From positions 1 to 37,001 of the forward strand of contig SCQH01000026.1 of NCBI GenBank assembly GCA_004321925.1: DNA of 37,001 nt. The letters run 5' to 3'. Source of the stretch: Nitrospirota bacterium (GTDB lineage: Bacteria; Nitrospirota; Thermodesulfovibrionia; Thermodesulfovibrionales; UBA6898). Under the pieces are notes generated by a model. The model was not told the DNA's origin. It did not search any database and was given only the letters and a program-made list of their open reading frames with translations. Both the position numbers and the translations under genes were made by a program. Shown here one piece after another: positions 1 through 37,001 of the stretch (within the stretch, counting starts at the first letter, position 1; each line of letters begins with the position of its first letter).

Positions 1-60
1 GAAATCTCTCCTCCAGAGAAGGATCCATGAGATGGAAATTCATAAGGGCGGGGAGCAGGC

Positions 61-91
61 TTGAGATTTTTTTCCCGTTATCTGATAAAAT
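61..91 (+). promoter_or_regulatory. Possible promoter of the chemosensory operon
   Basis: A TTGAGA box (61-66) lies 17 bases from GATAAA (84-89), about 80 bases upstream of the first che gene. It is AT-rich compared with the surroundings. The match is moderate and other hexamers could be chosen, so this is only a candidate start point for the long operon. Confidence 0.35.
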
Positions 92-167
92 CTTATGCGG
101 GAAGAGTATCCTGTTTTTTTGGCGCAGCAGGAAAAGACGTTAAACCGGGCGACCCAGGAGAGGTTCA

Positions 168-536
168 GTGAAGACGATTCTTATAGTAGAGGACTCTGCG
201 ACAACACGGGCACTGATCCGGGCCGTGATCGATGAGCTGGGCGACGTTGAGACGGTAGAGGCAGGGTCCGGGTTCGAGGCGCTCAAGATGCTGCCGCTCC
301 AGGATTATGATCTCATCATCACCGACATCAACATGCCCGATATCAACGGGCTTGAACTCATCAGCTTTGTCAGGAGCAACCCGCGGTATACACACCTTCC
401 CATCATCATCGTCAGCACTGAAAGAAGTGAGGAGGACAAACGACGGGGTATGGCCCTCGGCGCTACCGGCTATGTCACCAAGCCTTTCAAGTCAGGCGAG
501 CTTCAGGACATCGTCAAGAACACACTCGGCCTATGA
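168..536 (+). CDS. CheY-like single-domain response regulator
   Basis: A 122-residue receiver domain with no output domain, which would take phosphate from CheA and pass the signal on by protein contact. The acidic pair E8/D9, phospho-acceptor D53 (in ITDINMP), S83/T84 and K105 (in TKPF) are all present, so it should be phosphorylatable. The start is GTG, supported by a GGAGAGG ribosome site 4 bases upstream. Its stop overlaps the cheA start as ATGA, which implies translational coupling to CheA. It is first in the operon, and a close relative closes the operon (14945-15313). Without CheX, CheZ or CheC nearby, how it is dephosphorylated is not visible. Assignment to the receiver family is secure; the downstream target is unknown. 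Confidence 0.95.
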   Translation: MKTILIVEDSATTRALIRAVIDELGDVETVEAGSGFEALKMLPLQDYDLIITDINMPDINGLELISFVRSNPRYTHLPIIIVSTERSEEDKRRGMALGATGYVTKPFKSGELQDIVKNTLGL

Positions 537-2530
537 AATCGTCGAAAAAGGAATTCATTGCAGAGGCAGAGGAACTGCTGGAGGAGTCTCAGAGGCTGAT
601 CCTCGAGATACAGGACACGATCTCGACCGGCCTCAACCCTGACACCATCAACGCCCTTTTCAGGGCAATGCATACGCTCAAGGGGGTCTCGGGTCTCTTC
701 GGGGTGCAGGGTATCAGCACGCTGAGCCATTCTCTTGAGACCCTCATGGACGAAGTAAGGCTCGGCAAGATGGACGTCACGCACGACGTCGTCAGTTTTC
801 TCTTCAGGAATGTCGACATCCTCAAGCAGATCACCGAGAAGGTCGGCAAGGGAGACGACGAAGAGGATGTCAGCGGCTTTGTCAGGGACATAGAATCGTT
901 CAGGGCCTCGCAGAAGGGCGAAGCAGCAGGGGCATCCACTGCCTCGGCGATCGATGCATCGATCCTGAAGGTGCTTTCCGAGTATGAGGAGCATCGTCTC
1001 AAGGCCAACCAGAAGGAGGGCAAGGGCATTTACCTTGCCAAGGCAGTATTTACCCTCGATACGTTCGACACGGACCTTGAAGCGCTTACCAGGGCAGTGA
1101 AGGCAAAGGGTGAGCTGATCTCGACCCTCCCGACGTCCCAGAACGTTCCGGACGGATCCATAGGCTTCAACCTCATGTTCGGGACCAAGAGCCCGGTCAG
1201 CGAGCTGAAGAGCGAGATCCCGTATGACATTGATATGCTGGTCAGCCCGCAGGGGGCGGCCCCGGCAGCGCCAGTGGCCGAGACAACTGAAGCACAGCCG
1301 CAGTCGAAGCAGCAGGATACCCATCTGAAAAGCACCTCGACGACCGTCAGGGTCGATATTGAGAAGCTTGACAGGATACTCAATACGGTCGGAGAGCTGA
1401 CCCTGGCCAAGGGCGCGATCAAACGTATCGGGATCGAACTGGTCGAGCAGTTCGGCCAGAACAACCTCGTCTACGACATACATAAGATATCCCAGACCCT
1501 CGAAAGAAGGCTTGCCGAGCTCCAGGACCAGGTGCTGGAGATCCGCATGGTCCCGATCGGGCAGATATTTTCAAGGCTCGCGCAGGTGGTCCGGCGCTAT
1601 TCACGGGACGTGGACAAGACCATTGACCTTGTCATGTACGGAGAGGACACGGAGCTCGACAAATACCTGGCAGAGGAGATCGTCGACCCGCTGATGCACC
1701 TGATCAAGAATTCGATCGACCACGGGATCGAGACGGCTGAGGAGAGAAAGCGCAAAGGCAAGAAGGAATCAGGCACCGTCATTCTCAAGGCCTACCAGAA
1801 GGGCAACCACGTCGTGGTGGAACTGAGGGACGACGGCGCCGGGATCGACATTGAGAAGGTCAAAAAGAAGGCCCTGGAAAAGGGGCTGGTCGAGCCGGGC
1901 ATCGAGCTGGGCGAAAAAGAGGTCATCGATTTTATCTTCACCCCCGGCTTCAGCACCAAGGACTTCGCCAACGAGGTCTCCGGCAGGGGGGTCGGCATGG
2001 ACGTCGTGAAAGAGAAGCTTTCCGCCCTCGGGGGCTATGCCGAGGTCGAGACGAAAAAGGACGTTGGCACGGTCTTTATGCTGACCCTGCCAATCACCCT
2101 TGCGATCATCAAGGCGCTTATCGTAAGGGTCGGGGAGGAACGTTTCGCGGTCCCCCTGACCTCGATGTCGGAAACGCTGATCGTCGAACACAAGGATATC
2201 CAGACGATCGAATGGAAAGAGGTCTACTACCTGCGGGGTGAGATGCTGCCGATGGTCCGGGTCAGCACCTTCTTCCATTTTGAACCCTTCAAGACGGACC
2301 GGTCGTTTGCCGTGGTGGTCGGGCTCGGGGACCGGAAGGTCGGCATCCTGGTCGACGAGATGTTCGGCCAGCATGAGATCGTCATTAAATCCCTCGGCGA
2401 TTACCTGAAAAAACTGCGGGGCTTTGCCGGGGCGGCAGAGATCGGCAAGCATGAGGTCATCCTGGTTCTGGACGTGGAATCACTGATCGACGAGTCAGTG
2501 CTCAAGCAGAAGGGGGTCGGCCATGTTTGA
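533..2530 (+). CDS. cheA: Chemotaxis histidine kinase CheA
   Basis: A 665-residue kinase that autophosphorylates and feeds CheY-like regulators and CheB. The N-terminal Hpt domain carries the phospho-accepting H47 in AMHTLKG. A linker of about 170 residues follows, ending in a low-complexity Ala/Pro/Gln stretch; I cannot firmly assign a P2 domain to it. The dimerisation helices start near residue 270. The ATPase domain has its N box (NSIDHGIE) near 393-400, DDGAGID near 433 and GRGVGMD near 485. A CheW-like regulatory domain occupies about 530-655. Length and domain order are normal for the family. It overlaps the preceding gene by 4 bases and the following ATPase gene by 8, so all three are probably translationally coupled. 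Confidence 0.97.
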   Translation: MKSSKKEFIAEAEELLEESQRLILEIQDTISTGLNPDTINALFRAMHTLKGVSGLFGVQGISTLSHSLETLMDEVRLGKMDVTHDVVSFLFRNVDILKQITEKVGKGDDEEDVSGFVRDIESFRASQKGEAAGASTASAIDASILKVLSEYEEHRLKANQKEGKGIYLAKAVFTLDTFDTDLEALTRAVKAKGELISTLPTSQNVPDGSIGFNLMFGTKSPVSELKSEIPYDIDMLVSPQGAAPAAPVAETTEAQPQSKQQDTHLKSTSTTVRVDIEKLDRILNTVGELTLAKGAIKRIGIELVEQFGQNNLVYDIHKISQTLERRLAELQDQVLEIRMVPIGQIFSRLAQVVRRYSRDVDKTIDLVMYGEDTELDKYLAEEIVDPLMHLIKNSIDHGIETAEERKRKGKKESGTVILKAYQKGNHVVVELRDDGAGIDIEKVKKKALEKGLVEPGIELGEKEVIDFIFTPGFSTKDFANEVSGRGVGMDVVKEKLSALGGYAEVETKKDVGTVFMLTLPITLAIIKALIVRVGEERFAVPLTSMSETLIVEHKDIQTIEWKEVYYLRGEMLPMVRVSTFFHFEPFKTDRSFAVVVGLGDRKVGILVDEMFGQHEIVIKSLGDYLKKLRGFAGAAEIGKHEVILVLDVESLIDESVLKQKGVGHV

Positions 2531-3341
2531 GGAATTCTACGGCCTCACGACCAAGCCCTTCAGCAAGACCCCTGACCCCCGGTTCCTGTTCCTGAGCCGG
2601 AGCCACGAGGAGGCCCTGGCAAGGCTCCAGTATGCGGTCGAGGAGAAGGAGCTTGTCCTGCTGACCGGCGATGTCGGCTGCGGCAAGACGACCCTGACCC
2701 GGGCGCTGATGGACATGCTCGGGCCCCAGTACAGCGTGATCAATATCATCAACCCCATCCTGACCCCGGCGCAGTTCCTGAGGACCATTGCGATGCGCAT
2801 GGAGATCGATATCCCGACAAATCATAAGGCCGACCTGCTCGATGCGATCTACAACAAGGTCTACCAGGATTACGAGTCCGGCATATCCTATGTCATCATC
2901 ATTGACGAGGCGCAGCTGATCCCTGCCCGGGACACCTTTGAGGAGATCCGCCTGCTGACGAACTTTCAGCTGGATTATACCAACCTGATAAGCCTGATCC
3001 TCGTCGGCCAGACCGACCTGAGAAAGAGGCTGAACCATAAGACCTTTATGCCGCTGAAACAGCGGATCGGCCTTTTTTATCACCTGGGGCCGATCAGCGA
3101 GGCCGAACTGCCTGAATATGTCATGTACCGGCTGAGGATGTCAGGCAGGGATGAGATGCTCTTTACCAGCCGGGCGCTGGAACTGCTGTATAAGTATTCG
3201 GCCGGGGTGCCCCGGGTGATAAACAGTATTGCAACCTCATCGCTCCTCGACGGATACGTGCGGGAGGCAAGGGTGATCGACGAGGTCCTCATCGACGAGG
3301 CAGCACGGGAGCTTGGACTAAATGGATATCGCGAAAATTAG
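2523..3341 (+). CDS. ExeA/GspA-type AAA ATPase in the che operon
   Basis: A 272-residue P-loop ATPase. The opening (EEFYGLTTKPFSKTPDP) is typical of the ExeA/GspA group. Walker A is GDVGCGKTT at 49-57 and Walker B with the catalytic acid is VIIIDEAQ near 124-131; a sensor-like GQTDL segment and a C-terminal lid with a GVPRVIN motif follow. In type II secretion, ExeA pairs with the peptidoglycan-binding ExeB, but no ExeB, secretin or pseudopilin gene is here and there is no membrane segment. It sits between cheA and cheW, overlapping cheA by 8 bases and the cheW gene by 20. A role in positioning or assembling the array is an inference; the family alone does not show it. Confidence 0.88.
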   Translation: MFEEFYGLTTKPFSKTPDPRFLFLSRSHEEALARLQYAVEEKELVLLTGDVGCGKTTLTRALMDMLGPQYSVINIINPILTPAQFLRTIAMRMEIDIPTNHKADLLDAIYNKVYQDYESGISYVIIIDEAQLIPARDTFEEIRLLTNFQLDYTNLISLILVGQTDLRKRLNHKTFMPLKQRIGLFYHLGPISEAELPEYVMYRLRMSGRDEMLFTSRALELLYKYSAGVPRVINSIATSSLLDGYVREARVIDEVLIDEAARELGLNGYREN

Positions 3342-4011
3342 GAAAAAGGCCCGCGAGCAGGGTCAGGAAAAGAAGGCTGAAGAAAGTCCTGCGGTTATAC
3401 CGGGCACTGCCGGCGTCCCGCCGCAGGATGAACCGGCCCCGGTGAAGGCGGACGAGCCGGACGAGGCAGCAGCACCGGAGGCCGCGGAAAAACCGGCGCC
3501 CTCACCGGCAGCCAGGGACGAGGCGAATGAGGAAGATCAGGGCATCGCCGAGCTCCTTACCTTCAGCCTTGACAAAGAGGAGTTTGCCTTCAGGGTGACC
3601 GAGGTCGAGGAGATAATCAGGTTCCAGCGGATCACGATCGTACCGACCGTGCCTGAGTATGTCGCCGGGATAACCTCCCTGCGCGGGAAGATCATTCCCG
3701 TTATCGACCTTAAGACCCGGCTTGCTCTGCACAAACGCACGGCGCGGGAGTCCGCCCATGCGGTGACGAGCGGGATCGACGGGGTGGACAATAAGGGAAA
3801 GATAATAGTCCTGGCAGGACCCCGGGGCCTGATCGGCGTCATTATCGACAAGGTCATGGGAGTGGTCCGGCTGCCGGATGATATCATCCTTGAGCCTCCT
3901 CCGCACCTGAGCGAGGAGGAGACAAAATATATCGGGGGCGTGGTGATCGTGGATAAACGGTTCATTTCGATCATACGGTCGGAAGATGCCCTGGATATTG
4001 AGGTCGAATAG
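3322..4011 (+). CDS. cheW: CheW coupling protein with Ala/Pro/Glu-rich N-terminal extension
   Basis: A 229-residue protein. About 70 N-terminal residues are basic and then Ala/Pro/Glu-rich and probably disordered; a CheW domain follows from near residue 73 to the end. The domain shows the usual pattern: LTFSLDKEEFAF, EVEEIIRF, VPEYVAGITSLRGKIIPVIDL and a final GVVIVDKRFISII strand. CheW bridges CheA to the receptor tips. The ATG lies inside the end of the ATPase gene (20-base overlap) with a weak GGGAG site 11 bases upstream. Typical stand-alone CheW is about 150-165 residues, so the extension is unusual and might be a tether. A second, compact CheW is encoded at 9725-10210. Confidence 0.93.
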   Translation: MDIAKIRKKAREQGQEKKAEESPAVIPGTAGVPPQDEPAPVKADEPDEAAAPEAAEKPAPSPAARDEANEEDQGIAELLTFSLDKEEFAFRVTEVEEIIRFQRITIVPTVPEYVAGITSLRGKIIPVIDLKTRLALHKRTARESAHAVTSGIDGVDNKGKIIVLAGPRGLIGVIIDKVMGVVRLPDDIILEPPPHLSEEETKYIGGVVIVDKRFISIIRSEDALDIEVE

Positions 4012-4020
4012 GGGAGGACT

Positions 4021-6873
4021 ATGCGCGATAAACTGGAAGTCAAGATCTTAGCCCTGGTGGTGATCCTGATCGTGATCGGGGTCATTTCTGCGGGTGTCAT
4101 GGTGTCTCAGGTCGAGAAATCGAGCCTGTATTCCATTACCGAGACGAGTTCCGCGACGACGGCGAACATCATTGTCAGGGAGATCGAACGGACGATGCTC
4201 GAGGGCAGGGCAGACATGGCAAAGGCCCTGATGGACAGCATGAAAGGGGCGAGCGGCGTTGAAGAGGTCTCCCTGCTGAATTACCAGGGGAGGCAGGCCT
4301 TTGACAAGACCGCCGCGCCGACAGAGGCGGAGGTCATGAAGACGGTCGCCCAGACCAAAGCGCCGCGTTTCATCAGGGAGACCAAAAAGCTGACGTTTTA
4401 CAAACCGCTCATGAATGCCGAGAGATGCAAAACATGCCACGCGGCCGACCCTGAGGTCCTGGGTGCGGTCAAGCTTTCCATTTCTATCGAAAAGGAATAT
4501 AACAACTCCATAAAACTTATCCTCTTCGTCATCCTTGCCACGATCCTCGCCTGCATGATCTTCAGCATCATCCTCTGGCTTACGATCAGGAAGATGGTTG
4601 TGATCCCGATACAGAACCTTGAGGCTGCGGCCTCAAAACTGACCGAAGGTGACCTTTCCTTCAGTGTGCAGATCTCGAGCACCGACGAGATCGGCCGGTT
4701 CAGCAAGGCGGTCCAGGGTTCACTCCTGTCGATCTCGGGGATCCTGCAGAGGGTCAAGGAGGTCTCACGGCGGGTGACCCGCGTGACCGAGGACGTCGGC
4801 AAGGAGGCCAGGGCGGTCGTGGAAGGGACGATTCTCGAGACAGAGGCGATCAATAATATATCTGCCTCGATCGAGCAGATGAACGCCTCCATAACCGATA
4901 TCTCCGAGGGCACTGACGGCCTTGCCGCTTCGGCCGAGGAGACGGCAGCTGCCATGGAAGAGATGGTCATGAGCATCAACCAGATAACCAACAATACCCA
5001 GGATATGTCGGTGGCGGTCGAGGCCACCTCAGCCTCCATCGAACAGCTGTCGGCAACGATACGGGAAGTGTCCAACAATTCGGGCGAGTTGGCCGGCGCT
5101 GCCGAGGAGACCCAGAGCGCGATCCTCGAGATAACGTCCTCCATCAAGGAGGTCGAGACGCGGGCAAAGGAATCAGCCCAGCTCTCCGATAAGGTCAGGA
5201 AGGATGCGGTCAACCTCGGCATGGTCTCCGTTGAGAAGTCCATCGAGGGCATGCAGCATATAAAGGCCTCGGTCGAAAAGACCGCTGAATGCATCTCCAA
5301 GCTCGGAGGCAGGTCAGAGGAGATCGGCAAGATCCTCAACGTCATCGACGAGATAACCGACCAGACGACCATGCTGGCACTTAATGCGGCGATCCTCGCG
5401 GCCCAGGCCGGCGAGCACGGGAAGGGTTTCTCGGTTGTGGCAGATGAGATCAAGGACCTTGCTGACCGGACCTCCGTATCGACGCAGGAGATCGGCGAGC
5501 TGATCCAGTCGGTGCAGCAGGAGGTGCAGGACGCGGTCCTGGCCATGGGCGAGGGGCTTAAGTCCGTGGAGACCGGGTTTAAGGTCACCAATGAGGCGGT
5601 GGATGCGCTCAGGAAGATCGTGGAGAGCTCCAAGAAGTCATCTGACATGGCCGCTGCCATCGAGCATTCCACGACCGAGCAGTCAAAGGCTGCCCGGCTG
5701 GTCTCAGAGGCGATGGAGAGGGTCCTCAACATGGTGGGACAGATCGCCAAGGCAACGACCGAGCAGAACAAAGGCATCCAGCTTATCATGAAGGCGACCG
5801 AAAAGATCAGGGACGTTTCCAGCCATGCGAGGATCGCGACGAATGAGCAGGCCCTCAACAGCAAGCAGATCTCCCAGGCCGTTGAACTGGTGTCTGACAA
5901 GAGCCAGCAGATCTCCAATGCGATCAGGGAGCAGAAGCTCGGCTCGAACCAGATATGGACCTCCATTGAGAAGATAAAGGACCTGCCGAGGGCGACCAAG
6001 GACCGGGCCTTCAAGCTCGACCAGATGGTGAGGGAACTGCTCAAGGACGCTGAACTGGCCGTGCTGGAGATGGAAAAGTTCAAGTTCGCCTCTGACGCCT
6101 CCAGCGGGCTGCTGAGGATGGGCGTCGTCCCTCTTGAATCGCCCGCCGTTATGTTCAAGAAATTCGGTCCGTTGACCGAATACCTGGGCAAGAAGCTCAA
6201 CAGGAAGGTGGACCTGAAGGTGGCGGTCGACTTTCAGTCTGCGGTCAATGACATCGGCCAGGGGGTTACCCAATTCTGCTTTATGACGCCGTCGACCTAT
6301 ATCGAGGCGCATAAGAAATACAACACCAGTGTACTGGTAAAGGCCTTACGGGACGGGAAGCCCTACCAGCATTCCGTCATCATAACCAAGAACGACAGCA
6401 ACATCAACTCCCTTGAGGACCTTAAGAACCGCTCGTTCGCCTTCGGCGATCCTCACTCCACATCGAGTCACATCGCCCCCCGGGGGATGCTCCTTGCAGC
6501 AGGGATCGATATCAAGGACCTTTTCTACTATAACTATCTCGGGCATCACGACGACATTGCGAAGGCAGTGCTCAACGGTGATTTTGATGCCGGCGCGGTG
6601 ATGGAGTCTACCGCATACAAGTACAAGGACCTGGGCCTGAGGTTCGTCAAGTTCTCGGACGATATCCCGGAGTTCAATATTACCGTTTCAACCAGCCTTG
6701 ACCCTGTCCTGACGTCCGAGCTCAAGGCCGCGCTGCTTGCCCTTACCGACAATACCGCCGAGGGCACGTCGATATTGAAGTCGATCAACGAAAATTACAC
6801 GGGATTTATCGAGTCAGCCGACGATGACTATAATAACGTCAGGATCATGATGACAAAAACAGGACTGCTATGA
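4021..6873 (+). CDS. Chemoreceptor: heme-type periplasmic sensor, HAMP, MCP, and C-terminal PhnD-like domain
   Basis: A 950-residue receptor. Transmembrane helix 1 is at about 8-28 and helix 2 at about 165-188. The periplasmic part between them carries CKTCH at 136-140, a c-type heme motif. HAMP follows (about 190-243), then the cytoplasmic signalling helices with the hairpin tip at about 443-477. From residue 697 to the end there is a complete domain resembling PhnD-type phosphonate/phosphite binding proteins: [20 protein letters not shown], a [13 protein letters not shown] segment and [12 protein letters not shown]. No membrane segment separates MCP from this domain, so it should lie in the cytoplasm, which is unusual for such a fold. 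The tip reads [10 protein letters not shown] instead of the common AAIEAARAGE. The ribosome site is GGGGAGG just upstream. The next gene encodes a separate PstS-like protein. Confidence 0.92.
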
Positions 6874-6884
6874 AGGAGAAGCTT

Positions 6885-7703
6885 ATGATGAAAAGAACCG
6901 GAGTGTTCATGGTTGTGTTCCTCGTTACCCTCTGTACGGGCATGGCCGGGGCTCAGGAGAAGATACGGGTGGCCGGGGCGGGAGGTATGATCCCGCTTCT
7001 CACTGAACTGGCGAAGACCTATATGGCTGAACACAATAATGTGGTGATCGAGGTGGCCCAGCGGTCGATCGAGTCGAAAGGGGGCGTGATGTCGGCGGCC
7101 GAAGGCAGGGTCGAGATCGGCATGAGTGCGCGGCCCCTGAAGGACGACGAAAAGGGGCTTGGCCTCCAGATGACCGAGATAGCGCGCCTGGCAACGGTCT
7201 TCGGCGTCAACCGTTCGGTAACGCTGAAGGAGCTTACGAGTGAACAGATCTGCCAGATCTATGGGGGCAGGATAACCAGCTGGAAGGAACTCGGCGGCGG
7301 CAAGGATGCGATCATGGCCCTTTCGAGGACGGACCATGATGCCACCAAGGAAACGGTCAGAAAGGGCATCCCCTGCTTTAAGAACCTGAAGGAGGCCTCT
7401 TCTGTCGTGACCATAGCCACGGCACCCGAAATGACCAAGGTGCTTGCGATGCGCCCCAACTCGATCGGCATCACTGATGCGATCGCGGTAGACGGTTCTG
7501 CCGGTGAGATCGTTCCGTTAAAGATAGACGGGATCGACCCGACGCCGGAGCAGGTCAAGTCCGGCAGGTACAAGATCATAAAGAATTTCTATCTCGTGAC
7601 GAAAGGTCCGGCCTCCGGCCCTGCCAGGGAGTTCATCGGTTTTATCAAGGGCCCGAAAGGGGCGAAGATCATTGAGTCACTGAAGGCGGTACCGGTTAAA
7701 TGA
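6885..7703 (+). CDS. Orphan PstS-like periplasmic binding protein
   Basis: A secreted solute-binding protein of the phosphate-binding (PstS-like) group, about 272 residues from this start. It has a signal peptide with a hydrophobic core and a likely cleavage after GMAGA. The mature protein starts IRVAGAGGMIPLL; the segment LTSEQICQIYGGRITSWKELGG and a following SRTDHDATKE are family hallmarks. I chose ATG 6885 because AAGGAG sits 6 bases upstream; the more upstream ATG (6870) overlaps the receptor stop but lacks such a site. No PstA, PstB or PstC is nearby, so a transport role is not supported here. Wedged between two receptors, it may present an anion to one of them (inference). Its stop overlaps the next receptor start as ATGA. 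Confidence 0.88.
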   Translation: MMKRTGVFMVVFLVTLCTGMAGAQEKIRVAGAGGMIPLLTELAKTYMAEHNNVVIEVAQRSIESKGGVMSAAEGRVEIGMSARPLKDDEKGLGLQMTEIARLATVFGVNRSVTLKELTSEQICQIYGGRITSWKELGGGKDAIMALSRTDHDATKETVRKGIPCFKNLKEASSVVTIATAPEMTKVLAMRPNSIGITDAIAVDGSAGEIVPLKIDGIDPTPEQVKSGRYKIIKNFYLVTKGPASGPAREFIGFIKGPKGAKIIESLKAVPVK

Positions 7704-9724
7704 TACTGAAAAAGTCAATAACGGCAAAGTTCATCTCAGCCCTTTTTGTGGTCTTCCTGATCGGCCAGTTCGCCGGGGCCGTGCTCCTGATCATGTTCAC
7801 CCGGTCAGCTCTCTTTGATTCACTCGAAAAAAGGATCAGCAGGGCCGGTTCCACGACAGCAGGGATGAGTGCAGGCCCTTTGCTGAGCTACGATTACGGC
7901 CTGATCGACGTCTATCTTGAGGAGGTCATGAAGGACGATGACATCGCCTCGGTGCATATCCTCGACGGCACCGGGAAGGTGATCAGGGAGATCGTGAAGT
8001 CCAAAGATGCCGACCTGGTGAGCCTTAACCCGTTCTATTATAAAAAGGGCCTGACGCTCAGGGTCCCGGTGAATGCTGCCGGGTCAAAGATAGGAGAGGT
8101 GCGCATAGAATACTCGGCGAAGAGCGTCAATAAGAACATCTACGACAGCATGCTGGCGATATTTCTTTCGCAGCTCATGATGTTCCTGGTCATCGGGATT
8201 ATCATGGCCTATCTCTTCAACCGCAATGTCAAAAAACCGGTCAACGAGATCAACCGCGCCATTGAGAAGATCACGATGGGGGACCTGACCATAGAGGTGC
8301 CTTCCGTCGGCGAAAACGAGATCGGCAGCGTTGCCAAGGGCGTGATGTTCCTGCTCGAACGGCTTGTCCAGACGGTCTCAAAGCTTAATTCCACCGCGGT
8401 CAATGTCTCGATGGCGATCCAGCAGGTCAACGTGACCTACAACAGCGTGACCGGCGGCATGACCCGGCAGTCGGAGGCGGTCAGGGACGTTGCCAAGGCC
8501 GTCCAGAATGCCAATAAGGCCCAGTCCGACATCAGCGACAGCTCGGAGAAACTGGCCAGTTTTTCGGTTGAGAACGTCTCCTCGCTTATCGAGCTGAAGG
8601 CCACGGCGGAGGAGATAGCTTCAAATACCCAGAGGCTTCTCAAGGCCACCGAGGACCTCTATTCGGTCGTCTCGCAGATCACGCAGACCGCCAAGGCCAT
8701 TTCGAAGACCTCAAACAGCGCCCTGGTAGCGGTGGAAGACACCTCCGCCTCGGTCGAAGAGATCGGCGCCTCGATCAGGGAGGTCGAAGATCATGCCCGT
8801 GAGTCCTCCAAGATGGCCCTCCGGGTCCAGGACATTACGTCGGATACGGGGATGCTGGCGATCATGAATGCGGTCGAGGGGATGGAAAATATCTCGGTCG
8901 AGGTCCAGAAGTCCTACGAGATCGTGGAGCGGCTGGATTCCCGTTCCGTGGATATCGAGAAGGTGCTCTCGGTCATCAAGGACGTCACGGAAAAGACGAG
9001 CCTGCTGAGCCTCAATGCCGCGATCCTGGCCGCCCAGGCGGGTGAATACGGGAAGAGCTTCTCGGTCGTCGCGGATGAGATCAGCGCCCTCTCCGACAGG
9101 ACGGCCAGTTCAACGCGGGAGATCGGCGGCATCGTCAAGACGATCCAGAGGGACATCAAGGACGCCGGCCAGTCGATCGAATCCGCCAAGACACGGGTCG
9201 AGGACGGAAATACGCTTGTCCTGAAGGTCGGCGACGCGCTCAAGGACATTCTCAATGCGGCCGAACATTCCACCGAGATGACCAAGGCGATCGAGCGTGC
9301 TACCGAGGAACAGTCGCGGGGGTTAAAGCAGATCACGATAGGCATCGAGGACATCAGGAAGATGATGAAGGGCATCACTAAGTCCACCGGCGAGCAGGAC
9401 CGGGCTCTCGGCTTCCTTCTGGAGAGTGTCAGCGAGGTCAAGGACGTTGCCGACCTGAGCAGGCGCGGGACCGAGGAGCAGGCGATCGGCACGAAGGGCA
9501 TCTCCCGCAATCTCGAGCTTGCCAATGAAAGGATAACCAGGATAAATCAGGCGGTCCTCAACCAAAGCAAGCTCAATGATACGATCGTCGACTCGATGGA
9601 CAAGATAGGCAGCATCGGCAACGCGACCATCAGGGAGATGGAAGAGGTGTCGGTCTCCCTTAATACGCTCTTCGCCGAGATCGAGATCCTTAAAAAAGAG
9701 ATGCAGGGATTCAGGCTTAAATAA
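7700..9724 (+). CDS. Methyl-accepting chemotaxis protein
   Basis: A 674-residue receptor with transmembrane helix 1 at about 11-33, a periplasmic region of about 120 residues, helix 2 at about 154-173, HAMP at about 174-226 and a long cytoplasmic signalling coiled coil. The periplasmic region looks like a small PAS/Cache-like fold (VHILDGTGKVIREI, GSKIGEVRIEY), without a CxxCH heme motif. The signalling tip at about 425-461 includes [13 protein letters not shown], the same variant as in the other receptor of this operon. No C-terminal CheR/CheB tether peptide is seen. It starts in a 4-base overlap with the PstS-like gene and abuts the second cheW with no gap, so receptor, binding protein and coupling protein are probably made together. 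Confidence 0.93.
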   Translation: MILKKSITAKFISALFVVFLIGQFAGAVLLIMFTRSALFDSLEKRISRAGSTTAGMSAGPLLSYDYGLIDVYLEEVMKDDDIASVHILDGTGKVIREIVKSKDADLVSLNPFYYKKGLTLRVPVNAAGSKIGEVRIEYSAKSVNKNIYDSMLAIFLSQLMMFLVIGIIMAYLFNRNVKKPVNEINRAIEKITMGDLTIEVPSVGENEIGSVAKGVMFLLERLVQTVSKLNSTAVNVSMAIQQVNVTYNSVTGGMTRQSEAVRDVAKAVQNANKAQSDISDSSEKLASFSVENVSSLIELKATAEEIASNTQRLLKATEDLYSVVSQITQTAKAISKTSNSALVAVEDTSASVEEIGASIREVEDHARESSKMALRVQDITSDTGMLAIMNAVEGMENISVEVQKSYEIVERLDSRSVDIEKVLSVIKDVTEKTSLLSLNAAILAAQAGEYGKSFSVVADEISALSDRTASSTREIGGIVKTIQRDIKDAGQSIESAKTRVEDGNTLVLKVGDALKDILNAAEHSTEMTKAIERATEEQSRGLKQITIGIEDIRKMMKGITKSTGEQDRALGFLLESVSEVKDVADLSRRGTEEQAIGTKGISRNLELANERITRINQAVLNQSKLNDTIVDSMDKIGSIGNATIREMEEVSVSLNTLFAEIEILKKEMQGFRLK

Positions 9725-10210
9725 ATGCAGAAATTTGCGGTTTTCAAGATATCGGACGAGGTCTTCGGCATAACGATCGAAAGGGTTGTGGAGATCATCA
9801 AGCCCCAGAAGGTCTTCACGATCCCCGGTCTTCCGGAGTTCCTTTCAGGGGTGATGAATGTCCGCGGGATCGTTATCCCGCTGATAGATCTCAGAAGGCG
9901 GTTCGGTATGGTACCCTCCGGCAAAAAAGAGCGGGTCATCATCGTGCGGTACGATAAGGAAAAGGTCGGGTTCCTGGTCGATGAGATACGGGAGATCCTG
10001 TCGCTGACCCCTGAAGAGATGACCAGGCCTCCATCGCTCTTCAAGGGCTTCAAGACCGAATATATAACCGGACTGGGCAGGAAAGAGAACAGCATCATCA
10101 TACTGCTGAACATAGACAACCTGCTCACCTCTGAAGAGAGGATCATACTGCAGGAATCCATCGGGATGTTAGGAGAAGACTTTGCAGGAACTGATAAACC
10201 AGCTAAGTGA
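9725..10210 (+). CDS. cheW: CheW coupling protein (second copy)
   Basis: A compact 161-residue CheW domain with no extension, normal length for the family. Characteristic segments are FAVFKISDEVFGITIERVVEI near the start, FLSGVMNVRGIVIPLIDLRRRFG, and VGFLVDEI. The start ATG directly follows the stop of the receptor gene. The stop falls 29 bases inside the next gene (HEAT-repeat protein). Having two different CheW proteins with one CheA suggests that each receptor could have its own coupler: the first CheW lies beside receptor one and this one beside receptor two. That pairing is inference from gene order. Confidence 0.95.
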   Translation: MQKFAVFKISDEVFGITIERVVEIIKPQKVFTIPGLPEFLSGVMNVRGIVIPLIDLRRRFGMVPSGKKERVIIVRYDKEKVGFLVDEIREILSLTPEEMTRPPSLFKGFKTEYITGLGRKENSIIILLNIDNLLTSEERIILQESIGMLGEDFAGTDKPAK

Positions 10211-12158
10211 CGGCAATGTAGAGATACGGAGAGAGGCGGTCGAGACCATGCGCGGGATGCGCACGGAGGCCTGCATCCCGGTCCTGCTGAAGGCGATGGA
10301 AGACGTCAGCTGGCGTGTCAGAAAGACTGCCGTTGATATCCTCTTTGACGAGTATGCTGTCGACGTCTATATCCAGGGGCTGATCCAGCTGCTGTATATC
10401 GAAGACAATGCCGGGGCAAGGAACTCGGCCATCGAGGCCCTTATCAAACTCGGCAGACGGGCTACGGAATTTCTGATCGAGGCCTTTAAGACGCCGAACC
10501 GCGATGTCAGAAAGTTCATCATCGACGTGCTCGGGGAGCAGCGCGACAGCAGGGCCCTTCCCCTGATGCTTGAGGCGATACGCGACGAGGACGAGAATGT
10601 CAGTGCGACGGCAGTGGAGCACCTGGGGAAGGTACGGGAGGTGTCCGTCGTGGATGCGCTGATAGACATCCTCAACAGCGGAGACCTCTGGACGGCCTAT
10701 CCGGCCGCTGACGCACTCGGCCGCATCGGGAACCTCAAGGCGGTCCCCCACCTGCTGGCAGCCCTGCAGAAAAAGCCCCTCAGGGAGCCGATACTGAAGG
10801 CCCTCGGCCGGCTGGCTGAACCCTCAACGCTCGGGCTCATCATCCCGATGCTGCAGGACCCTTCCCGGAATATCCAGGAGCAGGCCCTCAAGACGGTCGA
10901 GCGGTTCTACCATAATGGGGTCGATGCGGAATTCATCACCGCGGAAATGAAGCGTCTCCTTGGCAGTTCTGCCCTGGACCTCCTGATCGGCCATGCGTGG
11001 TCTGCCAAACGCGAGGTCCGGATATCGGCCATCCTGCTGCTGGGCCTGATGAAGGATGAGGCGGCCTACAGCCCCCTGCTGGACATCTCCCATGAGGAGG
11101 AGTTCGCAGAGGATGTCAAAAACGCCCTGGTGTTCATCGGCAGGCATAAGCCCGAGTCCCTGCTGAAGCTCTTTGATACCGGCAATCCGCATCAGCTGCG
11201 GTTCATCTGCGAGGTGACCGAAAAGATCGTCTCCCCTGTTTATTACGATATACTGCATGCGCTGCTTGATAACGAGGACGGTCATGTGCGTGCCACGGCA
11301 GCCCTGAGCATTTCGCGGCTGAAGGACATGCGCGTCACGCCCAAGCTCAGGTCCATGCTGGTCGACCCGTACGAGGATGTCCAGGAGGCGGCTGTCAGCG
11401 CCCTTGCGAACCTGGCCGGGGCCTTCCCGGACGAGGAGCTTGTCAGGATGCTGAAGGACAACAACCCTGTCCTCCGGAGAAACACGGCACGCCTGGTGGG
11501 GAGGCTGCGGCATGCGGCCCTGGTCGGCGACCTTGGGTTTGCCCTTAAGGACTCCGATAACAAGGTCAGGCAGTCCGTGGTCGAGACGCTCTCCCTGATC
11601 GGGACCGATGAGGCGGTGAGGTTCCTGACCTATGCCCTGACGGACGAGGAACCGGCGATCAGGATCTCGGCGGCGCTGAGCCTTGGCCAGATCGGCGGGG
11701 AAGGGGTGAGGGATTCCCTGACCATCCTTGCCGCCGACCCGGATAATTCCGTGCGGGTCGCTGCAGCAAAATCACTCGGCGCACTGAGAGAGACCGGGGC
11801 GGTCATGACCCTGGCAGGTCTGCTCCATGATCCCAGCGGATTTGTGGTGACCTCTGCCATAGAATCCCTGGGCTCTATCGGGGGCGGCGAGGCAAAACAG
11901 GGGATCATTTCCATGCTCTCCTCTCCCGATGATGAGGTGCGCAGGACGGCCATCATTGCGCTGGGGGCCTTTGAGGATGTTGAGGACCAGCTTCTCCCGT
12001 TCCTGACAGACAGCGACTGGGCCACCCGGATAGCTGCGGTGAGGTCCCTCGGGAAGACCCCCGGGGAGCGTGTGCGCAGAGAGCTCGAAAAGCTCCTTGA
12101 CACGGAAGAGGACCAGACGGTCATCAAAACGATCGAGGAGATGCTGCGTGTTCGATAA
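10182..12158 (+). CDS. HEAT-repeat protein within the che operon
   Basis: A 658-residue protein made almost entirely of HEAT/PBS-lyase-type alpha-helical repeats of roughly 31 residues, recognisable by recurring patterns such as VRKTAVDIL, VSATAVEHLGKV, VRATAALSISRL, VRQSVVETLSLIGT and IRISAALSLGQIGG. Such superhelices usually serve as protein-binding scaffolds. There is no signal peptide or membrane segment, so it should be cytoplasmic. The start is TTG, supported by AGGAG 6 bases upstream, inside the end of cheW; the overlap is 29 bases. It overlaps cheR by 11 bases. HEAT proteins do occur in some chemosensory clusters, but I know of no set function; scaffolding of the array or of an output partner is a guess. 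Confidence 0.9.
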   Translation: MQELINQLSDGNVEIRREAVETMRGMRTEACIPVLLKAMEDVSWRVRKTAVDILFDEYAVDVYIQGLIQLLYIEDNAGARNSAIEALIKLGRRATEFLIEAFKTPNRDVRKFIIDVLGEQRDSRALPLMLEAIRDEDENVSATAVEHLGKVREVSVVDALIDILNSGDLWTAYPAADALGRIGNLKAVPHLLAALQKKPLREPILKALGRLAEPSTLGLIIPMLQDPSRNIQEQALKTVERFYHNGVDAEFITAEMKRLLGSSALDLLIGHAWSAKREVRISAILLLGLMKDEAAYSPLLDISHEEEFAEDVKNALVFIGRHKPESLLKLFDTGNPHQLRFICEVTEKIVSPVYYDILHALLDNEDGHVRATAALSISRLKDMRVTPKLRSMLVDPYEDVQEAAVSALANLAGAFPDEELVRMLKDNNPVLRRNTARLVGRLRHAALVGDLGFALKDSDNKVRQSVVETLSLIGTDEAVRFLTYALTDEEPAIRISAALSLGQIGGEGVRDSLTILAADPDNSVRVAAAKSLGALRETGAVMTLAGLLHDPSGFVVTSAIESLGSIGGGEAKQGIISMLSSPDDEVRRTAIIALGAFEDVEDQLLPFLTDSDWATRIAAVRSLGKTPGERVRRELEKLLDTEEDQTVIKTIEEMLRVR

Positions 12159-13017
12159 GGAAGACATTATCCCTCTTTCTGAGGATGTCTTCAGGCTGAT
12201 ACGGGACATCATACGGGACTACTGCGGCCTGTATTTCGATGACTCGTCAAAATACCTCATAGAAAAGCGGCTCTCGAGGCGTGTCAGGGGCCACCACCTG
12301 GACGATTTCAGGGACTACTACCGTTTCATCCGTTACGACAAGAACTCCGCCAATGAGCTTTCAGAGATCATGGACATCCTGACCGTCAACGAGACCTATT
12401 TTTTCAGGGAGCAGAACCAGCTGAAGGCCTTCAGTGATGAGATACTCGAAGAGCTCAGGGAGACGAACCATGGGACCGGGACCCTGAGGATCTGGTCCGC
12501 CGGCTGTTCGACCGGCGAGGAGCCCTATACCCTTGCCATGCTCATCAATGAAAAAGGGACCTTCAGGGGGTGGGACATCGAGATCTACGGGAGCGATATC
12601 AACCAGCGCGTGCTCCAGACCGCCCGGAGGGGGGTATACCGGAAGAACTCCTTCAGGACCACCGAACCCTATTATTTGAACAAGTACTTTGTTGAGGAGG
12701 ACGGGAACTTCCGGATCAACGATGCGGTCAAGAAGAACATCACCTTCAGTTACCTGAACCTGCTGGACCCGTTCAAGACGAAGTTCATGGGGAAGATGGA
12801 TGTAATATTCTGCCGAAATGTTTTAATATATTTCGACGCAGCATCCCGCAGGAAGGTCATTGAGAATTTCTATGACAGACTGACCGACGGCGGGTATCTC
12901 CTGCTTGGTCATGCCGAGTCGCTGATAAATATCTCGACCGCCTTTAACCTCAAGCATTTTAAGAATGACATGGTGTACCAGAAACCTCTGAAAAAGGAAA
13001 TGAACCTGAAGGTCTGA
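12148..13017 (+). CDS. cheR: CheR chemoreceptor glutamate methyltransferase
   Basis: A 289-residue SAM-dependent methyltransferase that methylates receptor glutamates for adaptation. The N-terminal helical domain (about 1-75) precedes the catalytic domain. Key segments are NETYFFRE, the SAM-binding WSAGCSTGEEPYTLA, YGSDIN and FCRNVLIYF. I chose GTG 12148 because GAGGAG lies 7 bases upstream and the protein then begins like other CheR proteins; the reading frame stays open further upstream, but that part only shadows the HEAT gene. It overlaps the HEAT gene by 11 bases. Its partner cheB follows after 32 bases, so the adaptation pair is complete. Confidence 0.96.
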   Translation: MFDKEDIIPLSEDVFRLIRDIIRDYCGLYFDDSSKYLIEKRLSRRVRGHHLDDFRDYYRFIRYDKNSANELSEIMDILTVNETYFFREQNQLKAFSDEILEELRETNHGTGTLRIWSAGCSTGEEPYTLAMLINEKGTFRGWDIEIYGSDINQRVLQTARRGVYRKNSFRTTEPYYLNKYFVEEDGNFRINDAVKKNITFSYLNLLDPFKTKFMGKMDVIFCRNVLIYFDAASRRKVIENFYDRLTDGGYLLLGHAESLINISTAFNLKHFKNDMVYQKPLKKEMNLKV

Positions 13018-13049
13018 CCCGCTGACCTGAAAGGATTGGAGAACCGCTT

Positions 13050-14114
13050 TTGAGCACCAAAATACTGATCGTTGATGACTCTGCCTATACGAGGCAGCTC
13101 CTCAGGAACATCATTGAGCAGGAGCCGCGCCTTGAAGTGGTCGGCGTCGCTGTCGACGGCGTCGATGCGATGGCCAAGACCCTGCGGCTCAAGCCCGATA
13201 TCATAACGCTTGATTTCGAGATGCCGGGAATGGACGGATTCAGCTTCCTGCGCTGGCTAATGCACGAGCGGCCCACCCCGGTGATCATGGTCAGTTCGTA
13301 CAACGATACGAAGACCGTGTTCAAGGCCCTCGAGCTGGGGGCCGTCGACTTTATCGCCAAGCCCACGAAACGGGCTTCCCTGGAACTCCGGGCCATAGAG
13401 AAGGACCTGATACAGAAGCTGAGCGGCATAAAACATATCCGGCTGGACAAGCTCAGCAGGAACCTGGAACTCCTCGACAAGGAGGAGTCCGTTGCCTCCC
13501 CCTCAAGCAGAGGGCAGAAAAAGATCGAACTGGTCGCGATAGGCTCGTCAACGGGCGGCCCCGCCGCACTCCAGATAATCCTGACCAGGCTTCCCGGGAA
13601 TTTCCCTGCAGCGGTCGTGATCAGCCAGCATATGCCCCGGGGCTTTACCGCTCCGCTCGCCGAGAGGCTGAACAAGCTCTCACCCCTTTCGATCAGAGAG
13701 GCGAAGGACATGGACACGATCGAACCCGGGACCGTTCTGATCTGCCCCGGCGGCAGTCATATGGGCATCGATAAAAAGGGGTCGCGCCACATTGTCTACC
13801 TGAAGGAGGGGACCCTTGAGGACAAATATACCCCTTCCGTGGACTACATGATGTCGTCGGCGTCCCGTGCTTTCGGGTCCCTGGCAATGGGGGTTATCCT
13901 GACCGGGATGGGGAACGACGGCAAGTCCGGCATGGTGGACATAAAAAATAAAGGCGGGTATACTATAGCTGAGGCTGAGGAGACCGCGGTGGTTTTCGGG
14001 ATGCCGGCAGAGGCCATAAAGACAGGCGCGGTGGAGTCTATTTTGCCGATCTCTGATATTCCGGCGGCCATTGCCAGGGTCGTCAATGTTCCGGTCACCA
14101 GGGAGAAAAAATAG
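13050..14114 (+). CDS. cheB: CheB protein-glutamate methylesterase
   Basis: A 354-residue two-domain enzyme that removes methyl groups from receptors (and deamidates glutamines) when phosphorylated by CheA. The receiver domain (about 1-120) has D9/D10, phospho-acceptor D55 and K104. After a linker, the esterase domain has its catalytic triad in place: S167 in GSSTGGP, H194 in SQHMP and D290 in GMGNDG. The start is TTG, supported by a GGAG site 8 bases upstream. The stop shares one base with the GTG start of the next gene. All catalytic residues are present, so it should be active. Confidence 0.96.
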   Translation: MSTKILIVDDSAYTRQLLRNIIEQEPRLEVVGVAVDGVDAMAKTLRLKPDIITLDFEMPGMDGFSFLRWLMHERPTPVIMVSSYNDTKTVFKALELGAVDFIAKPTKRASLELRAIEKDLIQKLSGIKHIRLDKLSRNLELLDKEESVASPSSRGQKKIELVAIGSSTGGPAALQIILTRLPGNFPAAVVISQHMPRGFTAPLAERLNKLSPLSIREAKDMDTIEPGTVLICPGGSHMGIDKKGSRHIVYLKEGTLEDKYTPSVDYMMSSASRAFGSLAMGVILTGMGNDGKSGMVDIKNKGGYTIAEAEETAVVFGMPAEAIKTGAVESILPISDIPAAIARVVNVPVTREKK

Positions 14115-14932
14115 TGGATAAAGATACGATAATAACCAGCAAGGCAGATGAATTTCTCCAGATGTTCAAGAAGGGGGAGGAATTCACCAAAGAACTCCTC
14201 AAAGAGAACGAGAAGCTCAGGTTCAAGATCGCCCAGTTGTCCGAGACGATGGCACGGACAGGGGACGAGGCGCGGATCAAGATCTATGAAGACCGGATAG
14301 CCCTGCTCGAGGAAGAGGTCAAATCCCTCCGGGAGAGGTTCATGCAGGTCGAGCAGGAGAACAAGGATTTCGCCTCGAAATACGTGGAGGTCGAGGAGGA
14401 GAACAACAACCTTGCAAACCTCTACGTGGCGAGCTATCAGCTCCATTCCACCCTTGATTTCTCCGAGGTGCTGAGGATCGTCCTGGAGATCGTCATCAAC
14501 CTCATCGGCGCTGAAAAATTTGCCGTGCTGCTGATCGATGATAAGACGAACGAAATGGTGCCGGTCTGCACCGAGGGCATGACCCTGTCAGACGCCCCCA
14601 AGGTCAGGATCGGGGACGGGACCATCGGGTCTGTTGCAAAAGAGGGAGAAAGTTATTTTGCCTATGACCTCAGCAGCGAGGTCTTCAACCCCCTGGAACC
14701 GATCGTCTGCATACCGCTCAAGATAAAGGAACATGTCATCGGGGTGATCACCATATATAAATTACTGGTGCAAAAGGCCGGCTTTTCCAATGTCGATTAT
14801 GAGCTCTTCAATCTTCTGGCCGGCCATGCCGCAACAGCGATCTTTTCCTCAAGGATGTATACGCAGTCCGAGCGGAAACTGACGACAATCCAGAGCTTCC
14901 TTGACCTGCTCAAGGAAAAGCCGAAGAAATAA
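14114..14932 (+). CDS. Coiled-coil and GAF-domain protein
   Basis: A 272-residue cytoplasmic protein. Residues 1 to about 112 form a charged, heptad-rich coiled coil (ELLKENEKLRFKIAQ, RIALLEEEVKSLRERF). A GAF domain follows at about 115-262, with segments such as FAVLLIDDKTNEMVPVC, GTIGSVAKEGES and PLKIKEHVIGVITIY. No catalytic output domain is attached. The start is GTG with GGGAG 8 bases upstream, overlapping the cheB stop by one base. GAF domains bind small ligands or act in protein contacts; this one may be an input or adaptor module for the pathway (inference). The paired coiled coil suggests a dimer that could dock on other helical parts. Confidence 0.87.
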   Translation: MDKDTIITSKADEFLQMFKKGEEFTKELLKENEKLRFKIAQLSETMARTGDEARIKIYEDRIALLEEEVKSLRERFMQVEQENKDFASKYVEVEEENNNLANLYVASYQLHSTLDFSEVLRIVLEIVINLIGAEKFAVLLIDDKTNEMVPVCTEGMTLSDAPKVRIGDGTIGSVAKEGESYFAYDLSSEVFNPLEPIVCIPLKIKEHVIGVITIYKLLVQKAGFSNVDYELFNLLAGHAATAIFSSRMYTQSERKLTTIQSFLDLLKEKPKK

Positions 14933-14944
14933 AGGGATCGAAAT

Positions 14945-15313
14945 ATGCCGAATATTCTTGTAGTGGAAGATTCACCGACAATGAGACAGCTGATAAGCTT
15001 CGCGATCAAGCGCGTCCCGAACTCACGCGTGATCGAGGCGACCGACGGCGTTGATGCCCTCAAAAAGCTGTCCTCCGAGAAGGTGGACCTCATCCTTGCC
15101 GATATCAATATGCCGGTCATGGACGGTCTGAAACTCGTCAGCCTGGTACGCAGCAACGCCTCCTATAAGGACATCCCTATCATTATCGTCACCACGGAAG
15201 GGGCTGAAGAGGACAAGAAGAGGGCGCTGGCGATCGGCGCCAATGCCTATCTTCCGAAGCCGATACAGACCCAGGAACTGATCAAGCTGGTCAATAGTTA
15301 CCTTCCCGCGTAG
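14945..15313 (+). CDS. CheY-like single-domain response regulator (second copy)
   Basis: A 122-residue receiver domain of the same length as, and clearly similar to, the first gene of the operon. E8/D9, phospho-acceptor D53 (ADINMPVMDG), T83/T84 and K105 (LPKP) are conserved, so phosphorylation by CheA is expected. The ATG is 12 bases after the preceding stop with a weak AGGGA site. This appears to be the last gene of the operon: a 231-base gap with a new promoter follows. With two similar CheY proteins, one may act as output and the other as phosphate sink, but nothing in the sequence tells which. Confidence 0.95.
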   Translation: MPNILVVEDSPTMRQLISFAIKRVPNSRVIEATDGVDALKKLSSEKVDLILADINMPVMDGLKLVSLVRSNASYKDIPIIIVTTEGAEEDKKRALAIGANAYLPKPIQTQELIKLVNSYLPA

Positions 15314-15440
15314 CCTTTCCGCCCCCTCGTAAAACAGTTCAGGTGATCATACGTCTGCTGTCTGCCGGTGTGAGCGGCGCCGTCCCCGCGTTTTGTCATG
15401 AAGTTACCGGATGAGGGTATCTCATAATTTAAACTTCACG

Positions 15441-15469
15441 TTGACAATATGCAGCAGTCTTTATAAAGT
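15441..15469 (+). promoter_or_regulatory. Sigma-70-type promoter
   Basis: TTGACA (15441-15446) and TAAAGT (15464-15469) are separated by 17 bases. The perfect -35 box lies in an AT-rich stretch in the gap after the che operon and about 75 bases before the membrane-protein start. TATAAA two bases upstream is an alternative -10 with shorter spacing. No other feature is seen in 15314-15440, apart from a loose inverted repeat (TGAAGTT/AACTTCA) upstream of the -35 box. Confidence 0.5.
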
Positions 15470-15503
15470 AAGGCTAAATACCTATGCCAGAGGGGGTGCT
15501 GAC

Positions 15504-15548
15504 ATGAATGCAGAATGCGCGATAGCAGACGGAGACAGGACCCTATGA
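15504..15548 (+). CDS. Possible 14-codon leader peptide coupled to the next gene
   Basis: ATG 15504 follows AGGGGG (15491-15496) at a spacing of 7. It opens a 14-codon frame whose TGA stop overlaps the ATG of the next gene as ATGA (15545-15548). The predicted peptide is acidic and has no recognisable motif. Good ribosome-site geometry and the exact stop-start overlap argue for real translation; its shortness argues against certainty. Confidence 0.3.
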   Translation: MNAECAIADGDRTL

Positions 15549-16006
15549 CCCAGTCCCGTTTTTTTCAGACATCTCTCTTGTTTCCCCTTTTCCTCTGGAT
15601 GGCCGGCCTGATCTTCTTCACCTTTATACAGAAACAGAGCAGCGAACTTATCACGGATAACCTATACAGCGCATACCGCATCTTTATCCCCTATGTTTTC
15701 TTTTCCGCACTGGTCTGGAAACTGGTCCATAACAAACCTTACAGGGCCCTGATCTTCTCGGCGTTCATCGTACCGATCACGTGGGGTGTCTTTTTTACCC
15801 TCTGTTATGTGCTGGCGTCACTTCTCAAGGGCAGCGGTCTGGATAAATGGTATGTCCTCTGTATCATGGCCTTCTGGGCGATGCTGGTCGCCTATCTTTT
15901 TGAGATCATCCCGCTCATTATTCTGGCTATGTTCAAAGACGATTTTAAACCTGCATCCCCTCAGAATGATCAGGTCCTTGGCTGCGAAAAGGACCTCGCC
16001 TGCTAA
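15545..16006 (+). CDS. Small integral membrane protein of unknown function
   Basis: I do not recognise a family. From ATG 15545 the protein has 153 residues with about four hydrophobic segments: near LLFPLFLWMAGLIFFTF, around YVFFSALVW, ALIFSAFIVPITWGVFFTL and a C-terminal stretch ending PLIILAMF. A short hydrophilic tail contains two cysteines. I chose 15545 over ATG 15515 because purine-rich GGAGA lies at a workable distance and because a short leader frame ends in overlap with this ATG; the longer form would add ten charged residues before the first helix. A bidirectional terminator follows directly. Its promoter is probably 15441-15469. Confidence 0.72.
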   Translation: MTQSRFFQTSLLFPLFLWMAGLIFFTFIQKQSSELITDNLYSAYRIFIPYVFFSALVWKLVHNKPYRALIFSAFIVPITWGVFFTLCYVLASLLKGSGLDKWYVLCIMAFWAMLVAYLFEIIPLIILAMFKDDFKPASPQNDQVLGCEKDLAC

Positions 16007-16021
16007 GGCAGTAACCGTACG

Positions 16022-16068
16022 AAAGGGGACAGGCTGCTTGTATAACAACAAAGCAGCCTGTCCCTTTT
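16022..16068. terminator. Bidirectional intrinsic terminator
   Basis: A perfect 14-bp stem (16026-16039 with 16051-16064) with an 11-base loop is followed by TTTT on the plus strand and preceded by an A-rich run that would give U residues on the minus strand. It lies between two convergent genes and can end both. Confidence 0.85.
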
Positions 16069-16094
16069 ATTGACTTAAGGCCCGTCCGGACCAG

Positions 16095-16952
16095 CTATTG
16101 GTTCTGCCCCTGCTTCTTATTCTTTTCGATGGCGTCACCCATTTTGAATCCCTGATAGATCTCCTGTTTGCCGCCGCGTTTATCACCCTGGCCGCCCTGC
16201 TTCACACCCTGCTGACCCTGGCCTTTGCTCCTATCACCCTGGCCGCCCTGCTTCACGTCCTGCTGACCCTGGCCCTTATTCTTTTTTTCGATGGCGTCAC
16301 CCATCTTGAATCCCTGATAGATCTCCTGTTTGCCGCCGCCTTTCGTCCCCCGGTCATCACGACGCCTGTCTGAACGGTCATCACGACGCCTGTCTGAACG
16401 GTCATCACGACGCCTGTCTGAGCGGTCATCACGCCACCTGTCTGAGCGGTCATCACGCCACCTGTCTGAGCGGTCATCACGCCGGTTATGATCTCTGTGG
16501 TCGCGAATCCGGTCACGCTGCCAGAAATCCTGTTTATTCCAGTGCTTGCGCCTTTCCCAATCTCTCCAGTTTCTGGAGAAGTGGTCATGGTGGATCCTTT
16601 CGTGGACCCCCCAGCTCCGGTAATCCCCGGGGAGATTCAGGATATAGGACGGCACCCCGCTGCGCCTGAGGTGGTGCCAGGGGCCGTTATAGGAACCTCC
16701 CCAATACCACCGGCCGCCGTAGGGACGATACCACCGGCCGTGATAAAAAAAGATATCTTCGAGCAGGTCCGGGACAAAATAGACGTAGGTGCCCGGGATG
16801 ACAGCAACTGAAGGGGCCTCCTCCATGAAGATCTCAGGTGGGCCATCGTCGATACCGGGGATAACTGATTGAGCCCCCGCCGCCACCGGCAGAAGCACTG
16901 CTGCCATGATAAGTAATCCTGCGATTCCTGAAAAAACAGTCCTCATTTTCAT
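16095..16952 (-). CDS. Secreted protein with tandem Asp/Arg-rich octapeptide repeats
   Basis: A 285-residue predicted periplasmic or extracellular protein. The signal peptide ends near PVAAGAQS. Residues about 50-95 are aromatic-rich (TYVYFVPDL, FFYHGRWYRPYGGRWYWGG), a pattern seen in small secreted proteins of delta- and Nitrospirota-type genomes. Then comes a strongly charged region with five tandem copies of an eight-residue unit (DDRSDRWR or DDRSDRRR), and a Gly/Gln/Lys-rich tail in which the motif QEIYQGFKMGDAIEK occurs twice. The start ATG 16952 has AAGGAG upstream. Function is unknown; such tails are likely disordered and could bind metal, polyphosphate or nucleic acid, but that is speculation. 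A promoter with an extended -10 box lies 40-50 bases upstream. Confidence 0.85.
   Translation of the reverse strand: MKMRTVFSGIAGLLIMAAVLLPVAAGAQSVIPGIDDGPPEIFMEEAPSVAVIPGTYVYFVPDLLEDIFFYHGRWYRPYGGRWYWGGSYNGPWHHLRRSGVPSYILNLPGDYRSWGVHERIHHDHFSRNWRDWERRKHWNKQDFWQRDRIRDHRDHNRRDDRSDRWRDDRSDRWRDDRSDRRRDDRSDRRRDDRSDRRRDDRGTKGGGKQEIYQGFKMGDAIEKKNKGQGQQDVKQGGQGDRSKGQGQQGVKQGGQGDKRGGKQEIYQGFKMGDAIEKNKKQGQNQ
16116..16339. repeat. Long direct repeat within the secreted-protein gene
   Basis: A stretch of about 62-65 bases occurs at 16116-16177 and again at 16275-16339, nearly identical, and encodes the repeated QEIYQGFKMGDAIEK motif. Between them a shorter Gly/Gln-coding unit is also duplicated (about 16187-16222 and 16237-16272). 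This looks like recent internal duplication. Confidence 0.85.
16351..16481. repeat. 24-base tandem repeat, five full copies
   Basis: Units start at 16351, 16375, 16399, 16423 and 16447, with an 11-base partial copy at 16471. Units differ by only a few bases. They keep frame and encode the Asp/Arg-rich octapeptides, so copy number could vary between strains without breaking the gene. Confidence 0.93.
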
Positions 16953-16992
16953 GCGTGTCTCCTTGGGTGAAAACGATCGGTTCTTATTTGAA

Positions 16993-17001
16993 ATTATATC
17001 A
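16993..17001 (-). promoter_or_regulatory. Extended -10 promoter for the secreted protein gene
   Basis: Read on the minus strand, TGATATAAT gives a perfect TATAAT -10 box with an upstream TG element. No good -35 is seen, which is usual for extended -10 promoters. It lies about 45 bases upstream of the start codon at 16952. Confidence 0.5.
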
Positions 17002-17056
17002 TACCCATACTCTAAATTCTGGACCGTTCAACCTGCAGGGGTTTGAGGACTCAGGC

Positions 17057-17085
17057 TGTGCCCGGCCGCGTCAGGCCGGGCCACA
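17057..17085. other. GC-rich stem-loop in the gap before fumC
   Basis: TGTG plus CCCGGCC (17057-17067) pairs with GGCCGGG and CACA (17074-17085) across a 6-base loop with one bulged C. No T run follows, so it is not an ordinary terminator. About 20 bases downstream is a strong AAGGAGGAGG ribosome site that leads only to a very short frame (17109 or 17127 to 17180), which may be the remnant of a lost gene. Confidence 0.4.
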
Positions 17086-17194
17086 GGCCGGATTGAGCAA
17101 AGGAGGAGGTGTATCTCACGAAACAAATGAAAATACAAATGGTAATTGCTGCGCGGCTCATGCCCTTCCTCTTCGTTTGACCATGCAATGATGG

Positions 17195-17208
17195 TACAAT
17201 AGGACCAT
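17195..17208 (+). promoter_or_regulatory. Extended -10 box directly before fumC
   Basis: TGGTACAAT gives a TG element and TACAAT (17195-17200). Transcription would be expected to begin 6-8 bases later, that is at or next to the fumC ATG (17207), which would make a leaderless message. No ribosome site precedes the ATG. Confidence 0.4.
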
Positions 17209-18595
17209 GCCCGAGTATCGTATGGAGAAGGACTCGCTGGGAGAGATCAGGGTGCCTGCTGAGGCACTCTATGGCGCCCAGACGCAGCGTGCGATAGAGA
17301 ACTTTCCGGTGAGCGGTGTCAGGTTCCCGCCTGTCTTTATCCGCGCCCTGGCCATGATCAAGGAGTCTGCCGCATTGGTCAACGCTGAGCTGGGGCTCCT
17401 TGACCCTAAGCTGGCCGACGCGGTCATGCAGGCAGCCCGGGAGGTCTCCGGAGGGATGTGGGACGGCCAGTTCCCTCTCGACGTCTTCCAGACAGGTTCC
17501 GGCACCTCGACGAACATGAACGCCAACGAGGTGATCGCACGCCGGGCCTCGCAGATCCTCGGCCAGGCCGGGACCGCGGTCGTGGTCCATCCGAACGACC
17601 ACGTCAATATGTCGCAGTCGTCCAACGATGTGATCCCGACGGCTCTGCACCTGAGCTCATGCCTCTCTGTCCGGCAACACCTGATGCCCTCGCTCTCCCA
17701 TCTTCATGAAGCGCTCAGGAGGCGCGAAACAGAGCTGCAGGATGTGATCAAAACAGGCCGCACTCACCTTATGGACGCCGTTCCCCTGCGGCTCGGGCAG
17801 GAGGTCGGCGGCTGGGCATACCAGGTCAGCCAGGGCCTTGACCGTATCGGCTCCTGCATGCCCCGCCTTCAGATGCTGGCGATAGGCGGCACCGCGGTCG
17901 GCACGGGCCTTAATGCGCATCCCGAGTTCGGCGGGCGGGTCGTCGCGAAGCTCAGCAGCCTTACCGGGATCGCCTTTGCCGAGACCGGCAATCATTTTGC
18001 CGCGCAGGCCTCGATGGATACAGCGGTCGAATTCAGCGGACACCTGAAGGCGTCGGCGACCGGCGTGATGAAGATCGCAAGCGACCTGAGGCTGATGAAC
18101 AGCGGGCCAATGACCGGCTTTGCCGAAATAGCCCTGCCGGCCCTCCAGCCGGGTTCAAGCATCATGCCGGGCAAGGTGAACCCGGTGATCTGTGAGGCGG
18201 TTTCAATGGCCTGCGGCCAGGTGATCGGCAACGATGCGGCGATCACGGTCGGCAACCTCCATGGCAACTTTGAACTGAACATTATGCTGCCGCTGATCAG
18301 CCGCAACCTTCTGGAGTCCATCCTGCTTCTGGGGAATGCCAGCCGGCTCCTCGCTGACAAGGCGGTGGCCGGCTTCGTTGTCCACCGGGAGCGGATCAGT
18401 GCTCTGGCCGGACGCAACCCTATTCTGGCGACCGCACTCGTGCCGGTTGTCGGCTATGACAAGGCGGCCGCGATCGTCAGGAAGGCATCTGCGGAGCAGA
18501 GGAGCATCAGGGAGGTCGCTGCGGAGATGACCGGGCTTGATGTCGGGACGCTCGACCGCCTGCTCGATCCCCGGAGGATGACCGGCCCTGCCTGA
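17207..18595 (+). CDS. fumC: Class II fumarate hydratase (FumC)
   Basis: A 462-residue oxygen-stable fumarase that interconverts fumarate and malate in the citric acid cycle; cytoplasmic homotetramer in the family. The N-terminus (EKDSLGEIRVPAEALYGAQT) aligns with other FumC from the first residues, which fixes the start. Active-site segments are GSGTSTNMNANE, HPNDHVNMSQSSND, KTGRTHLMDAVPL and the flexible signature loop GSSIMPGKVNPVICEAV. The G in MPGKVNP and the overall pattern fit FumC better than aspartase, although single-residue details cannot exclude a related activity. It is the only central-metabolism gene here and stands alone: the next gene converges with a gap of 2 bases. Confidence 0.93.
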   Translation: MPEYRMEKDSLGEIRVPAEALYGAQTQRAIENFPVSGVRFPPVFIRALAMIKESAALVNAELGLLDPKLADAVMQAAREVSGGMWDGQFPLDVFQTGSGTSTNMNANEVIARRASQILGQAGTAVVVHPNDHVNMSQSSNDVIPTALHLSSCLSVRQHLMPSLSHLHEALRRRETELQDVIKTGRTHLMDAVPLRLGQEVGGWAYQVSQGLDRIGSCMPRLQMLAIGGTAVGTGLNAHPEFGGRVVAKLSSLTGIAFAETGNHFAAQASMDTAVEFSGHLKASATGVMKIASDLRLMNSGPMTGFAEIALPALQPGSSIMPGKVNPVICEAVSMACGQVIGNDAAITVGNLHGNFELNIMLPLISRNLLESILLLGNASRLLADKAVAGFVVHRERISALAGRNPILATALVPVVGYDKAAAIVRKASAEQRSIREVAAEMTGLDVGTLDRLLDPRRMTGPA

Positions 18596-18597
18596 GA

Positions 18598-19485
18598 TCA
18601 GGCGGGGACCATGAATTTTTCACGCCTTTCCTCATTGCCTGACTGGTCCCGGAAGACAAGTTCATCGGTCTCAAGATCATATTCAGGGACACCGGGGTTG
18701 TTCCAGCGCTTCAGAAAATACTGGTAGAAGGTCGCATAGAGACTTCCGGGGTTCTGGTTATGCCTGAATACATATTCGGGCATAACCCGGACGTCGAAGC
18801 CTGCATGATAGTGGCTCAGCCAGATATAATCCCCTGATATCGCCATCTTGAGGAAAGGCACCTCATCGTAAAGCTTCAGCCGGATATTCTTCTGCACTGC
18901 CCTGAGCTGTTTCAAAAAAGCGATGCTCCGGCCGATCTGCTCCCTGAACCGCTCGGGCGTTATATCCGGATCAAGGATGCTCCTGGCCCGGACCGAGGCC
19001 CCGGGGCCGCAGGGATTTAAGAGCATGATCCTGGCCTCTCTGCACCCCTGTATGACCGTATGGAGGTCCCCGCCCTTATCCGCAAAGGTGCGGGAGCCGG
19101 TTGAGCCGATGAGCATGATGTCCCGCCCGATCCCCTGCTTTTCCTTTCTCATGCGGTTCATCTTTCTGGTAAAAAAGCCCCGGGCAGAGGAGACAAAGAC
19201 GAGTCCTGCCTCGGTCGCCATCCGGGAAAGCTTCCGGTCCCTCCAGGTGCGGCCGAGATAATTGAAAAAGAAGATGAGCAAGACCGCGCAGATGATCTCG
19301 ATCGAGACAAGGAATATCTCCTCGTTCCCAAGGATAGACCAGTAAACAAGGAATTTACCGGCAAGGAACTGTGCGGCCGCGGGCAGCGAGAGGGCTATCG
19401 ATGCGCTCAGCACGATAATGAAGATATGATAGATGATATGAGCAGGGCCTTTCAGTTTATCTTTGAGGTGCTTGAGCCTGGTCAT
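18598..19485 (-). CDS. Membrane-anchored protein with a soluble C-terminal domain, unknown function
   Basis: A 295-residue protein. Two hydrophobic helices at about 17-42 and 55-78 place the N-terminal part in the membrane; the remaining 200 residues would be cytoplasmic. The soluble domain has IMLIGSTGSRTFADKGGDL, a strand ARIMLLNPCGP followed by a helix, and a late segment YIWLSHYHAGFDVRVMPEYVF. The order of strands and helices recalls the phospholipase-D-like fold of unknown-function proteins, but HKD motifs are not present and I do not claim catalysis. The start ATG has AGGAGGT 5 bases upstream. It lies 53 bases downstream of another minus-strand gene and may share its transcript. Confidence 0.8.
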   Translation of the reverse strand: MTRLKHLKDKLKGPAHIIYHIFIIVLSASIALSLPAAAQFLAGKFLVYWSILGNEEIFLVSIEIICAVLLIFFFNYLGRTWRDRKLSRMATEAGLVFVSSARGFFTRKMNRMRKEKQGIGRDIMLIGSTGSRTFADKGGDLHTVIQGCREARIMLLNPCGPGASVRARSILDPDITPERFREQIGRSIAFLKQLRAVQKNIRLKLYDEVPFLKMAISGDYIWLSHYHAGFDVRVMPEYVFRHNQNPGSLYATFYQYFLKRWNNPGVPEYDLETDELVFRDQSGNEERREKFMVPA

Positions 19486-19538
19486 GGGTACCTCCTGGTC
19501 TTTCGTCAGATATTTACAGCGATGGGAGCTCCTGAAAA

Positions 19539-19916
19539 TCAGGAGAGGATAATAAGGGTCGTCATCAGCAGATAGGCGACATCGGTCCCTGCTTCGCCGG
19601 CCCGGGAAGTAATGCGCTCGGAGAGGGACGAGATCATCTGCAGTTTGTCAGCGGGGAGGGCAGCGAGTTTATGGCGTATCTGGCCGAGCACCTTCGGATC
19701 ATCCGATCTCTGCTTCACAAGGGTGAGGATCCTCTCGATCCGTATGGACGAGGCAGGCGTGGTCAGGCCTTTCACGGACAGATCCCGTGCTCCGTCAATA
19801 GGTGACGGCCCCGGCCGATCGCCGTGCAAAGCATCTGTGTCCGCATGTGCGGCAGCGGCAATAAGGAAAATACCGAGCGCCGCAAACAACAATGTTAAAA
19901 GCGTCTTCCTGGTCAT
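19539..19916 (-). CDS. Small secreted or membrane-tethered hypothetical protein
   Basis: A 125-residue protein with a signal peptide (TRKTLLTLLFAALGIFLIAAAAHA) and a short hydrophobic C-terminus (VAYLLMTTLIILS). The middle is helical and charged (RIERILTLVKQRSDDPKVLGQIRHKL). I do not recognise a family. ATG 19916 is chosen because AGGAGG lies 7 bases upstream; an ATG six bases earlier sits almost on top of the ribosome site, and longer frames would add a basic stretch before the signal peptide. It is probably co-transcribed with the downstream membrane protein (18598-19485). Confidence 0.75.
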   Translation of the reverse strand: MTRKTLLTLLFAALGIFLIAAAAHADTDALHGDRPGPSPIDGARDLSVKGLTTPASSIRIERILTLVKQRSDDPKVLGQIRHKLAALPADKLQMISSLSERITSRAGEAGTDVAYLLMTTLIILS

Positions 19917-20102
19917 GAGCATACCTCCTTTTCTTTTGTTCCTTCTCCTGCCTGAAAAAATTATGTAGTATGGTAACACGAAAAAATGAGGAGAAAAATT
20001 AAGTTATGTTCATCAATAAAAAGAAGACCGTGGCCGGTTCCGCTGACAGGCTGAACGCGGCTTCCCGGAGAGGTTGCCCTGCACAATTGGTAAAAATTAC
20101 TA

Positions 20103-20130
20103 TTCATGATAACCCGGGCTATGGTATATT
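20103..20130 (+). promoter_or_regulatory. Candidate promoter in the 351-base gap before the secreted protein gene
   Basis: TTCATG (20103-20108) and TATATT (20125-20130) are 16 bases apart, with a TG element before the -10. It leaves a leader of about 130 bases that contains a small hairpin (GAAACT/AGTTTC near 20141-20160) and a tandem TATCGTATG pair (20221-20238). The rest of the gap 19917-20267 shows no convincing gene. Confidence 0.35.
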
Positions 20131-20267
20131 CTTGTCATCAGAAACTTCAGGGGAGTTTCAGAGCAGGGGTTGGGAGCGAAAGGAGGGTCATTCAGAAGCG
20201 CACATAATGGGACGGTAGTATATCGTATGTATCGTATGTTCGATCAGACTATAATCTGGAGGAAAAA

Positions 20268-20927
20268 ATGAAGAGAACTGCACAACGTATTACAACAGGA
20301 TCCATGCTCGTTTTTATTATTCTTATAACAGTTTCGTTCTGCTTTGCAGCGGCAGATGTGGCGGTAACGGATATTAATCTCGACAGCTCCTGTAGTGTTC
20401 AGATTGGCTATAAGAATGTTGGTACGGTACCCGTCAACGGCGACATTGAGTTCAAGACATTCCTGGACGGCACGCAGAAGACTGCCGTGACCCTCAGCTT
20501 TCCGGCTTTCGGGAACCTGGCCCCGGGTATGCCTTATTTCTATGCCCCCGGGTATAAGGTATCAGGTTCAGGAACGGTCAAGGTAGTGTTGAGCCCGAAA
20601 TATAAGGATGATCCCGCGTCGAATAATGAAATGACAAAAGCCCTCACCTGTAAGCCTGCCACGAGGCAGTCCAAGTGCGCCCCGAAGACACTGCAGAAGG
20701 TAAAGTTCGACGAGCAGTACCTTAAGAGTTCTTTTGATACATCTGCCGGCCCCGTCAATAGCAACGAAGTTGAGCTTACCATTGACGGATCGAACATCCA
20801 GGGTGATTTTATCAATTGCCATTATAAAAGCAAAAATGGTGATATCTTCAATCTCGTCTATCACTATTCCTGCAAGGGTGCGGTTAAAGATCCCTCAGCC
20901 CCTAATACCTACATATGTAAAAACTAG
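20268..20927 (+). CDS. Secreted protein with a CARDB-like beta domain
   Basis: A 219-residue exported protein; the signal peptide ends near SFCFAAA. Residues about 29-130 look like a CARDB-type Ig-like domain found in surface and periplasmic proteins: VAVTDINLDSSCSVQIGYKN, then NVGTVPVNG and alternating strands ending SNNEMTKAL. The C-terminal 90 residues contain several cysteines (CKPATRQSKCAP, NCHYKS, YSCKG, YICKN), suggesting disulfides in the periplasm or outside. The ribosome site GGAGGAA lies 6 bases before ATG. No partner gene is obvious, and binding partner and role are unknown. Confidence 0.85.
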   Translation: MKRTAQRITTGSMLVFIILITVSFCFAAADVAVTDINLDSSCSVQIGYKNVGTVPVNGDIEFKTFLDGTQKTAVTLSFPAFGNLAPGMPYFYAPGYKVSGSGTVKVVLSPKYKDDPASNNEMTKALTCKPATRQSKCAPKTLQKVKFDEQYLKSSFDTSAGPVNSNEVELTIDGSNIQGDFINCHYKSKNGDIFNLVYHYSCKGAVKDPSAPNTYICKN

Positions 20928-21152
20928 GAAAATAGACCTGAGGAGTCAGAGAGATGTGATGGGACTGCCTCGGGATAAGCGCCCTGTCTTTTAACAGGGT
21001 ATGGACGGTTTCAGGACCGGATAAAGGCCAAAAAAAGCCCGCCTAAGACTTCTTTCCCCGAAAACTAGGAACTAGTGCCAATTACATCCTTCTTTTTCGT
21101 CTGGTATGATGAGATCAGGATAAGAGAAAAACAAAAAAAGGAGGACAGGAAG

Positions 21153-21539
21153 ATGAAAAACATGAGACACACAGGAGGAGAGAAGGTCGGCAAGGGCAGT
21201 TACTGGAACTTCTCGACCGGTGAGCGGGTAACGATCAACGCAGAAAGCGTCCTCCCCGGTGACGGCTCGGTGACGTACTACCGGGTGAACCCGGTGGTCA
21301 TCCTGGCTGCCGGACCGGTCGTCGGGCTGCTGTTTGCGGCATTTTTGCCCTTTATAGGGATCGCCATAGTCCTGCAGATGCTCCTTGTTAAGATATTCAC
21401 CGTGAGCATGGACGAAGTTGCAAAGGTCTCTTCCTTCAACTGGAGCCCTGCCAGGGCATATCTTGCCGGCAGGCGCCAGAAAAAGAATGCCGAAAAGAAG
21501 ATGAAAGAAGAGAAAAAGAAAGAAGAAGAAAAGGAATGA
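21153..21539 (+). CDS. Single-pass small membrane protein with a charged tail
   Basis: A 128-residue protein of unknown family. After a polar N-terminal 50 residues there is one long hydrophobic stretch (PVVILAAGPVVGLLFAAFL and a following FIGIAIVLQMLLV), possibly a hairpin, then a Lys/Glu-only tail. The frame is open further upstream, but ATG 21153 is preceded by AAGGAGG at 8 bases, so I start there. The gap before it (20928-21152) has a short hairpin near 20971-20988 and no convincing terminator. It precedes two small membrane proteins but is separated from them by 232 bases and a separate promoter. Confidence 0.75.
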   Translation: MKNMRHTGGEKVGKGSYWNFSTGERVTINAESVLPGDGSVTYYRVNPVVILAAGPVVGLLFAAFLPFIGIAIVLQMLLVKIFTVSMDEVAKVSSFNWSPARAYLAGRRQKKNAEKKMKEEKKKEEEKE

Positions 21540-21720
21540 CCTCTCTCCTGGGCACCCGCTAACCCTGGGTGCCCCGCATTGAGCCCCTCCACGAAAAGCC
21601 TCTCACCCATGATGCAGAGAATACCGCAGCAACGGCCTGTTTTTTCGCATCTCTGCAAACAGATTCGCAGAGGTGCAGACTGATTATTTGAATAATTATT
21701 GATTATCAAAGAGTTAGGGT

Positions 21721-21736
21721 TGGCATGCTCCATGCA
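21721..21736 (+). promoter_or_regulatory. Sigma-54-type (-24/-12) promoter
   Basis: TGGCATG, four bases, then ATGC matches the RpoN consensus at 9 of 11 defined positions, with GG (21722-21723) and GC (21734-21735) at the required 12-base offset. It lies about 36 bases before the ATG of the first of two small membrane-protein genes and downstream of an AT-rich stretch suited to enhancer binding. Transcription would start near 21747. Confidence 0.6.
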
Positions 21737-21771
21737 ACTCTATTATCAAGAACGCAAGAAGGAGGCTTACA

Positions 21772-22092
21772 ATGAAAAACACAAATTACGCAAAAAAGAT
21801 GACCCTTGTAGGAGCAGGATGCGGTGTGGTGCTCTTTGCGATCTTCGGATTGCTGCCGGGCTCGTTCCTTGGCGGCGTGATGGGTCTTAACCTTGCCGGC
21901 TCGCTGCTGGGCCTTCCGGTGACCTCGGGAGTGCTTTCACGGCTTATCGTGGCAGTATCGATGGTGCTCGGGGTGATGGTGGCAGGGATAATGTTCATCA
22001 CGGCCTCGTCATTGACCGGGTGGCTTCTGGGTACGATAGCTGATACGCTGACGGCAGGCAAAAAGGAAATGATCCAGGTTAACCATAAATAA
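21772..22092 (+). CDS. Small integral membrane protein, paralogue of the next gene
   Basis: A 106-residue protein with two or three hydrophobic helices (near VGAGCGVVLFAIFGLLPGSF, LNLAGSLLGLPV and IVAVSMVLGVMVAGIMFI) and glycine-rich turns. No known family is recognised. The ribosome site AAGGAGG precedes ATG. The next gene, 34 bases on, encodes a protein of similar length and layout (basic N-terminus, GLxP after helix 1, a long Gly-rich helix, then IxDxxSxL-like end), so the two look like a tandem duplication. A sigma-54-type promoter upstream would link expression to an enhancer-binding activator, often a stress or nutrient signal. Confidence 0.78.
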   Translation: MKNTNYAKKMTLVGAGCGVVLFAIFGLLPGSFLGGVMGLNLAGSLLGLPVTSGVLSRLIVAVSMVLGVMVAGIMFITASSLTGWLLGTIADTLTAGKKEMIQVNHK

Positions 22093-22126
22093 CGTAGTTA
22101 TTTAACTATTCCAAGGAGGATGTGTC

Positions 22127-22462
22127 ATGAAAGAAGAAAGAAAACAGGCAATGAGGGTCGGAACGAAGATCGGAGCAGCAATAGGGTTCATAGCATTTCT
22201 GGCCTTAGGGCTTATGCCTACGATCTATTTTGCAAGCTACGGCTCGCTGATGCTGATGAGCAGGCTTGCAGGCGGCCCTGTTGAGGCCACCACGATCGTC
22301 AGGATGCTTACGGTAGTCGGTATCATGCTGGGGCTCTTCTGTGCCGGAGCGGTCGGCATAGTCCTTGGCTCGGTATTCGGCACCTCCCTTGCCTATATCG
22401 TCGATGCCATCAGCTCTCTCGGCAAGGTAAAGGATACTACCGAGGCCAAGGCACATAACTGA
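22127..22462 (+). CDS. Small integral membrane protein, paralogue of the previous gene
   Basis: A 111-residue protein with helices near IGAAIGFIAFLALGLMPTIYF and VVGIMLGLFCAGAVGIVLG, and a polar C-terminus. Its layout parallels the preceding gene. The ribosome site is AAGGAGG, 9 bases before ATG. Co-transcription with the previous gene is likely (34-base gap without terminator), and a strong bidirectional terminator follows. I do not recognise a function; glycine-rich helical hairpins of this type can oligomerise in membranes. Confidence 0.78.
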   Translation: MKEERKQAMRVGTKIGAAIGFIAFLALGLMPTIYFASYGSLMLMSRLAGGPVEATTIVRMLTVVGIMLGLFCAGAVGIVLGSVFGTSLAYIVDAISSLGKVKDTTEAKAHN

Positions 22463-22478
22463 TCAATAGAAGCAGCAT

Positions 22479-22528
22479 AAAAAGGGCCGGGCCGCTTTAT
22501 ACTCCCCGAAGCGGCCCGGCCCTTTTTT
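22479..22528. terminator. Bidirectional intrinsic terminator
   Basis: A perfect 19-bp stem (22479-22497 with 22509-22527) with an 11-base loop is flanked by an A run on the left and a T run on the right. It ends the small membrane-protein operon and the convergent HD-domain gene. Confidence 0.92.
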
Positions 22529-22544
22529 ATGAGTTCAACAACCC

Positions 22545-23819
22545 CTAGGCCTGAGAAAGCCCTGCCCCGAATTCCTCGTATTCCCCGGACTCCTCTGTCT
22601 GCGAGGCAACCCGCATAGCATTGATCTCCCCATACCTCCGGCCGACCAGCGACACAAGGTCCCCGTCAAGGGCTGACCTGCCGGCCATCGTCTGCATGGT
22701 CTGCAGGGCATCATGTCTGGACATGCCGGGCCGGTAGGGGCGGTCTTCGGAGAGGGCGGTAAAGACGTCGGCGACCGCCATGATGCGTGAACCCAGGGAG
22801 ATCTCATCTCCGCAGTGGTGAAAGGGATACCCTCTGCCGTCGATGCATTCGTGATGGAGCGAGGCCCACTGATTGATCGTATCAAGGCCCCTGACCGTCC
22901 CGATGATCCGGTAGGTATGGTAGGGGTGGTTCTTGACGATGTTGGTCTCTGCAACGCTCAGTCTGCCCGGTTTTTCGAGTATCTCTGCCGGCACCGCCAG
23001 TTTCCCCAGGTCGTGAAGATATCCTGCAATGCGCATGACGTCGCAATCGGATCTTTTCATGCCGGCCATCCGTGCCAGGGCTGATGCGGTTGCAGCAACC
23101 CCGCTGGAATGCGTTGCCGTGAACCTGCTCCTGAAGTCTATGATCCGGCCGAAGAGCTTTATCATGCCGTGCAGCAGGTCATAGGTCAGAACGATAGACG
23201 ACGTCCCGGTCATAGCCTTGAGTATATCGCTGATTGCAGGAGAGACCGTGTCGAACCAGAAGGACTCTTTCTCCGAAAGACGGATGAAGGCGTCGACGTA
23301 TTCCGGGACGAATTTGCTGCCTGATCCGCAGCGGATCGCCTTCTTGATCCGGTCTGTCTGGCAGAGGATCTCCCTTTTTTTATCGATGAGGACGGCAATG
23401 CGGTCAGCGAGATGCAGTACATGGCTGGAATCCGGCACCGGCTGCCCCAGCCTGGAGCCTCCCCGCCCATTGTCCCAGGGGACGTGGTGAAACCTCACCA
23501 GCTGTGCAACGTCCAGGAACAGGTCGAACGTCCTGATGAACCGGTAGCCCAGTTCGGCATGGAAGTCCGGGTTCTCCAGCTCGAACTGCAGCGTCTCGAT
23601 CCTGTCCCTGGCCGAGATGGCGCCGATGTCATGGAGCAGACCGGCAAGCATAAGGACCTCGCGCTCGTCCTCAGGCATCCCCATTTCTGCGGCAATGCTG
23701 CAGGCGATATACGCGACCCGCTTGTGGTGGTCGACGACCCGCGAACTCACCAGGTCAAGGGCATTCGACAGGCACATGCTCATCTCGATGAGCGGCACGT
23801 TCAGAGGTTTGGTGAACAA
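22545..23819 (-). CDS. Tandem-HD protein with C-terminal HD-GYP domain
   Basis: A 424-residue cytoplasmic protein of two HD-type halves. The N-terminal half has HH at 31-32, HD at 63-64 (LLHDIGA) and a further HH at 111-112 (RFHHVPWDNGRG), so metal ligands look largely intact but the GYP part is altered. The C-terminal half is a better HD-GYP: HD at 269-270 (LHDLGK), HH at 322-323 followed by DGRGYP. HD-GYP enzymes hydrolyse cyclic di-GMP or cGAMP; activity of each half is unproven. The start is TTG with GGAGG 5 bases upstream. No membrane or sensor domain is attached. It lies 44 bases after the hemerythrin gene on the same strand, so the two may form an operon. Confidence 0.88.
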   Translation of the reverse strand: MFTKPLNVPLIEMSMCLSNALDLVSSRVVDHHKRVAYIACSIAAEMGMPEDEREVLMLAGLLHDIGAISARDRIETLQFELENPDFHAELGYRFIRTFDLFLDVAQLVRFHHVPWDNGRGGSRLGQPVPDSSHVLHLADRIAVLIDKKREILCQTDRIKKAIRCGSGSKFVPEYVDAFIRLSEKESFWFDTVSPAISDILKAMTGTSSIVLTYDLLHGMIKLFGRIIDFRSRFTATHSSGVAATASALARMAGMKRSDCDVMRIAGYLHDLGKLAVPAEILEKPGRLSVAETNIVKNHPYHTYRIIGTVRGLDTINQWASLHHECIDGRGYPFHHCGDEISLGSRIMAVADVFTALSEDRPYRPGMSRHDALQTMQTMAGRSALDGDLVSLVGRRYGEINAMRVASQTEESGEYEEFGAGLSQA

Positions 23820-23863
23820 GCGTCCCTCCGGGGGAGGTTATTCAATACGGTTTATGCTTCAGC

Positions 23864-24289
23864 TCAGGCCTTCTGCGCGCCTGCCGGGCCTGCGGCCTGC
23901 AGGAAGGCGCCGAAGGCCCTGTCGATGCGCTTTATATGCGCCTTCAGCCAGTCGATGACCACATGGTTCGTCTTGATCACCACGAACACGGCCGGCCCGT
24001 TCGTTTCGAAAAGCTGTTTGACCTCGGCAAAGTTCCGCTTGAATTCCTCGTGCTGGGCCTTGTGTTCGGCATACGCCGGATAGCTGCTCTGCTGCATGCG
24101 CTCCTCTTCCTCGGAAAAGTGACTGATCACATAATCCTCAAGGAACTGTATGACCCGGGCGATCTCTTCCTTGCCCTTCCCGCGGGAGCATGCCTCCAGG
24201 AGGGCGTTGATCCTCCGGAACAATTCCTTATGCTGGTCGTCGATTATCGTCACTCCGGTTGCCAGTTCCTCTGTCCACTCGATAGCCAT
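23864..24289 (-). CDS. Bacteriohemerythrin
   Basis: A 141-residue non-heme diiron protein that binds oxygen (or nitric oxide) reversibly. The expected iron ligands are present: H20 (DDQHKEL), H57 and E61 (SHFSEEE), H76 and H80 (AEHKAQHEEF), H118 and D123 (KAHIKRID). W5 and the spacing are typical. The last ten residues form an Ala/Gly-rich tail. The ribosome site GGAG lies close before ATG. Its position ahead of the HD-GYP protein on the same strand could link oxygen sensing or delivery to nucleotide signalling, but that is inference. A single-domain hemerythrin of this length is common in microaerophiles and anaerobes. Confidence 0.94.
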   Translation of the reverse strand: MAIEWTEELATGVTIIDDQHKELFRRINALLEACSRGKGKEEIARVIQFLEDYVISHFSEEEERMQQSSYPAYAEHKAQHEEFKRNFAEVKQLFETNGPAVFVVIKTNHVVIDWLKAHIKRIDRAFGAFLQAAGPAGAQKA

Positions 24290-24552
24290 GGTATTCTCCT
24301 TTTTTTGCTGACAGCAATTCTACGGTTTATAGATCGGGCTCGCGCCCTGTGCCCGGGCTTTTTTGTCTGACCCTCAATGACAGCCAGAGGGGCGTCGGAA
24401 CGGGGCCGCCAATACAAGACTATTTTACTCCTCTTTGCAGGAGGCTGTCAACTTATTTCCGGCGGCCTGGACGGGCTGTCCCGGGGGTTGAGCGCTCTCT
24501 GCCTAATAAATAGCCTGTTCCCTCTGTATTGTCAAGCGGCCGCTTCCGGTCC

Positions 24553-24606
24553 CTGTCCGGACAGATGAATAAGAGCATTGACAACCGGGATGTTTATTGC
24601 TATAAA
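24553..24606 (+). promoter_or_regulatory. Strong sigma-70-type promoter with an upstream palindrome
   Basis: TTGACA (24578-24583), a 17-base spacer and TATAAA (24601-24606) form a near-consensus promoter. A perfect palindrome CTGTCCGGACAG (24553-24564) lies just upstream and could bind a dimeric regulator. The leader of about 105 bases carries a GC-rich stem and a small hairpin (GTGCTCC/GGAGCAC) shortly before the ribosome site. The rest of 24290-24552 shows no gene. Confidence 0.65.
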
Positions 24607-24716
24607 AAATAGACCCCGGGCCGTTGAAACAAAGGGCCGGGGCAGTGATCGAACACGTCAGCGTTATGCTGCAACCGTGCTCCTGGGAGCACCAATAAAG
24701 GCAAGGAGGAAAGTTC

Positions 24717-25001
24717 ATGAAACGTTTTGCGATTCTCTGTCTGGCCGTTCTCTTAACCGCTTCGTTCGCATTTGCCGGCACAAAGGCCTACCAGGTCACC
24801 GGCCCGGTCCTGGAGGTCAAGGACGATTCCATCACGGTTCAAAAGGGTGATGAGAAGTGGGAGATAGCCCGCGACAAGGAGACGAAGATAACCGGGGACC
24901 TGAAAAAAGGCGCCAAGGTGACCATCCATTACACGATGAAGGCGACGGGTGTCGAGGTCAAGGGTGACGACAAGAAGAAGGACGATAAGAAGAAAAAATA
25001 A
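24717..25001 (+). CDS. Small secreted protein with an OB-like domain and lysine-rich tail
   Basis: A 94-residue exported protein. The signal peptide (KRFAILCLAVLLTASFAFA) is followed by a short beta-rich region (YQVTGPVLEVKDDSITVQKG, then KITGDLKKGAKVTIHYTMKA) resembling the small OB-type domains of periplasmic proteins, and a tail of Lys and Asp only. Ribosome site AAGGAGG lies 7 bases upstream. The strong promoter and structured leader suggest high or regulated expression. Function is unknown; a metal- or anion-binding role is possible but not shown. Confidence 0.85.
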   Translation: MKRFAILCLAVLLTASFAFAGTKAYQVTGPVLEVKDDSITVQKGDEKWEIARDKETKITGDLKKGAKVTIHYTMKATGVEVKGDDKKKDDKKKK

Positions 25002-25073
25002 CTGCTGCTTTTCCACGGTGGAGCCGGCTGCAGAAAGCCGGAGCTGCTCCCCCGGGTCAGCTTTTACCAGGCC

Positions 25074-25103
25074 AAAAAAAAGCCGGCGTCAAAAGACGCC
25101 GGC
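25074..25103 (-). terminator. Intrinsic terminator of the Hsp20 gene
   Basis: Read on the minus strand, a 9-bp GC-rich stem (25082-25090 with 25095-25103) and a 4-base loop are followed by eight T residues. It sits 18 bases after the hsp20 stop. Confidence 0.88.
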
Positions 25104-25120
25104 CGGCCTCTCTGTTGCAG

Positions 25121-25600
25121 TCACCCGGTGATCGGGATCCTGGTGCTTTTGTTCTCCTTCTCATGGGTCTTCGTGAGCCTTATCTCCAGCACTCCGCTGT
25201 CGAGATGCGCCTTTGTCTTGTCCATATCTACCTCAAAGGGCAGCTCGATGCTGCGGCAGAATGAGCCTTCGCTGCGCTCGTAGCTGTAATAGTCGCCTTT
25301 TTCAACCTTCTTTTCGGTCTTTCTCTCACCAGAGATCGAAAGAACGTTGTCGGTGACGCTGATAGTGACATCATCCTTGCCGATGCCGGGGATATCTGCC
25401 TTCACGACCAGCTCGTCGCCCTCTGTATACATATCGAGCCTCGGGAGCTTCGTCTCAAACTCCACGGTCTCGGTCGGGAGCATGGTCGTTATCAACCTGA
25501 ACGGCTCGTTCCACGTCTCTCCGAAGAATCTGCCCACATCCTCAAAAGGTGAAACATATCTTGGTGTCTTTATAAGTAAAAGTTCTCTCGTGTCCGTCAT
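25121..25600 (-). CDS. Small heat-shock protein of the Hsp20 family
   Basis: A 159-residue ATP-independent chaperone that holds unfolding proteins. The alpha-crystallin domain spans about 55-150: PRLDMYTEGDELVVKADIPG at its start, VTISVTDNVLSISGERK in the middle, and GVLEIRLTK as the conserved G-x-L motif. The C-terminal IPITG supplies the I-x-I type anchor used in oligomer assembly. I start at ATG 25600, which has AAAGGAG 8 bases upstream; a longer frame adds 30 residues without homology. It stands alone with its own terminator. Confidence 0.93.
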   Translation of the reverse strand: MTDTRELLLIKTPRYVSPFEDVGRFFGETWNEPFRLITTMLPTETVEFETKLPRLDMYTEGDELVVKADIPGIGKDDVTISVTDNVLSISGERKTEKKVEKGDYYSYERSEGSFCRSIELPFEVDMDKTKAHLDSGVLEIRLTKTHEKENKSTRIPITG

Positions 25601-25734
25601 AATGTCCACTCCTTTCTGCGGGTCCCTCATTGCGTCCGGGAGACCCCGTTCTCTTAATTTCATTTTATGATAAATTGCGAAACAATGCAACTAAAAAATG
25701 CAGGTTCAGCGGCGGGGAAGAAGTATCAAAATGG

Positions 25735-27966
25735 TCATAAAATAGTGAGAAAAAATTCCACAACTTCCTGATCAAACTGTATCCCTGCATACTTTTTGAG
25801 CTCTGCCCTGGCAGCCTCTACAGAAAGGGCCTTCCGGTATGACCTGTCCGAAAGCATGGCATCCAGGGCGTCCGCAACGCATAAGATCCTGGCCTTAAGC
25901 GGTATCTGCTTTCCCTTTAAGCCGTGAGGATAGCCTGAACCGTCCAGCCGTTCGTGGTGATGAAGGATGGCAGGCAGGGCAGGCCTCAAAAATGCGACCG
26001 GCTCAAGTATCCGGACGCCGCTTTCAGGGTGGGACATCATCATTTGGCGCTCCGAGTCGTCAAGCCCTGAGTCTTTTCTGAGCAACTCGACACGTATGCT
26101 TATCTTCCCGATATCGTGCAGGATAGCGGCGAACCTCAGGTGCTCGATCTCCTGCCTGCCGAGATCGAAGGCCTCAGCCGCCTTCAGGCTGTAAACCGCG
26201 ACCCGCTCGCTATGGCCCCGTGTATAGGGGTCCTTGGCCTCGACCGCATTTGAAAGGGCCATGACCGTCTGGAAATAGGAGGTCCCCATCTCCTCGAAGA
26301 GCCTGCTGTTGAAGATGCCCGAGGATATCACCTCGGCCAGGGACTGGAGGAACGACAGCTCCTCTTTTCCGTAATAGAGGCTGTCGCCTGAGGCCAGGTA
26401 GACGATCCCGGCCACCTCATCATGCACCTTCAGGGGTATCACCACCTCGCTTTTTATCTCCAGGTGGAGGCCGAGGGGGTTTTCGGCCGTATAGTTCATC
26501 AGGGCCCTGCCGGTCACGAAGGCCCGGTGCATGATGCTGCTTTTCAGTTTGAGCCGGTCATGCTCTACCGGACCGCCGATCCCCATCGACATCTTCGGCA
26601 GCAGGGTTATGGTTGACAGAAAATCACAACCGCTGCATGCCCCTATCTTGTCCGTGACATTCAGTGCGGGGTCATAATGGGTATGCCGGTCCTCCTCCCC
26701 GCGGAACTTCTTGGGCATAAGGTATACGCCCTGAGATTTAGTCAGCTCGATGCACATGGTCCCCGGGACCCTCCAGCAATTGATATCCCTCTTGTAGGCA
26801 GGGCAGTGATAGGCATCGCAGTCGAAGAACTCATGGCACCTTTTTGTCACGTCCTCTTCCACGAAGAGGAGCATCCCGGCTTCCATGCCTGTTGCGCCTG
26901 CCAGCAGTTTCAGCGCTGCCCGGAGCGTCTGGTCAAGATCGAGAGAGGCATTGATGTCCCGGGAGGCCTCAAGGAGCGTGCCGAGCTTTTTATTGCTGGC
27001 GAGAAGCTCCTGGTTAAGGGTCTCTATCTCGCCTATATACCTTCTCCGGTTCGAGTCGTTTTCGCTGAGGGTGAGGCTCATCCGGTTATGGTTGTCGATA
27101 AGCTGGGTGATCTCGTCGCCTTTCTGTGTCTTGTACACGACGCAGGTGAAGCAGGCCTCAGGTTTTTTTCCACCCGGTATGGCGTTGCAGGCGGTAGATT
27201 CCCTCAGCCAGCAGGGTATCGTATCATCGGCGTATGAAGGGCAGCCCGTATTCCCGCAGCAGTTGATCTCATAACAGCGCGTCCCCCTCGGCTTGAAGAA
27301 GACGTACTCGCCGCCTGCTATCTTTCTGGTGGCCTCGGTAAGGCTTCGCACCGGGGACAGGACCATGCGTCGGCTGAACGCGATCAGGACCGCGGAAAGG
27401 GAGATCGTCGTGAAAAGCCCGAACGCAGCCATCCGGCCGGTCAGGTCAGCGACGCTATGCTCCTTTTCGGCAGAGGCAAGCTGTATGACCACTATCCCCC
27501 GTATCTTCTCTTCGGCAGCGTGGCAGGCATGGCATCTTTGCTCATTCAGTAACGGTCTCAGGTAAAACTGCGTCCCCTCAAGGGATACCTGCGTGATCTC
27601 TCCCTTCTGAAGAGGCCGGAGGATGTGAGGATCGACCTGCAGCAACGGGGTCCCTTCCTGAAAGGCAGTCGTCCCGTTCGTTTTTAATATCCCCAGCCCT
27701 TTGATCCCGTCAATGGGGGAGAGTTCGCTTAAGAGCCTGGCAGTATCTTCCGGCCGTCCGCTGAGCATATTGTCCTTTAACGCACTGCATATCACCGTCG
27801 CCACGGTCTCAGCGTTTCTTGTATGTTCCTTCCTGACAATTATACCTTCGCGCCTGATGATCAATGCGGTCAGGATGACGATCGCGAGGGTCACGGACAG
27901 GACAAGGGTGGCGATGAACTTTGTTTCGAGGCTCAGGTTCTTAAATCTCTGCAGAAAGGCAGGCAT
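25735..27966 (-). CDS. HD-GYP protein with heme-type periplasmic sensor, split HAMP, GAF and two Cys-rich modules
   Basis: A 743-residue membrane protein (numbering from ATG 27966). Helix 1 is at about 16-37 and helix 2 at about 183-198; the periplasmic part carries CHACH at 145-149, and the run FYLRPLLNEQRCHACH is clearly related to the heme-sensor part of the chemoreceptor at 4021. HAMP begins after helix 2, but a module with eight cysteines (231-275) seems to interrupt it before its second half (GDEITQLIDNHNRM). A GAF-like region contains a second, similar module (cysteines at 377, 383, 388, 397, 405, 444, 447). The C-terminus is an HD-GYP domain (LHDIGK, HHERLDGSGYP), probably a cyclic-dinucleotide phosphodiesterase. 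Ribosome site GGAGGG lies 11 bases upstream; a TTG at 28011 is an alternative start. Confidence 0.9.
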   Translation of the reverse strand: MPAFLQRFKNLSLETKFIATLVLSVTLAIVILTALIIRREGIIVRKEHTRNAETVATVICSALKDNMLSGRPEDTARLLSELSPIDGIKGLGILKTNGTTAFQEGTPLLQVDPHILRPLQKGEITQVSLEGTQFYLRPLLNEQRCHACHAAEEKIRGIVVIQLASAEKEHSVADLTGRMAAFGLFTTISLSAVLIAFSRRMVLSPVRSLTEATRKIAGGEYVFFKPRGTRCYEINCCGNTGCPSYADDTIPCWLRESTACNAIPGGKKPEACFTCVVYKTQKGDEITQLIDNHNRMSLTLSENDSNRRRYIGEIETLNQELLASNKKLGTLLEASRDINASLDLDQTLRAALKLLAGATGMEAGMLLFVEEDVTKRCHEFFDCDAYHCPAYKRDINCWRVPGTMCIELTKSQGVYLMPKKFRGEEDRHTHYDPALNVTDKIGACSGCDFLSTITLLPKMSMGIGGPVEHDRLKLKSSIMHRAFVTGRALMNYTAENPLGLHLEIKSEVVIPLKVHDEVAGIVYLASGDSLYYGKEELSFLQSLAEVISSGIFNSRLFEEMGTSYFQTVMALSNAVEAKDPYTRGHSERVAVYSLKAAEAFDLGRQEIEHLRFAAILHDIGKISIRVELLRKDSGLDDSERQMMMSHPESGVRILEPVAFLRPALPAILHHHERLDGSGYPHGLKGKQIPLKARILCVADALDAMLSDRSYRKALSVEAARAELKKYAGIQFDQEVVEFFLTIL

Positions 27967-28037
27967 CAGGTACGGGTCCCTCCGGAGGTTCGGATAATGC
28001 TGCGGGAACAAAATGAACGATCATTCCTGAATTCTCT

Positions 28038-28076
28038 TGTATAACGTTTCATTTTATATGTCTAACGTTTCATTTT
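28038..28076 (-). promoter_or_regulatory. Promoter overlapped by a 21-base-spaced direct repeat
   Basis: A 14-base unit (TAACGTTTCATTTT) occurs at 28042-28055 and 28063-28076, exactly 21 bases apart, i.e. two helical turns. On the minus strand a promoter TTAGAC-16-TATACA (28065-28060, 28043-28038) fits between them, so one copy touches the -35 and the other the -10 box. This suits binding of a tandem regulator that controls the HD-GYP gene. Confidence 0.5.
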
Positions 28077-28169
28077 GAAAGCTTTCCTGAATAATAGGAA
28101 TGATTATAACATTATGATCGCATGCAAAATATGATCTAAATCATCATTGACCCTCCCAAAACGGGACGC

Positions 28170-29093
28170 TCAGAGCTCGACGATCCTCGTGCTGATCTCT
28201 ATCGCGGCCTCGGCCCCCTGGCCGGCCGAGATGATCGCCTGGGAGTGGCCCTGGCGGAGGGCCCCGAGGACGAAGAGGCCGGGGATGCTCGATTCACTGG
28301 CGCCCTTCGTCACGATCTTGAATCCCTCGGTATCGCGCTCCAGGGGAAGGTCTTCGAGGTACTCGTCGTTGAGGGTGATGCCGCCCCAGCCCAGGATAAC
28401 CTCGCAGGGGATGACGCGGCCGTCGGCGAGCCGCACTCCCTCGAGGGTCTCTTCGCCGAGAAGCTCCTCGGGCCGGCCCTCGACCCGGCCGATCCCTTCC
28501 TCATCGAGCAGGGCAGCGTAGTTCGGCGGTATGGTGAAGCCGTGGGCGAGGAAGGTCACGTCGCTGGTGAAGAGCTGCTTCATGCCGAGACTGAGCCGCA
28601 CGCCGTTTATGGTGCGGTCCATGACCAGCAGTTTCCTGCCGGTGGTGCGATAGCCGTCGCAGATCATGCAGGTGAAGTATGAGATACCGAAGAAGCGGGG
28701 TAGGTTCTTAAGCGGGGCAAGGCTCTCCCTGGCGCCCGAGGCGGCGATGACGAAGCGGGAGAGGTAGGTCTTCCCGCCTGCCTGCACCTCGAAAAGCCCC
28801 TCCCGGGTCTTTACGCGCTCCACCCTGGCACGCTCTACCGCGACGCCGAAGCTCTCTGCCTGGCTGAGGCCTGTATCGAGGAGTTCAGGCCCCGGGATGC
28901 TGCGGCAGCCGAGGTAGTTTTCGATATGCTTTGCGTGCCAGGTTCTCCCGCCGGGACGGTGGAAGAGCAGGACGCGGAAGTTATAGCGGCCGAGGTGGAT
29001 GCAGGCCTGAAGCCCGCCCGGCCCGGCCCCGATGACGATGCAGTCGAGGACCTCCCCGCTTTCCTTTGGGTCTGAGCCGCCCCTTTGTTCCAT
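28170..29093 (-). CDS. Thioredoxin-reductase-like flavoprotein lacking an evident NADPH motif
   Basis: A 307-residue FAD protein of the thioredoxin reductase family. The FAD loop is GAGPGG at 22-27 and the redox-active pair is C142/C145 in TCMICDG, matching the CxxCDG of TrxB. In the region where TrxB binds NADPH (after the CxxC), the expected GxGxxA loop and basic HRR motif are missing; it reads GRKLLVMDRTINGVRL. The C-terminal FAD segment has LFVLGALRQG where TrxB has a GD pair. This suggests that electrons come from another donor, as in ferredoxin-dependent flavin thioredoxin reductases, or that the protein has a different partner. Start ATG has GGGAGG upstream. No thioredoxin gene is adjacent. 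Confidence 0.85.
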   Translation of the reverse strand: MEQRGGSDPKESGEVLDCIVIGAGPGGLQACIHLGRYNFRVLLFHRPGGRTWHAKHIENYLGCRSIPGPELLDTGLSQAESFGVAVERARVERVKTREGLFEVQAGGKTYLSRFVIAASGARESLAPLKNLPRFFGISYFTCMICDGYRTTGRKLLVMDRTINGVRLSLGMKQLFTSDVTFLAHGFTIPPNYAALLDEEGIGRVEGRPEELLGEETLEGVRLADGRVIPCEVILGWGGITLNDEYLEDLPLERDTEGFKIVTKGASESSIPGLFVLGALRQGHSQAIISAGQGAEAAIEISTRIVEL

Positions 29094-29229
29094 AGCACCT
29101 CCCGCTGAAGTCAGGTTCGCTCCCTAAAGAGAGCTCTTTCAGTTTCAGAGAAACATAACACGCGGAGGGGTGCATGTCAATACTGCCGCCTGACGGTCTT
29201 TTCCCCCGACCGGGGATATAAAATAGTCA

Positions 29230-29258
29230 TTGACATCCGGGAACGGCTTTGGTATTTT
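29230..29258 (+). promoter_or_regulatory. Sigma-70-type promoter of the protease pair
   Basis: TTGACA (29230-29235), a 17-base spacer and TATTTT (29253-29258). Transcription would start near 29265, ahead of GGGGAG (29267-29272) and ATG 29278. An imperfect palindrome (AAAGAG/CTCTTT, 29125-29138) lies further upstream in the divergent gap. Confidence 0.6.
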
Positions 29259-29277
29259 ACACTCACGGGGAGATCTC

Positions 29278-29439
29278 ATGGAAAATGGGATCGGTCAGCA
29301 AAAGGGGGCAGTAATGGGGAGATTCGGGGATCAGGCTTTTTTCCATCGCAGCAGCACTTCGTCCAATACGTCTGCCTTCCCGATCTGTTCAATAGGCTGT
29401 TCAAAGCGCTTCAGATATCATTGCGGGTTTCCGGCATGA
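29278..29439 (+). other. Leader frame with a slippery heptamer before the transglutaminase-like gene
   Basis: Two ATGs with good ribosome sites (29278 after GGGGAG; 29314 after AGGGGG) open a frame that ends at 29439, overlapping an in-frame ATG of the next gene as ATGA (29436). At 29337-29343 this frame passes T TTT TTC in the exact phase of a -1 slippery heptamer. Shifting there leads without a stop into the transglutaminase-like frame, whose sequence from 29337 (SQQHFVQYVCLPDLFNRLF) looks more protein-like than the leader frame. A one-base sequence error in the T run would explain it too. Confidence 0.45.
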
Positions 29440-30173
29440 CGGCAGGCCGCAGCTTCAGCTGGGAAGGGGACCTGATCATTCAGGACACCAGGATCCGGCA
29501 TAAGCGGTTCGTCATCGGCGCACCAAAAAAACAGATATCCACGGACATCAGGGCATGGATATCCTTCGATGACGATATCGTCATGAAAGAGATATTGAAG
29601 AGACTGCGGGACCACGAAGCCCTCCCGTCCTCAAAAGAGCCGGGGGATTTCGACAGGCGCGCAGGCATCATCTGGAACTATGTGGCAACCTCCATCGAGT
29701 ATGTCCATGACACCGGAGAATATAAGGAAGGCGACTTCTGGTTCTTCCCTTCAGAGACCTTTGCGCTTCGGAAGGGCGACTGCGAGGACAGCACCTTTCT
29801 GCTGGCAAGCCTTCTGATCGCAAGCGGCATCAGTCCTTTCTGCGTGCGGGTCGCCCTCGGCGAGGTCTTCGACGGGGCCGGCAGGTCCCTCGGCGGCCAC
29901 TGCTGGCCGGTCTATAAAAATGAAAGGGGCAGATGGTGCATCCTCGAAAGCACCCTCGACACGGCGCCCGCCGTCCTCCCCGAGGCCGACAGGCTCACCA
30001 GTGCCGGGCAGGCCTTCCGCTATCTGCCTTACTACTGTTTCAATAACCGCCACCTCTGGGAGACGCTGCCTGCGGAGACAGCCCCAGGAGAAGGCGTCAA
30101 CATCGGGAAGTATTTGAGGGTCCGGAAGAACCGGGTGGATATGAGAAACCATATAGGAGGGGAACATGGCTGA
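29421..30173 (+). CDS. Transglutaminase-like cysteine protease family protein
   Basis: About 250 residues from TTG 29421, or 245 from ATG 29436. The core looks like a transglutaminase-type fold: a cysteine in RKGDCEDSTFLLASLL, a histidine in LGGHCWPVY, and an acidic position near WCILESTLD, in the Cys-His-Asp order expected for such enzymes. There is no signal peptide, so a cytoplasmic location is likely. Neither start candidate has a ribosome site, and the coding signal extends upstream to about 29337; the real N-terminus is probably reached by a frame change from ATG 29278 or 29314. It overlaps the next gene (C11 protease) by 8 bases, so the two are probably coupled. Substrate is unknown. 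Confidence 0.78.
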   Translation: MRVSGMTAGRSFSWEGDLIIQDTRIRHKRFVIGAPKKQISTDIRAWISFDDDIVMKEILKRLRDHEALPSSKEPGDFDRRAGIIWNYVATSIEYVHDTGEYKEGDFWFFPSETFALRKGDCEDSTFLLASLLIASGISPFCVRVALGEVFDGAGRSLGGHCWPVYKNERGRWCILESTLDTAPAVLPEADRLTSAGQAFRYLPYYCFNNRHLWETLPAETAPGEGVNIGKYLRVRKNRVDMRNHIGGEHG

Positions 30174-31446
30174 TCAGAAAGCGAAATGGACGGTGATGGT
30201 CTATCTGGCGGGTGACAACAACCTTGACGGGGCCGGGGTTGTGGACCTCAAGGAGATGAAGAAGGTCGGCTCAAGCCAGAAGGTGAATATCGTGGCACAG
30301 TTCGACAGGATAGGGAAGAGGGGGGCTACAAAGCGGTACTTTATCAGTCCGGGCGGAGAACTTGAGGCGGACGTTGTGGAGGACCTCGGCGAGACGAACT
30401 GCGGGGACCCCAACACGCTGGCCGAATTCATCCTCTGGGGCGCGGTGCGCTTTCCGGCAGAGCATTACCTGGTCGTCATCTGGAACCACGGCAGCGGCTG
30501 GGACGACGAAAATATTTACGCCCTGGCCCGAAACATAAAGATGGGCATACAGCGCAAGAACCGGACGATATCGGTCATTGACCACGCCACGGAAGGGGCG
30601 ATACCCTACAGCCGGATGAGGTCTGTCTCGAGCCGGCAGCTGCGGCGGGCGGTCTTCAACACCTCGATCAAAAAGGCCCTTACCACGAGGGCGATCGCCT
30701 TTGACGACGATTCCCGGGACTTTCTGGACAATATCGAGCTCAAGAACGTCTTCAGCTCGGTCACCGCAAAGCTCGGCCGCAAGATCGACGTGATCGGTCT
30801 GGACGCCTGCCTTATGAACATGGTGGAGGTCCAGTACCAGCTCAAAGATGCGGCCCTCTTCTGCACCGGGTCCGAAGAGGTCGAGCCGGGCGACGGCTGG
30901 CCCTATGACAAGATACTGACGGCCCTTGCCGCCAAACCCTCGATGACGCCCGAGGAGGTCTCAAAGATGATAGTCGACAAATATATCAAATCCTATAAGG
31001 CAGCCGACGGCGTGACCCAGTCGGCCTGCAACATGACCAGGGCGCACCAGGTCGGCGTGGCGATAGACGGGCTCGCAAAGGCGCTCCTCGACGGCCTCTC
31101 TTCGTCCGGCGTCAGGATGTCGGTCGTGCAGGCGCGCTCACAGGCGCAGGCATATTACACCCCGCAGTACGTGGACCTTGCAGATCTCTGCGGTCTCCTC
31201 GGCGGAAACAGCACGACCAGGGAGATCAGGGCCGCAAGCGCCGCTGTCGTCGATTCCCTCTTCAATGGCATGGTCGTCAAGTCGGGCCATAAGGGCGAGG
31301 CAGTGAAGAACTCCCACGGCCTGTCCATCTATTTCCCGACAAAAAAGATATCCCCGCTCTATTGCGGGCTGGACTTTGCGCAGAAGACCGCCTGGGGGAG
31401 TTTCCTGAGCGAGTATGTGGGGATGGCAGGCCGGAGATCAGCCTAG
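30166..31446 (+). CDS. Clostripain-family (C11) cysteine peptidase
   Basis: A 426-residue member of the C11 family (clan CD, caspase-like fold). The opening KWTVMVYLAGDNNLD is typical of the family. The catalytic dyad is H108 in WNHGSGW and C215 in GLDACLMNMVE. No signal peptide or membrane segment is seen, so it should act in the cytoplasm, unlike secreted clostripain. Family members commonly cleave after Arg or Lys and mature by self-cleavage; that is not testable here. Ribosome site GGAGGGG precedes ATG. The gene overlaps the transglutaminase-like gene, giving a two-cysteine-protease operon. A promoter for the next transcript starts 40 bases downstream. Confidence 0.92.
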   Translation: MADQKAKWTVMVYLAGDNNLDGAGVVDLKEMKKVGSSQKVNIVAQFDRIGKRGATKRYFISPGGELEADVVEDLGETNCGDPNTLAEFILWGAVRFPAEHYLVVIWNHGSGWDDENIYALARNIKMGIQRKNRTISVIDHATEGAIPYSRMRSVSSRQLRRAVFNTSIKKALTTRAIAFDDDSRDFLDNIELKNVFSSVTAKLGRKIDVIGLDACLMNMVEVQYQLKDAALFCTGSEEVEPGDGWPYDKILTALAAKPSMTPEEVSKMIVDKYIKSYKAADGVTQSACNMTRAHQVGVAIDGLAKALLDGLSSSGVRMSVVQARSQAQAYYTPQYVDLADLCGLLGGNSTTREIRAASAAVVDSLFNGMVVKSGHKGEAVKNSHGLSIYFPTKKISPLYCGLDFAQKTAWGSFLSEYVGMAGRRSA

Positions 31447-31486
31447 CCTGATGAGGCAGGGGGAGCAGGGGAGATAAAGATTTCTT

Positions 31487-31515
31487 TTGACTGAACGAAG
31501 ATCCCGTGGTATCCT
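31487..31515 (+). promoter_or_regulatory. Promoter of the riboswitch transcript
   Basis: TTGACT (31487-31492) and TATCCT (31510-31515) are separated by exactly 17 bases. Transcription would start near 31522, just before the aptamer. Confidence 0.6.
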
Positions 31516-31527
31516 GTAATCAAGAAG

Positions 31528-31633
31528 TACAGATGCCGAGAAAGCCAACCCCTTCGGAAGGAGGGCACGGAAAGCGGCGGATCTTACAGAAGATGGCCGA
31601 GCTGCCGAAGTCTTAACTTTGGCAGCTTTTTTT
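31528..31633 (+). promoter_or_regulatory. GEMM-I-type cyclic-dinucleotide riboswitch (possibly the cGAMP variant)
   Basis: The aptamer shows the GEMM-I order. GCCAAC (31544-31549) is followed by a 6-bp stem (31550-31555 with 31560-31565) capped by a GGAA GNRA loop. Next come CACGGAAAGC, a second perfect hairpin (31581-31585 with 31590-31594), and GGCCGAGCUGCCG (31595-31607), similar to the GGUAGC..UUACCG end of the Vc2 aptamer. The last part also forms the left arm of a terminator, a typical expression platform; ligand would then favour read-through. The base aligned with G20 of Vc2 reads A (31543), as in cGAMP-responsive GEMM-Ib members. The assignment rests on manual alignment only. Confidence 0.68.
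31600..31633 (+). terminator. Riboswitch-controlled intrinsic terminator
   Basis: An 11-bp stem (31600-31610 with 31617-31627, including one G-U pair) and a 6-base loop are followed by seven T residues. Its left arm overlaps the 3' end of the aptamer. The ribosome site of the DUF1059 gene lies 8 bases downstream. Confidence 0.85.
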
Positions 31634-31655
31634 ATCAACAGAGGAGGTGTCGATC

Positions 31656-31820
31656 ATGAAAACCAACCTCAAAAAGGTCGAATGCGATCCAAAATGCGGC
31701 TTTAGCATCAAGAGCCACGACGAAAAAGAGATCATCGATATCGCCATTAAGCATGCCAAGAAATTTCACGACATGGCGATCACCGAAAAGGATGTCAGGG
31801 AGATGATGAAGGACGCCTGA
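31656..31820 (+). CDS. DUF1059-family small protein
   Basis: A 54-residue protein. The pattern VECDPKCGFSIKSHDEKEII followed by AIKHAKKFHDM and ITEKDVREMMK matches small DUF1059 proteins, including their two conserved cysteines (C10, C14) and the histidines of SHDE and KHA. The function of the family is not known; Cys/His content hints at metal binding. The ribosome site GAGGAGGT lies 7 bases before ATG. The gene is alone between the riboswitch terminator and its own terminator, so the riboswitch appears dedicated to this one small protein. Confidence 0.88.
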   Translation: MKTNLKKVECDPKCGFSIKSHDEKEIIDIAIKHAKKFHDMAITEKDVREMMKDA

Positions 31821-31848
31821 TCCATACAGGCAAGACCGCACAGCCTCA

Positions 31849-31876
31849 GGGCCTGCTTATCGCAGGCCCTTTTTTT
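31849..31876 (+). terminator. Intrinsic terminator after the DUF1059 gene
   Basis: An 8-bp GC-rich stem (31849-31856 with 31862-31869), a 5-base loop and a run of seven T residues. Confidence 0.92.
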
Positions 31877-31964
31877 GCATCGGCCGGGACTGCCTCGCGG
31901 TATCCGCAGTGTGGTACAATTATTTCAGGCAGGTCAGAGGCCTGTCCACGGGGATTGAGAGACC

Positions 31965-32684
31965 ATGAATGCTGGATGGATAACAGATATCGGCTGTGTG
32001 AGGACGAACAACGAGGACAATATCCTGATCGATGAAAAACAGGGTATATTCCTCCTTGCGGACGGCATGGGCGGGCATAACGCCGGCGAGGTCGCAAGCG
32101 ACATCGCGGTGAAAGAGGCCTATGCCTTTATCCTCGACCGGCTCGGCCGGACAGGCCGGGAGGAAGACCCGCTTGAGATCCTGGAGGCGGCCCTCCAGCA
32201 TGCGCACGCAGCTGTCCGGGCAAAGGCCCTCAGCGACAGTAGCCTTAACGGCATGGGGACGACCCTGATAGAGCTGTACATACGCGGGGACGCTGCGTAT
32301 CTCTGTCATGCAGGGGACAGCAGGGGCTACCTGCTGAGGGGGGGGCTTGAGCGGATCACGAGGGACCATACGGTCGGCGATTCCTATGTGGCAAGCGGCC
32401 AGATGGAGACGCAGAAGGTGCCTCCCCGGATGTGGCATATACTCACGCAGGCGGTCGGGACCAGCGAGAGCCCTGTCCCGGACAAAAAGATGCTCGAACT
32501 GCAGCCGGGGGACCTGCTGCTGCTCTGCTCCGACGGCCTGACCGACATGCTCAGCGATGCCGATATCGAAGCGCTGGTCATCGGCCACAGGTCAATGCTC
32601 AGCGAGATGGCCAGGGCCCTGGCAGAGGCTGCGAAAAAAAAAGGCGGAAAGGACAACATCTCCCTGATCGCCGTCAGGAGGTAG
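31965..32684 (+). CDS. PP2C-family protein serine/threonine phosphatase
   Basis: A 239-residue metal-dependent phosphatase of the PrpC/Stp type. Metal-binding and catalytic motifs are in order: RTNNEDN near 14-20, LLADGMGGHNAGEVAS near 30-45, HAGDSRGYLL near 111-120, SDGLTDML and the final KDNISLIAV. The length is that of the bare catalytic domain, with no sensor attached. It would remove phosphates placed by the kinase encoded 12 bases downstream. Ribosome-site match before ATG is weak (TTGAGAG). Phosphatase and kinase side by side are a standard arrangement for Hanks-type signalling. Confidence 0.95.
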   Translation: MNAGWITDIGCVRTNNEDNILIDEKQGIFLLADGMGGHNAGEVASDIAVKEAYAFILDRLGRTGREEDPLEILEAALQHAHAAVRAKALSDSSLNGMGTTLIELYIRGDAAYLCHAGDSRGYLLRGGLERITRDHTVGDSYVASGQMETQKVPPRMWHILTQAVGTSESPVPDKKMLELQPGDLLLLCSDGLTDMLSDADIEALVIGHRSMLSEMARALAEAAKKKGGKDNISLIAVRR

Positions 32685-32696
32685 CGCAACCGTATT

Positions 32697-34727
32697 ATGG
32701 AAACGGGCATGAGCACCAGAAGAAAGCATGAACGGTTCGATGAATGCCGTGAACTGGAGTTCTTCTCCGAGGAGAGGAGCTTTTGGGGGACGTCCCTGAA
32801 CTTTTCGAATGAAGGCTGTTCCCTCCTGACCGGGAATGAATTTTCGGCTGATATGGTCGTCTACCTCCTTTTGCAGCTCAGGGACAGGACCTTCTGCCGG
32901 CCGATGGGCATCATACGCTGGGTCACCTATCACCCTGAGGGCAGGCGCGAAAACCGCCTCGGCATCGAGATCATCGAGGCCGACGACAAATACCTGAGGT
33001 TCATCTCCGAGCTTGCCGAAGGCAGCCGCCGGGAGGACGACCGCAGGGATAATGCCGCCGAAGCAGCGAAAACAGCTCAGACAGCGGAACCGGCAGCCGG
33101 GACCTCAAATGCGGGAACAGTACTGATCACCTGCCCGAACTGCCGGGTAAAGAACAGGATCCCTGAGGCGAGGATATCGGCAAACCCCAAATGCGGCAGG
33201 TGCGGGTCTTATCTGAGCCCCGGCGCCGGTCCTGAAGACGGGAATGCCGGTATATCAGAGGATGAGGCGACATGCGACAGCCAATCTCTGTCAACAGAGG
33301 GGAGGCGCTCATACTGTGTCGGCGATCTCATCGCCGGCAGGTACCAGGTGCAGGAGATCTTCGGCGGTGAAGGCAAAAGCGCCATGGGTGTTGTCTATAA
33401 CTGCTTCGACCTTCAGCAGGGCAGGGCCTATGCGCTGAAGACCCTGCAGGACAAGTTCCTCGATTCACAGAGGACCGTCGACAACTTCAAAAAAGAGGGG
33501 CTTGCCTGGATCCACCTCGGGAAACATCCCAATATCCTCAGGGCCTTCTGGGTCCGCGAGCTTGACCACCGCATGTTCATCGCCTGCGAGTTCATTAATC
33601 CTGACGGCGACGGGAATAATTCCCTGACGCCTCTTCTGAAGCAGCCCTTTTCCCTGAAGAAGGCCCTGACCCGGGCGATCCAGATCTGCCATGGGCTTGA
33701 GTATGCCTGTTCGAGGGGGGTGACCCCGCACCGGGACATCAAGCCGGACAACATCATGATCACCATGGACGGGGACGTCAAGATCGCTGACTTCGGCCTT
33801 GCAGGCCTCTTCAGCAAGACCGATCAGTCAGGCGAGGTCAGGCACCTTATGGAGGACAGCGAAGAAGGGCAGGTCTTCCTTCAGTCTGCCAGGAACAGGA
33901 TGATCGCCGGGTCCCCGCCCTGGATGGCCCCCGAGCAGTTCTACGGCGTTGCCGAGACGAGCAGCGACATCTACAGCTTCGGCATCGTCCTGTTCCAGAT
34001 GGTGAACAAAGGCGACCTCCCGTTTCAGCCCCGCAAAGGCGCTTCCTGGAGGACCGTCCATAAGGAGTACCCGGTTCCGCCGGTACCGGTTCGGGGGAAG
34101 GCGCTTGCGGATATCATCAATAAATGCCTCCAGAAGAGGCGCGATAAACGCTACCAGGATTTCGCACGGCTGAGGGAAGACCTCGAGGAGGTATTCAGGC
34201 AGGAGATAACCAGGGAGACAGGCGAAAGACCGCCTGAACCGCCGCTGATCGAGGGGCTCATGGAGGCTGAGCTTATCAACAAGGGTATGTCCATGACCAA
34301 TCTCGGTCTCATCGACGAGGGCATCAGGTACTACCGGGAAGGCCTCAGTCTGAACCCCCACAATGCCGAGGCGCATTACAACCTGGCCAATGCCCTTGTG
34401 AAAAAGGGTCAGGTGCGGGAGGCGATCGGCTCGTACCGGCATGCGATCCGGCTCGACGCTGACCTGACTGCCGCCCATTTCAACCTGGGGATAGCCCTTT
34501 TTAACAGCGGAAAGGTCGATGAGGCGATCGAATCGTATAAAGAGGCTGTCAGGACCGATCCCTCCTTTGCCGAGGCCTATGTGAACCTCGGGGTGGCCCT
34601 GCATAAAAAAGGGCTCTTTGCCAGGGCGCTGGCCGCCTTTGAGGAGTTCATCAGGCATTGCCCCCCTGACGACAGCCGCCTCGAAAAGACGCGGGAGATG
34701 GTCAGGAAATTAAGGATTTCCCCCTAG
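32697..34727 (+). CDS. PilZ - zinc ribbon - Ser/Thr kinase - TPR fusion protein
   Basis: A 676-residue cytoplasmic protein of four parts. First, a PilZ domain (about 7-107) with both cyclic di-GMP motifs: R9-x3-R13 and N35-x-S37-x2-G40. Second, after an Ala/Glu linker, a zinc ribbon with C146-x2-C149 and C166-x2-C169. Third, a Hanks-type kinase (about 215-500) with K248 in ALK, the catalytic HRDIKPDN (345-352), DFG (365-367) and APE (411-413). Fourth, TPR repeats from about 525 to 660. All catalytic residues are present, so it should be active, and the PilZ domain suggests control by cyclic di-GMP (inference). AGGAGG is 15 bases from ATG 32697, so ATG 32709 is a possible start. It pairs with the PP2C phosphatase upstream. 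Confidence 0.93.
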   Translation: METGMSTRRKHERFDECRELEFFSEERSFWGTSLNFSNEGCSLLTGNEFSADMVVYLLLQLRDRTFCRPMGIIRWVTYHPEGRRENRLGIEIIEADDKYLRFISELAEGSRREDDRRDNAAEAAKTAQTAEPAAGTSNAGTVLITCPNCRVKNRIPEARISANPKCGRCGSYLSPGAGPEDGNAGISEDEATCDSQSLSTEGRRSYCVGDLIAGRYQVQEIFGGEGKSAMGVVYNCFDLQQGRAYALKTLQDKFLDSQRTVDNFKKEGLAWIHLGKHPNILRAFWVRELDHRMFIACEFINPDGDGNNSLTPLLKQPFSLKKALTRAIQICHGLEYACSRGVTPHRDIKPDNIMITMDGDVKIADFGLAGLFSKTDQSGEVRHLMEDSEEGQVFLQSARNRMIAGSPPWMAPEQFYGVAETSSDIYSFGIVLFQMVNKGDLPFQPRKGASWRTVHKEYPVPPVPVRGKALADIINKCLQKRRDKRYQDFARLREDLEEVFRQEITRETGERPPEPPLIEGLMEAELINKGMSMTNLGLIDEGIRYYREGLSLNPHNAEAHYNLANALVKKGQVREAIGSYRHAIRLDADLTAAHFNLGIALFNSGKVDEAIESYKEAVRTDPSFAEAYVNLGVALHKKGLFARALAAFEEFIRHCPPDDSRLEKTREMVRKLRISP

Positions 34728-34761
34728 GTGCGGATCTGCCGGGCAGTATTGGCCGGCCCTG

Positions 34762-35019
34762 TTACGGCAGGATCTTCCAGGTGACCTTCGAATCCTGGTC
34801 AGGCCAGGTGCTCCAGGCCCTGTACTTTTTGCCCTGGCTCTCCCAGATGACATAGGCGGTCCCGTCAATCGAAAATTCTGACTTCGAGATCTTTCCCTTG
34901 GTCTTCAGGATGTAATACTTGAGCCGGTCAATGGGGTGCTCCATCGAGATCGACGCATACTGGTCGATGGAGTCCCGTTCATTCTCATATGCCTCAACTG
35001 CTGCTGGTTTGCTGTCCAT
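34762..35019 (-). CDS. Small conserved-looking hypothetical protein
   Basis: An 85-residue protein without signal peptide or membrane segment. It contains an acidic helix followed by a beta-rich end with aromatic residues (YVIWESQGKKYRAWSTWPDQ). I do not recognise a family. The start ATG is well supported by GGGGAGGG upstream. It converges with the kinase gene; a gap of 34 bases between them holds part of a loose inverted repeat (CTGCCG/CGGCAG) but no T-rich terminator. Confidence 0.7.
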   Translation of the reverse strand: MDSKPAAVEAYENERDSIDQYASISMEHPIDRLKYYILKTKGKISKSEFSIDGTAYVIWESQGKKYRAWSTWPDQDSKVTWKILP

Positions 35020-35112
35020 GGTCCCTCCCCGATCTTACCCATCTCTATTATTTTCTGCCTGACTATTTTAACATACTAATGAAATCGTAAGTAAAAACAG
35101 ATTCCCCATTTC

Positions 35113-35179
35113 TGTCATTCCGGCTTGTCCGGAATCTTTCTTTGTTTTTCAGAAGGATTCCGGACAAGCCGGAATGACA
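35113..35179. repeat. REP-like inverted repeat with 24-bp perfect arms
   Basis: Arms 35113-35136 and 35156-35179 are perfect reverse complements around a 19-base centre. Each arm also holds its own small palindrome (ATTCCGG, five bases, CCGGAAT). No gene overlaps. This type of motif is often scattered through genomes of this kind; only one copy pair is in this window. Confidence 0.9.
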
Positions 35180-35226
35180 AATTGTGAGGCTTTACTAATG
35201 AAGCTCTGGTGAGACACCTGAGGCGT

Positions 35227-35592
35227 TCAGGCCTTCTCCTGTTCCTTCACCTTCGCCTCGATCTTCGTCAGCAGGTCGATTATCTGGTCGGACAGCGGAC
35301 CGATCCTCTTATATTCTTCGGCGGCCTGTGCTTCATTGCCGCTCTCCTTCAGTGAGATGATCTTCCTGACCGTCTCATGAAGCGAGATATGCACCCTTTC
35401 GAGCGACCGCATCTCCGGCAGGCGGCCATACTGGGCCTGCCCCTCTGCGTAGAACCATTTGCCGAGGCCGCATTCCTTATGAGAGACAGCCTGCTCCTGT
35501 GTCAGTCCTCCCTTGCCGTCGAGAAAATCCCTCAGTTTTGTCTTCCATGACAGGTGCTTGATCCGAAAGAGCTGAAAATTGATAGCAGCCAC
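35227..35592 (-). CDS. Stand-alone CZB (chemoreceptor zinc-binding) domain protein
   Basis: A 121-residue helical protein that fits the CZB pattern: H13 and W16 (KHLSWKTKL), H38-x2-C41 followed by GLGKW, and H68/H72 (ERVHISLHETV). In the family, three His and one Cys bind zinc; CZB usually sits at the end of receptors or diguanylate cyclases. Here it is alone. I start at GTG 35592, with GGGAGG 6 bases upstream; a longer frame from TTG 35655 would place the start on the -35 box of a promoter. It could act in trans on receptors such as the two in the che operon, or sense zinc or oxidants (inference). Confidence 0.82.
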   Translation of the reverse strand: MAAINFQLFRIKHLSWKTKLRDFLDGKGGLTQEQAVSHKECGLGKWFYAEGQAQYGRLPEMRSLERVHISLHETVRKIISLKESGNEAQAAEEYKRIGPLSDQIIDLLTKIEAKVKEQEKA

Positions 35593-35626
35593 AGTCACCC
35601 TCCCTTTATAGGTATCGTATAGTTTT

Positions 35627-35655
35627 ATTGTGGAGCTATCAGTCAGGGATGTCAA
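35627..35655 (-). promoter_or_regulatory. Promoter of the CZB protein gene
   Basis: On the minus strand TTGACA (35655-35650), a 17-base spacer and CACAAT (35632-35627). Transcription would start near 35620, leaving a short leader before GTG 35592. The perfect -35 box overlaps a TTG that would otherwise look like an upstream start codon. Confidence 0.55.
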
Positions 35656-35707
35656 TAGGGGGATGCCCGGAGGGCTCGGCCGGTATTGGGCCGGAAGAAG
35701 ATGAAGC

Positions 35708-36013
35708 TCAGTTAGGTTTGAGGGTCACTTTACCGGTGGCCGGGTCATACGCATAGCGCGACAGGTCGAGCCCTGAGCCGACCAGGGGTTTGACCTCCTC
35801 GAGGCTTGCCGGGAACTTGTCATTGGAGGCATGGTAGGCGTCGATCGCCTTGGCCAGGGCGTCGAGGTTCCCGCTCTCGCCTGCCTGTTTGCCCTGCTGA
35901 TACGAGGTGGTCAGGGCATCCCCGTAAACTGCCACAGGGTTTTTCGGTTTCTCCTGGCAGGCGAAAAGGAAGGTCAAAATACATGCTATGCTTAAAAGCC
36001 GTATCATACACAT
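35708..36013 (-). CDS. Small predicted lipoprotein with a pseudopilin-like C-terminus
   Basis: A 101-residue protein with a lipoprotein signal (IRLLSIACILTFLFAC, where the final C would be lipidated). The mature part has a helix and then AIDAYHASNDKFPASLEEV and RYAYDPATGKVTLKP, a pattern shared with the C-terminal parts of GspG/pilin-like proteins; the N-terminal pilin helix is absent. I take ATG 36013, with ATG 36007 as alternative; neither has a good ribosome site. The role is unknown. It is divergent from the tRNA pair. Confidence 0.72.
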   Translation of the reverse strand: MCMIRLLSIACILTFLFACQEKPKNPVAVYGDALTTSYQQGKQAGESGNLDALAKAIDAYHASNDKFPASLEEVKPLVGSGLDLSRYAYDPATGKVTLKPN

Positions 36014-36043
36014 ATCATACCATAAATAATGGTTGGCGTCTGT

Positions 36044-36073
36044 TTGACAAGATAAGGGCATAACGTGTATTTT
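36044..36073 (+). promoter_or_regulatory. Promoter of the tRNA pair
   Basis: TTGACA (36044-36049), an 18-base spacer and TATTTT (36068-36073), placing the start about 10-12 bases before the first tRNA. Confidence 0.6.
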
Positions 36074-36090
36074 AAAAGGCTTTGGTTTTT

Positions 36091-36166
36091 GGGCCGCTAG
36101 CTCAGTTGGTAGAGCAACGCCCTTTTAAGGCGTGGGTCGTTGGTTCGAATCCAACGCGGCTCACCA
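36091..36166 (+). tRNA. tRNA-Lys (anticodon TTT)
   Basis: The 76-base sequence folds as a complete cloverleaf: a seven-pair acceptor stem with one G-U, D arm with AGCTCAGTTGGTAGAGC, anticodon loop CTTTTAA, and a T arm with GGTTCGAATCC. The CCA end is encoded. Confidence 0.97.
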
Positions 36167-36170
36167 AGAT

Positions 36171-36248
36171 GTCCCCATCGTCTAGCCCGGCCTAGGACAT
36201 CGCCCTTTCAAGGCGGTAACGCGGGTTCGAATCCCGCTGGGGACGCCA
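36171..36248 (+). tRNA. tRNA-Glu (anticodon TTC)
   Basis: A complete cloverleaf of 78 bases with GTCCCCA/TGGGGAC acceptor arms, anticodon loop CTTTCAA, T arm GGTTCGAATCC and encoded CCA. It lies 4 bases after tRNA-Lys, so the two are processed from one transcript. Confidence 0.96.
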
Positions 36249-36256
36249 ACAAATTC

Positions 36257-36289
36257 AAGGGGTTACAGCAATGTAGCCCCTTTTATTTT
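36257..36289 (+). terminator. Terminator of the tRNA transcript
   Basis: A 10-bp stem (36257-36266 with 36273-36282, one G-U pair) with a 6-base loop, followed by a T-rich run. Confidence 0.82.
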
Positions 36290-36340
36290 GGTCTGATCTC
36301 AGGAACCCGTGATAAAAGGACTCCGAAGGCCTTTTCCCGT

Positions 36341-36478
36341 TCACCCTTCAAACTTCAGAAGTCCTCTGAGAAGAGACCTCAGTCTTTGCCAGAGGCTGCC
36401 GGAGTTTGGTTCATCCAGCATGCGGTAGACTGTCAGCCTGCCATATTTGTCGCTTTCGATCCGTTTGCAGTAACCCAT
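36341..36478 (-). CDS. Possible 45-residue small protein
   Basis: In the 400-base gap between the tRNAs and the toxin-antitoxin genes, a minus-strand frame from ATG 36478 encodes a basic, helical-looking peptide (YGRLTVYRMLDEPN, then LWQRLRSLLRGLLKFEG). Codon choice is plausible, but no ribosome site is seen and no family is recognised. It could be a small gene or the remnant of a longer one. Confidence 0.3.
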   Translation of the reverse strand: MGYCKRIESDKYGRLTVYRMLDEPNSGSLWQRLRSLLRGLLKFEG

Positions 36479-36595
36479 ATGTTCATTTTAGCAAAAAAAC
36501 CGAAGGAGATATAATTAAGAATTGTTAATATATTCCGAGTAGTTACATTCGGAGCTGGGCCATCTTTTTTCCTGTTGCTTTGCGCATAATAATGA

Positions 36596-36633
36596 TATAA
36601 TAGTATGCATATTATAATTTTAATTATATGCAT
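36596..36633 (+). promoter_or_regulatory. -10 box and palindromic operator before vapB
   Basis: A perfect TATAAT (36596-36601, with TTGCTT 15 bases upstream) is followed by an inverted repeat of ATGCATAT (36605-36612) and ATATGCAT (36626-36633), 21 bases apart. Position and symmetry suit autoregulation by the VapB or VapBC complex, as is usual for this class. Confidence 0.55.
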
Positions 36634-36648
36634 CAGGGGAGGGATAAA

Positions 36649-36855
36649 ATGCGCACAACAATTGATATCAACGAAGAGCTGATAAACGATGTCATGAAGA
36701 AGGCGGGTGTAAGGACCAAGAAGGCAGCTATCGTCACCGCATTACAGGACTATCTGAGACACAAAAAGGTCGAGGAGCTCAAAGCCCTGGTCGGCAATTA
36801 TGAGACGTTCGATCTTACCCTCGACGATCTGAAAAAAATGCGCGATGTCCGCTAA
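36649..36855 (+). CDS. vapB: VapB-type antitoxin
   Basis: A 68-residue antitoxin. The N-terminal RTTIDINEELINDVMKKAG is the ribbon-helix-helix/VapB-like DNA-binding part, and the rest (VEELKALVGNYETFDLTLDD, then LKKMRD) is the toxin-wrapping tail. ATG 36649 has an AGGGGAGGG site 5 bases upstream. The gene overlaps the toxin start by 11 bases, typical of coupled toxin-antitoxin translation. A palindromic operator lies directly upstream. Confidence 0.88.
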   Translation: MRTTIDINEELINDVMKKAGVRTKKAAIVTALQDYLRHKKVEELKALVGNYETFDLTLDDLKKMRDVR

Positions 36856-37001
36856 GCTGCTCGTCGATACCTCCGCCTGGATCGTCAGTTTCAGAAAGTC
36901 CGGCCATGAACCGGTGAAAAGGGCTCTTTTAGCAGCTCTTGACACTTTTTCTGTCGTCACGGCACCCGTTGTTATTCTCGAACTGCTCCAGGGCTGCCGC
37001 A
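36845..37001 (+). CDS. vapC: VapC-type PIN-domain toxin, cut by the window end
   Basis: Only about the first 52 residues are in the window. They begin KLLVDTSAWIVSFRK, with the first catalytic acid of PIN ribonucleases (D8), and end with ILELLQG, which holds the second acidic residue. In the family the toxin cuts tRNA or rRNA when VapB is lost. It starts inside the antitoxin gene and has no ribosome site of its own, in line with translational coupling. Confidence 0.9.
   Translation, partial: MSAKLLVDTSAWIVSFRKSGHEPVKRALLAALDTFSVVTAPVVILELLQGCR

Follow-up and report, generated by a model that had tools for sequence, protein, structure and literature searches.

The window (the whole 37,001-nucleotide stretch of Nitrospirota DNA analysed here) encodes a transmembrane chemoreceptor that carries, behind its signalling hairpin, a complete binding-protein domain of the PhnD/PtxB type. 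We consider it fairly probable (roughly 0.6) that this is a long-type receptor whose C-terminal domain would serve as a sensor of the oxyanion type inside the cell and act on HAMP and hairpin, with a periplasmic heme domain providing a further input. Among the receptors of this phylum-wide che operon, the fused protein is the constant one.

Domain order and topology of the fused receptor

From its ATG onward the receptor frame is free of stops, and the order of its Pfam domains (Table 1) agrees with the first-pass annotation, which had read TM-CxxCH-TM-HAMP-MCP and then a PhnD-like domain in one uninterrupted frame. The signalling hairpin scores 153.3 bits against PF00015 (cut-off 34.6) and the HAMP domain 31.6 bits, and the coupling partners CheA and CheW are encoded in the same operon. 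At the C-terminus, the complete PF12974 (Phosphonate-bd) profile is matched with an E-value of 3.4e-62 (210.4 bits, cut-off 27).

Hydropathy peaks of 3.1 mark two membrane helices and no others, and the basic residues of the sequence TIRKMVVIP after helix 2 are the usual mark of the inner side. From residue 640 to the C-terminus, the maximum hydropathy is 0.95 and no hidden membrane helix was found. A helix between residues 660 and 700 was rejected on this ground, and likewise none lies between hairpin and binding domain in any of the 39 full-length fused proteins that were extracted and on which our account of the family's anatomy rests. The annotation's claim that no membrane helix intervenes ahead of the PhnD-like domain once the hairpin has ended thus stands.

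The periplasmic domain contains the motif CKTCH; its Pfam match is PF21563, not DUF3365, the family of sCache_heme (DUF3365/Tll0287), in which CxxCH lies in a periplasmic Cache-like domain. Elsewhere in the window (25,735–28,011, minus strand), an HD-GYP protein with GAF and HAMP domains shows a weak match to the Mcp40H-20 sensor.

Table 1 Features of the fused receptor and of its operon. Positions are those of the window; residues are those of the fused protein.
Feature	Residues	Position	Strand	Basis
CheA, same operon		533..2530	+	Pfam, locus comparison
ExeA/PEP-CTERM-ATPase-like AAA protein, conserved in operon		2523..3341	+	Pfam, NCBIfam, locus comparison
CheW, directly upstream of fusion		3322..4011	+	Pfam, locus comparison
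MCP-PhnD fused chemoreceptor, 950 aa		4021..6873	+	Open frame and Pfam
Transmembrane helix 1	9-27	4045..4101	+	Hydropathy 3.09
Periplasmic sensor domain PF21563 (Mcp40H-20)	50-157	4168..4491	+	Pfam, E 1.1e-12
CKTCH c-type heme attachment motif	136-140	4426..4440	+	Sequence motif
Transmembrane helix 2	167-185	4519..4575	+	Hydropathy 3.08
HAMP (matched part)	196-226	4606..4698	+	Pfam
MCP signalling hairpin, tip at E465	429-569	5305..5727	+	Pfam MCPsignal, E 7.6e-45
Last helix of returning arm, end level with HAMP	655-685	5983..6075	+	Model, arm lengths
PF12974 type II binding-protein domain, predicted cytoplasmic	700-937	6118..6831	+	Pfam, structure prediction
STS, putative counterpart of oxyanion-binding STS of PtxB/PhnD	S813-T814-S815	6457..6465	+	Alignment; PMC5700983
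Putative counterpart of PtxB H155/H160	H843	6547..6549	+	Alignment
At place of capping tyrosine of phosphite-specific PtxB	F885	6673..6675	+	Alignment
PstS-like binding protein, signal-peptide-like N-terminus, overlaps stop of fused gene		6870..7703	+	Pfam, NCBIfam
Second MCP, same arm lengths, ends where PhnD domain would start		7700..9724	+	Pfam, arm lengths
Second CheW		9725..10210	+	Pfam, locus comparison
HEAT-repeat protein, conserved in operon		10182..12158	+	Pfam, locus comparison
CheR		12070..13017	+	Pfam, locus comparison
CheB		13050..14114	+	Pfam, locus comparison
GAF-domain protein, conserved in operon		14114..14932	+	Domain match, locus comparison
CheY-like receiver protein		14945..15313	+	Domain match, locus comparison

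The C-terminal domain is predicted to adopt a binding-protein fold

Structure prediction of residues 690-950, with an alignment of 38 fused sequences as input, yielded a two-lobed binding protein at high confidence (mean pLDDT 95.6, pTM 0.89). Foldseek returned PtxB (5o37; E = 4e-28, TM 0.82) and ArrX (6x8w; TM 0.85) as top matches, with PhnD also among the structural matches, and VIA-align gave a Z-score of 29.5 both for ArrX 6x8w (rmsd 2.3, 247 aligned) and for PtxB 5o2j (rmsd 2.7, 252 aligned). PtxB was equally recovered by sequence search, at 4e-27 with the single protein and 1.8e-50 with a profile. The suggestion that the ~250 C-terminal residues are PhnD-like is thereby borne out, and neither of the two findings named in the annotation as refuting it (a fold unlike a two-lobed binding protein, a membrane helix between residues 660 and 700) turned up when sought. 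Among NCBIfam models, the domain lies above the cut-off of TIGR01098, which comprises phosphate/phosphite/phosphonate binding proteins (152.4 versus 112), and well below that of the PhnD equivalog TIGR03431 (134.4 versus 261.1). Proteins of the Phosphonate-bd/TIGR01098 type are usually periplasmic, whereas this domain follows the hairpin with no membrane helix in between; free homologues in the same genome begin with an export-signal-like hydrophobic stretch, which the fused domain lacks.

Arm lengths suggest a position of the domain level with HAMP

In every long member in which both landmarks are clean, 243 residues separate the DEIG motif of HAMP from the hairpin tip, and 234-249 residues separate the tip from the start of the binding domain; two loci with extra motif matches (L110, L111) were left out of this comparison. 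In the short class, the corresponding distances are 158 and 144 residues. We take long and short receptors to be the ~64 and ~40 heptad classes. Since outgoing and returning arms match in both length classes, the binding domain is expected to start level with HAMP in both. Unfused neighbouring receptors mostly have the same 243-residue arm, and nearly all of them end 224-225 residues past the tip, i.e. at a point corresponding to residue 689-690 of the fused protein, which argues that a receptor of this kind acquired the domain at the point where it would naturally stop.

In a model of the full-length protein, the helix runs up to residue 685 and the domain begins at 697. As the hairpin itself was poorly modelled (pLDDT 40-70, pTM 0.41), contact between domain and HAMP is deduced from the lengths alone. 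Taken together, topology and arm lengths suggest that the domain is cytoplasmic and lies next to HAMP, not far from the membrane, in agreement with the annotation, which had proposed the cytoplasm near the membrane end of the receptor; the unfused neighbours, ending where the domain starts, are in line with this.

The putative ligand site resembles that of PtxB

PtxB holds its oxyanion by an STS...H motif, alongside which stand a Tyr at the hinge, another that acts as cap and an Asp latch (PMC5700983). The motif has its counterpart in S813, T814, S815 and H843 of the fused receptor. In contrast, F885 and L705 take the places of the capping Tyr (Te Y208) and the latch Asp (Te D22), and operon members mostly have His, Gln or Thr at the place of the hinge Tyr. 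S813 is invariant across all fused members examined and 39 of 42 have H843; T814, S815 and H843 are retained in most operon-type members. Column entropies are low (0.0 for S813, 0.36 for H843 and, in operon members, 0.79 for T814 and 0.57 for S815) relative to the domain median of 1.46. With the STS...H site kept and cap and latch replaced, the ligand is likely of the oxyanion type, whereas specificity for phosphite is not supported.

In other branches of the family the motif has changed, to SAT or SST in a set of paralogues and to STG in the short class, and their ligands probably differ from that of the operon type. Two such paralogues, 962 and 982 residues in open frame, are encoded in the window's own genome on contig C113. 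At L009 (1256-4201 and 8611-11496), two fused paralogues have the altered STS, and one of the two is devoid of CxxCH; paralogues of the C113 type, these two included, stand outside che operons.

The fused receptor belongs to a conserved che operon

The fusion is flanked by che genes in 27 operon-type long loci (L078-L080, L084, L089-L111). Where the full order is visible, it reads CheY, CheA, ExeA-like ATPase, CheW, fusion, PstS-like protein (in some), second MCP (in some), CheW, HEAT protein, CheR, CheB, GAF protein and CheY. The PstS-like gene occurs in the window and in six relatives and is missing from most. Besides the receptor, the ExeA-like ATPase and the HEAT-repeat protein are constant parts of the operon throughout the phylum.

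No match to flagellin was found in the window's genome, which encodes four PilT-level ATPases; flagellin was also absent from 15 of the 21 cluster-bearing genomes. With flagellin lacking and PilT-type ATPases present, type IV pili or another non-flagellar route would be a likelier output of the pathway than swimming.

Distribution and shapes of the family

A search of 296 Nitrospirota genomes, with the junction plus the domain as query, detected fused long receptors in at least 62 and the short form in at least three more (~65 together); these are lower bounds, as up to six candidates were scored per genome. In a second, small phylum, six of eight genomes contained a fused receptor. None was found in 297 genomes of the phylum centred on a Desulfuromonadales MAG or in 398 genomes of that centred on Sulfuriferula, where matches at E ≤ 1e-40 were confined to the binding domain.

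Fused receptors come in three shapes. The long receptor has a periplasmic domain; a second form of ~830 residues (L134, L136 and, with a less clear N-terminus, L137) and a third of ~635 residues (L073, L074, L075, L112) have none. In these two forms, L137 aside, a pair of membrane helices lies side by side in the sequence, and no recognisable sensor other than the binding domain is left. Of the 39 full-length proteins, 26 contain CxxCH. The conserved core of the family is the cytoplasmic binding domain; the heme sensor is not part of it.

In a tree of fused and free domains, all fused domains group together with a node support of 0.35, compared with 0.97 once the short class is excluded and 1.0 for the short class alone, so long and short receptors may go back to one fusion event, or the short ones may have gained the domain separately. 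One 426-residue frame (L081:9546-10823, genome G134) has its binding domain within the fused clade and lacks the N-terminal part; it may be a split or frameshifted fusion.

A working model and its alternatives

We favour a scenario in which a PhnD/PtxB-type two-lobed protein was added to the C-terminus of a long (~64-heptad) transmembrane chemoreceptor. With the returning arm of the hairpin ending level with HAMP, the domain would hang in the cytoplasm near the membrane, where its STS...H site would most likely bind an intracellular oxyanion or an oxyanion-bearing metabolite. Opening and closing of the lobes could then alter how HAMP and the upper hairpin pack, and with it CheA activity. By analogy with sCache_heme, the periplasmic c-heme domain may add another input, either redox or a gas (NO, for instance), and the pathway would act on type IV pili or another output more than on flagella. 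For the 950-residue protein, a dual input of this kind, periplasmic c-heme plus an oxyanion-type domain, had been put forward in the first-pass annotation and is the best-supported reading; ligand, binding and signalling are what we infer.

That an MCP gene and a free PhnD gene were joined by an error of annotation, frame or assembly has a practically negligible probability. We found no point in its favour, and the reading is refuted by recurrence: the open fused frame appears without stops in dozens of independent assemblies, including the single-contig genomes G011 and G031, and the junction aligns at the same place in 39 proteins. More serious is the idea that the domain has kept its fold as a protein-protein docking or structural module (e.g. 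for CheR, CheB or array packing at HAMP level) and senses no small molecule. Where the domain sits, by the hairpin's HAMP/adaptation end, would suit this role, as would the replacement of the phosphite cap and latch and the changed STS motif of the C113-type paralogues and short class, whose probably differing ligands we count against our preferred model. However, the residues of the STS...H site are better conserved than the median column of the domain, and docking would leave the fused members that lack a periplasmic domain without a recognisable sensor; we therefore hold this explanation to be improbable.

A specific form of the favoured model has the domain sense intracellular phosphate (or arsenate), making the operon a phosphorus-status pathway. 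Phosphite, phosphonate, arsenate or phosphate is the ligand of its closest relatives of solved structure, the domain falls within the TIGR01098 subfamily, and a PstS-like gene follows the fusion in the window and six relatives. Yet most relatives are without that gene, the capping Tyr and latch Asp are absent, and neither fold nor family settles which ligand is bound. On balance, we find the phosphate version doubtful. A point against the favoured model itself is that phosphate is millimolar in the cytoplasm, so a domain with micromolar affinity for it would be saturated, and the ligand may be something other than phosphate.

Returning to the oxyanion-type sensor in general, the architecture points to a cell that reads a signal from outside jointly with the internal level of some small molecule. 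If so, a solute-binding protein of the exported type has moved into the cytoplasm and, at the C-terminus of a transmembrane chemoreceptor, now serves as its conserved sensor. Tentatively, and at somewhat less than even odds, we extend this to a phylum-wide receptor class in which a domesticated periplasmic binding protein beside HAMP would read an intracellular metabolite or oxyanion, gate the response to heme outside and steer pili or another non-flagellar output. The che operon extends over a poorly cultured phylum, and its fused receptor would offer a clean test system for the integration at HAMP of two inputs, one from either side of the membrane, with the forms lacking a periplasmic domain allowing the inner input to be studied separately.

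Relation to known systems

Each part of the receptor has been known before. With the PtxB/PhnD family (PF12974, TIGR01098), the fused domain shares its full length, its fold (Z 29.5) and the STS...H site; known members, however, are exported and feed an ABC transporter, while here the domain is predicted to be cytoplasmic and is fused to a receptor, with Phe885 and Leu705 instead of the Tyr cap and Asp latch. AioX and ArrX have the same fold (ArrX Z 29.5) and are a precedent for its service in sensing rather than transport (PMC5908839), but they are free periplasmic proteins that form the first component of a separate signal transduction system (PMC5908839), in contrast to the receptor-fused domain. 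The CZB domain of TlpD-type receptors is a precedent for a cytoplasmic ligand-binding domain C-terminal to the hairpin of a chemoreceptor (PMC12871147); TlpD, though, is soluble and CZB a four-helix zinc domain (PMC12871147), whereas the receptor described here spans the membrane and its added domain is of the two-lobed kind. As for the outer input, sCache_heme and GSU0935-GSU0582 represent periplasmic CxxCH sensors found in MCP-type receptors, among others (PMC12889525, PMC2577667), and NO binding by a periplasmic c-heme sensor has been described (PMC12889525); these receptors are not known to carry a C-terminal binding domain such as that of the fused receptor. In the open-access literature searched, outside which most subscription papers lie, we found no earlier account of an MCP with a C-terminal phosphonate-binding domain. 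What is new relative to that literature is the combination, the position of the domain and the retention of this arrangement in a che operon throughout the phylum.

Unfused and tandem relatives of the binding domain

The conventional, unfused arrangement exists within the same genome: on contig C48 (L012:6627-12986), a free protein of the PhnD type, which begins like an export signal, directly precedes an MCP, and further frames including a CheA follow. Elsewhere in the phylum, many frames of 570-600 residues contain two tandem PF12974 domains (e.g. G054:C74:3965-5494), and a 754-residue frame of genome G009 (L077:7340-9601) has a DsbD/CcdA-type membrane domain fused to a tandem pair of Phosphonate-bd domains.
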